From: an uncultured Oscillospiraceae bacterium
Lineage (GTDB): Bacteria; Bacillota; Clostridia; Oscillospirales; Oscillospiraceae
Reading direction: 5' to 3'
Length of the DNA stretch: 35,752 nt
Assembly: GCA_947623745.1 (NCBI GenBank)
Contig: CANQHN010000027.1
Location: 1 to 35,752, forward strand
The translations under genes were made by a program, and so were the position numbers. The notes under the pieces were generated by a model. It made no database searches. It had not been told where the DNA came from and saw only the letters and a program-made list of their open reading frames with translations. Shown piece by piece: positions 1-35,752 of the stretch (positions are counted from its first letter, which is position 1; every line of letters begins with the position of its first letter).

Positions 1-77
1 GTCCTCTGCCTTACGACATGCCCTCCAACGAGGAGCTGTTCGGCGAGTACAACGTCGAGGGTATGGACGAGGAGTAA
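1..77 (+). CDS. 3' end of an unidentified protein-coding gene (partial)
   Basis: The reading frame with codons starting at position 3 is open from the window edge and stops at TAA 75-77. It encodes a C-terminal tail ending NVEGMDEE. The visible 24 residues are acidic (seven Glu and two Asp) and show no domain. Such acidic tails occur on several large housekeeping proteins, RNA polymerase subunits among them, but the piece is too short to name. It is the last backbone gene before the mobile island. Confidence 0.6.
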   Translation, partial: PLPYDMPSNEELFGEYNVEGMDEE

Positions 78-110
78 TCCAGATCCAGCTCTCTTAAACC
101 TTGGCGATGA

Positions 111-132
111 CCGGGGGGCAGCCGCCCCCCGG
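111..132. repeat. GC-rich 9-bp hairpin downstream of the partial gene
   Basis: CCGGGGGGC (111-119) and GCCCCCCGG (124-132) pair perfectly around a 4-nt loop. No T-run follows, so it is not a textbook terminator; it may protect or pause the transcript of the upstream gene. The rest of 133-293 is GC-rich with several smaller hairpins (for example GAGCC/GGCTC near 183-196) and no credible gene. Confidence 0.6.
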
Positions 133-293
133 CCCTCCCGCCGGGCAGTTGACCCGGCCGCCTGATTTCGGGCCGCCGGATGAGCCGCCTGGCTCTTGAA
201 TCCGATTTCTCCTTTCTTGCGGGGAGAGCGGATGCCCGCGGTGCCCGCCGCCGGCAAGCCCCTCCGCCCTCTCCGCAGTGTCTCCTTCTTCCC

Positions 294-327
294 ATAAAAC
301 CCCGGTCCGTAAGGGCCGGGGTTTTAT
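294..327. terminator. bidirectional rho-independent terminator
   Basis: ATAAAACCCCGG (294-305) and CCGGGGTTTTAT (316-327) are perfect 12-bp inverted arms with a 10-nt loop. The GC core is flanked by A-tracts and T-tracts, so it could work in both directions. It sits between the truncated upstream gene and the left end of the island. Confidence 0.75.
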
Positions 328-357
328 GGTTCTTCGGAGGTCCGGCCCGCGTATCAT

Positions 358-400
358 AAAACGAGCGCCCGGCGTGAGGCCGCAGGCCATAAAACAGTAA
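358..400 (+). repeat. left end of the outer element (inverted copy of 8079-8121)
   Basis: AAAACG, CGCCCGGCG, GGCC and TAAAACAGTAA appear in the same order here and in the reverse complement of 8079-8121. The two copies have the same 43-nt overall length, with compensating 2-nt gaps. The inner part (ATAAAACAGTAA, 389-400) mirrors TTACTGTTTTAC (8079-8090). This arrangement fits recombinase half-sites flanking a shared GGCC core (385-388 and 8091-8094). Confidence 0.6.
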
Positions 401-476
401 TAGGAAATCTTTAACTATGGCAACTGTCAGACAGGATTGGAAAGAACCTAAGTCACATAACGAAACCAAAAGGGGA

Positions 477-668
477 ATGACTATGGAACTGACCTATACG
501 AAAGTTGGGGATTACCTGATCCTCAATCTGACAGCAGACACGGACGAAGATGCCAGCCTGCCCCCTATGGGCAAATATGGCCGCCTGCGGGAACGCTTTC
601 TCAAGGAGCACCACCACGGCACCGATACCTCCATGCTTCTGACGGGCAGGCTGGAGCCGCACCTGTAA
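477..668 (+). pseudogene. tnpV: TnpV-family transposon protein, N-terminal remnant
   Basis: The predicted product starts MTMELTYTKVGDY and includes a basic segment ending LLTGRLEPHL before a stop. This resembles the N-terminal half of the small TnpV proteins of Clostridial transposons (a TYTxVGDY motif, a basic helix and a LLTxGRL motif). Intact TnpV proteins are around 110-120 residues, so roughly the second half is missing. Similarity ends at about 664, where the sequence switches to a reverse-strand peptidase fragment, so this is a deletion or rearrangement junction. An AAAGGGGA-like ribosome site precedes the start. Family assignment is from remembered motifs. Confidence 0.6.
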
Positions 669-772
669 GCTTCCAACAGTTTTACAAACTTTGGGAATGT
701 GTTCAATGCGGCTGTGGCCTTTCTGTCAAGGTCGTGCATATAAAGCTCAGAACGATACGGCATAATTGTCAC
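665..772 (-). pseudogene. M48-type metallopeptidase, N-terminal fragment only
   Basis: Reading leftwards from ATG 772, about 36 residues (MTIMPYRSELYMHDLDRKA and onward to KLLEAY) resemble the N-terminus of M48-family peptidases often found in gut Firmicutes. After KLLEAY the frame runs into antisense TnpV sequence, so the catalytic HExxH part is gone. The start overlaps the stop of the upstream XRE gene by four bases (ATGA, 769-772), the usual sign of translational coupling in an operon. The gene was therefore probably intact before the rearrangement. Peptidase identity is moderately sure. Confidence 0.55.
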
Positions 773-1011
773 CTACCTGTACTCTTCTCTTTTGAAGAAT
801 CTTTTTCAGAATCCGGAACAAATTCAACAATGTCGTCCAGCTTACAGTCGAGAGTTGTGCAGAGCTTCTCCAGCACATTGACTCTGACATCCTCATTTCG
901 TCCAAGCTTGGCCATCGCGTTGGTGCTGATCCCAGCGAGGTGGGTCAGTTCTGTTTTGTTGATATTTTTGTCGACCATCAGTTTCCAAAGCTTCTTATAG
1001 CTGACCGGCAC
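769..1011 (-). CDS. XRE/Cro-type HTH transcriptional regulator (YozG-like)
   Basis: An 80-residue protein that is almost entirely a Cro/C1-type helix-turn-helix: a first helix around YKKLWKLMVDK, then NKTELTHLAGIS and TNAMAKLGR as the helix-turn-helix pair, and VLEKLCTTLDCKLDDIVEF as the closing helices. The C-terminal tail is charged (SEKDSSKEKSTGR). The start has a strong AGGAGG site six bases upstream and a good promoter at 1060-1088. It overlaps the M48 fragment by four bases. Small single-domain regulators paired with a peptidase gene are common on mobile elements; a role as local repressor is inferred. Confidence 0.85.
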   Translation of the reverse strand: MPVSYKKLWKLMVDKNINKTELTHLAGISTNAMAKLGRNEDVRVNVLEKLCTTLDCKLDDIVEFVPDSEKDSSKEKSTGR

Positions 1012-1059
1012 GATGAACCCCTCCTCATCTGAATTATTGGTATGTTAAGATTTGGTTGT

Positions 1060-1088
1060 AGTATATCATGCCAAAATTCAAAAGTCAA
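1060..1088 (-). promoter_or_regulatory. sigma-70-type promoter of the XRE gene
   Basis: On the reverse strand, TTGACT (1083-1088) and TATACT (1060-1065) are separated by 17 bases and lie about 50 bases upstream of the regulator start. This is close to consensus. Confidence 0.75.
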
Positions 1089-1103
1089 GTTTTTCTTGAG
1101 AAA

Positions 1104-1121
1104 CACAAGAATTCGCTTGTG
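1104..1121. repeat. short inverted repeat upstream of the XRE promoter (operator candidate)
   Basis: CACAAG (1104-1109) and CTTGTG (1116-1121) form a 6-bp dyad with a 6-bp spacer, just upstream of the -35 box. Position and symmetry would suit a repressor or activator site, but there is only one copy. Confidence 0.3.
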
Positions 1122-1335
1122 AGATTGAAGCTTGATTTGATATAGCCGTGCCTCAGATTGTTAGAGAAAAATCTACTGTTCAGATATCTCTGTAATTTTG
1201 AAAACATAGGTCCTATTCCCGCGCGGATGTGCGGGAAAGAGCGACCACCGGGCGCGATAAAGCCACGCCAAACGGCGTGTTCGACCGGGCGCGGAGCGGC
1301 CGGCCCGGGGCTTGGGCGGAGCCCAACAGGCGTTT

Positions 1336-1437
1336 CAGAATATGGTGTCCGCTATATCGCCATCAACGACAACTACGACACCAGCGACCCAAACAGCATC
1401 AACAACGACTTTGCAGGCATCCGGAATTGGTTCAATG
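1336..1437 (+). pseudogene. large serine recombinase, internal 5' remnant (left half of the split gene)
   Basis: The frame reads EYGVRYIAINDNYDTSDPNS and continues NNDFAGIRNWFN. This matches the second half of the catalytic resolvase domain of Clostridial large serine recombinases, where the family continues NEFYARDTSRKIRAV. That continuation is found at 6797 onward. The first roughly 95 residues expected for the family, including the catalytic serine, are absent. Upstream (about 1200-1335) is unrelated GC-rich sequence with no recognisable gene. The gene was thus N-terminally deleted and also interrupted by the inner element. Confidence 0.8.
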
Positions 1438-1445
1438 ACAATATC

Positions 1446-1459
1446 GCATAAAGCATGAC
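1446..1459 (+). repeat. left terminal inverted repeat of the inner element
   Basis: GCATAAAGCATGAC is the exact reverse complement of 6770-6783. In a circular form the two arms would sit symmetrically 10 bp either side of the AA core, like the arms of a serine integrase attP. Confidence 0.8.
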
Positions 1460-1747
1460 AACAACATCAGCGGTGTGGCGGTAATCGGAAATCCAAAATA
1501 TAAGACCAAACGCCCGTTTCCGGCGGCTGGAATATGTCAGCCGTATCGGAGATGGGCGCTTTATTTTGACAGGCTTATGTGGGAGCGTTTGTTCCTGCAA
1601 TCGTGCTGAAAATGAACTAATGCACTACGCTTCCCATTATCGCTAAAGGAAAATCGCCGGGACGTTTTCTATTCGACGTGGACAAAGATTTAAGGAGAAT
1701 AATTCGATTAACCGTCTTAACGGGCAGTAGATTTCTTCACATTTGGG
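1460..1747. other. non-coding left region of the inner element with nested hairpins
   Basis: There is no gene with a ribosome site here. CGGCTG (1524-1529) pairs with CAGCCG (1538-1543), inside a CGCCC (1511-1515) and GGGCG (1554-1558) stem that is followed by CTTTATTTT. This resembles a terminator that would block transcription entering from the left. The rest is AT-rich sequence leading to the cargo promoter. Confidence 0.4.
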
Positions 1748-1756
1748 TGATATAAT
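1748..1756 (+). promoter_or_regulatory. extended -10 promoter for the cargo genes
   Basis: TGATATAAT (1748-1756) is a perfect TGnTATAAT extended -10. No good -35 box is seen at the matching distance. It lies 64 bases upstream of the hydrolase start. Confidence 0.5.
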
Positions 1757-1820
1757 ATTAAATGTCGAATCGGCGATTATTCGACAAATCGGCTTTATTA
1801 TGGGAGGAAACTGCCTAATT

Positions 1821-2921
1821 ATGAAAACAGATTTTCATATTCATTTTGACGAGGAGCAATTTGCGGAACTTCGCCGCCGAATAAACATTACAAGATTGCC
1901 AAAGCCGATAGAGGGGGATAGCTGGTCTCTGGGGACGGATGTACAATACCTTTCATCACTTCTGACATACTGGCGTGACAGCTATGATTGGAAGCGGAAG
2001 GAAACTGAACTCAACCAATATCCGCAGTTTACCTGTGAACTGGATGGGGTGACAATTCATTTCTTTCATATCCCCGGTTCCCGCAAGGGCTCGCTGCCGC
2101 TGCTGTTGACGCACGGCTGGCCGGACAGCTTTCTTCGCTATGCGAAGGCGTTTCCGCTGCTCTCCGAATTTGACCTTGTGGTGCCCTCTCTGCCGGGCTT
2201 TGCATTTTCAACGCTGCCGCCGAAGGGCTTTCTCAATAACGCCGAGGTTGCGGAACTCTGGCATAAGCTGATGACCGAGGTGCTTGGATACAGGGAATAC
2301 ATAGCGTCAGGCGGCGATATGGGTCGAGGAGTAACGTGCTATCTGGCGACTCGCTATCCGAAAGAGGTCAGAGGAATATATCTTACAGATGTAGGCTCTG
2401 CGGGAGCCATTGTTGCGTCAGCGGATGATTCGCTTACACCTTCAGAACTGGACTATAAGCGCCGTGCACAGGAATGGACACGGATGGAGGGAGCCTATAT
2501 CAATATCAACAGTACTAAGCCCCAAACTCTGGCGTTTATGCTCAGTGATTCTCCGGCTGGGATGGCTGCGTGGATCGTGGAAAAATACCACGCTTGGAGT
2601 GACTGGCCTCTGCTGACGATGGATGACCTCTGCGATTGCCTGACTCTTTACTGGATGACGAACACGGGATATACCTCTATCCGTGCCTACCACGGAAACA
2701 GTTTTACATTGCCTCCGATGGGAGCAATCACCGTACCGACAGCCATTGCTGCCTTTCCGCATGATGTCCTTCCGGTGCCAAAGGAGTGGGTGGAAAAGCA
2801 CTATCCCGTGATCCAATACACCAATATGCCGCGAGGCGGTCATTTCACCGCATTGGAACAGCCAAAAGAGTTTGCAGAAGATATTACTCATTTTGCTGAT
2901 ATACTGGCAGATCGCGTGTGA
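1821..2921 (+). CDS. epoxide-hydrolase-like alpha/beta hydrolase
   Basis: A 366-residue protein with the layout of microsomal-type epoxide hydrolases: an N-terminal EHN-like segment (FHIHFDEEQFAELRRRI, LTYWRDSYDWKRKE), then an alpha/beta-hydrolase core. Visible motifs are the oxyanion HGWPDS, the probable nucleophile Asp in SGGDMGRGV, and a late GGHFTALEQP holding the catalytic His. Family members open epoxide rings by way of an Asp ester; the true substrate is unknown. ATG 1821 is preferred because it follows a GGAGG at 1803-1807, and EHN homology starts right after it; an in-frame upstream extension exists. It ends four bases into the next frame, and the GNAT gene follows. It is cargo of the inner element. 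Confidence 0.8.
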   Translation: MKTDFHIHFDEEQFAELRRRINITRLPKPIEGDSWSLGTDVQYLSSLLTYWRDSYDWKRKETELNQYPQFTCELDGVTIHFFHIPGSRKGSLPLLLTHGWPDSFLRYAKAFPLLSEFDLVVPSLPGFAFSTLPPKGFLNNAEVAELWHKLMTEVLGYREYIASGGDMGRGVTCYLATRYPKEVRGIYLTDVGSAGAIVASADDSLTPSELDYKRRAQEWTRMEGAYININSTKPQTLAFMLSDSPAGMAAWIVEKYHAWSDWPLLTMDDLCDCLTLYWMTNTGYTSIRAYHGNSFTLPPMGAITVPTAIAAFPHDVLPVPKEWVEKHYPVIQYTNMPRGGHFTALEQPKEFAEDITHFADILADRV

Positions 2922-2968
2922 GGAACATTCTTTTTGAATTGAACAGATCGGGCTTGAGGAGGCTGCAA

Positions 2969-3490
2969 TTGAAAAGGGATTATTTCATAAGAACAAAAAG
3001 GATCGGGTTTTCAGAATGGACATCAAATGATATTGTATTCGCTGAGCTTTTATGGGGCGATAAGGCTGTTACAAAGTATATTTGCAGCAGCGGAGAGTTT
3101 AGCCGCGAGGATATTGAAGCGCGATTGCAACAGGAGATCCGCAATCAAAAAGAATATCATGTTCAGTATTGGCCGATTTTTGAACTGAAGTCAAATGAAT
3201 TTATTGGATGCTGTGGTCTAAGACCACATCAGGCGGGTGTATACGAAATCGGGTTCCATCTGCGGCCTGTGTTTTGGGGACAGGGTTATGCCGTTGAAGC
3301 CGCAAGAGCCGTCATTCAATATGCGTTTTCTTCCCTGCGGGCAGAAGCACTTTTCGCCGGTCACAATCCGAAGAATACGGCTTCCCGACACGTTCTGGAA
3401 AAGCTGGGATTTCGATATATCGGGGATGAGTATTATGAGCCGACCGGGTTATATCATCCCTCTTACAAATTATCTCTGAAGCAGGACTGA
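2969..3490 (+). CDS. GNAT-family N-acetyltransferase
   Basis: 173 residues of a single GNAT (Acetyltransf_3, RimJ/RimL-like) domain: an N-terminal strand region with TKRIGFSEWTSND, a central FIGCCGLRP strand, then the acetyl-CoA pyrophosphate loop in RPVFWGQGYAVEAARAVI, and HNPKNTASRHVLEKLGF, the usual late helix. It would transfer acetyl from acetyl-CoA to an amine on a small molecule or protein; the substrate is unknown. The start is TTG 2969, six bases after TGAGGAGG (2955-2962); an upstream GTG at 2918 has no such site. It is in a cargo operon with the hydrolase and the YjbR-like gene. Confidence 0.85.
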   Translation: MKRDYFIRTKRIGFSEWTSNDIVFAELLWGDKAVTKYICSSGEFSREDIEARLQQEIRNQKEYHVQYWPIFELKSNEFIGCCGLRPHQAGVYEIGFHLRPVFWGQGYAVEAARAVIQYAFSSLRAEALFAGHNPKNTASRHVLEKLGFRYIGDEYYEPTGLYHPSYKLSLKQD

Positions 3491-3556
3491 AAATTCCCGC
3501 TTGTCAGAGAGACAATGAAGACAGCAAATTGGGATTTACGGAGGTGACGATACTCC

Positions 3557-4216
3557 ATGTTTGAAGATATTTTTCTGCGAAAAAAGGCTGTTCTTGAAAA
3601 GCTGGATGCCTATGGCTTTCGGAAAATCCGAAACCATCGCAAATACGACACGGATATGTTAAATGGCGAATTCCGCTTGGAAATCACCATCGGTAAGAAT
3701 TCTGTGCCGGATACGAAACTGACGGAAATTGCCACAGGCGAGGAGTATGTTCTTTACAAAACAGACGCAGTTGGTACATTTGTTGGCGAGGTTAGAACGA
3801 CTGTAACAAATATCTTGCAGGATATCGCCGATCGCTGTTATGAAACGGCGGTCTTCAAGGCGGAGCAGTCCGTTGCGCTTATTGCCTATGTCCGTGAAAA
3901 ATACGGGGATGAACTGGAATACTCGTGGGATAAATTTCCCGATAATGCTGTCTGGCGCCGGAAGGACAATGAAAAATGGTACGGTGCGTTACTGACTGTT
4001 TCCCGTCGCAAACTCGGCGTCCCGTCTGATGAGATTGTGGAGATCATCGACCTGCGCACCGTGCCGGAAGTAATGGAGGATCTCATTGATAACACTCGTT
4101 TCTTCCCCGGTTGGCACATGAATAAGAAGCATTGGTACACAATCATTTTGGACGGAACGGTTTCGACGGATGAAATATGCCGCAGGGTGGATGAAAGCTA
4201 TTTGCTGGCAAAGTGA
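3557..4216 (+). CDS. MmcQ/YjbR-family protein with N-terminal extension
   Basis: 219 residues. The C-terminal half (from about residue 118) has the MmcQ/YjbR pattern: KFPDNAVWRRKDNEKWYGAL, then DEIVEIIDLR, a PGWHMNKKHWYTIILDG stretch and a final helix with DESYLLAK. The first 115 residues are a separate domain I do not recognise. YjbR-like proteins adopt a CyaY-like fold and are annotated as DNA-binding, but their role is poorly known. The start follows GGAGGTGA (3540-3547) by nine bases. It is the third gene of the cargo set, 66 bases after the GNAT gene. Confidence 0.8.
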   Translation: MFEDIFLRKKAVLEKLDAYGFRKIRNHRKYDTDMLNGEFRLEITIGKNSVPDTKLTEIATGEEYVLYKTDAVGTFVGEVRTTVTNILQDIADRCYETAVFKAEQSVALIAYVREKYGDELEYSWDKFPDNAVWRRKDNEKWYGALLTVSRRKLGVPSDEIVEIIDLRTVPEVMEDLIDNTRFFPGWHMNKKHWYTIILDGTVSTDEICRRVDESYLLAK

Positions 4217-4530
4217 ACATAAGGACAAATTCCTGCTTATCGCCCCGTCCATAAAACTGAATATCGAAAATCAGACCGTTGACACACCGGATTCCCGGTG
4301 GAAAAGCCAACGGCCTTTTCAAACTTAAAGGGTGTGGGAATCCCACGAAAGAAGCAGGTGGGTACTCACCGGATTTGCTTGCTGCCCCTCCGGGGGCAGC
4401 GGGCAAAAATCCGAAGTGTAGCCACACCTGATTTGCTTGCTATTCTCAAAAACCTGAAAACTCTCCCCACGTCCTGCACGGGATTTTCAAAAAACTTTTC
4501 CGAACACGAACACTTTTTCGATAAAACCCG
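4217..4530. other. non-coding region between cargo and recombinase module
   Basis: No gene with a ribosome site is visible. It holds hairpins (CACCGG/CCGGTG near 4285; GCTGCCCC 4381-4388 with GGGGCAGC 4393-4400), a GTGGGAATCCCAC palindrome near 4334, and a 17-nt direct repeat. In related elements such stretches can hold an origin of transfer or be the scar of lost genes; neither can be shown here. Confidence 0.4.
4367..4441 (+). repeat. 17-nt direct repeat, two copies 58 bp apart
   Basis: CACCGGATTTGCTTGCT (4367-4383) and CACCTGATTTGCTTGCT (4425-4441) differ at one base. A GC hairpin lies between them. They may be protein-binding iterons or part of an oriT, or a small internal duplication. 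Confidence 0.6.
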
Positions 4531-4559
4531 TTGACACGAACATACGTTTCTGTTACAAT
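4531..4559 (+). promoter_or_regulatory. strong promoter of the leader/recombinase unit
   Basis: TTGACA (4531-4536), 17 bases, then TACAAT (4554-4559). Transcription would start near 4566 and give a leader of about 280 bases before the first downstream ORF. Confidence 0.75.
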
Positions 4560-4668
4560 AATCTCGACAGATGCAATAACGCTCTGCCCCTCTTTTCCCA
4601 TTTGGGACAGCCGTGATTTTGCGCTCCACGTTTGAGCGTTCAAAGGGACGGCAAAGAGGAATATTGAC

Positions 4669-4692
4669 ATGGCTGTGCTATGGAGCCGCTGA
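4669..4692 (+). CDS. putative leader peptide MAVLWSR
   Basis: ATG GCT GTG CTA TGG AGC CGC TGA, preceded by AGAGGA eight bases upstream, gives a seven-residue peptide. It ends 15 bases before the terminator stem, a fit for a ribosome that covers the 5' arm when it stalls. It has no known homologue that I can name. It could also be a chance ORF. Confidence 0.45.
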   Translation: MAVLWSR

Positions 4693-4706
4693 CAAGGCGA
4701 AGTCTT

Positions 4707-4766
4707 CCTAAGCCGCATGACTGGAGTTTTCCGATGGAAAACTCTGTTATCGGCTTGGGATTTTTT
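4707..4766 (+). terminator. leader terminator hairpin with T6
   Basis: CCTAAGCCG (4707-4715) pairs with CGGCTTGGG (4751-4759, one G-T pair), enclosing a perfect inner hairpin GAGTTTTCC/GGAAAACTC (4724-4744), and is followed by A and six T (4761-4766). It lies inside the transcript between the leader peptide and the next ORF, so it would be conditional. Confidence 0.6.
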
Positions 4767-4846
4767 CTTTGCCGGTCATGCGGCTCCTTCGTTTTCTTCC
4801 TCTTGTCGGGCTTCTCCGCGCAGCGGAGAAAAACGGAGGTATTGAG

Positions 4847-5062
4847 ATGAACGAGAACGAAAAGAGCAAAGATTTCAAGCTGGAAGAACTGTTCCCCATT
4901 ATCAAACATCAGGGGCGGGAGTTTCTTTGCCTGCCCACAAAAACCGAAATGGAGATGGAGGACGGCACGGTCTATCATGTCAACACATTTTACGGCGGCA
5001 GCACCGAGATGGGGCCTCTCCTTGATGCGCTCACCCTCGAAAAAATCGACAGGGTGGGCTGA
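4847..5062 (+). CDS. small hypothetical protein upstream of the recombinase
   Basis: 71 residues, acidic and with no membrane segment: MNENEKSKDFKLEELFPIIK, then HQGREFLCLPTKTEMEMEDG, VYHVNTFYGGS and a helical end. It looks like a small folded beta-strand protein of unknown function. An ACGGAGG site lies seven bases before ATG 4847. It stands 92 bases ahead of the recombinase and behind the attenuator-like leader, so it may be an element-borne regulator or directionality factor. That role is only inferred from position. Confidence 0.65.
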   Translation: MNENEKSKDFKLEELFPIIKHQGREFLCLPTKTEMEMEDGTVYHVNTFYGGSTEMGPLLDALTLEKIDRVG

Positions 5063-5070
5063 GGTCCTAC

Positions 5071-5099
5071 TGGAATCATGGGCGGTGCTGTGGTATAAT
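5071..5099 (+). promoter_or_regulatory. possible separate recombinase promoter
   Basis: TGGAAT (5071-5076), 17 bases, TATAAT (5094-5099), 55 bases before the recombinase start. The -10 box is perfect and the -35 box weak. It would make recombinase expression partly independent of the leader. Confidence 0.5.
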
Positions 5100-5154
5100 G
5101 AGATAGGATTTCTGATTACCATACGCACTGCATATTGGGAGGTAAAAGAAAAAT

Positions 5155-6765
5155 ATGCAGGAAAATTACAACGTAGGTATCTATGCGCGGCTGAGCCGCG
5201 ACGATGAAAGAGCCGGGGAATCTGTTTCAATCGAAAATCAAAAGGAACTGCTGACCCGGTACGTCAGAGAACAGGGATGGAATCTCTATGATTATTACTG
5301 CGATGATGGCGTTTCTGGGACGACGTTCGATAGACCGAGCTTCAACCGGCTGGTGCAGGATGCGACGGATGGGAAGATCAATCTGATTTTGACCAAAGAT
5401 CTCAGTAGGCTGGGTAGAGATTACATCGAGGCTGGCCGGTATACGGATTTCGTTTTTCCAAGCCTCGGCTGTCGGTTCATCGCACTCAACGATGGCGTGG
5501 ATACCATGCACAAGAATAATGAAATGCTGGTCATTCTGAAAAATGTGATGAACGACCTCTATGCGCGGGATACCAGCAATAAAATCAAGGCGGTAAAGCA
5601 ATCCACGTTTAAGAGCGGCAAGTATGTCGGATGCTACGCTCCGTTAGGCTACAAAAAGAGCGCGGACGACAAGCACGTTTTGGAGATCGACCCGGTGACT
5701 GCGCCGGTGGTGCATCACATTTTCGACCTCAGACTGCAAGGCAACGGATTCCGAAAGATAGCGATACAACTCAACACAGAGGGTGTTCCCGCTCCGAGAA
5801 CTTTCTACTACATGGCTGAGGGTAAAGAAAATCCTCGCGGTGAGACTCCGTACTGGAATGACGTGACTGTAAAGACGATTCTCCGCAACGAGGTTTACAT
5901 CGGTCACATGGTACAGAACAAGACGGGTACGGTGTCCTATAAGAACCACAAGCAGATTTCCAAGCCGAAAGAGGATTGGATCAAGGTTGAGAATACCCAT
6001 GAGCCTATCATCTCTCAGGAAACGTGGGACGCCGTTCAGCGGATGGACAACCACCCGTCCAGAAGCAGGACGGGCAAGAGCGGAACGATTGCTCTATTCG
6101 GAGGACTTCTGCGGTGCTTGGATTGCGGATCTTCTTTTCGCTTTGTGAGGGACTACCGCACAAAACGAAAAGCGTCCGAGTATAAGGCTTATGCCTGCAA
6201 CCGTTTTATGTCGGGTGGCAAAATTGCCTGTTCCTCGCACTACATCAACGAGAAGGCTCTGGTATCTGTGGTGCTGACCGATATTCGGAACAAAGCGTTC
6301 TTCGCCCAGCAGAGCCGCGAAGCCCTCAAAGAGCGGATACTCGCCAAGAAAGAATCTGCCAACGCAGAACGGGCGAACACTCTGAGAGCGGAACTGTCCG
6401 CGCTGGACAAGCGACTTGCCGAACTTGAAAAGCTGATCCAGGCTGCCTATGAGGATAAGGTCATGGGACGTATCCCGGAGAGTGTCTGTATCCAGCTTCT
6501 GAACAAGTACGAAGCGGAGCGGACGGAGAAGCTGGAGCGTAAAAAGGACATCTCCGCGAAGCTGGCAACCAGCCGGGCAAACGAGCAGTCGGTTGACGAT
6601 TGGCTGGACATGATACTGGACTACACCCAGCTTGAGGAGCTTGACCGTCCCACCCTTGTCAGGCTCATTCAGAAAATCGAGGTCGGCGAGAAATATCAGG
6701 TGAATGACCACATGGAACGGGACATCAACATCTACTACAATTTCGTAGGCTTTGTGGAACTGTAA
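5155..6765 (+). CDS. large serine recombinase of the inner element (TnpX/TndX type)
   Basis: 536 residues and apparently intact. The N-terminal resolvase domain (about 1-150) starts YNVGIYARLSRDDERAG with the catalytic Ser at residue 14, and has DDGVSGTTFDRPSFNRL and TKDLSRLGRDYIEAGRYTDF. The middle Recombinase domain holds SGKYVGCYAPLGYKK and NEVYIGHMVQNK. A zinc ribbon follows (CLDCGSSFRF with YACN and ACSSH), then a long coiled coil (about 395-480). It cuts att sites with a covalent Ser link, integrating and excising the element. The start follows GGGAGG by about eleven bases. The start codon lies in an arm of a small inverted repeat (5130-5136 with 5152-5158). It ends 30 bases before the inner right end. 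Confidence 0.95.
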   Translation: MQENYNVGIYARLSRDDERAGESVSIENQKELLTRYVREQGWNLYDYYCDDGVSGTTFDRPSFNRLVQDATDGKINLILTKDLSRLGRDYIEAGRYTDFVFPSLGCRFIALNDGVDTMHKNNEMLVILKNVMNDLYARDTSNKIKAVKQSTFKSGKYVGCYAPLGYKKSADDKHVLEIDPVTAPVVHHIFDLRLQGNGFRKIAIQLNTEGVPAPRTFYYMAEGKENPRGETPYWNDVTVKTILRNEVYIGHMVQNKTGTVSYKNHKQISKPKEDWIKVENTHEPIISQETWDAVQRMDNHPSRSRTGKSGTIALFGGLLRCLDCGSSFRFVRDYRTKRKASEYKAYACNRFMSGGKIACSSHYINEKALVSVVLTDIRNKAFFAQQSREALKERILAKKESANAERANTLRAELSALDKRLAELEKLIQAAYEDKVMGRIPESVCIQLLNKYEAERTEKLERKKDISAKLATSRANEQSVDDWLDMILDYTQLEELDRPTLVRLIQKIEVGEKYQVNDHMERDINIYYNFVGFVEL

Positions 6766-6769
6766 ACCC

Positions 6770-6783
6770 GTCATGCTTTATGC
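6770..6783 (-). repeat. right terminal inverted repeat of the inner element
   Basis: GTCATGCTTTATGC is the exact reverse complement of 1446-1459. Thirteen bases separate it from the GA that reopens the outer recombinase frame, or ten from the AA core. Confidence 0.8.
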
Positions 6784-6795
6784 AAGGTTGACTAA

Positions 6796-8026
6796 CGAGT
6801 TCTATGCGCGGGATACCAGCCGGAAGATCCGAGCGGTCCAGAAGGCGAAAGGAGAGCGGGGCGTACCGCTGACCACCAACATCCCCTATGGCTACAGGAA
6901 GGACCCGGAGAACCCCAAACGCTGGATCGTTGACCCGGAGGCCGCCGCTGTTGTAAAGCGCATCTTCGAGCTGTGCATGGAAGGGCGAGGGCCGTTGCAG
7001 ATCGGCAAGGCACTCACCAGAGAGAAGGTGCTCAACCCTACCGCCCATAAGCTCAGACAGGGGTTGAACCCGCCTCATCCGACACCCGAGGACCCGTATT
7101 ACTGGAATGACAGCACGATTGTCAATATTTTAGAGCGCCGGGAGTACACTGGCTGCACCGTCAACTTCAAGACCTACACCAACTCCATCTGGGACAAGAA
7201 GCAAAGGGAAAATCCCATCGAAAAGCAAGCTGTGTTTCCCGGCACTCATGACGCCATTGTGGATGACGATGTGTTTCAGAAGGTCCAGGAGATCCGCCAG
7301 CAGCGGCACCGTATGACGCGAACAGGCAGGAGCAGCATTTTCTCTGGCCTGGTATACTGCGGCGACTGCGGCGCGAAGATGCAGTACGGTTCGTCCAACA
7401 ACGGCGACCCCAGGCAGGATTTTTTCGATTGTGCCGTCCACCGCAAGCACAAGGAGAAGTGCCCCACGCACTTTATCCGAGTGTCGGTATTGGAACAGGT
7501 AGTCCTGAAGCACGTCCAGGCGGTCACGGATTACATCCTGCGCTATGAAGATCATTTCAGGGCGCACATGGAGGAACAAATGCGGCTGGAGACGAGCGAG
7601 CAGGTCCGGGTCCGCAAGAAAAAGCTGGAACGGGGCGAAAAGCGTATCGCGGAGCTGAAACGGCTCTTCATGAAAATCTACGAGGATAACGCCTGCGGAC
7701 GGTTAAGCGACGAGCGGTTCGATATGCTGAGCCAGAACTACGAGGCCGAGCAGAAGGAGCTTGAGGCAGAGGCTGCCATCCTACAGCATGAGATCGAGAT
7801 ACAGGAGCAGCAGAACGAGAGCATTGAGAAGTTCATCCAGAAAGCCCATAAGTATATGGGGATAGAGGCCCTCGACGGGTATTCTCTGCACGAGCTGGTG
7901 TCCGCGATCTATGTGGATGCCCCAGACAAGAGCACCGGTAAGCGGCAGCAGCACATCCACATCAAGTACGACGGGCTTGGCTTTATCCCGCTGGATGAAC
8001 TGATGAAGAAACGGGAAACGGCGTGA
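6796..8026 (+). pseudogene. large serine recombinase, C-terminal part (right half of the split gene)
   Basis: The frame resumes as EFYARDTSRKIRAVQKAKGE and runs about 400 residues to a stop at 8026. It has the Recombinase domain (VPLTTNIPYGYRK, ILERREYTGCTVNFKTYTNS), a zinc ribbon (YCGDCGAKM with DC and KCPTHF), a coiled coil (EQVRVRKKKLERGEKRIAEL onward) and a C-terminal tail. This is the typical C-terminal three quarters of another Clostridial large serine recombinase. It continues the fragment at 1336-1437. With no N-terminal catalytic domain or start of its own, it should be inactive. An in-frame ATG at 6773 in the inner element could allow a truncated product. Confidence 0.85.
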
Positions 8027-8078
8027 CCGAAGCCACGCCGTCCCTTTGAAAACTCTCGCTTTCAGCCAGTTTGAAGTT

Positions 8079-8121
8079 TTACTGTTTTACGGCCACCCGG
8101 CGTGTCCGCCGGGCGCGTTTT
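8079..8121 (-). repeat. right end of the outer element (inverted copy of 358-400)
   Basis: TTACTGTTTTAC (8079-8090), a GGCC core (8091-8094) and then CGCCGGGCGC plus GTTTT (8107-8121) mirror the left end. It lies 53 bases after the outer recombinase stop, where right ends of such elements normally are. If the flanks are rejoined at GGCC, GCGCCCGGCG (365-374) and CGCCGGGCGC-GTTTT (8107-8121) make a terminator-like hairpin. Confidence 0.6.
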
Positions 8122-8148
8122 CCGAAAATAACCGTTTGAGCAGTAGAC

Positions 8149-8784
8149 TCACAGGCTGGAGTAGCCGTATTTGTCCACCAGCGCGTCCACCTCAAGTCCC
8201 TTGGCGCACATGGGGCAGGTCTCGGGGGAGTAGCTGGCGTAGTCGGTCAGGTCAGAGGCGTTGAACAGGGAGACCACGGGGACGCCGTCCACCTCGTCCA
8301 TGAAGCTGTAAATGGAGGCAATACCCGCCACGTTGCCGCCATAGTAGCGCACGCAACGGGTGGCCTGCTGGACGGTGCCGCCGGTGGTGACGGCTGCCAG
8401 GAGAATCAGCACGTTCTTCCCCTTCAGCATGGGCAGGACGTTGTCCCGGAAGATGAGCTTCCCGTTGATATACACGTTGTCCTTCAGCAGATAGATGTCC
8501 TCCCCCGCGTTCATGGAGCGGTAACCGCCCTCTGTGAGCTGCTGGGCCAGGCAGGTGCCGATGGTGCGGGTGTTGTCCATGCAGACGATGGTATCCACCA
8601 TGGTCAGCTGGAGCTTACTGGCCAGCTGCCGGGCGACGGCGCTGGCCTCCTTGAGGCTGCAGCGCTTGGAAGTCACGTCGATGAAGTAGTTGGTGTGGCT
8701 GTTCCTGGTGGCAAAGTGGCCCTTGGCGACCCGCAGCGACACGTCACCTACGCTTGTGGGGATCTTATAGAATTTCGGTTCCAT
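8149..8784 (-). CDS. phosphoribosyltransferase-fold protein with degenerate PRPP loop
   Basis: 211 residues that resemble type I phosphoribosyltransferases of the orotate/xanthine kind: an N-terminal hood region, a central IVCMDNTRTIGTCLAQQL strand-helix, and the PRPP loop near residues 125-137. That loop reads VLILLAAVTTGGT, where active enzymes have two acidic residues (pattern VLIVDDVxTTGGT); here they are Leu129 and Ala130. The TTGGT phosphate-binding part remains. It may therefore bind a phosphoribosyl ligand without catalysis, or use an unusual site. CPMC near the C-terminus could bind metal. Start at 8784 with AGGAGG just upstream. It is the first backbone gene right of the island. Confidence 0.7.
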   Translation of the reverse strand: MEPKFYKIPTSVGDVSLRVAKGHFATRNSHTNYFIDVTSKRCSLKEASAVARQLASKLQLTMVDTIVCMDNTRTIGTCLAQQLTEGGYRSMNAGEDIYLLKDNVYINGKLIFRDNVLPMLKGKNVLILLAAVTTGGTVQQATRCVRYYGGNVAGIASIYSFMDEVDGVPVVSLFNASDLTDYASYSPETCPMCAKGLEVDALVDKYGYSSL

Positions 8785-8836
8785 TTGACTGCCTCCTTTT
8801 TGATTCCGGACGGTGTGCGCTAGTGAAATTTACTAA

Positions 8837-8865
8837 ATTATAGCATCGTTTTTCCGGAATGTCCA
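8837..8865 (-). promoter_or_regulatory. promoter of the PRTase-like gene
   Basis: On the reverse strand, TGGACA (8860-8865), 17 bases, TATAAT (8837-8842). The leader is only about 45 bases, too short for a purine riboswitch. Confidence 0.7.
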
Positions 8866-8929
8866 TACATTATTTCTCATCTTGCAAAAAAAAGAGGAGA
8901 CAGCCCCCTATCTTCTCTCCGTGGGCAGG

Positions 8930-8967
8930 AAAAAGGGCGGGCGCACAGGTGTGCACCCGCCCTTTTT
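8930..8967 (-). terminator. rho-independent terminator of pta
   Basis: AAAAAGGGCGGG (8930-8941) pairs with CCCGCCCTTTTT (8956-8967), extended inside by GCAC/GTGC. T-tracts flank both sides, so it may also stop forward transcripts. Confidence 0.85.
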
Positions 8968-8981
8968 GTTTCTCTATGCAG

Positions 8982-9959
8982 TTACTCGGCCAGAGCGGCG
9001 GTGATGATGGCCATGGAGTAGACCTCCTGGGCGTTGCAGCCCCGGGACAGGTCGTTGATGGGGGCGTTCAGGCCCAGCAGGATGGGGCCGTAGGCGTCGA
9101 ACCCGCCCAGACGCTGGGCGATCTTGTAGCCGATGTTGCCGGCGTTGATGTCGGGGAAGATGAAGGTGTTGGCGTAGCCGGCCACGGGGGAGCCGGGGAA
9201 CTTCAACTGGCCCACAGTGGGGGACACGGCGGCGTCGAACTGCATCTCGCCGTCCACGGGGATGCCGGGCATGGCCAGCTTGGCCTTCTCGCAGGCGTTG
9301 CGCATCTTGTCCACGTCCTCGCCCTTGCCGGAGCCCTTGGTGGAGTAGCTCAGGAAGGCCACCTTGGGGTCCACGCCGAAGATCTGGGCGCACTTGGCGG
9401 TCTCCACGGCGATCTCCACCAGCTCGTCCTCGTCGGGCTTGATGTTGATGGCGCAGTCGCCCATGGCCAAGACCTCGTTGTCGCCGGTGCCGCGGCTGCG
9501 GACCATGATGAAGCAGGAGGAGACGATCTTGTTGCCCGGCTTGGTCTTGACCAGCTGCAGGGCGGGACGGACGGTGTCGGCGGTGGAGTAGGTGGCGCCG
9601 CCCAGCAGGGCGTCGGCCTCACCCATGGCCACCAGCATAGTGCCGAAGTAGTTGCCCCGCTTCAGGGTGGCGCGGCACTCCTCGGCGGTCATCTTGCCCT
9701 TGCGCAGGGCCACCATCTTCTCCACCATGGCGTCCATATTCTCGTAGGTCTCCGGGTCGATGATGATGGCGCCGCGGATGTTCCAGCCGGCCTCCTCGGC
9801 GGCGGCCTGGACGGCCTCCGGGTTGCCGATGAGGATGGGGGTCAGGTAAGTACCGGAGAGCAGGCGGGCGGTGGCCTCCAGGATACGGGGGTCAGTGCCC
9901 TCGGTAAAGACGATCTTGCGGGGGTGCTTTTTCAGGATCTCGATGAGCTTTTTGAACAT
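8982..9959 (-). CDS. pta: phosphate acetyltransferase
   Basis: 325 residues, the usual length of the short Pta class. It converts acetyl-CoA and phosphate to acetyl phosphate and CoA, the step before acetate kinase in acetate fermentation, in the cytosol. Visible family features are KIVFTEGTDPRILEATARL at the N-terminus, EADALLGGATYSTADTVRPA, the FIMVRSRGTGDNEVLAMGDC segment and the C-terminal FPDINAGNIGYKIAQRL followed by GPILLGLNAPINDLSRGC. The start at 9959 is chosen because GGAGGAA lies upstream; 21 more residues would be in frame but lack homology. It is a single gene between its own promoter and terminator; no ackA is in the window. Confidence 0.96.
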   Translation of the reverse strand: MFKKLIEILKKHPRKIVFTEGTDPRILEATARLLSGTYLTPILIGNPEAVQAAAEEAGWNIRGAIIIDPETYENMDAMVEKMVALRKGKMTAEECRATLKRGNYFGTMLVAMGEADALLGGATYSTADTVRPALQLVKTKPGNKIVSSCFIMVRSRGTGDNEVLAMGDCAINIKPDEDELVEIAVETAKCAQIFGVDPKVAFLSYSTKGSGKGEDVDKMRNACEKAKLAMPGIPVDGEMQFDAAVSPTVGQLKFPGSPVAGYANTFIFPDINAGNIGYKIAQRLGGFDAYGPILLGLNAPINDLSRGCNAQEVYSMAIITAALAE

Positions 9960-9993
9960 GGCGCATTCCTCCAAACATAAAATTGCTGAACCT

Positions 9994-10022
9994 ATGGTAG
10001 CATTTTCCGCGGGGAATTTCAA
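9994..10022 (-). promoter_or_regulatory. promoter of pta
   Basis: Reverse strand TTGAAA (10017-10022), 17 bases, TACCAT (9994-9999), 35 bases upstream of the start. Confidence 0.6.
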
Positions 10023-10144
10023 GTTCTATTCGCGCCGGACAGCCATAAAATTGGCCTGCGGGGCAAAAATATCAGCGGCGGGGGCCCGCCGCGCCGCCGG
10101 AACTGGAAAAAGTCGGAAACTGTCGAAAATTTTCCATTTTTCTC

Positions 10145-10173
10145 TTTACTTGTGGTAATGAATCGTTTATACT
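10145..10173 (+). promoter_or_regulatory. promoter of the XRE/Mrp unit
   Basis: TTTACT (10145-10150), 17 bases, TATACT (10168-10173), 53 bases upstream of the regulator start. Confidence 0.6.
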
Positions 10174-10226
10174 ATACGGTGCGTATTTTCATTGTTGATA
10201 TTTCAGTTCCACCGAGGTGAGCGCTC

Positions 10227-10925
10227 TTGAACGCAGAATTCTCCCGCACCCTCTCCCTGCTGCGGCAGGAGAAGGGGGTCAGCCAGCGCACCGCTGCCAA
10301 CGCCCTGGACATCTCCCAGGCGCTGCTGTCCCACTACGAGAACGGCATCCGGGAGCCCGGATTGGCCTTCGTGGTGAAGGCCTGCAACTACTACGGCGTC
10401 TCCGCCGACTACCTGCTGGGCCGCACCCTGAGCCGGGACGGCACCACCATCGCCCCCGAGGAGCTCTACGACCTGAGCGACGAGAAGGACAACGCCATGC
10501 GGGGCAGCGTGCTGGCCATGCTGTCCAAAAAGCTGCTGGTCAACTCCATCGGCGTACTGTTCGACCTGCTGGGCAAGACCGGCAGCCGGGACGCCGTCCG
10601 GGCCGCCTCCAGCTACCTGAGCACCGCCGTCTACCAGGTCTTTCGCCGGCTCTACCAGGCCTCCCCGGGCACCAACCCCGACTTCTTCTCCGTCCCCGAG
10701 CGGCAGTTCAACGCCGGCATCGCCGAGGCGGACATGAAGTGCAGCGAGGTGGACCTGGCCGACGCCCTGGCCGCCCACGCCAAGGAAAAGGGGAGCTTCC
10801 CCTCCCTGACCCACGACGCCCTGGCCCAGAACTACCCGGTTCTCTACCAGTCCCTGCTCCAGATCGTCCACTCCACCGGCGAGCGGGTGAACAAGAGCTT
10901 CGCCGGCCGGGTCAAGAACAACTAA
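10227..10925 (+). CDS. XRE-family transcriptional regulator
   Basis: 232 residues. Residues 1-66 are a Cro/C1-type helix-turn-helix: LSLLRQEKGVSQRTAANAL, DISQALLSHYENGIREPGL, then YYGVSADYLLGR, the typical end of this domain. The remaining 165 residues form an alpha-helical region I do not recognise, possibly a sensing or oligomerising domain. The start is TTG 10227, six bases after GAGGTGA; the HTH begins right behind it. It lies 22 bases upstream of the Mrp-type ATPase and is probably co-transcribed with it, so it may regulate its own operon; the signal is unknown. Confidence 0.88.
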   Translation: MNAEFSRTLSLLRQEKGVSQRTAANALDISQALLSHYENGIREPGLAFVVKACNYYGVSADYLLGRTLSRDGTTIAPEELYDLSDEKDNAMRGSVLAMLSKKLLVNSIGVLFDLLGKTGSRDAVRAASSYLSTAVYQVFRRLYQASPGTNPDFFSVPERQFNAGIAEADMKCSEVDLADALAAHAKEKGSFPSLTHDALAQNYPVLYQSLLQIVHSTGERVNKSFAGRVKNN

Positions 10926-10947
10926 AACTCCAAAGGAGAATCCCACT

Positions 10948-11760
10948 ATGCCTGAAAACTGTACCCACGACTGCTCCTCCTGCGGCCAGAGCTGCAGCGA
11001 GCGGGACCTGCGCGCCCCCATGAACCCCCTGTCCAACGTGAAAAAAGTCATCGCCGTGGTCAGCGGCAAGGGCGGTGTGGGCAAGAGCACCGTCACCTCC
11101 TGTCTGGCCGCCGCCATGGCCCGCCGGGGCAAAAAGGTGGGCGTACTGGACGCCGACGTCACCGGCCCCTCCATCCCCACCGCCTTCAACGTCCACCAGC
11201 GGGCCACCGGCACCGACGCGGGCATCGACCCCGCCTTCACCGCCGGCGGCATTGAGATCATGTCCCTCAACCTGCTGATGGAGAACGAGACCGACCCCGT
11301 GGTGTGGCGGGGCCCCGTCATCGCCGGGGTGGTCACCCAGTTCTGGAGCGAGGTGGTCTGGGGCGATCTGGACTACCTGTTCGTGGATATGCCCCCGGGC
11401 ACCGGCGACGTACCCCTGACCGTGTTCCAGTCCCTGCCGGTGGACGGCATCGTGGTGGTCACCTCCCCCCAGGAGCTGGTGTCCATGATTGTCACCAAGG
11501 CGGTGAACATGGCCCATATGATGAACGTGCCCGTGCTGGGCATCATCGAGAATTACAGCTACTTCCAGTGCCCCGACTGCGGCGGGAAGCACGCCATCTT
11601 CGGCGAGAGCCACATCGAGCAGGTGGCCCGGGACATGAACGTGCCCGTGCTGGCCAGGCTGCCCATCGACCCGGCGGTGGCCGCCGCCTTCGACGCCGGG
11701 CAGATCGAGTCCCTCTCCCCCAACTACCTGGAGGACGCGGCCGCTCAGCTGGACAAGTGA
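10948..11760 (+). CDS. Mrp/NBP35-type iron-sulfur carrier ATPase
   Basis: 270 residues. The N-terminus has four cysteines in CTHDCSSCGQSC, which can hold a Fe-S cluster as in NBP35-like proteins. The deviant Walker A loop GKGGVGKS is at residues 40-47, followed by VLDADVTGPSIP (switch I) and LFVDMPPGTGDVPLT (Walker B region). The paired CPDC (Cys208, Cys211) is the bridging-cluster motif of the Mrp/ApbC dimer. The protein assembles or carries Fe-S clusters to apo-enzymes in the cytosol, powered by ATP. An AAAGGAGA site precedes the start; a terminator follows ten bases after the stop. Confidence 0.93.
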   Translation: MPENCTHDCSSCGQSCSERDLRAPMNPLSNVKKVIAVVSGKGGVGKSTVTSCLAAAMARRGKKVGVLDADVTGPSIPTAFNVHQRATGTDAGIDPAFTAGGIEIMSLNLLMENETDPVVWRGPVIAGVVTQFWSEVVWGDLDYLFVDMPPGTGDVPLTVFQSLPVDGIVVVTSPQELVSMIVTKAVNMAHMMNVPVLGIIENYSYFQCPDCGGKHAIFGESHIEQVARDMNVPVLARLPIDPAVAAAFDAGQIESLSPNYLEDAAAQLDK

Positions 11761-11770
11761 ACAAAGCCGC

Positions 11771-11804
11771 AAAAATGCCGTCTGCGGGAGCGGGCGGCAT
11801 TTTT
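11771..11804 (+). terminator. rho-independent terminator of the Mrp gene
   Basis: AAAAATGCCG (11771-11780) and CGGCATTTTT (11795-11804) form a 10-bp stem ending in T5. Confidence 0.85.
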
Positions 11805-11929
11805 CTGTCCTCTGCGGGTTTGCCCCAGGACACGGGAGATCGTCCGCCCCGTGGACAGGCCGTCATAATCTCCCCCGGTCTGTCATAGGATAGGGCACCA
11901 GCGATTTAGGACAAAGGGGGAGGGAGACT

Positions 11930-13096
11930 ATGGGCGCGGGGAAAACCATCCTGCGGCTGCTGCGCCGGGCGGCGGGCCTGGCCCTGGCCCTGGCGGCGGT
12001 GTGGACCATCGCTCTGACGGTGGAGCTGCCGGCCCCCTCCTCCCTGTTCAGCGGTCTGGGGGAGGACCCGGAGTTCGTGGTGTCCACCCTGGCCTCCCAG
12101 CTGGGCTGGGCCGGAGAGGAGGACGGCGCCGCGGCCTGCCTGGACCGGCGGGGCCGGTTCCTGCTGGGGCAGTCCGCCCTGCTCTCCGCCAGCGGCGGCG
12201 CGGTGGAGGAGCGGCTGCGCGCCCGGCCGGAGGAGCCCGCCCAGACCATCCACCCCGGCGAGGGGGACGCTGACGACGGCCAGGAGGAGCCCCTGGAGCC
12301 GCTGCCCGGCGGCGCGGTGGTGGAGCACACCGCCACCGGGGACGACGGCGGCGACTACCTGTCCAGCCAGGAGGTCTACCTGCGCAACATCACCGGCCAG
12401 ACGGTGGATGTGGCCGCCCTGGCGGCCCAGGCGGTGGACCTGGAGCTGGGGGACGGGCCTCAGATCCTCATCTACCACACCCACGGCAGCGAGGCCTATA
12501 CCCAGACCGAGGAGGAGCGCTACGTGGAGAGCGACGCCTACCGCACCACCGACTGCACCCACAACGTGGTCCGTCTGGGGGAGGAGATGGCCGAGATCTT
12601 CCGCAGTCAGGGCTTTGAGGTGGTCCACGACACCACCCTGTATGACTACCCCGTCTACAACGGGGCCTACGACCGGGCCCGGGCGGGGCTGGAGAAGTGG
12701 CTGGAGCAGTACCCCACCATCCGCTTCATCCTGGACGTCCACCGGGACGCCATCGTGTCCGCCGATGGGGCGGCCTACAAGCTGGTGGCCCAGGAGGGGG
12801 AGGACAAGGTGGCGCAGGTCATGCTGGTGGTGGGCAGCAGCGACTCCGGCGACCCCCACCCCAACTGGCGGGACAACCTGGCCCTGGCCGTCCAGCTCCA
12901 GCTGGCCCTCACCCGGGACTATTCCCAGCTGGCCCGGCCCATCACCCTGCGCTCCACCCGATTCAACCAGCACCTGTCCCCCGGGGCCCTGCTGGTGGAG
13001 GTGGGCGGCCACGGCAACACTTTGGAGGAGGCCGTGGCCGGGGCGCGGCTGTTCGCCAGGACCGTGGGGGCGGAGCTGGCCAAAATGCGCAGCTAA
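11930..13096 (+). CDS. spoIIP: stage II sporulation protein P (SpoIIP)
   Basis: 388 residues. A single membrane anchor spans about residues 13-32 (GLALALAAVWTIALTV), and the rest would face the space between the two membranes. The C-terminal amidase domain shows the metal and catalytic residues of the family: YHTHGSEAY (His183, His185, Glu188), LDVHRDA (His271) and LLVEVGGHGN (Glu357). SpoIIP cleaves the stem peptide from peptidoglycan and with SpoIID and SpoIIM drives membrane migration during engulfment in the forespore septum. A GGGGGAGGGAG site precedes ATG 11930. It stands alone with a terminator behind. Its presence says the organism can form spores. Confidence 0.93.
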   Translation: MGAGKTILRLLRRAAGLALALAAVWTIALTVELPAPSSLFSGLGEDPEFVVSTLASQLGWAGEEDGAAACLDRRGRFLLGQSALLSASGGAVEERLRARPEEPAQTIHPGEGDADDGQEEPLEPLPGGAVVEHTATGDDGGDYLSSQEVYLRNITGQTVDVAALAAQAVDLELGDGPQILIYHTHGSEAYTQTEEERYVESDAYRTTDCTHNVVRLGEEMAEIFRSQGFEVVHDTTLYDYPVYNGAYDRARAGLEKWLEQYPTIRFILDVHRDAIVSADGAAYKLVAQEGEDKVAQVMLVVGSSDSGDPHPNWRDNLALAVQLQLALTRDYSQLARPITLRSTRFNQHLSPGALLVEVGGHGNTLEEAVAGARLFARTVGAELAKMRS

Positions 13097-13097
13097 A

Positions 13098-13130
13098 AAC
13101 AGCCCGGAGAGGATTTCTCTCCGGGCTGTT
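13098..13130. terminator. bidirectional terminator between spoIIP and pyrG
   Basis: Perfect 14-bp stem: AACAGCCCGGAGAG (13098-13111) with CTCTCCGGGCTGTT (13117-13130), loop of five bases. Both convergent genes end here. Confidence 0.85.
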
Positions 13131-13139
13131 GGATTTTGT

Positions 13140-14747
13140 TTACTGCTCCGCCTGGTACTTCTTCGCCGCCGCGATGAGCCCCCGGAACAGAGGGTGGGCC
13201 CGGTTGGGCCGGGATTTCAGCTCTGGGTGGAACTGGACGCCCACGAACCAGGGGTGGTCCTTCAGCTCCACGATCTCCACCAGCTGTCCGTCGGGGGACA
13301 GGCCGGCCAGGGTCAGCCCCGCGTCCGTCATCTCCTGGCGGAAGTCGTTGTTGAACTCGTAGCGGTGGCGGTGGCGCTCGGAGATCTCCAGAGCGCCGTA
13401 GGCCCGCTGGGTGAGGGTCCCCTCCGCCACCCGGCAGGGGTAGGCCCCCAGGCGCATGGTGCCGCCCTTGGCGGTGACCCCCCGCTGGTCGGGCATCAGG
13501 TCGATGACCGGGTGTCTGGTGAAGGCGCTGAACTCGCTGGAGTGGGCGTCCTCCCAGCCGCACACATGCCGGGCAAACTCGATGACCGCCATCTGCATCC
13601 CCAGGCAGATGCCCAGGAAGGGCACCTTGTGCTCCCGGGCGTACCGCACGGCGGAGATCTTGCCCTCGATGCCCCGGTCGCCGAAGCCGCCGGGCACCAG
13701 GATGCCGTGGGCGCCGGCAAGGAGCTCCGCGGCGTTCTCGTCGGTAACGGTCTCGGAGTCCACCCAGTTGATGCGCACCTTCACGCCGTTCTCGATGCCG
13801 CCGTGGGTCAGGGCCTCGGCCACCGACAGGTAGGCGTCGTGGAGGGCCACATACTTGCCCACCAGGGCGATCTCCACCTCGCCGGTGGGGTTCTTGGCCT
13901 GGTGGACCATGGTGGCCCACTCGGTCAGGTCGGGCATGTGGCAGATGAGCCCCAGCCGGCGCACCACCACGTCGGCCAGCCCCTCCCGCTCCAGCATCAG
14001 GGGCACCTCATAGAGCAGGCCGGCGGTGAGGTTGGGGATGGCGTTCTCCACGGGGATGTTACAGAACAGGGAGATCTTCTCCAGGATATCCTTTGGGATG
14101 GGGTAGTCACTGCGGCACATGATGACGTCGGGCTGGATGCCCAGGGAGAGCAGCTCCTTGGCGGAGTGCTGGGTGGGCTTGGACTTCAGCTCTCCGGTGC
14201 CGGGGATGGAGACGATGAGGGAGACGTGAATGAACATCACGTTGTTGCGCCCCCGCTCGGCGGCCACCTGGCGGATGGACTCCAGGAAGGGCTGGGACTC
14301 GATGTCGCCCACGGTGCCGCCGATCTCCACAATGGCCACGTCGGTGTCCGGGGTGTCCAGGGTGTAGATGTTGCGCTTGATCTCGTTGGTGATGTGGGGG
14401 ATGATCTGCACGGTGCCCCCCAGGAAGTCGCCGGAGCGCTCCCGGTTGAGCACGTTCCAGTACACCTTGCCCGAGGAGACCGAGGAGTTGACAGTCAGCT
14501 TCTCGTCGATGAACCGCTCGTAGTGGCCCAGGTCCAGGTCGGTCTCCGCCCCGTCGTCGGTGACGAACACCTCGCCGTGCTGGTAGGGGGACATGGTCCC
14601 AGGGTCCACGTTCAGGTAGGGGTCCAGCTTCTGGACCTTCACCTTCAGGCCCCGCTGCTTGAGCAGGCGGCCCAGGCTGGCCGCCGTGATGCCCTTGCCC
14701 AGACCGGACACCACGCCGCCGGTGACGAAAATGAACTTTGTTGCCAT
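13140..14747 (-). CDS. pyrG: CTP synthase
   Basis: 535 residues. It makes CTP from UTP, ATP and glutamine in pyrimidine synthesis. The N-terminal synthetase domain starts [20 protein letters not shown] (P-loop) and has [20 protein letters not shown] and [11 protein letters not shown]. The C-terminal class I glutamine amidotransferase holds [11 protein letters not shown], the nucleophile Cys in FLGICLGMQ and the late FHPELKSRP with the triad His and Glu. The start at 14747 (MATKFIF) follows GGAGGG; 13 more in-frame codons upstream lack conservation. No pyr neighbours are present. No typical initial C-tract attenuator is visible in the short leader. Confidence 0.97.
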
Positions 14748-14792
14748 AGAGAGCCCTCCATCCTTATTTTTCTGCTGGTCGTTCACGCCCGT

Positions 14793-14843
14793 ATGCGCGG
14801 GGGAAATCTGATTTCAACCCACGCACCCACATGCGCGGGGGAA
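14793..14843 (+). repeat. 13-bp direct repeat upstream of pyrG
   Basis: ATGCGCGGGGGAA occurs at 14793-14805 and 14831-14843, each preceded by a CACGC-CC stretch, 38 bp apart. The motif resembles a GC-rich CRISPR repeat only superficially. Confidence 0.6.
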
Positions 14844-14906
14844 GTCCCGCCGCCCCGGCGGGAGGGGAGTTTTCCGGGAGGCAAAGCCCACCTTCCCGAA
14901 AGTATA

Positions 14907-14939
14907 GGCGCCCCTGGAAGTTCCACTCCCGGGGGCGCC
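14907..14939 (-). terminator. hairpin at the 3' end of the DUF1846 gene
   Basis: GGCGCCCCTGG (14907-14917) pairs with CCGGGGGCGCC (14929-14939) with one G-T pair. It lies nine bases past the stop of the DUF1846 gene. It lacks a T-run, so termination is plausible but not certain. Confidence 0.5.
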
Positions 14940-14947
14940 CCATTGCG

Positions 14948-16432
14948 CTACTTGTGATACAGGTTGTTGGTCTGATATTTTGGCTCGCAGGTGAGCTGGA
15001 TCCCCAGCCGCTTGTAGGTGTTCTGGTCCGCCGGGGAGAGGATCACCGAGCAGTGGGCCTGACAGCCCCGGAGAGCGGCCAGATGGTCCAGGGCCCGGGA
15101 CGCCAGGGGCACCACGTTGGCCGAGGAGGCCAGGGCCACCAGCACCTCGTCGCTGTGGAGACGGGGGTTGGCGGAGCCCAGATACTTCACCTTCACCGTC
15201 TGGATGGGCCCGATGGCCGACTGGGCGATGAGGTGGATGTCGTCGGGGATGCCGGCCAGGGCCTTCAAGGCGTTGAGCAGGGCGGAGGCCGAGCAGCCCA
15301 TCAGGTCGGCGGTCTTGCCGGTGACGACGCGCCCGTCGGGCAGCTCGATGGCCATGGCCGGCTCGCCGGTCTGTTCCGCCCGCCGGTTGGCCGCGGCGAT
15401 GACCGGGCGGATCTCCGGGGAGACCCCGGCCTGCTTCATCAGCAGCTCCAGCTTATACACCGTCTCTGGGCTCCCCTTGCCCTGGCGCTGGTCGCACAGC
15501 GCGTCGTAGTAGCGCCGGACGATCTCCTGGCAGGCGGCCTCGGACACGGCCCCGTCGTCGAAGATGCAGTTGCCCGCCTGGTTGACCCCCATATCGGTGG
15601 GGGACTGGTAGGGACAGGAGCCGGTGATGGTCTCGAACATGGCGGCCAGGACAGGGAACACCTCCACGTCCCGGTTGTAGTTCACGGTGGTCTGGCCATA
15701 GGCCTGGAGGTGGAAGGGGTCGATCATGTTCACGTCGTCCAGGTCGGCTGTGGCCGCCTCGTAGGCCAGGTTCACCGGGTGCTTCAGGGGCAGGTTCCAG
15801 ATGGGGAAGGTCTCGAACTTGGCGTAGCCGGCCACGGTGCCCCGCTGGTGCTCGTGGTAGAGCTGGGACAGGCACACGGCCATTTTGCCGCTGCCCGGGC
15901 CGGGGGCGGTGACCACCACCAGGGGGCGGCTGGTCTCCACGTACTCGTTGCGGCCGAACCCCTCCGCGCTCACGATCCGCCGGATGTCGTGGGGGTAGCC
16001 GGGGATGGGGTAGTGCAGGTAGACCCGCACGCCCAGACGCTCCAGCCGGGCCTTGAAGGCGTCGGCGGCGGCCTGCCCGGCGTAGCGGGTGATGACCACG
16101 CTGCCCACGTACAGGCCCATGGAGTGGAAGGCGTCGATGAGGCGCAGCACGTCGCTGTCGTAGGTGATGCCCAAATCGCCCCGGACCTTGTTCTTCTCGA
16201 TGTCCCCGGCGTGGATGGCGATGACCACCTCCGCCGAGTCCTTCATCTGGGCCAGCATCCGGATCTTGCTGTCCGGGGCGAAGCCGGGCAGCACCCGGGC
16301 GGCGTGGTAGTCGTCGAACAGCTTGCCGCCGAACTCCAGATACAGCTTGCCGCCGAACTGGGCGATGCGGTCCCGGATGTGCTGGGACTGCAGCGAGAGG
16401 TATTTGTCATTGTCGAAGCCCTGGCGGTACAT
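14948..16432 (-). CDS. DUF1846-family protein
   Basis: 494 residues and full length for the DUF1846 family of Firmicutes and Actinobacteria. Recognisable parts are the N-terminal FDNDKYLSLQSQHIRDRIAQ, LYLEFGGKLFDDYHAARVLP, the glycine-rich TAPGPGSGKMAVCLSQLYHE loop and DDVNMIDPFHLQAYGQTTVNYN. Structures of the family show nucleotide-hydrolase-like folds, but the reaction is not established, so no function is given. The start follows AAGGAG by nine bases, with a promoter at 16465-16494. It is monocistronic, divergent from the nicotinate phosphoribosyltransferase gene. Confidence 0.88.
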   Translation of the reverse strand: MYRQGFDNDKYLSLQSQHIRDRIAQFGGKLYLEFGGKLFDDYHAARVLPGFAPDSKIRMLAQMKDSAEVVIAIHAGDIEKNKVRGDLGITYDSDVLRLIDAFHSMGLYVGSVVITRYAGQAAADAFKARLERLGVRVYLHYPIPGYPHDIRRIVSAEGFGRNEYVETSRPLVVVTAPGPGSGKMAVCLSQLYHEHQRGTVAGYAKFETFPIWNLPLKHPVNLAYEAATADLDDVNMIDPFHLQAYGQTTVNYNRDVEVFPVLAAMFETITGSCPYQSPTDMGVNQAGNCIFDDGAVSEAACQEIVRRYYDALCDQRQGKGSPETVYKLELLMKQAGVSPEIRPVIAAANRRAEQTGEPAMAIELPDGRVVTGKTADLMGCSASALLNALKALAGIPDDIHLIAQSAIGPIQTVKVKYLGSANPRLHSDEVLVALASSANVVPLASRALDHLAALRGCQAHCSVILSPADQNTYKRLGIQLTCEPKYQTNNLYHK

Positions 16433-16464
16433 GCGGACACGCTCCTTATCAAAAACACCCTGTT

Positions 16465-16494
16465 ATTTTACGTCGAAGGCGGGGCAAAAGTCAA
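16465..16494 (-). promoter_or_regulatory. promoter of the DUF1846 gene
   Basis: Reverse strand TTGACT (16489-16494), 18 bases, TAAAAT (16465-16470). Confidence 0.6.
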
Positions 16495-16562
16495 GCGGTT
16501 CCGGGGCGGGGCCGGCGTTTTTTTCGCGGGGCAGGTAAAATCCGGGAAATTTTTACTTTTCC

Positions 16563-16591
16563 TTGCCTTTTCCCCCAAGGGCGGTTATAAT
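16563..16591 (+). promoter_or_regulatory. promoter of the nicotinate phosphoribosyltransferase gene
   Basis: TTGCCT (16563-16568), 17 bases, TATAAT (16586-16591), about 44 bases before the start codon. Confidence 0.65.
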
Positions 16592-16634
16592 GTGCTCAAT
16601 AGCCCCTGCGAGGAAAGAGGAGGCGTCCTTAGGG

Positions 16635-18080
16635 ATGAAAGAGAAAACCAACCTGACCATGCTCTGTGACTTCTACGAGCTGACCATGGGCAACGGCTAT
16701 TTCCAGACCGACATGTCCGGCCGCATCTGTTATTTCGACGTGTTTTTCCGCTCGGTGCCCGACAAGGGCGGCTTCGCCTTGGCCGCCGGGCTGAACCAGG
16801 TCATCGAGTACATCCAAAACCTGCGCTTTGACGAGGAGGACCTCTCCTACCTGCGCTCCAAGGGCTGCTTTGCCGAGGAATTCCTGGACTACTTGCGCAC
16901 CTTCCGCTTCACCGGCGACATCTGGGCTGTGCCGGAGGGGACCCCCATCTTCCCCAACGAGCCCATCATGGTGGTGCGCGCCCCGGCCATCCAGGCCCAG
17001 TTCGTAGAGACCTTCCTGCTGCTCACCCTGAACCACCAGTGCCTCATCGCCACCAAGTCCAACCGCATCGTCCGGGCCGCCGAGGGGCGGCCTGTGGCCG
17101 AGTTCGGCTCCCGCCGGGCCCAGGGCGCGGACGGCGCCCTGCTGGGCGCCCGGGCCAGCTACATCGCCGGCTGCTCCGCCACCGCCTGCACCATGGCCGA
17201 CCAGCGCTACGGCTCCCCCGCCACCGGCACCATGGCCCACTCCTGGGTGCAGATGTTCCCCGACGAGTACACCGCCTTCCAGACCTACTGCCGGCTCTAC
17301 CCCAACAACGCCACCCTGCTGGTGGACACCTACAACGTGCTCCATTCCGGCGTGCCCAACGCCATCCGGGTGTTTAAGGAGGAGCTGCTGCCCCGGGGCA
17401 TCACCAAGTGCGGCATCCGGCTGGACAGCGGCGACCTGACCTACCTGTCCCAGAAGGCCCGGGAGATGCTGGACGAGGCGGGCCTCACCGACTGCAAGAT
17501 CATCGCCTCCAACGCCCTGGACGAGTACATCATCCGCGACCTGGTGCGCCAGGGGGCCCGCATCGACTCCTTCGGCGTGGGTGAGCGGCTGATCACCTCC
17601 CGCTCCGAGCCGGTGTTCGGCGGGGTATACAAGCTGGCCGCCGTGGAGGATGAGAACGGCAATATCATCCCCAAGATCAAGATCAGCGAGAACGCCGCCA
17701 AGATCACCACCCCCCACTTCAAGAAGGTGTACCGCATCTTCTCAAAGCGCACCGGCAAGGCGGAGGCCGACCTGATCTGCCTGCACGACGAGCAGATCGA
17801 CTTCAACCAGCCCCTGGAGCTGTTCGACCCGGACGCCACCTGGAAGCGGAAGGTGTTCACCGACATCGAGGCCCGGGAGCTGCTGGTCCCCGTGTTCCGG
17901 GGCGGCGATCTGGTCTACCAGGTGCCCACCCTCCAGGAGAGCCGGGACTACTGCCAGCGCCAGGTGGACGCCCTGTGGGACGAGGTCAAGCGGTTCGAGA
18001 ACCCCCACAACTACTACGTGGACCTGTCCCAGAAGCTGTGGGACATCAAGCACGACCTGCTCAACCGGCACGAGTATTGA
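16635..18080 (+). CDS. pncB: nicotinate phosphoribosyltransferase
   Basis: 481 residues, normal for the long bacterial NAPRTase. It joins nicotinate to PRPP, usually with ATP, giving nicotinate mononucleotide for NAD salvage. Family marks: TMLCDFYELTMGNGYFQTD at the N-terminus, EFGSRRAQGADGALLGARAS (substrate loop), GTMAHSWVQMF, VDTYNVLHSGVPNAI, IRLDSGDLTYLSQKAREMLD and SFGVGERLITSRSEPVFGG, then a C-terminal region without further domains. ATG 16635 is preferred over earlier in-frame codons because homology starts there; a GAGGAGG lies 11 bases upstream, a slightly long spacing. It has its own promoter and terminator, so it is a single-gene unit. Confidence 0.95.
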   Translation: MKEKTNLTMLCDFYELTMGNGYFQTDMSGRICYFDVFFRSVPDKGGFALAAGLNQVIEYIQNLRFDEEDLSYLRSKGCFAEEFLDYLRTFRFTGDIWAVPEGTPIFPNEPIMVVRAPAIQAQFVETFLLLTLNHQCLIATKSNRIVRAAEGRPVAEFGSRRAQGADGALLGARASYIAGCSATACTMADQRYGSPATGTMAHSWVQMFPDEYTAFQTYCRLYPNNATLLVDTYNVLHSGVPNAIRVFKEELLPRGITKCGIRLDSGDLTYLSQKAREMLDEAGLTDCKIIASNALDEYIIRDLVRQGARIDSFGVGERLITSRSEPVFGGVYKLAAVEDENGNIIPKIKISENAAKITTPHFKKVYRIFSKRTGKAEADLICLHDEQIDFNQPLELFDPDATWKRKVFTDIEARELLVPVFRGGDLVYQVPTLQESRDYCQRQVDALWDEVKRFENPHNYYVDLSQKLWDIKHDLLNRHEY

Positions 18081-18100
18081 GGCACAGTCCGAAAAAAACG

Positions 18101-18139
18101 CCGGGCGCCGCATTTTTGTGTTGCGGCGCCCGGATTTTT
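18101..18139 (+). terminator. rho-independent terminator of pncB
   Basis: CCGGGCGCCGCA (18101-18112) pairs with TGCGGCGCCCGG (18122-18133), then A and T5. Confidence 0.9.
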
Positions 18140-18240
18140 GTGGATTTCTCCCTCTTTTCAACCCCTATGGTTTGGGTATACACTATAAGAAAAAGAGAGC
18201 GCCCCTTCGGCGGGCGCGGGACGGATAAGGAGCATCTTTT

Positions 18241-19602
18241 ATGGTAAAAAACCTGACGGAAGGGCCGCCGCTGAAGCTGCTGTTCTTCTTTGCCCTGCCC
18301 ATGGTGGCCGGCAACGTGTTCCAGCAGCTGTACAACATGGTGGACACCGCCGTGGTGGGCAAGTTCGTGGGGGAGGATGCGGTGGCCGCGGTGGGCTCCT
18401 CCTTCCCCATCGTGTTCCTGGCGGTGGCGGTGGCCGCCGGGCTGTCCATGGGGTGCAATGTGGTGGTGTCCCAGCTGTTCGGGGCCGGGCGCATCCACGA
18501 GCTGAAAACCACCGTGGCCACCGCCCTCATCACCCTGGGCGCGGTGGGGCTGGTACTCATGCTGCTGGGCACCCTGCTGGCCGGCCCGCTGCTGGAGCTG
18601 CTGGGCACCGACCCAGACATCATGGCCGACTCCCGGCTGTATCTCCAGATCTACTTTGGCGGGGCGGTGTTCCTGTTCCTGTACAATACCCTCAACGGCA
18701 TCTACAACGCCCTGGGGGACAGCCGCACGCCCCTGGTCTTTCTCATCGCGGCCAGCCTGGGCAACATCTTCCTGGACCTGCTGTTCGTCATCCGGTTCGG
18801 AATGGGCGTGGCCGGTGTGGCCTGGGCCACCCTCATGTCCCAGGGGGCCTGCGCGCTGGTGTCCCTGGCGGTGATGGTGTTCCGGATGAAGCGCCTGCCC
18901 CTGGAGCCGGGGAAGCAGGGGGTAAAGCTCCCCCTGTACAACATCACGGCGGTGCGGCGCATTTTGAAGATCGGCCTGCCCTCCATGTTCCAGCAGTCCC
19001 TGGTGTCCCTGTCCATGATGTTCATGCAGGGGCTGGTCAACTCCTACGGCAAGGTGTTCGTGGCTGGCTACACCGCCGCCACCAAGATCGACACCCTGGC
19101 CATGATGCCCAACATGAACTTCTCCAACGCCATGTCCAGCTACACCGCCCAGAACATCGGCGCGGGCAAGTACGAGCGGGTGTGGGAGGGCCTGAAGGCC
19201 ATCCTGTTCATGGTGGCGGTGTTCTCCGCCGTCATCACCCTGGCCATCTTCCTGTTCGGCTCCCAGCTGCTGGGGCTGTTCCTGGACCCGGGGGATACCA
19301 GTGGGGCGCTGAGCTACGGCCTGTCCTATATGCGCACGGTGTCGGTGTTCTACATTCTCATGGGCGTGCTGTTCGTGTGCAATGGCACCCTGCGGGGGGC
19401 CGGGGACATGACCTCCTTCACCGTGGCCTCGGTGGCCAACCTGTTCTCCCGGGTGGCCCTGGCCTACGGCCTGGCCCGTTTTCTGGGCGAGGGCTCCATC
19501 TGGTGGTCCATCCCCATGGGCTGGCTCATCGGCTCTGTGGTGGCCCTGCTGCGGGTGAAGAGCGGCAAGTGGATGCGGGGCACCGTGGCCGACCGGGACT
19601 GA
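18241..19602 (+). CDS. MATE-family efflux transporter
   Basis: 453 residues with about twelve hydrophobic segments in two similar halves. The N-terminal signature LFFFALPMVAGNVFQQLYNM followed by VDTAVVGKFVGEDAVAAVG is typical of the DinF/NorM-like MATE group of Firmicutes; the second half repeats it as ILKIGLPSMFQQSLVSLSMM. It should sit in the cell membrane and export cationic drugs or metabolites with Na+ or H+; the substrate cannot be told. The start follows AAGGAG by nine bases. A perfect terminator follows. It is monocistronic. Confidence 0.93.
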   Translation: MVKNLTEGPPLKLLFFFALPMVAGNVFQQLYNMVDTAVVGKFVGEDAVAAVGSSFPIVFLAVAVAAGLSMGCNVVVSQLFGAGRIHELKTTVATALITLGAVGLVLMLLGTLLAGPLLELLGTDPDIMADSRLYLQIYFGGAVFLFLYNTLNGIYNALGDSRTPLVFLIAASLGNIFLDLLFVIRFGMGVAGVAWATLMSQGACALVSLAVMVFRMKRLPLEPGKQGVKLPLYNITAVRRILKIGLPSMFQQSLVSLSMMFMQGLVNSYGKVFVAGYTAATKIDTLAMMPNMNFSNAMSSYTAQNIGAGKYERVWEGLKAILFMVAVFSAVITLAIFLFGSQLLGLFLDPGDTSGALSYGLSYMRTVSVFYILMGVLFVCNGTLRGAGDMTSFTVASVANLFSRVALAYGLARFLGEGSIWWSIPMGWLIGSVVALLRVKSGKWMRGTVADRD

Positions 19603-19624
19603 CCTCAACTACAAACAAACTGAA

Positions 19625-19663
19625 ATCCCCGGCTGTTCCGCTGGAACAGCCGGGGATGTTTTT
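19625..19663. terminator. terminator between MATE and ATP-grasp genes
   Basis: Perfect 15-bp stem ATCCCCGGCTGTTCC (19625-19639) with GGAACAGCCGGGGAT (19643-19657), a 3-nt loop and then GTTTTT. The T-run contains the stop codon of the convergent ATP-grasp gene. Confidence 0.9.
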
Positions 19664-20618
19664 ATGCCTCTTTCAAAGCCCGGTTCCACAGGCGCTTGAG
19701 GCCCTCCATCCCGGCGGTCTGCATGATCTGCACGCTGGGGTAGGCGTTGCCCTCGATGAGCACGGGGCCGTCCGCGGTGATGGCCACGTCCCAGCCCACG
19801 ATGACGGCGTTGGGCACCAGCTTCACCGCCTCCTCCACCGTCCGGCGCACCTGGTCCCACTGGGGGACCTGGAAGCCGGGGATGGTCAGGCCGGTGGTGG
19901 GGTGGAACAGGAACCGGTGCTCCATCAGGTCGGCGCCCTTGGTGGTGACCACGCCGGTGTCCACATCCAGCCCGGCGAAGATGCCGCCGGAGCAGCCGTT
20001 GTCCACAAAGCCGCCCCCAACGCCCATGCGCAGCACGGCGGAGCACAGCTGGCCCCGGATGGTCAGGGCCCGGACGGTGTTCACGGAGGACGGGTGCAGG
20101 GCGGCCATCTCGCCGCACTGGACCAGCAGCTCCTCGGCAATCATGTCCTGGCTCACCATGCGCTCCCACACCTGGTCCCGGTTCTCCGGGGTGATGGTGC
20201 ACAGCTCCACCCCGTGGCCGCCGGAGTCGGTGCGGGGCTTGAGGATGCAGTGGGGGTGGGCGGCGGCGAAGGCGTCGAACTCCGCCCGGGTATTTCGGTA
20301 CACCCGGCCGATCCAGTCCCGGTGGATGTAGCCGGAGAACCGCTCCAGGAAACGGTCCTTCTCCTCAAAGTCGGCGAAAGCGGTCTGGGGGTTCTTGCGG
20401 TGGATGTCCCGCATATCGTACAGGGTGACGAACTCCTTCCGGCCGTTGTGGTTACGCTCGTAGAAGTGATACAGGAAGTAGTCGGCGATGGTGCAGCGGT
20501 GGACCAGGAAGGCCCCCAGGTAGCTGACCATCAGCCACAGCCGGGAATAGCCCAGCTCCTGGATGGGGTAGCGGCCCATCTCGTCAAAGCGGGCCAGCAG
20601 ACGTTTGATCTTTCCCAT
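19662..20618 (-). CDS. ATP-grasp enzyme of the sugar-transfer-associated type
   Basis: 318 residues. The central and C-terminal parts have an ATP-grasp pattern: a lysine strand in CILKPRTDSGGHGVELC, AEELLVQCGEMAALHPSSVN, VRALTIRGQ, and the Mg-binding end VGWDVAITADGPVLIEGNAYP. This matches the ATP-grasp class found next to polysaccharide or sugar-transfer genes. Such enzymes couple an acid to an amine or similar using ATP; the substrate is unknown. The start at 20618 has GGAGGAA upstream. It overlaps the end of the acyltransferase gene by 35 bases, so the two are almost certainly translated from one mRNA and likely act on the same cell-surface sugar polymer. Confidence 0.85.
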   Translation of the reverse strand: MGKIKRLLARFDEMGRYPIQELGYSRLWLMVSYLGAFLVHRCTIADYFLYHFYERNHNGRKEFVTLYDMRDIHRKNPQTAFADFEEKDRFLERFSGYIHRDWIGRVYRNTRAEFDAFAAAHPHCILKPRTDSGGHGVELCTITPENRDQVWERMVSQDMIAEELLVQCGEMAALHPSSVNTVRALTIRGQLCSAVLRMGVGGGFVDNGCSGGIFAGLDVDTGVVTTKGADLMEHRFLFHPTTGLTIPGFQVPQWDQVRRTVEEAVKLVPNAVIVGWDVAITADGPVLIEGNAYPSVQIMQTAGMEGLKRLWNRALKEA

Positions 20619-21624
20619 AGCGGTATTTCCTCCAGCATTCCCTGGCCCGCTCCACGCACCGGTGGAGCAGGACACCCAGGGCGATATTTACGGTGAACAT
20701 CACGCAGTAGAACAGACGGTTGGTGGGTCCGAACCGGACCAGGCCGTGGAGCAGCGCCGTCTCGGAGAACACGCTGACGTTGAGCAGGTAGATCTCCAGG
20801 CTGTTCTCCCCCACCAGCCGCAGGAGCCGGCGCAGGGCTCCCAGGGGCAGCCGCTCAAAGAGGAGGCACCCCGTCAGGCACATGGGCACGGTGGTGAACA
20901 GGAACAGGTGGCACAGGGGGAGGTAGAGCACGTCCGGATCGATCAGGAAGGACAGGGCCAGGTAGCCCGCGCCCAGGGCCAGCCAGAGGGCCCAGAACGC
21001 CTTGTCCGCCCTCCCCAGTTTCCGCTCCTCCAGGACATAGCGCCCCATCAGCAGCCCCAGGAAGAACACCGGCACCCGGTAGAAGAAGTCCAGCCAGGCC
21101 CAGGGGGCGCCCCCCTGGAGGATATAGCGGCAGAGCAGGAGCCCGGCGGCGACGGCGGCGGCGGTGAGGGCGGCGGGGCGTCTGGAGCGGCGCAGGAGCG
21201 CCCAGGCCGGCGGGGTCAGGACATAGAAGGTCATGATCCCGGACACATACCAGTTGAAGCTCCCCTCCGCCCGCGCCCAGTAGGACAGCAGGGAGGCGTT
21301 CCAGAACAGGGTGGACAGGGGCGCGGCCCCCCGGGCGATCTTCCAGGCGGTGTAGGGCAGCATGACGGCGTAGTAGGCGGGCAGGACGCGGCCGGCCCGC
21401 CGGGCCAGGAAAGTCCCGTACTTCCGTTCTCTCCGGCCCAGGGACACAGCAAGGCCCATGGCGGACAGGAGAATGAAGATGTCCACCCCGCCGAAGCCCG
21501 CCGCCCGCAGCAGGTTCAGCCCCTCCAGCCCCAGGTCCAGGTCGCGGGCGTGGAAGAGCATCACCCACAGCATGGCCGCCCCCATCAGCTCGGAGCGGTA
21601 CCTGCTCAGGACGGAATAACCCAC
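20584..21624 (-). CDS. membrane acyltransferase (acyltransferase-3 family)
   Basis: 346 residues with about ten membrane segments. The N-terminus has LSRYRSELMGAAMLWVMLFH, with the family RxxELxG and a conserved His, then GGVDIFILLSAMGLAVSLGR and FLARRAGRVLPAYYAVML, the typical acyltransferase-3 start. Members transfer acetyl or other acyl groups onto extracellular sugars. The start is GTG 21624 with an AAGGGGGTG site upstream. It is the first gene of the two-gene unit with the ATP-grasp enzyme. Substrate not predictable. Confidence 0.85.
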   Translation of the reverse strand: MGYSVLSRYRSELMGAAMLWVMLFHARDLDLGLEGLNLLRAAGFGGVDIFILLSAMGLAVSLGRRERKYGTFLARRAGRVLPAYYAVMLPYTAWKIARGAAPLSTLFWNASLLSYWARAEGSFNWYVSGIMTFYVLTPPAWALLRRSRRPAALTAAAVAAGLLLCRYILQGGAPWAWLDFFYRVPVFFLGLLMGRYVLEERKLGRADKAFWALWLALGAGYLALSFLIDPDVLYLPLCHLFLFTTVPMCLTGCLLFERLPLGALRRLLRLVGENSLEIYLLNVSVFSETALLHGLVRFGPTNRLFYCVMFTVNIALGVLLHRCVERARECWRKYRYGKDQTSAGPL

Positions 21625-21642
21625 GGGCGCACCCCCTTAGAA

Positions 21643-21673
21643 CAGACGGCGGAGCGTGGCGCTCCGCCGTCTG
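21643..21673. terminator. hairpin 3' of pnp
   Basis: Perfect 14-bp stem CAGACGGCGGAGCG (21643-21656) with CGCTCCGCCGTCTG (21660-21673). It follows the pnp stop by 11 bases. The T-run is poor, so it may serve for 3' end protection as much as termination. Confidence 0.65.
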
Positions 21674-21684
21674 CGTTGTCTGTC

Positions 21685-23835
21685 TTACTTGATGGGCAGG
21701 CCGGCCTCCTGCTTGGCCTTGATCTCCCGCAGGGCGTCCTTGTAGGACAGGTTGACGCGGCCCTTGTCGTCGATCTCGGTGACCTTCACCCAGATCATGT
21801 CGCCGATGTTCACCACGTCCTCCACCTTCTCTACCCGGCGCTCGGCCAGCTTGGAGATATGGACCATGCCGTCCTTGCCGGGGGCCAGCTCCACGAAGGC
21901 GCCGAACTGGAGGATGCGCACCACCTTGCCGTAGTACAGCTCGCCCACCTGGGGCACAAAGACGATGGTCTCGATCATCTTCTTGGCCGCGTCGCAGGAG
22001 GCGGCGTTGGGGGAGGCGATGTGGATGGTGCCGTCGTCCTCGATGTCCACCTCGGCGCCGGACTCGGCGGTGATCTTCTGGATCACGGAGCCGCCCTTGC
22101 CGATGACCTCGCGGATCTTGTCCGGGTCGATCTTCATGGTAATCATCTTGGGGGCCCACTTGCTCACCTCGGGGCGGGGCGCGGCGATGCAGGGCAGCAT
22201 GATCTCGTCCAGGATGGCGTACCGGGCGTCCTTGGTGATCTCCAGGGCCTGCTTGATGATCTCATGGGTCAGGCCGTCGTTCTTCAGGTCCATCTGGATG
22301 GCGGTGATGCCGGCCTTGGTGCCGGCCACCTTGAAGTCCATCTCGCCGTGGAAGTCCTCCACGCCCTGGATGTCGATGAAGGTGGTGAAGCCGCCCTCGT
22401 CGTCCTGGATCAGGCCGCAGGAGATGCCGGCCACGGGGGCCTTGATGGGCACACCGGCGTCCATCAGGGCCAGGGTGGAGCCGCAGATGGAGCCCTGGGA
22501 GGTGGAGCCGTTGGAGGAGAGCACCTCGGAGACGACGCGGATGGCGTAGGGGAACTCGTCGGTGCTGGGCAGGACGGGCAGCAGGGCCCGCTCAGCCAGG
22601 GCGCCGTGGCCGTACTCCCGGCGGTTGGTGGACCGGGGGGCCTTAGCCTCGCCCACGGAGTAGGGCGGGAAGTTGTAGTGGTGCATGTACCGCTTCTCGG
22701 TCTCCTCCCAGATGGTGTCCATCTTCTGGGCGGCGGCCAGGGTGTTCAGGGTGCACACGGACAGCACCTGGGTCTGGCCGCGGGTGAACAGGCCGGAGCC
22801 GTGGACCCGGGGCAGGACGCCCACCTCGGCGGCCAGGGGCCGGATCTCGTTCTGGGCACGGCCGTCCACCCGGTGGCCCTCCAGCAGCCAGGCCTTGACG
22901 ATCTTCTTCTGGAGCTTATAGGTGAACTCCTCCAGGTACTGGTCCATGTCGGGGTACTGCTCCAGATACTTCTCGTGCCAGTGGTCGATCATCACGTTCC
23001 AGCGGCTCTCCCGGACGTTCTTGTCGTCGGTGTCCATGGCGGCCTTGGCCTCGTCCATGAAGCTGGCGCAGATGTCGTCGAACAGCTCCTGGTTGAACTG
23101 GGCGTGCTCGTACTCCATCTTGGGCTTGCCGATCTCGGCGACGATCTGGTCGATGAGGTCGATCTGCTTCTTGATCTCCTCGTGGGCCTTCACGATGCCG
23201 GCGTACATGATCTCGTCGGGGATCTCGTCGGCCCCGGCCTCAATCATGACCACCTTGGCCCGGGTTGCGGCCACGGTGACGTCCATGCGGGAGGTCTTGC
23301 GCTGCTCCTGGTTGGGGTTGAGGACGATCTGGCCGTCGCAGTAGCCCACCTCCAGGCAGCCGATGGGGCCGGCGAAGGGGATCTCGGAGTAGCTGACGCA
23401 GGCGGAGGCGCCGATCATGGCGGCCACCTCGGGGGAGCAGTCGTAGTCCACGCTCATGACGGTGCAGGTGATGCACACGTCGTTGCGGAAGTCGTAGGGG
23501 AACAGGGGGCGCATGGGCCGGTCGATGAGGCGGCTGGCCAGCACGGCGGGCAGGGAGGGCCGGCCCTCGCGGCGCATGAAGGAGCCGGGGATGCGGCCCA
23601 CGGCGTACAGCTTCTCCTCAAAGTCCACGCTTAGGGGGAAGAAGTCCACCCCGTCCCGGGGGCGGGGGGCCACGGTGACGGCCACCAGAACGGTGGTGTC
23701 GCCGTACTTGACCATGGCGCTGGCGTTGGCCAGCTCGGCCACCTTGCCCACCTCGATGGTCAGGGGGCGGCCGCACAGGTCCATGGTCCAGCTCTTAAAG
23801 TTCTTGAATTCCTTGTGCTTGATGACGGTTGACAT
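21685..23835 (-). CDS. pnp: polyribonucleotide nucleotidyltransferase (PNPase)
   Basis: 716 residues. It degrades RNA 3' to 5' with phosphate and can add tails; it works in the cytosol, often in the degradosome. Domain order: first RNase PH domain with GDTTVLVAVTVAPRPRDGVD and FMRREGRPSLPAVLASRLID, alpha-helical linker, second RNase PH domain with GSGLFTRGQTQVLSV and SNGSTSQGSICGSTLALMDAG, DGLTHEIIKQALE, KH domain (DKIREVIGKGGSVIQKI) and S1 domain (VGELYYGKVVRILQFGAFVEL). The start at 23835 has AAGGAG eight bases upstream. It lies downstream of rpsO, the usual order, but with a 370-bp gap. Confidence 0.97.
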   Translation of the reverse strand: MSTVIKHKEFKNFKSWTMDLCGRPLTIEVGKVAELANASAMVKYGDTTVLVAVTVAPRPRDGVDFFPLSVDFEEKLYAVGRIPGSFMRREGRPSLPAVLASRLIDRPMRPLFPYDFRNDVCITCTVMSVDYDCSPEVAAMIGASACVSYSEIPFAGPIGCLEVGYCDGQIVLNPNQEQRKTSRMDVTVAATRAKVVMIEAGADEIPDEIMYAGIVKAHEEIKKQIDLIDQIVAEIGKPKMEYEHAQFNQELFDDICASFMDEAKAAMDTDDKNVRESRWNVMIDHWHEKYLEQYPDMDQYLEEFTYKLQKKIVKAWLLEGHRVDGRAQNEIRPLAAEVGVLPRVHGSGLFTRGQTQVLSVCTLNTLAAAQKMDTIWEETEKRYMHHYNFPPYSVGEAKAPRSTNRREYGHGALAERALLPVLPSTDEFPYAIRVVSEVLSSNGSTSQGSICGSTLALMDAGVPIKAPVAGISCGLIQDDEGGFTTFIDIQGVEDFHGEMDFKVAGTKAGITAIQMDLKNDGLTHEIIKQALEITKDARYAILDEIMLPCIAAPRPEVSKWAPKMITMKIDPDKIREVIGKGGSVIQKITAESGAEVDIEDDGTIHIASPNAASCDAAKKMIETIVFVPQVGELYYGKVVRILQFGAFVELAPGKDGMVHISKLAERRVEKVEDVVNIGDMIWVKVTEIDDKGRVNLSYKDALREIKAKQEAGLPIK

Positions 23836-24205
23836 GTTGACACTCCTTTTATCAGTTTGTTCAGGTCTTGAGGCCAACAGCCGGCTCTTTAGCACTTGAA
23901 TCCGGGTCCGGGCGGGCCATCCGGGCCCAGGTTCAACTGCTAAAAAAGCGGAGAAGGCCCCAAAACGGGGCGAAAGTTGGAAACAGGGCGGTTTGGGAGG
24001 TCCCAAACCGCCCCGTTTTCGACGATGACCTGTCGCTGTGCGCGGCGCGCTTTTCGGTGTCACGCTGCGCCTGCTCGCGGCGCGCGGCTTTCGTCCTCGC
24101 AAGCTCCATATCTCTCGCGCCGGCCTTGTGGCCAGCGCTCAATCATTTCGCTGCTCGTCCTCTCCCTCAACAAGCCTTCGGCTTGTTGAGGGGCCGCGCT
24201 TCTTA
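23836..24205 (-). other. rpsO-pnp intergenic region with long hairpins
   Basis: No credible gene. It holds a 13-bp stem GGGCGGTTTGGGA/TCCCAAACCGCCC (23986-24013, loop 2 nt), a small GCCCC/GGGGC hairpin just left of it, and a 13-bp stem CCCTCAACAAGCC/GGCTTGTTGAGGG (24164-24192) only 13 bases past the rpsO stop. The latter is the likely 3' end or processing stem of rpsO; the former may terminate or control pnp leader RNA, as PNPase controls its own mRNA in other bacteria. Confidence 0.5.
24164..24192 (-). terminator. stem-loop at the rpsO 3' end
   Basis: Perfect 13-bp stem with a 3-nt loop immediately after rpsO. The reverse-strand sequence after it is AGAGG, not a T-run, so partial read-through into pnp is likely. 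Confidence 0.5.
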
Positions 24206-24472
24206 TTACTTGCGGATGCCCAGCTTGGCGATGATGGCACGGTAGCGCTCGATGTCCTTGGACATCAGGTAGTCCAGCAGCTTGCGGCGCTTACCGATCA
24301 TCTTGTACAGGCCGCGGCGGCTGTGGTTGTCGTGGATGTGCACCTTCAGGTGCTCGGTCAGCTCGTTGATGCGGGCGGTGAGAATGGCGATCTGGACCTC
24401 GGGGGAGCCGGTGTCGTTCTCGTGGGTGCGGTTGGCCTCGATGACGGCCGTCTTTTCGTCTTTGCGGATCAT
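24206..24472 (-). CDS. rpsO: ribosomal protein S15
   Basis: 88 residues, the standard S15 length. Conserved features are [20 protein letters not shown], then [20 protein letters not shown] and the C-terminal [18 protein letters not shown]. It binds the 16S rRNA central domain early in small-subunit assembly. Start at 24472 with AGAAAGGTGG upstream. It has its own promoter (24597-24625) and a leader of about 115 bases that can form competing hairpins, and is followed by pnp. Confidence 0.98.
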
Positions 24473-24596
24473 GGTTTTTCCACCTTTCTTGTTTTTTGCC
24501 CGATCTCTGCGTAACAGGCGGGGGAAGACCCAGACAGGCTGGGCTGTCTCCTGAAACGAAGGGGATGGGCATACGGGCGCATTTTTGCGCTTGGTT
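24473..24596 (-). promoter_or_regulatory. rpsO leader with alternative hairpins
   Basis: On the reverse strand AGACAG...CTGTCT and CCCAG...CTGGG overlap (about 24528-24549), so only one can form fully. A GCGC/GCGC hairpin with an A-rich loop lies near the transcript start (24577-24590). S15 represses its own mRNA in several bacteria by different leader folds, so this is a candidate operator; no known fold is recognised. Confidence 0.4.
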
Positions 24597-24625
24597 ACTA
24601 TATCACAATTTTCCCGGGGTGTAAA
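24597..24625 (-). promoter_or_regulatory. promoter of rpsO
   Basis: Reverse strand TTTACA (24620-24625), 17 bases, TATAGT (24597-24602). Confidence 0.65.
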
Positions 24626-24656
24626 GAAAAAATTCCGGTTTTGGCAATATTTTTCG

Positions 24657-24689
24657 CAAAAAGCCGGGTGCCCGGACGGGCACCCGGCT
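24657..24689 (-). terminator. terminator of the thiolase gene
   Basis: 12-bp stem AGCCGGGTGCCC (24662-24673) with GGGCACCCGGCT (24678-24689). On the reverse strand it runs into TTTTT. Confidence 0.85.
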
Positions 24690-24700
24690 CTGGGCCTTGT

Positions 24701-25960
24701 TCAGCACTTCTCAAAGACGGTGGCGACGCCCATGCCGCCGCCGATGCACAGGGTGGCCAGGCCCTTCTTGGCCTCGGGCCGCTTCTGCATCTCGTGGAGC
24801 AGGGTGACGATGATGCGCGCGCCGGAGGCGCCCACGGGATGGCCGATGGAGATGGCGCCGCCGTTGACGTTGACCTTGCTCATGTCGAACCCCAGCTCCC
24901 GGGCCACGGCCACGGACTGGGCGGCAAAGGCCTCGTTGGCCTCCACCAGATCAATGTCCTCGATGGTGACGCCGGCCTTCTTCATGGCCGCGCGGGAGGC
25001 GGGCACGGGGCCCACGCCCATGATCTTGGGGTCCACGCCGCCCTGGCCCCAGCCGATGAGCTTGGCCATAGGCTTCAGGCCGTACTTCTCCACGGCCTCG
25101 CCGGAGGCCAGGACGATGGCGGCGGCGCCGTCGTTGATGCCGGAGGCGTTGGCGGCGGTGACCCGCTGGACGTGCTTTCTGGTGTCGTCCGGGTGGACCT
25201 GGGTGGGCTCAAAGGTGTGGACCACCTGGTCCTCCACCCCCTCGGGGCCCACGGGGAAGGCGCCGCGCAGCTTGGAGATGCTCTCCACGGTGACACCGGC
25301 GCGGGCGAACTCGTCGGTCTTGAACTCCACCATTTCCTTCTTTTTCTTCACCATGATGGGGACAATCTCGTCGTCGAACCGGCCGGACTTCTGGGCGGCC
25401 TCGGTCTTCTGCTGGGAAGCGGCGGCGAACTCGTCCAGCTCCTGGCGGGTGATGCCCCAGATGTCGCAGATGTTCTCGGCGGTGGTGCCCATGTGGTAGT
25501 TGTTGTAGGCGTCCCACAGGCCGTCGCGGATCATGGTGTCCACCACCTTCTTGTCGCCCATGCGGGCGCCCCAGCGCTCGTCAGGCAGGGCGAAGGGGGC
25601 GGCGGACATATTCTCGGTGCCGCCGGCCACGATCACGTCGGCGTCCCCGGCCAGGATGGCTCGGGCGCCCTCGATGACGGACTTCATGCCGGAGCCGCAC
25701 ACCATGCCCACGGTGTAGGCGGGCACGGAGTAGGGCAGGCCGGCCTTGATCCCCACCTGGCGGGCCACGTTCTGGCCCTGGGCGGCGGTGAGGATGCAGC
25801 CGAACATCAGCTCATCCACCTGCTCGGGCTTCACACCGGCCCGGGAGAGGGCCTCCTTGACCACCGCGGCGCCCATCTCGGCGGCGGGGGTGTCCTTCAG
25901 GGAACCGCCGAAGGAGCCCACGGCGGTGCGGCAGCAGTTGACAACATAGATCTCTTTCAT
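24701..25960 (-). CDS. thlA: acetyl-CoA acetyltransferase (thiolase)
   Basis: 419 residues, about 25 more than usual. It condenses two acetyl-CoA to acetoacetyl-CoA, the entry to butyrate-type pathways. Catalytic residues are visible: Cys88 in VGMVCGSGMKSV, His in GGAISIGHPVGASGARI and the late Cys in LCIGGGMGVA. NEAFAAQSVAVARELGF is also typical. The extra residues lie between SKLRGAFPV and VTAANASGINDGAAA (GVEDQVVHTFEPTQVHPDDT and a few more), where most thiolases have a short KDGTVTAGNAS. The start at 25960 has GGAGG 14 bases upstream, a long spacing, with no better codon. No other butyrate genes are nearby. Confidence 0.93.
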   Translation of the reverse strand: MKEIYVVNCCRTAVGSFGGSLKDTPAAEMGAAVVKEALSRAGVKPEQVDELMFGCILTAAQGQNVARQVGIKAGLPYSVPAYTVGMVCGSGMKSVIEGARAILAGDADVIVAGGTENMSAAPFALPDERWGARMGDKKVVDTMIRDGLWDAYNNYHMGTTAENICDIWGITRQELDEFAAASQQKTEAAQKSGRFDDEIVPIMVKKKKEMVEFKTDEFARAGVTVESISKLRGAFPVGPEGVEDQVVHTFEPTQVHPDDTRKHVQRVTAANASGINDGAAAIVLASGEAVEKYGLKPMAKLIGWGQGGVDPKIMGVGPVPASRAAMKKAGVTIEDIDLVEANEAFAAQSVAVARELGFDMSKVNVNGGAISIGHPVGASGARIIVTLLHEMQKRPEAKKGLATLCIGGGMGVATVFEKC

Positions 25961-26010
25961 CAGTATCGTTACCTCCAAACTTTTTTCGCAGGGTTTGAAC
26001 TTCTGAATTT

Positions 26011-26038
26011 ATTATACTGGATAAGGTGGGAAAAACAA
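26011..26038 (-). promoter_or_regulatory. promoter of the thiolase gene
   Basis: Reverse strand TTGTTT (26033-26038), 16 bases, TATAAT (26011-26016). Confidence 0.65.
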
Positions 26039-26087
26039 AGCCTTTTCTTACCCGTTTTCTGTTGAATCTTGACCTGCCCGCGGCACA

Positions 26088-26297
26088 TCACGACTTTGGA
26101 CGCAGAGGACGGCGCTTCCCGTCCGGGGTGACGACCACGGTGTTGTCCAGCTGGGCGGTGAGGTTTGCCCGGATGGCCGCCAGATATTCCTTTCGCAGGG
26201 CGTCCCGCTCCGCCAGCTCCTCCGGGGTGAGGCCCTGGGGGGTCTTTGCCTTGTGGGCCAGGGCGTTGATGCGGTCGATCTTCTCCTTGGTGATCAT
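26088..26297 (-). CDS. DUF896 (UPF0291, YnzC-like) small protein
   Basis: 69 residues, the normal size. The family pattern is complete: KIDRINALAHKAKTPQGLTP, then EELAERDALRKEYLAAIRAN, a helical hairpin, and a basic tail ending GKRRPLRPKS. Family members are small cytosolic helical proteins of unknown function, some LexA-controlled in Bacillus. An AGGAGGAG site precedes the start. It lies 15 bases behind the S4 protein and is likely in the same transcript. Confidence 0.92.
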   Translation of the reverse strand: MITKEKIDRINALAHKAKTPQGLTPEELAERDALRKEYLAAIRANLTAQLDNTVVVTPDGKRRPLRPKS

Positions 26298-26312
26298 GGT
26301 GCTCCTCCTACC

Positions 26313-27110
26313 TCATATATATCGCTCCATCACAAGCATGACCCGGCCCTTTTTAGACTGGCCCAGGATCTCCTTCACCACGCACTTGCCCAGCCCCCGG
26401 CAGGACAGCACGTCCCCCTCCTCCACCGCCCGGTCAGCCTTCATGCACTCCCGGTGGTTCAGGGACACCCGCCCGGCGGAGATGAACTCGGCGGCTTTGG
26501 TCCGGGAGGTGGAGAAGCCGCAGGCCAGCACCGCGTCCAGCCGCAGGGCGGACACCGTGTCCCGGATGGTTTTTACCTTGGGCGGCTCGGCCTCCAGCTG
26601 GTCCAGGGGCAGCTCCCGGAGCTTCAGCGTGTACCGGCCCGCCCCCTCCCACTGGCTGAGCAGGATGGGCAGCGTCTCCCGCAGCGCCAGCACCTGGGCC
26701 CTGCCCGGGGAGATCAGGATGTCCCCCAGCTTCTCCCGGGTGATGCCCAGGCCCATGAGGGAGCCCAGCAGGTCCCGGTGGGTCAGGCCCGCGTCGGCGG
26801 GGAAAACCGCCTCCAGGGCGGCCACAGGGCCCGACGGGTCGGCCAGGGCGTCGTCCTCCTCCTGCCAGTCGGGCAGGAACAGGCACACGGTGCGCTCGGC
26901 CTCCGGGTAGCCGCCGAAAAACAGGTGCCTGGGCCGGCCGGCGGCATTGAGCAGGTCCTCTACGCTGGCCCGCTCCCCCGGGGAGAGGAAGGGGGTGTGG
27001 GCGGGGATGGAGCGGTCCCGGGCCTGGGTCAGCTTGTCCAGCACCCGGCCCAGCAGCACGCGCTCCTCCCCGGAGCGGGCGCAGCGGTCCAGCAGCTCGG
27101 TCTTGGTCAT
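26313..27110 (-). CDS. YlmH-like S4-domain RNA-binding protein
   Basis: 265 residues. The first about 175 residues resemble the YlmH N-terminal region (FLSPGERASVEDLLN, HLFFGGYPEAERTVCLFLPD, LTHRDLLGSLMGLGITREKL, then ILISPGRAQVLAL). The C-terminal S4 domain reads RLDAVLACGFSTSRTKAAEF, ISAGRVSLNHREC and VEEGDVLSCRGLGK. YlmH proteins are linked to ribosome-associated quality control and often sit near division genes; here the neighbours are DUF896 and a divergent DnaD gene. A near-consensus promoter lies at 27137-27166. Confidence 0.9.
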   Translation of the reverse strand: MTKTELLDRCARSGEERVLLGRVLDKLTQARDRSIPAHTPFLSPGERASVEDLLNAAGRPRHLFFGGYPEAERTVCLFLPDWQEEDDALADPSGPVAALEAVFPADAGLTHRDLLGSLMGLGITREKLGDILISPGRAQVLALRETLPILLSQWEGAGRYTLKLRELPLDQLEAEPPKVKTIRDTVSALRLDAVLACGFSTSRTKAAEFISAGRVSLNHRECMKADRAVEEGDVLSCRGLGKCVVKEILGQSKKGRVMLVMERYI

Positions 27111-27136
27111 GCCGGCATCCCCCTTTCATCCCCTCT

Positions 27137-27166
27137 AGTATAACCGGGGGACCGGGAGGTTGTCAA
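27137..27166 (-). promoter_or_regulatory. promoter of the YlmH/DUF896 unit
   Basis: Reverse strand TTGACA (27161-27166), 18 bases, TATACT (27137-27142), 27 bases upstream of the start. Confidence 0.75.
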
Positions 27167-27197
27167 ATGGGCGCGGGGGGATTTGGGCGATTGCCTA

Positions 27198-27226
27198 TTT
27201 ACGCCGGGAGGATTTTGGGGTAAAAT
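27198..27226 (+). promoter_or_regulatory. possible promoter of the DnaD/DnaC-like unit
   Basis: TTTACG (27198-27203), 17 bases, TAAAAT (27221-27226). The match is moderate. Confidence 0.4.
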
Positions 27227-27262
27227 GGGGGATGAGATCCAGGAAGAGAGGAGGAGTCCGCC

Positions 27263-28213
27263 ATGCCTTCAGACCTGCTGCCCGGCAGCGTGCTGTCCCT
27301 GTCCGCTCAGGCCGCCCGGCGGCTGATCCGGCTGGACAACGGGGACGCGGCGCTGCTGTACCTGCACCTGCTGGACCACCCGGACGGACAGGGTCTGAAC
27401 TGGAGCCCCTCCCGGTATCAGGCGGCCATGGACCTGCTCTCCGCCCAGGGGCTGGCCCAGGCGCCCGCCTCCCCTCCCCCGCCCCCCGACCCGGGGCCGG
27501 AGCCCCCGCCGGAGTACTCCCTGGAGGACATCAACACCGCCCTGAGCGCCGCCCCCTCCTTCAGCGCCCTGTGCGACGAGGTGGAGCGGCAGCTGGGAAA
27601 GAAGCTCACCGCCAACGATCTGAAATCCCTCTACACCCTCTACGACCACCTGGCCCTGCCCCCGGAGGTCATCCTGATGCTGGTGACCTGGTGCATCGAG
27701 GAGATGGAGCGCAAATACGGCCCCGGGCGAAAGCCCTTCCTGTCCCAGATCAAAAAGCAGGGGTTCATCTGGGCCCGCCGGGGGGTGGACACCATTGAGG
27801 CCGCCGAGGCCCACATCCGTCGCCTCAACGATCTACGGGGGCGGGAGAAGGAGGTCCTGCGGCTGCTGGACATCCCCGCCCGGCCCCTGGTGGAGCGGGA
27901 GAAGGCGTACATCGCCGCCTGGGACGAGATGGGGTTCGACAATGAGGCCATCCGCATGGCCTACGAAAAGACTGTGCTGAAAAAGCAGTCCATGGACTGG
28001 AGTTATATGAACGGCATCCTGCGCCGCTGGCACGAGAAGGGGCTGCACACCGCCGCCGCTGTCCAGGCCGGGGACCGGCCCCTGCGGCCCGTCCAGGCGG
28101 GCGGTGCCTCCGTGCCCTCCCCCGCCGGCGCCGGCCGGGAGGAGCAGCGCACCCGGGAGGACATGGAGCGTATGCGCCGCCTGCTGCGGCAGATGAAACA
28201 GGAGGAGGGCTGA
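27263..28213 (+). CDS. DnaD-domain replication protein
   Basis: 316 residues. An N-terminal winged-helix-like part (about 1-70) is followed by a proline-rich linker (PASPPPPPDPGPEPPPEYS). Two DnaB_2/DnaD-type helical repeats come next: one around SLYTLYDHLALPPEVILMLV, the other around YIAAWDEMGFDNEAIRMAYE with the family-typical KTVLKKQSMDWSYMNGILRR motif (YxxxIL). The tail is charged. Such proteins help remodel DNA and recruit the helicase loader during replication initiation or restart. An AGAGGAGGAG site precedes the start. The DnaC-like ATPase follows four bases after the stop, so the pair is co-translated. Confidence 0.92.
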   Translation: MPSDLLPGSVLSLSAQAARRLIRLDNGDAALLYLHLLDHPDGQGLNWSPSRYQAAMDLLSAQGLAQAPASPPPPPDPGPEPPPEYSLEDINTALSAAPSFSALCDEVERQLGKKLTANDLKSLYTLYDHLALPPEVILMLVTWCIEEMERKYGPGRKPFLSQIKKQGFIWARRGVDTIEAAEAHIRRLNDLRGREKEVLRLLDIPARPLVEREKAYIAAWDEMGFDNEAIRMAYEKTVLKKQSMDWSYMNGILRRWHEKGLHTAAAVQAGDRPLRPVQAGGASVPSPAGAGREEQRTREDMERMRRLLRQMKQEEG

Positions 28214-28217
28214 GGAC

Positions 28218-29222
28218 GTGGGATACGACCAGAACGTGCTGCGCCGGGCGGCGGCCCGGCTGGAGGAGCGCCGCCGGGAGGGCGAGCTGCGCACCGAGCG
28301 GGCCCGGCGGGACGCCTACGCCCGCCAGCCCAGGCTGGCCCAGCTGGACCGGCAGCTCCAGGGGACCATGGCTGAGCTGATCCAGGCCTCCCTGCGCCGG
28401 GGAGAGGACATGGGCGCGGCGGTCCAGGACATCCGGGAGCGCAACCTGGCGCTCCAGCGGGAGCGCCAGAAGCTGCTGGACGATATCGGGGTGGACCCCC
28501 AGGCCCTGGAGGGTCAGCCCTTCTGCAAGCTGTGCGGGGACACGGGCTGGCGGGGGGCGAACATGTGCTCCTGCCTGCGGGAGCTTTGCGCCCAGGAGCA
28601 GATCAAGGACCTGTCCAAGCTGCTGGACCTGGGCGGGCAGTCCTTCGACTCCTTCCGCCTGGACTACTACAGCCAGACCCCGTGGCCCGGCCGTGGAGCC
28701 TCCCCCCGGGAGAACATGGAGCTGGTGTACGAGGTGTGCCTGAACTACGCCCAGAAGTTCGGGCGGTTCTACTTCAAAAATCTGTTCCTCTCCGGGCCGC
28801 CGGGGCTGGGCAAGACCTTCCTGTCCGCCTGCATCGCCCGCACCGTCTCGGAGAGCGGCCGCTCCGTGGTATACGACACCGCGGGGAGCATCTTCGCCCA
28901 GTTCGAGGCCCGCAAGTTCCAGCGGGACACCGCCGACGCCCAGGAGGCCCGGGACGACACCCGGCGCTACCTGGCCTGCGACCTGCTCATCCTGGACGAT
29001 CTGGGCAGCGAGCTGACCACCCAGTTCGTCCAGTCCGCCCTGTACGAGCTGGTGAACACCCGGCTGGTGGCCGGGCGGCACACTGTCATCTCCTCCAACC
29101 TGACCATGGAGGAAGTGGCCAGGCGGTATGCCCCCCAGATCGCGTCCCGGCTGGAGGGGGAGTACCACGTGCTCCACTTCTTCGGGGACGACATCCGCCT
29201 CCTGCGGAAAAAGCGGCTGTAA
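28218..29222 (+). CDS. DnaC/DnaI-like helicase-loader ATPase
   Basis: 334 residues. The N-terminal coiled-coil region (1-95) is basic. Cys103, Cys106 and two more Cys in NMCSC may form a zinc site (CKLCGDTGWRGANMCSC). The AAA+ core has Walker A SGPPGLGKTF (Lys199), Walker B ACDLLILDDLGSE, and a sensor region TVISSNLTMEEVARRYAPQI with the arginine SRL. It would load the replicative helicase DnaB/DnaC onto DNA together with the DnaD-type partner upstream. The start is GTG 28218, four bases behind the DnaD stop. A terminator follows. Confidence 0.92.
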   Translation: MGYDQNVLRRAAARLEERRREGELRTERARRDAYARQPRLAQLDRQLQGTMAELIQASLRRGEDMGAAVQDIRERNLALQRERQKLLDDIGVDPQALEGQPFCKLCGDTGWRGANMCSCLRELCAQEQIKDLSKLLDLGGQSFDSFRLDYYSQTPWPGRGASPRENMELVYEVCLNYAQKFGRFYFKNLFLSGPPGLGKTFLSACIARTVSESGRSVVYDTAGSIFAQFEARKFQRDTADAQEARDDTRRYLACDLLILDDLGSELTTQFVQSALYELVNTRLVAGRHTVISSNLTMEEVARRYAPQIASRLEGEYHVLHFFGDDIRLLRKKRL

Positions 29223-29260
29223 GGCGCTGCGCGCCGCCGCCGGAAAACAAAACGAAAAGG

Positions 29261-29286
29261 CCGCCGGGAGCTCGCTCCCGGCGGCT
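29261..29286. terminator. terminator between the DnaC-like gene and ptsI
   Basis: 12-bp stem GCCGCCGGGAGC (29261-29272) with GCTCCCGGCGGC (29275-29286), preceded by AAAAG and followed by TTTCC. It would serve both convergent genes. Confidence 0.75.
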
Positions 29287-29290
29287 TTCC

Positions 29291-30904
29291 TCACTTTTTC
29301 AGGGTCAGCGTCTTGATGTGCTCCCGCAACTCCAGCAGGGAGGACGGGGCCACCGACAGCTCGTCGATGCCCATCCGCAGGAACTCCTCGGTGAGCTCCG
29401 GGTCGGCACCCAGCTCGCCGCACAGGGCCACCCGGCAGCCGCGGCGCTTTCCGGCCTGGACCGCGTAGCGAATCAGCCGCAGCACGGCGGGGTGGCGGGG
29501 AACCCACAGGGCGTCCAAGCTGGGGTTGTCCCGGTCGGTGACCAGGGTGTACTGAGTCAGGTCGTTGGTGCCGATGGAGAGGAAATCCACCTCCTGGGCC
29601 AGCTCGTCGGCCATGACCACCGCGGCGGGAGTCTCCACCATGGTGCCCACCGACACGGGACCGAAGGTGATCCGCTCCTCCCGCAGCTCCTGCCGGCACT
29701 GCTCCAGCAGGTCCTTGGCCGCCCGCACCTCCTCCAGCGTGCTCACCAGGGGGAACATGACCCCCACGGGGCCAAAGGCTGCCGCCCGGAGGATGGCCCG
29801 CAGCTGCTCCCGGAAGAGGTCCGGGTGGGCCAGGGAGTACCGAATGCCCCGCAGGCCCAGGGCGGGGTTGGTCTCCGGCACCTGCTCCAGGCAGGTGCAC
29901 TGCTTGTCCGCCCCGATATCCAGGGTGCGGATGGCCACCGGCATCCCCTCCATGCTCAGCACCACCTGGCGGTAGGCGTCGAACTGCTCCTCCTCGGTGG
30001 GGCGGCGGTCCCGGCCGATGAACAGGTACTCGCTGCGCATCAGGCCGATGCCCCGGCAGCCCAGCACCCGGGAGCGCTGGGCCTCCAGCGGGGAGTTGAC
30101 ATTGGCAAAGAGGTTCACCTCCAGGCCGTTGGCCGTCAGGCAGGGCCCCCGGCTCTCGGAGAGCAGCTTCTGGCGCTGGGCGATGGCCTGGCGCTGGCGG
30201 GCCAGGGCGTCCTCCAGCACCTGGTCGTCCGGATTGATGTAGAGGCACCCCTTGGCCCCGTCCAGCACGGCCATGCGGCCGTCCCACTCCGGGTCCACGG
30301 GCACGCCGGTCAAGGCGGGGATGCCCATGGCGCGGGCCAGGATGGCGGTGTGGCTGTTGACGGAGCCCTTCCAGCTCACCAGCCCCAGCAGGGTGCTGGT
30401 GTCCAGCCCGATCGCCTCGCTGGGCGTCAGGTCGTTGGCGGCCAGGATGCCCACCGGGGGCTGGGGCGCGCCGGTCTGGCCGGAGAGGATGTTGCACAGC
30501 CGCCGGGACACGTCCCGGACGTCGGCGGCCCGGGCAATCAGGTAGGGGTTCTGGCTGTTCTGGAACATCTTGGCCGCGCCCTCCCCCGCCTGGGAGACGG
30601 CGTACTCCGCGCTGTCCCCCTGCTGGACGTGGCCGCTGACCACGTCCAGGAAGTTGGGGTCCTCCAGGATGGCGCTCTGGATCCGGAAGATATCGGCCAT
30701 ATCCTTGCCCAGCCGGTCCAGGGACTCGGCCCGGAGCTGGAGCAGCTCCTCCTCCGCCTGGGCCTTGGCCACCTGAAAGCGCGTCCACTCGTTTCCCGGC
30801 GTGAGCACCGAGTACATCACCGGGGCGGTCCCGCCTCTGGCGTACAGCCGGATGGGTCCGACGGCGACGCCCGCCTGGACCGGTTTCCCCTGTATGACGA
30901 TCAC
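29291..30904 (-). CDS. ptsI: PTS enzyme I (phosphoenolpyruvate-protein phosphotransferase)
   Basis: 537 residues. It takes phosphate from PEP and passes it to HPr, the first step of sugar PTS import. The active His is His185 in SVNSHTAILARAMGIPAL. The PEP-binding half has GLMRSEYLFIGR, VAIRTLDIGADKQ, NPALGLRGIRYSL, VGTMVETPAAVVM, FLSIGTNDLTQYTLVTDRDN and the active-site Cys in LCGELGADP. The residue before the His (Ser) and Lys in WKGSVNSH vary from the usual GGRTSH. Start is GTG 30904 because GGAGGTGA lies just upstream; the earlier in-frame TTG overlaps that site. No ptsH or EII gene is close. Confidence 0.95.
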   Translation of the reverse strand: MIVIQGKPVQAGVAVGPIRLYARGGTAPVMYSVLTPGNEWTRFQVAKAQAEEELLQLRAESLDRLGKDMADIFRIQSAILEDPNFLDVVSGHVQQGDSAEYAVSQAGEGAAKMFQNSQNPYLIARAADVRDVSRRLCNILSGQTGAPQPPVGILAANDLTPSEAIGLDTSTLLGLVSWKGSVNSHTAILARAMGIPALTGVPVDPEWDGRMAVLDGAKGCLYINPDDQVLEDALARQRQAIAQRQKLLSESRGPCLTANGLEVNLFANVNSPLEAQRSRVLGCRGIGLMRSEYLFIGRDRRPTEEEQFDAYRQVVLSMEGMPVAIRTLDIGADKQCTCLEQVPETNPALGLRGIRYSLAHPDLFREQLRAILRAAAFGPVGVMFPLVSTLEEVRAAKDLLEQCRQELREERITFGPVSVGTMVETPAAVVMADELAQEVDFLSIGTNDLTQYTLVTDRDNPSLDALWVPRHPAVLRLIRYAVQAGKRRGCRVALCGELGADPELTEEFLRMGIDELSVAPSSLLELREHIKTLTLKK

Positions 30905-31091
30905 TGTGCTCACCTCCAAGCCTATAGAAAGTCAATTTTATTATACATGAATATATCACAGTTGCCCCCTGGATGCAATTCAATTTTACAGAATCTTCCA
31001 GTTTTTCTTCACAAATTTTCCAATCTGCACAAAATTATTTTTGGCTGGACCCGTCCCCCGCCGCGCCGAACGGAACCCGCGGCCCCTCCCG

Positions 31092-31120
31092 TTGTTTTTC
31101 TCTATGAACTGTGATATAAT
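31092..31120 (+). promoter_or_regulatory. promoter of the thiamine pyrophosphokinase gene
   Basis: TTGTTT (31092-31097), 17 bases, TATAAT (31115-31120). Confidence 0.7.
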
Positions 31121-31146
31121 CTATTTTAATGAAAGGCGGCGAGGCT

Positions 31147-31818
31147 ATGGCAAGCGGCGGGATCTGTTACATCGTGGGTGCTATGCCCCTGGAGCCGGAG
31201 CTCACCCCTGTCCCCCGCCCCGGCGACCTTGTCATCGCCGCAGATGGCGGGTACAGCGCCCTGCTGGCGCGGGGTGTGAGGCCGGACTTGGTGGTGGGGG
31301 ATTTCGACTCCCTGGGCGCCGCTCCGGACCACCCGGCGGTGCTGCGCCTGCCCACCGTCAAGGACGAGACGGACATGGGGTTCGCCATCGGCCAGGGGCT
31401 GGCGCGGGGCTACCGCCGTTTCCTGCTGCTGGGCGGCATGGGCGGCCGGCTGGAGCACACTGTGGCCAACCTCCAGCTGCTCACCGGCCTGAGCCGGCAG
31501 GGCACCTTCGGCATTCTGGCCGGAGGGGGCCAGGCCGCGGCGGTGGTCACCAACGGCGCGGTCCGTTTCCCGGAGTCGGCCCGGGGGTTCTGCTCCGTGT
31601 TCTGTCTGGGGGACGCGGCCCGGGGAGTGTCTTTGGAGGGGCTGAAATACCCCCTGGAGGACGACGAGCTCACCGGCGATTTCCCCCTGGGAGTGAGCAA
31701 CGAGTTCCTGGGCCTGCCCGCCCGGGTGGCCGTGGCGGAGGGCTCCCTGCTGGTCATCTGGAATCCCGGCGGGGCGGCCCTGGAGGAGCTGCGCACCCTG
31801 CTGGAGCAGGAGATTTAA
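31147..31818 (+). CDS. thiN: thiamine pyrophosphokinase
   Basis: 223 residues. It makes thiamine diphosphate from thiamine and ATP. The catalytic N-terminal part shows [20 protein letters not shown] and VGDFDSLG, then the acidic [15 protein letters not shown] and [17 protein letters not shown]. The C-terminal beta-rich thiamine-binding part has [16 protein letters not shown] and GVSNEF. Start at 31147 is preferred over ATG 31129, which has no ribosome site; GGCGAGG lies before 31147, at short spacing. No TPP riboswitch is visible. smpB follows from its own promoter. Confidence 0.92.
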
Positions 31819-31870
31819 CGCCCCTTCGGCAGATTCGACAAAAGCAGACGCATTTCCCCCCGGCGTCCTC

Positions 31871-31899
31871 TTGCATTTTTGATTGGAATGTGGTATTAT
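31871..31899 (+). promoter_or_regulatory. promoter of smpB
   Basis: TTGCAT (31871-31876), 17 bases, TATTAT (31894-31899), 29 bases before the start. Confidence 0.7.
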
Positions 31900-31928
31900 T
31901 TTTCATTGATTACGGAAGGAGGCGCTCC

Positions 31929-32390
31929 ATGGCCGGCAAGGAAGGCATCAAGGTCGTCGCCACGAACAAGAAGGCTTACCACGACTATTTCATCGAGGAG
32001 AAGTTCGAGGCCGGCATCGAGCTGGCCGGCACCGAGGTCAAGTCCATCCGCCTGGGCAACGTCAACCTGAAGGACTCCTTCTGCATCATCAAGGACGGAC
32101 AGCTCTCCGCCCTGAACATCCACATTAGCCCCTATGAGAAGGGCAACATCTTCAACAAGGACCCCCGCCGCCCCCGCCGGCTGCTGATGCACAAGCGGGA
32201 GATCCTGCGGCTGTTCGCCAAGATCAAGCAGGACGGCTACGCCCTGATCCCCCTGAGCGTCTACTTCAAAAACGCCCGGGTCAAGCTGGAGCTGGGGCTG
32301 GCCAAGGGCAAAAAGCTCTATGACAAGCGGGAGGCCGCCGCCAAGCGGGATGCCAAGCGGGAGATGGACCGGGCCATGAAGGTCCGATGA
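31929..32390 (+). CDS. smpB: SsrA-binding protein SmpB
   Basis: 153 residues, standard length. It binds tmRNA and enters stalled ribosomes with it. Family marks: [68 protein letters not shown] and the basic C-terminal helix [20 protein letters not shown] that mimics the missing part of tmRNA. AAGGAGG precedes the start. The tmRNA gene itself lies 0.64 kb downstream, with only a cyclophilin gene between. Confidence 0.98.
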
Positions 32391-32451
32391 ACCAAGTCCA
32401 AATTGCCCTGGCGTGGGGCATTTGAATCACATATAGAAAGGATCTGAGCGT

Positions 32452-32970
32452 ATGAGCAACCCAATCGTCACCATCGAGATGGAAAACGGCGGTATCATCA
32501 AGGCTGAACTTTACCCCGAGGTAGCGCCCAACAGCGTGAACAACTTCATCAGCCTGGTCCAGAAGGGTTTCTATGACGGGCTGATCTTCCACCGGGTCAT
32601 CCCCGGATTCATGATCCAGGGCGGCTGCCCCAACGGCACCGGCATGGGCGGCCCGGGTTACTCCATCAAGGGCGAGTTCGCCCAAAACGGCTTCAAAAAC
32701 GACCTGCTCCACGACCGGGGCGTGCTGTCTATGGCCCGGGCCATGGACCCCGACTCCGCCGGCAGTCAGTTCTTCATCATGGTGGAGAAGGCCCCCCACC
32801 TGGACGGCGCCTACGCCGCGTTCGGCCGGGTGCTGGAGGGCATGGATGTGGCCGACCAGATCGTCTCCACCCGCCGGGACTGGAACGACCGGCCCCGCCA
32901 GCCCCAGCGCATGAAAAAGGTCACCGTGGACACCATGGGTGTGGACTATCCGGAGCCGGAGAAGGTCTGA
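32452..32970 (+). CDS. cyclophilin-type peptidyl-prolyl cis-trans isomerase
   Basis: 172 residues of a single cyclophilin domain: IIKAELYPEVAPNSVNNFIS, GLIFHRVIPGFMIQGGCPNG with the catalytic Arg, then AMDPDSAGSQFFIMVEKAPH and AAFGRVLEGMDV. It speeds proline isomerisation during folding. No signal peptide, so it is cytosolic. It starts 61 bases after smpB with an AAAGGA site and is probably co-transcribed with it. Confidence 0.96.
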   Translation: MSNPIVTIEMENGGIIKAELYPEVAPNSVNNFISLVQKGFYDGLIFHRVIPGFMIQGGCPNGTGMGGPGYSIKGEFAQNGFKNDLLHDRGVLSMARAMDPDSAGSQFFIMVEKAPHLDGAYAAFGRVLEGMDVADQIVSTRRDWNDRPRQPQRMKKVTVDTMGVDYPEPEKV

Positions 32971-32990
32971 ACCTTCGATCGCAGTTCCCT

Positions 32991-33006
32991 GGGATCTTAA
33001 GATCCC
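32991..33006. repeat. 16-bp perfect palindrome upstream of the tmRNA gene
   Basis: GGGATCTTAAGATCCC is fully self-complementary. It is followed by a second hairpin, AGCCGC/GCGGCT (33011-33027), just five bases before the tmRNA. It might be a protein-binding site or part of the cyclophilin mRNA end. Confidence 0.55.
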
Positions 33007-33031
33007 GCTCAGCCGCGTTCAGCGGCTTCGC

Positions 33032-33398
33032 GGGGGCGTACCGGTTTCGACGGGGGCGCGGAAGCAGGAATAGCGGGCGGTGGCGCACGACCACCTTAAA
33101 ACGGGCTTCTTTATAAATTAAAGAACAACGATAATCTCGCTTACGCTGCCTGATTAAAGGCAGCCGTCTGACCCGGAAGGACCGCGAGCCGGGATCAGGC
33201 GTCGTTCAGCGGTGCACGTGCGTATGGTAAGCTTTGCCCATACCATGAATCATGAAGCTCACCTGACCCCCAGGCGTGACGGCTTGCCTGGGGCGAGGGG
33301 AACAGGGCGGTAACGCCGCCCGGAATAACCGTCTGCGCCCGGAGAAGTTCCTGTGGATGTGTTTTCGGACGGGAGTTCAACTCTCCCCGCCTCCACCA
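33032..33398 (+). ncRNA. ssrA: transfer-messenger RNA (tmRNA)
   Basis: The 5' end GGGGGCGUACCGGUUUCGAC and the 3' end with GGGAGUUCAACUCUCCC and CGCCUCCACCA are the tmRNA tRNA-like ends; GGGGGCG (33032-33038) pairs with CGCCUCC (33388-33394) with one G-U. The T-arm (GTTCAAC) and CCA are encoded. The tag reading frame ends AAC AAC GAT AAT CTC GCT TAC GCT GCC TGA (stop 33151-33153), giving a proteolysis tag ending NNDNLAYAA; the resume codon is not certain. It rescues stalled ribosomes with SmpB. No near-consensus promoter is seen close upstream, so it may be read from the smpB/cyclophilin transcript. Confidence 0.96.
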
Positions 33399-33419
33399 TT
33401 CAAGAGGTATACGAACACC
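33392..33419 (+). repeat. 28-nt repeat across the tmRNA 3' end (copy 1)
   Basis: It starts in the acceptor TCCACCA of the tmRNA and runs to AGGTATACGAACACC. The copy at 34457-34484, across the tRNA-Val 3' end, matches at 26 of 28 positions. Confidence 0.8.
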
Positions 33420-33441
33420 CGGTGTTCGTATACCTCACATT
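33404..33441 (+). terminator. tmRNA terminator, 16-bp perfect inverted repeat
   Basis: GAGGTATACGAACACC (33404-33419) and GGTGTTCGTATACCTC (33421-33436) are perfect arms around one base, followed by ACA and T5. The 5' arm contains the 15-nt motif that recurs after tRNA-Val. Confidence 0.8.
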
Positions 33442-33453
33442 TTTGTCCACCAC

Positions 33454-33492
33454 GTCGTCGCGGACTGTGTATCGTTCGCGGCGACTTTTTTT
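33454..33492 (+). terminator. second terminator after the tmRNA
   Basis: GTCGTCGCGGAC (33454-33465) pairs with GTTCGCGGCGAC (33474-33485) with two G-T pairs, then T7. Confidence 0.7.
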
Positions 33493-33690
33493 GCAAAAAT
33501 ATCACCGCTCATTCACTCCGTCGCTCCTCCTCTCCAAACCGCAGCGCTGCGATTTGGCGCCGCCCTGCGGGCGGATTTTTTTCTGCTGGGACCTCCCCAT
33601 TTTCACATACGCTTCGCCTTTGGCAGATAAATTGGCAGATATCCGCGCTTTCAGGGCGGCACCTGTACAGGACCACCCGGGAGGGCAAGC
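33493..33690. other. non-coding stretch with further hairpins
   Basis: Includes a CGCAGCGCTGCG-centred palindrome (about 33535-33557) and a third terminator. No gene with a ribosome site is seen. Open frames crossing the region lack conserved features. Confidence 0.5.
33560..33582 (+). terminator. third terminator-like hairpin
   Basis: CCGCCC (33560-33565), TGC, GGGCGG (33569-33574), A and T7. Confidence 0.65.
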
Positions 33691-33726
33691 AAAAAAACAC
33701 GGCATGACCTCGATCATGCCGCGTTT
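33691..33726 (-). terminator. terminator of the P-loop gene
   Basis: CGGCATGA (33700-33707) pairs with TCATGCCG (33714-33721), extended by AAAC/GTTT around a mismatch. On the reverse strand it ends in T7. Confidence 0.85.
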
Positions 33727-33779
33727 CAGATGCAGGATGGGCCCCTCACAGGCACCGCCCCTCGGGTTTGATCTCGCTC

Positions 33780-34190
33780 TTAAAAGAACTTCCTGATCCC
33801 CTCGGTGGCCAGGGACTCGTCGTCGCTGATGGTAATGGTGAACTTGATGTTGTGCTGCTCAGCAAACCGATTCAGCCAATCCAGGAACTTTTCGGTCTCA
33901 TTCATATCCTCACAGCCCACGATCTTGGTCAGGCTGTCGATAAAAATATGGGTGATGTCGTAGTTGCTGGCATACAACCCGCTGATAAACCCCTTCAGGG
34001 CGGTGTAATTCTCGATATCATAGTGGCTGGACTCCACCAGGCGGATCTGATAGTGGATATCAAAGGTCAGCTTATTGCCACGCTCGATGCAGACAACATT
34101 GCCGTGTTCGGTCTGGACAGCGCTGTTGATCAGCTCGATCATCTGCTTTGTCTTGCCCCCGCCCTTTTTGCCCATGATAACTCGAATCAT
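33780..34190 (-). CDS. small P-loop ATP-binding protein
   Basis: 136 residues. A Walker A loop GKKGGGKT (residues 7-14) opens the protein, and ITHIFIDSLTKIV is a Walker-B-like strand. The rest (DIENYTALKGFISGLYASNY, then KFLDWLNRFAEQHNIKFTIT and ISDDES) looks like a compact RecA/P-loop fold. It is too small for a motor with other domains. The function is unknown. Start at 34190 with GGAG eight bases upstream; the in-frame GTG three codons earlier overlaps that site. A promoter (34244-34272) and a terminator make it a single-gene unit between the tmRNA and tRNA-Val. Confidence 0.85.
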   Translation of the reverse strand: MIRVIMGKKGGGKTKQMIELINSAVQTEHGNVVCIERGNKLTFDIHYQIRLVESSHYDIENYTALKGFISGLYASNYDITHIFIDSLTKIVGCEDMNETEKFLDWLNRFAEQHNIKFTITISDDESLATEGIRKFF

Positions 34191-34243
34191 GTGTATCACT
34201 CCTTACCGATGTCATGGGAAAGCCGCTTCTTTCCTTACCATAC

Positions 34244-34272
34244 ACTTTACCATATCCGCCGTGCTTTTTCAA
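34244..34272 (-). promoter_or_regulatory. promoter of the P-loop gene
   Basis: Reverse strand TTGAAA (34267-34272), 17 bases, TAAAGT (34244-34249). Confidence 0.6.
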
Positions 34273-34344
34273 CCAGATTATTTGTGAATTTTCTGCGACG
34301 GCAAAATTTCCACAATATTTTCCCCGCCCGCCGCAAAAAAGGCC

Positions 34345-34373
34345 TTGACAAACGGATGGCCTTCCCCTATAAT
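34345..34373 (+). promoter_or_regulatory. promoter of tRNA-Val
   Basis: TTGACA (34345-34350), 17 bases, TATAAT (34368-34373): full consensus. It is 14 bases before the tRNA. Confidence 0.9.
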
Positions 34374-34387
34374 AATCCATGCTGTCC

Positions 34388-34463
34388 GGACGATTAGCTC
34401 AGCTGGTAGAGCATCCGCTTGACGTGCGGGAGGTCACAGGTTCAAATCCTGTATCGTCCACCA
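34388..34463 (+). tRNA. tRNA-Val (anticodon GAC)
   Basis: 76 nt including the encoded CCA. Acceptor GGACGAT (34388-34394) pairs with ATCGTCC (34453-34459). The D arm is GCTC/GAGC, the anticodon arm TCCGC-TTGACGT-GCGGG with anticodon GAC, the T arm ACAGG-TTCAAAT-CCTGT. No independent terminator stands between it and the next ORF. Confidence 0.97.
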
Positions 34464-34484
34464 TCCAATAGGTATACGAACACC
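34457..34484 (+). repeat. 28-nt repeat across the tRNA-Val 3' end (copy 2)
   Basis: Matches 33392-33419 at 26 of 28 positions. It starts in the tRNA acceptor and ends directly before the ATG at 34485. Here the second arm of the tmRNA-type terminator is missing. Confidence 0.8.
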
Positions 34485-34799
34485 ATGACCAATGGCCGTT
34501 TTGCCGTATACCGCAACGTGTTCGCCCTCATAGTTGAGATAGACGACTATGAGGGCGAAACGTATTTACAGACCAAACACGCCACCTACAAGCAAATCCG
34601 GGCGTGGGTCAAGAAGCACTACGGCCTGCACGTCAGCAACCTTGCTATTTCGTGGACAAAAGACCTCTGTGGGCTTGCGAAAGTCCAGAATAAGGGCCCA
34701 AAGGGAGCCCATGGGCCCTATGCTACAGAGCTTACCCCGGAGAAGGCAAACGCCATCCGCGAGGCGTTCCGCTGGTTTGGAATCATTGAAAGCGACTAA
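34485..34799 (+). CDS. 104-residue protein, RumA-tail-like domain
   Basis: The product begins MTNGRFAVYRNVFALIVEID and contains HATYKQIRAWVKKHYGLHVS, then AISWTKDLCGLAKV and a C-terminal TPEKANAIREAFRWFGII. The last two stretches resemble the C-terminal extra domain (TYKxIQxYV...P-EK-xAIxxALRxFGMI) found on some Clostridial RumA-type 23S rRNA methyltransferases; no methyltransferase domain is present. It may bind RNA or DNA. The ATG lies 22 nt behind the tRNA, with only a weak AGG upstream, so expression from the tRNA transcript is plausible but not shown. The lower GC near its end suggests transfer. Confidence 0.6.
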   Translation: MTNGRFAVYRNVFALIVEIDDYEGETYLQTKHATYKQIRAWVKKHYGLHVSNLAISWTKDLCGLAKVQNKGPKGAHGPYATELTPEKANAIREAFRWFGIIESD

Positions 34800-34839
34800 A
34801 ATCAAAACCCCACGCGAGCGTGGGGTTTTGATTTTAGTC
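34794..34839. terminator. 21-bp perfect inverted repeat, bidirectional terminator
   Basis: Arms 34794-34814 and 34819-34839 match over 21 bp (core CCCCACG/CGTGGGG flanked by A- and T-rich tracts), with a CGAG loop. The left arm includes the stop codon of the 104-residue ORF. Confidence 0.85.
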
Positions 34840-34873
34840 ATTTCATCGGTCCTGCAAATGGGAAGTTTGTAGT

Positions 34874-35638
34874 TCAGATTTGAATCTGAAAATCCCTAAA
34901 CTCAAATAATCCATTTCCCTGTTTGAGTTTGCCGCTTCTCTCAATTTGCGCAAACCCGGCCTCAATTTCATCTATCAAGGAGACAGGGATGCTTAACTGA
35001 TGGTGACCGGGTAAAATTCTTGAGATTTTATATTCCTGCACGCGCTTTACAGAGTGATAGAAAAGTTGCGGGTCGGTCGTCGGATAAAACGCATAAAGGC
35101 ACCCTTTATAAATCAAATCCCCGGAAAACAGGTAGTTTCTCCCCGGCTCATAGAAACAGCAATGTCCGGGGGAATGTCCCGGTGTGTGAACGACCTGAAT
35201 CTTCCGACTGCCCAAATCCAGCCAATCACCGTCACGAAAAACTCTTTGCGGCATACCCTGAAAAACGCGATAGGTGTCAATATCGAATTCTGCTGGAAAA
35301 TCGCAAGGGGATTTCGTTAAATTACTTTTGACAACTTGCAGAGGTATTGGAAACTTAACAGAGAGCCAGTCTTTCTCCAATTCATGCACGGCTATGTTAT
35401 CAAAATACTGGTGCCCGCCGATGTGGTCCCAGTGAACATGGGTAGTCGCCGCCATAACCGGTAATTCTGTCAAGCTGTCCACGATTGCCCTTATATTGGA
35501 AACGCCAAGGCCAGTATCAATCAAAAGCGCTTTTTCTTGTCCGCAAAGCAGATAGCAGTGCGTTTCTTCCCAATGTTTGTATTCACTGATTGCGAATGTC
35601 TGATTATCAATTCTCTCAACGGTAAACCAGTCCGTCAT
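34874..35638 (-). CDS. MBL-fold metallo-hydrolase
   Basis: 254 residues. The metal-binding motif THVHWDHIGG (His67, His69, Asp71, His72) is followed by VVHTPGHSPGHCCFYEPGRN, then LFSGDLIYKGCLYAF and a late His in ILPGHHQLSIP. This is the two-zinc beta-lactamase fold of the glyoxalase II or lactonase-like group. The substrate is not known. An ACGGAGA site precedes ATG 35638. It is more AT-rich than the backbone and may be recently acquired. It has its own promoter. Confidence 0.9.
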   Translation of the reverse strand: MTDWFTVERIDNQTFAISEYKHWEETHCYLLCGQEKALLIDTGLGVSNIRAIVDSLTELPVMAATTHVHWDHIGGHQYFDNIAVHELEKDWLSVKFPIPLQVVKSNLTKSPCDFPAEFDIDTYRVFQGMPQRVFRDGDWLDLGSRKIQVVHTPGHSPGHCCFYEPGRNYLFSGDLIYKGCLYAFYPTTDPQLFYHSVKRVQEYKISRILPGHHQLSIPVSLIDEIEAGFAQIERSGKLKQGNGLFEFRDFQIQI

Positions 35639-35686
35639 AATGTTTCTCCGTGATAAACACCGATTTGTCAGTCTATGCCAGCAGAG

Positions 35687-35715
35687 ATTATACCATATCC
35701 ATTAGCGAAAAACAA
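35687..35715 (-). promoter_or_regulatory. promoter of the MBL-fold gene
   Basis: Reverse strand TTGTTT (35710-35715), 17 bases, TATAAT (35687-35692). Nothing else is recognised from 35716 to the window end. Confidence 0.7.
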
Positions 35716-35752
35716 TCCGCATTTTGCCCCACCGCCTCACGGCGTCGGGTGC

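Follow-up and report, generated by a model that had tools for sequence, protein, structure and literature searches.

A large serine recombinase element inserted at a conserved codon of another recombinase gene

In a 35,752-nucleotide contig of an uncultured Oscillospiraceae bacterium (CANQHN010000027.1, assembly GCA_947623745.1; hereafter the window), a 5,360-bp element that encodes its own large serine recombinase (LSR) is inserted in the gene of another LSR. The element very probably belongs to the DUF4368 (Tn4451/Cp36-like) clade of LSR elements and integrated site-specifically, through a 2-bp AA crossover, at a codon conserved among LSR genes. At the level of sequence, comparison with relatives shows the ends, the AA core, the precision of integration and the repeated use of the same codon in many LSR genes, together with the use of other sites, and points to mobile elements of gut bacteria serving as landing sites for one another. 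The enzyme clade, multi-targeting LSRs with an AA core, is already known; in a literature search, no paper was found that describes LSR genes as the attB it prefers, the nearest published parallels being LSR elements that insert into host genes or into ICE genes for transfer and accessory functions. A family favouring a catalytic-domain codon of other LSRs as attB would provide a direct, testable case of elements parasitising and silencing each other's recombinases, as well as natural tests of how an integrase spares its own gene and, through its AA and TT lineages, of core polarity setting orientation.

The split host gene and the inserted element

The host gene is present as two fragments on the forward strand. 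The left one (1342–1435, about 31 codons) ends at an Asn codon, and the right one (6794–8026) runs from that codon to the stop, with Recombinase, Zn_ribbon and DUF4368 domains. Three homologues in the same genome (C1, C30 and C16) run straight across the site, each in one continuous match to window positions 1342/1347–1438 and then from 6794 onward; they are uninterrupted homologues of the host gene, for which the first-pass annotation of the window had proposed a search. The element coordinates given there hold, with junctions that recur in relatives, and the serine-recombinase mechanism is supported. The proposal that the joined flanks restore the host sequence stands in part. Homology to intact genes begins at about 1342, preceded by unrelated GC-rich sequence of which the genome has another copy, and because the left side retains only those 31 or so codons, joining the flanks yields the reading frame across the site and not a complete gene. 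Without its 5′ part, the host LSR in the window may therefore have been dead already. The 5′ part of the host gene is disrupted in five of the eight two-ended cases compared; at locus L161, both the N-terminal and the C-terminal parts are present. Further upstream, a TnpV-like gene (417–668, forward strand; Pfam PF14198) and a Cro/C1-type HTH regulator (769–1011, reverse strand; PF13443) probably belong to the older host element.

The inserted element spans 1434–6795 on the forward strand when both copies of the AA core are counted, and its junctions are sharp and common to its relatives. The left end, or attL arm (1434–1459), comprises the core AA (1434–1435), a 10-bp spacer and the inverted-repeat arm GCATAAAGCATGAC (1446–1459); the right end, or attR arm (6770–6795), comprises the arm GTCATGCTTTATGC (6770–6783), a 10-bp spacer and the core AA (6794–6795), and is kept through CTAA in close relatives (both ends read on the forward strand). 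As originally described, the repeat is perfect over 14 bp, with each arm exactly 10 bp from AA; when extended, it covers 21 nt at 86% identity. Neither its length nor its identity is exceptional in itself, a second 21-nt pair at 86% lying in the same region (3129–3149 and 6118–6138), and it rises above chance because the ends recur in relatives, in 12 left ends (the window's included) and 44 distinct right junctions.

All element genes lie on the forward strand. The cargo consists of an epoxide-hydrolase-like α/β hydrolase (1743–2921; Pfam EHN PF06441 and Abhydrolase), a GNAT acetyltransferase (2918–3490; PF13302) and a YjbR-domain protein (3557–4216; PF04237). A small ORF of 71 aa without a Pfam match (4847–5062) directly precedes the element's own LSR of 536 aa (5155–6765), which has Pfam Resolvase, Recombinase, Zn_ribbon_recom and DUF4368 domains and whose best solved relative by sequence, over residues 8–117, is TnpX chain 2mhc_A. 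Relatives of 71% identity have an 88-aa ORF at a similar place, which placement alone likens to the 71-aa ORF. A Pfam scan of the five window-element ORFs found no relaxase; one is present in L041, a relative of about 51% identity. An Rfam scan of window positions 1–9000 gave three weak matches, none at the gathering score, and a search of viral contigs with one exact pattern found no circular joint.

The crossover core

Two dinucleotides restore the reading frame at the junctions, and the first-pass annotation had weighed AA, which alone centres the inverted repeats, against the GA of TnpX-type recombinases. Across 44 right junctions, element identity extends to ...CTAA (...TTAA in L013), beyond which the first base is variable. 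The left ends of 71%-identity relatives read AATGCC, AATGGC, AATGTC or AATACC and therefore contain no GA to be shared. One filled site, L040, has a near-identical empty counterpart, L118 (left flank 95% over 104 bp, right flank 94% over 602 bp), and the flanks of the pair overlap by exactly 2 bp, AA. A GA core is ruled out by the right junctions together with the left ends of relatives, and we take the dinucleotide to be settled as AA on these alignments. A related lineage with a TT core is inverted in both identifiable cases; one AA-core copy (L033) is inverted at the same codon, with AA at both junctions.

A GA core is found at the ends of the Tn4451/Tn4453 family, whose recombinase is TnpX and in which the LSR by itself excises the element. 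The window element resembles these mobilizable transposons in having its LSR at the right end and a 2-bp core, with TnpX as closest solved relative, but differs from them in its AA core and in the lack of a detected relaxase.

Insertion sites of the family

The survey covered 55 distinct insertion sites (right junctions) of relatives with recombinases about 50–100% identical. The early proposal that attB is a catalytic-domain codon stretch of an LSR gene holds at 33 of them, 30 in sense at the same N|E codon and 3 there inverted, with one further site at another LSR motif (34 in LSR genes). As an exclusive target it does not hold, since 18 of the 55 lie outside LSR genes and specificity is therefore relaxed; three more are ambiguous. 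The preference for LSR genes is thus strong, not exclusive. Of the 18 non-LSR sites, 13 are occupied by rabbit-gut MAG copies of the group nearest to the window (91–100% identical). The codon preference is also seen with relatives of 79–82%, 61–65% and 51% identity, and among those of about 50% it is common to two of three. The target LSR fragments (n = 27) have a median pairwise identity of 37.5% and form 8 clusters at 50% identity and 21 at 70%, so the family hits a conserved motif and not a single gene.

The ambiguous sites are L147 (a 74-bp flank with no significant LSR match, in which only the last residues, S-F-R-N-I-M, fit), L045 (LSR on the left flank only, Q-K-A-I motif) and L037 (LSR on the left flank only). 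L154 is inverted, with a 54% LSR match. L036 is counted as non-LSR, the LSR-survey match there being to its own read-through ORF, as is L144, whose right end is slightly altered. Left out were 7 of 45 loci with no usable right end (L046, L048, L050, L056, L058, L059 and L063; the left flank of L048 had no LSR match), L146, whose right end is not recognisable, L067, which matches the end pattern but otherwise lacks the element end and has no LSR match (its inclusion would give 19 non-LSR sites), and the repeat sites L068, L072, L073, L076, L140, L142, L143, L145, L148 and L153. Further repeats were merged (L070 with L026, L069 with L047, L065 with L064).

The element's own genome (3.05 Mb) contains 31 recombinase stretches, 3 of them the element's own LSRs; 4 of the remaining 28 bear an element-family end at that codon, the one in C28 being diverged and with no element LSR beside it. 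With a matrix trained on the right halves of 17 non-LSR sites, the non-LSR sites themselves have a leave-one-out median at about the 95th percentile of AA positions, and 26 LSR sites fall at only the 62nd–98th percentile; the non-LSR right half-site therefore does not explain the preference, and an explanation by secondary-site consensus is unsupported on this comparison of right halves from 17 training sites. T occurs at +8 in 13 and at +9 in 15 of these 17 sites, for which the data mostly cover the 3′ side.

Why recombinase genes are favoured

The target codon corresponds to the Asn of N-[ED]-x-[YFL] in the catalytic domain of an LSR encoded by another element, and we infer that the enzyme binds the DNA sequence carried by this codon stretch. 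LSR genes are dispensable for the cell; being also abundant in these genomes and located on other mobile elements, to which each target gene presumably belongs, they would offer a widely available, harmless landing site. Integration would disable the occupied LSR until the newcomer excises, and excision would restore its reading frame exactly. The disabling of rivals would then be a consequence of integration.

That LSR codons are a common, harmless sequence which the enzyme happens to prefer, with no antagonistic role, seems to us reasonably probable. The 31 recombinase stretches of a single genome represent many sites, and there are parallels in the IMEs located in maff2, snf2 and traG of ICEs, as described in PMC5704250, and in IME_Rho_tet, for which PMC12904643 gives 116/256 in MAFF2 ORFs. 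Taken alone, this leaves a pattern at position +5 unexplained. In 12 of the 12 relatives examined that are at least 60% identical, the LSR gene of the element itself carries C at +5, whereas C or G occurs there in 0 of 30 sense targets versus 7 of 22 non-element LSR sites that are uninterrupted and have an AA core (Fisher p = 0.0013, or 0.0023 with 26 targets), in rows that are related, not independent, and with 31 of the 60 LSR loci examined giving no recognised intact site. The sense target fragments all fall outside the LSR family of the element, with 29–36% identity to the window LSR. Possibly, C at +5 exempts the element from itself.

These same observations, with targets in at least 21 clusters at 70% identity, are what a dedicated strategy would draw on, in which the element evolved to switch off the LSR genes of its competitors while a differing codon exempts its own. 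We regard such a strategy as doubtful, given that the own gene of three 51%-identity relatives has T at +5, that the +5 rows share ancestry and about half of the loci lack a recognised site, that a third of the sites are not in LSR genes, and that the window's host gene is also truncated. The fuller version is unlikely: a lineage specialised on the LSR genes of other elements, which would recognise the conserved catalytic-domain codon stretch, spare its own gene through a single codon (Leu, C at +5), flip orientation on a change from AA to TT core and act as a reversible off-switch on rivals. Near-random insertion at AA, with copies persisting only in dispensable LSR genes, would fit that dispensability and the existence of non-LSR sites; nonetheless, a single codon, in a gene roughly 1.6 kb long, received 33 of the 34 LSR insertions, so survival alone is not the cause, and random insertion with survivorship, contradicted by this pattern, is very improbable. 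Junctions formed by chimeric joins of repeated LSR genes are scarcely credible. The material includes draft genomes and MAGs, many contigs break within these repeats and one LSR (C12) looks chimeric, but the same boundary is present in many assemblies, including isolates and the complete genome L041 (Oscillibacter valericigenes AP012044), and it is identical where the flanks are not LSR genes.

Site-specific integration at the LSR codon places the element beside several known systems. Its LSR has the Resolvase, Recombinase, Zn ribbon and DUF4368 domains of the multi-targeting DUF4368 clade, and its family has that clade's AA core (TT on the other strand), as reported for Cp36-type LSRs (Durrant et al. 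2022, PMC10083194). The clade uses more than three unrelated targets, matched here by the 21 LSR clusters and the non-LSR sites, and the enrichment of T 3′ of the core at the latter would fit the clade's attB, which is A-rich on the 5′ side and T-rich on the 3′ side; the difference is that the family described here favours one fixed codon of LSR genes. The target-gene enrichment of Durrant et al., as set out in PMC10083194, left out the Cp36/TndX-like DUF4368 clade. Serine-recombinase IMEs in ICE genes and IME_Rho_tet are likewise LSR elements found repeatedly in one conserved mobile-element gene, but here that gene encodes a recombinase itself, and the window element is just 5.4 kb, with no relaxase found. 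Elements of the skin and fdxN type also use a serine recombinase and split a gene that their excision could make whole again; unlike these, the window element gives no sign of programmed excision, and its host is a truncated recombinase gene.

Plasmid records gave no DNA match and phage records (n = 840) were all below 60% identity; in viral contigs, a protein search gave one relative and the end pattern gave two stretches, of which one lies on the same contig. For a CRISPR array adjoining the Cas genes of L030, two stretches were searched and held no repeats. In L024/L025, a second element, X, whose end pattern (at most one mismatch) occurred in 0 of 300 family genomes, is itself nested near codon 95 of the element's own LSR gene.

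Boundaries and core of the element

The element, a 5,360-bp insertion with sharp ends and a core AA at each (1434-6795), lies in the window, which is the whole of contig C27 of the 3.05-Mb, 76-contig draft genome (G000), and interrupts the gene of a large serine recombinase (LSR) of the DUF4368 type that is distinct from its own. It encodes its own LSR (5155-6765; Resolvase, Recombinase, zinc ribbon and DUF4368 domains), a small open reading frame upstream of that gene and three cargo proteins: an epoxide-hydrolase-like protein, a GNAT acetyltransferase and a YjbR-domain protein. The right half of the host gene spans 6794-8026. Because the left half amounts to only about 94 bp, with similarity to intact genes beginning near 1342, and is preceded by an unrelated GC-rich block (about 1216-1343), the split gene is also truncated. 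This block occupies the expected place of the 5' part of the host gene; it has a 91% copy elsewhere in the genome (C32:89-217) and no match in a search of Rfam.

The first-pass annotation had placed the boundary correctly and was right to favour AA over GA as the core. Three homologues elsewhere in G000 that lack the insertion (C1, C30 and C16) align across the site, putting 1434-1438 and 6794-6798 on identical bases, and comparison of an empty site (L118) with a filled one (L040) gives flank matches (left, 95% over 104 bp; right, 94% over 602 bp) that overlap by exactly 2 bp, AA. Across 44 distinct right junctions, identity between elements stops after CTAA (TTAA in L013) and the following base varies. 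GA is ruled out as a shared core because no left end begins AATGA among relatives whose recombinase is 71% identical to that of the window. As far as sequence allows, the AA core is thus settled. The ends form a perfect 14-bp inverted repeat, with AA 10 bp away on either side; another inverted pair in the same region (21 nt at 86%) makes this repeat unexceptional by length, and on these comparisons the ends are convincing through recurrence in relatives, not through repeat length. Read in the frame of the host gene, the right end (6752-6800) gives MLYARLTNE, and LLYARLSND in a 71% relative (L034); the likeness to the LSR active-site motif Y-A-R-L-S is possibly coincidence.

A preference for recombinase genes

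Relatives were collected by a protein scan of genome contigs (45 loci, 38 with a usable right end), a pattern search over 400 family genomes (7 matched), a protein search over 394 order genomes (9 matched) and from viral contigs. Distinct sites were defined by the right flank, successive surveys contributing 44, 3 and 8 (n = 55), and were assigned to LSR genes when that flank matched an LSR protein. Thirty of the 55 lie in sense at the same Asn|Glu/Asp codon of LSR genes, three occupy that codon in inverted orientation (L033, L150 and L154) and one (L038) is inverted at an N-terminal LSR motif, N-Q-K-A-I. Three are ambiguous (L037 and L045, with an LSR in the left flank only; L147, with a 74-bp flank and no significant match), and 18 have no LSR match. 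The earlier suggestion that rival recombinases are the target therefore largely holds as a preference (34/55) but not as exclusivity (18/55); that insertion serves to kill rivals is a hypothesis.

The preference holds over a range of recombinase identities, from 51%, where 2 of 3 sites conform, up to 98%, and the closest copies, with LSRs 89-100% identical to that of the window, occur at both kinds of site. The targets themselves are diverse: 27 fragments fall into 21 clusters at 70% identity, with a median pairwise identity of 37.5%. Within G000, 3 of the 31 recombinase stretches found are the element's own LSRs, and 4 of the other 28 carry an element-family end at the site codon, including a diverged end on C28 with no element LSR beside it among those stretches. 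When scored with a matrix trained on 17 non-LSR right half-sites (most non-LSR sites being known from the right end only), the 26 LSR sites then known rank between the 62nd and 98th percentiles among AA positions; the leave-one-out median of the non-LSR sites is near the 95th.

The first 12 flank bases of two inverted insertions, L038:1720 and L045:11656, are nearly alike (AATAGCCTTTTG and AATTGCCTTTTG), that of L038 lying at the LSR N-Q-K-A-I motif. This flank is possibly a second preferred site.

The DUF4368 clade is described as multi-targeting, with AA as the core of Cp36, and target-gene enrichment is reported only for LSRs outside that clade (Durrant et al. 2022, PMC10083194). The nearest parallels are integrative mobilizable elements (IMEs) that occupy the maff2, snf2 and traG genes of integrative and conjugative elements (PMC5704250) and IME_Rho_tet, found in MAFF2 open reading frames in 116 of 256 cases (PMC12904643); nested LSR elements are described in a conjugative transposon (PMC3158075). 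The available text of PMC6907783 has nothing on LSR genes as a target, and we found no report of them as a preferred attB in the accessible text of open-licence literature.

Core polarity and the element's own gene

The right end is superimposable between subfamilies (CTTTATG, 11 bases, AA). A lineage at 61-65% identity in genome G194 has TT at the core position, and two of its three insertions (L150 and L154) are inverted in LSR genes, which places AA on the gene strand opposite the element's TT, as would be predicted if the core sets polarity; the third, L147, is ambiguous. All three TT cases come from this one genome, with left ends not recovered, and they share 10 more bases after TT (CATGATATTG), which leaves the exact boundary in this lineage dependent on alignment to other subfamilies. 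L033:5669-11657 is an exception, having an AA core and an inverted position at the usual codon. On that strand the gene should have TT, yet both junctions are AA.

The fifth base after the core (+5) is T or A in all 30 sense targets (26, and 4 added later), compared with C or G in 7 of 22 uninterrupted non-element LSR sites (Fisher p = 0.0013). The element's own LSR gene has C there in 12/12 rows of at least 60% identity, and the own genes of the 51% relatives have T in all three. Identity between the sense target fragments and the window LSR is 29-36%, so none derives from the element's own LSR family. Possibly, then, the +5 base exempts the element's own gene; with related rows, and no recognised intact site in 31 of 60 LSR loci, the pattern is a lead and not a result.

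Nested and unusual relatives

In a comparison of eight two-ended LSR insertions, five (the window, L029, L032, L035 and L040) show a disrupted 5' part of the host gene and three (L030, L037 and L041) an intact one; in L161, outside these eight, both N- and C-terminal parts are present. The neighbour of L035 is the end of another LSR gene. At L024:122-1776 and L025:2051-3705, a further LSR gene, together with that gene's downstream end, borders the LSR gene of the element near codon 95; this is probably nesting at a third level. An open reading frame at G000:C12:74165-76278 (L009) joins the N-terminal portion of a different LSR, in frame, to the element's LSR, and is either a recombination product or an assembly chimera.

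One relative within an LSR gene (L030:2615-11657) encodes Cas5, Cas7 and Cas3 and has a Csd1-like match that falls short of the Pfam threshold, a type I-C-like set; CRISPR array repeats were absent from the two L030 stretches searched. The 51% relative in Oscillibacter valericigenes (L041:8242-9465) has a relaxase, and so may be an integrative mobilizable element.
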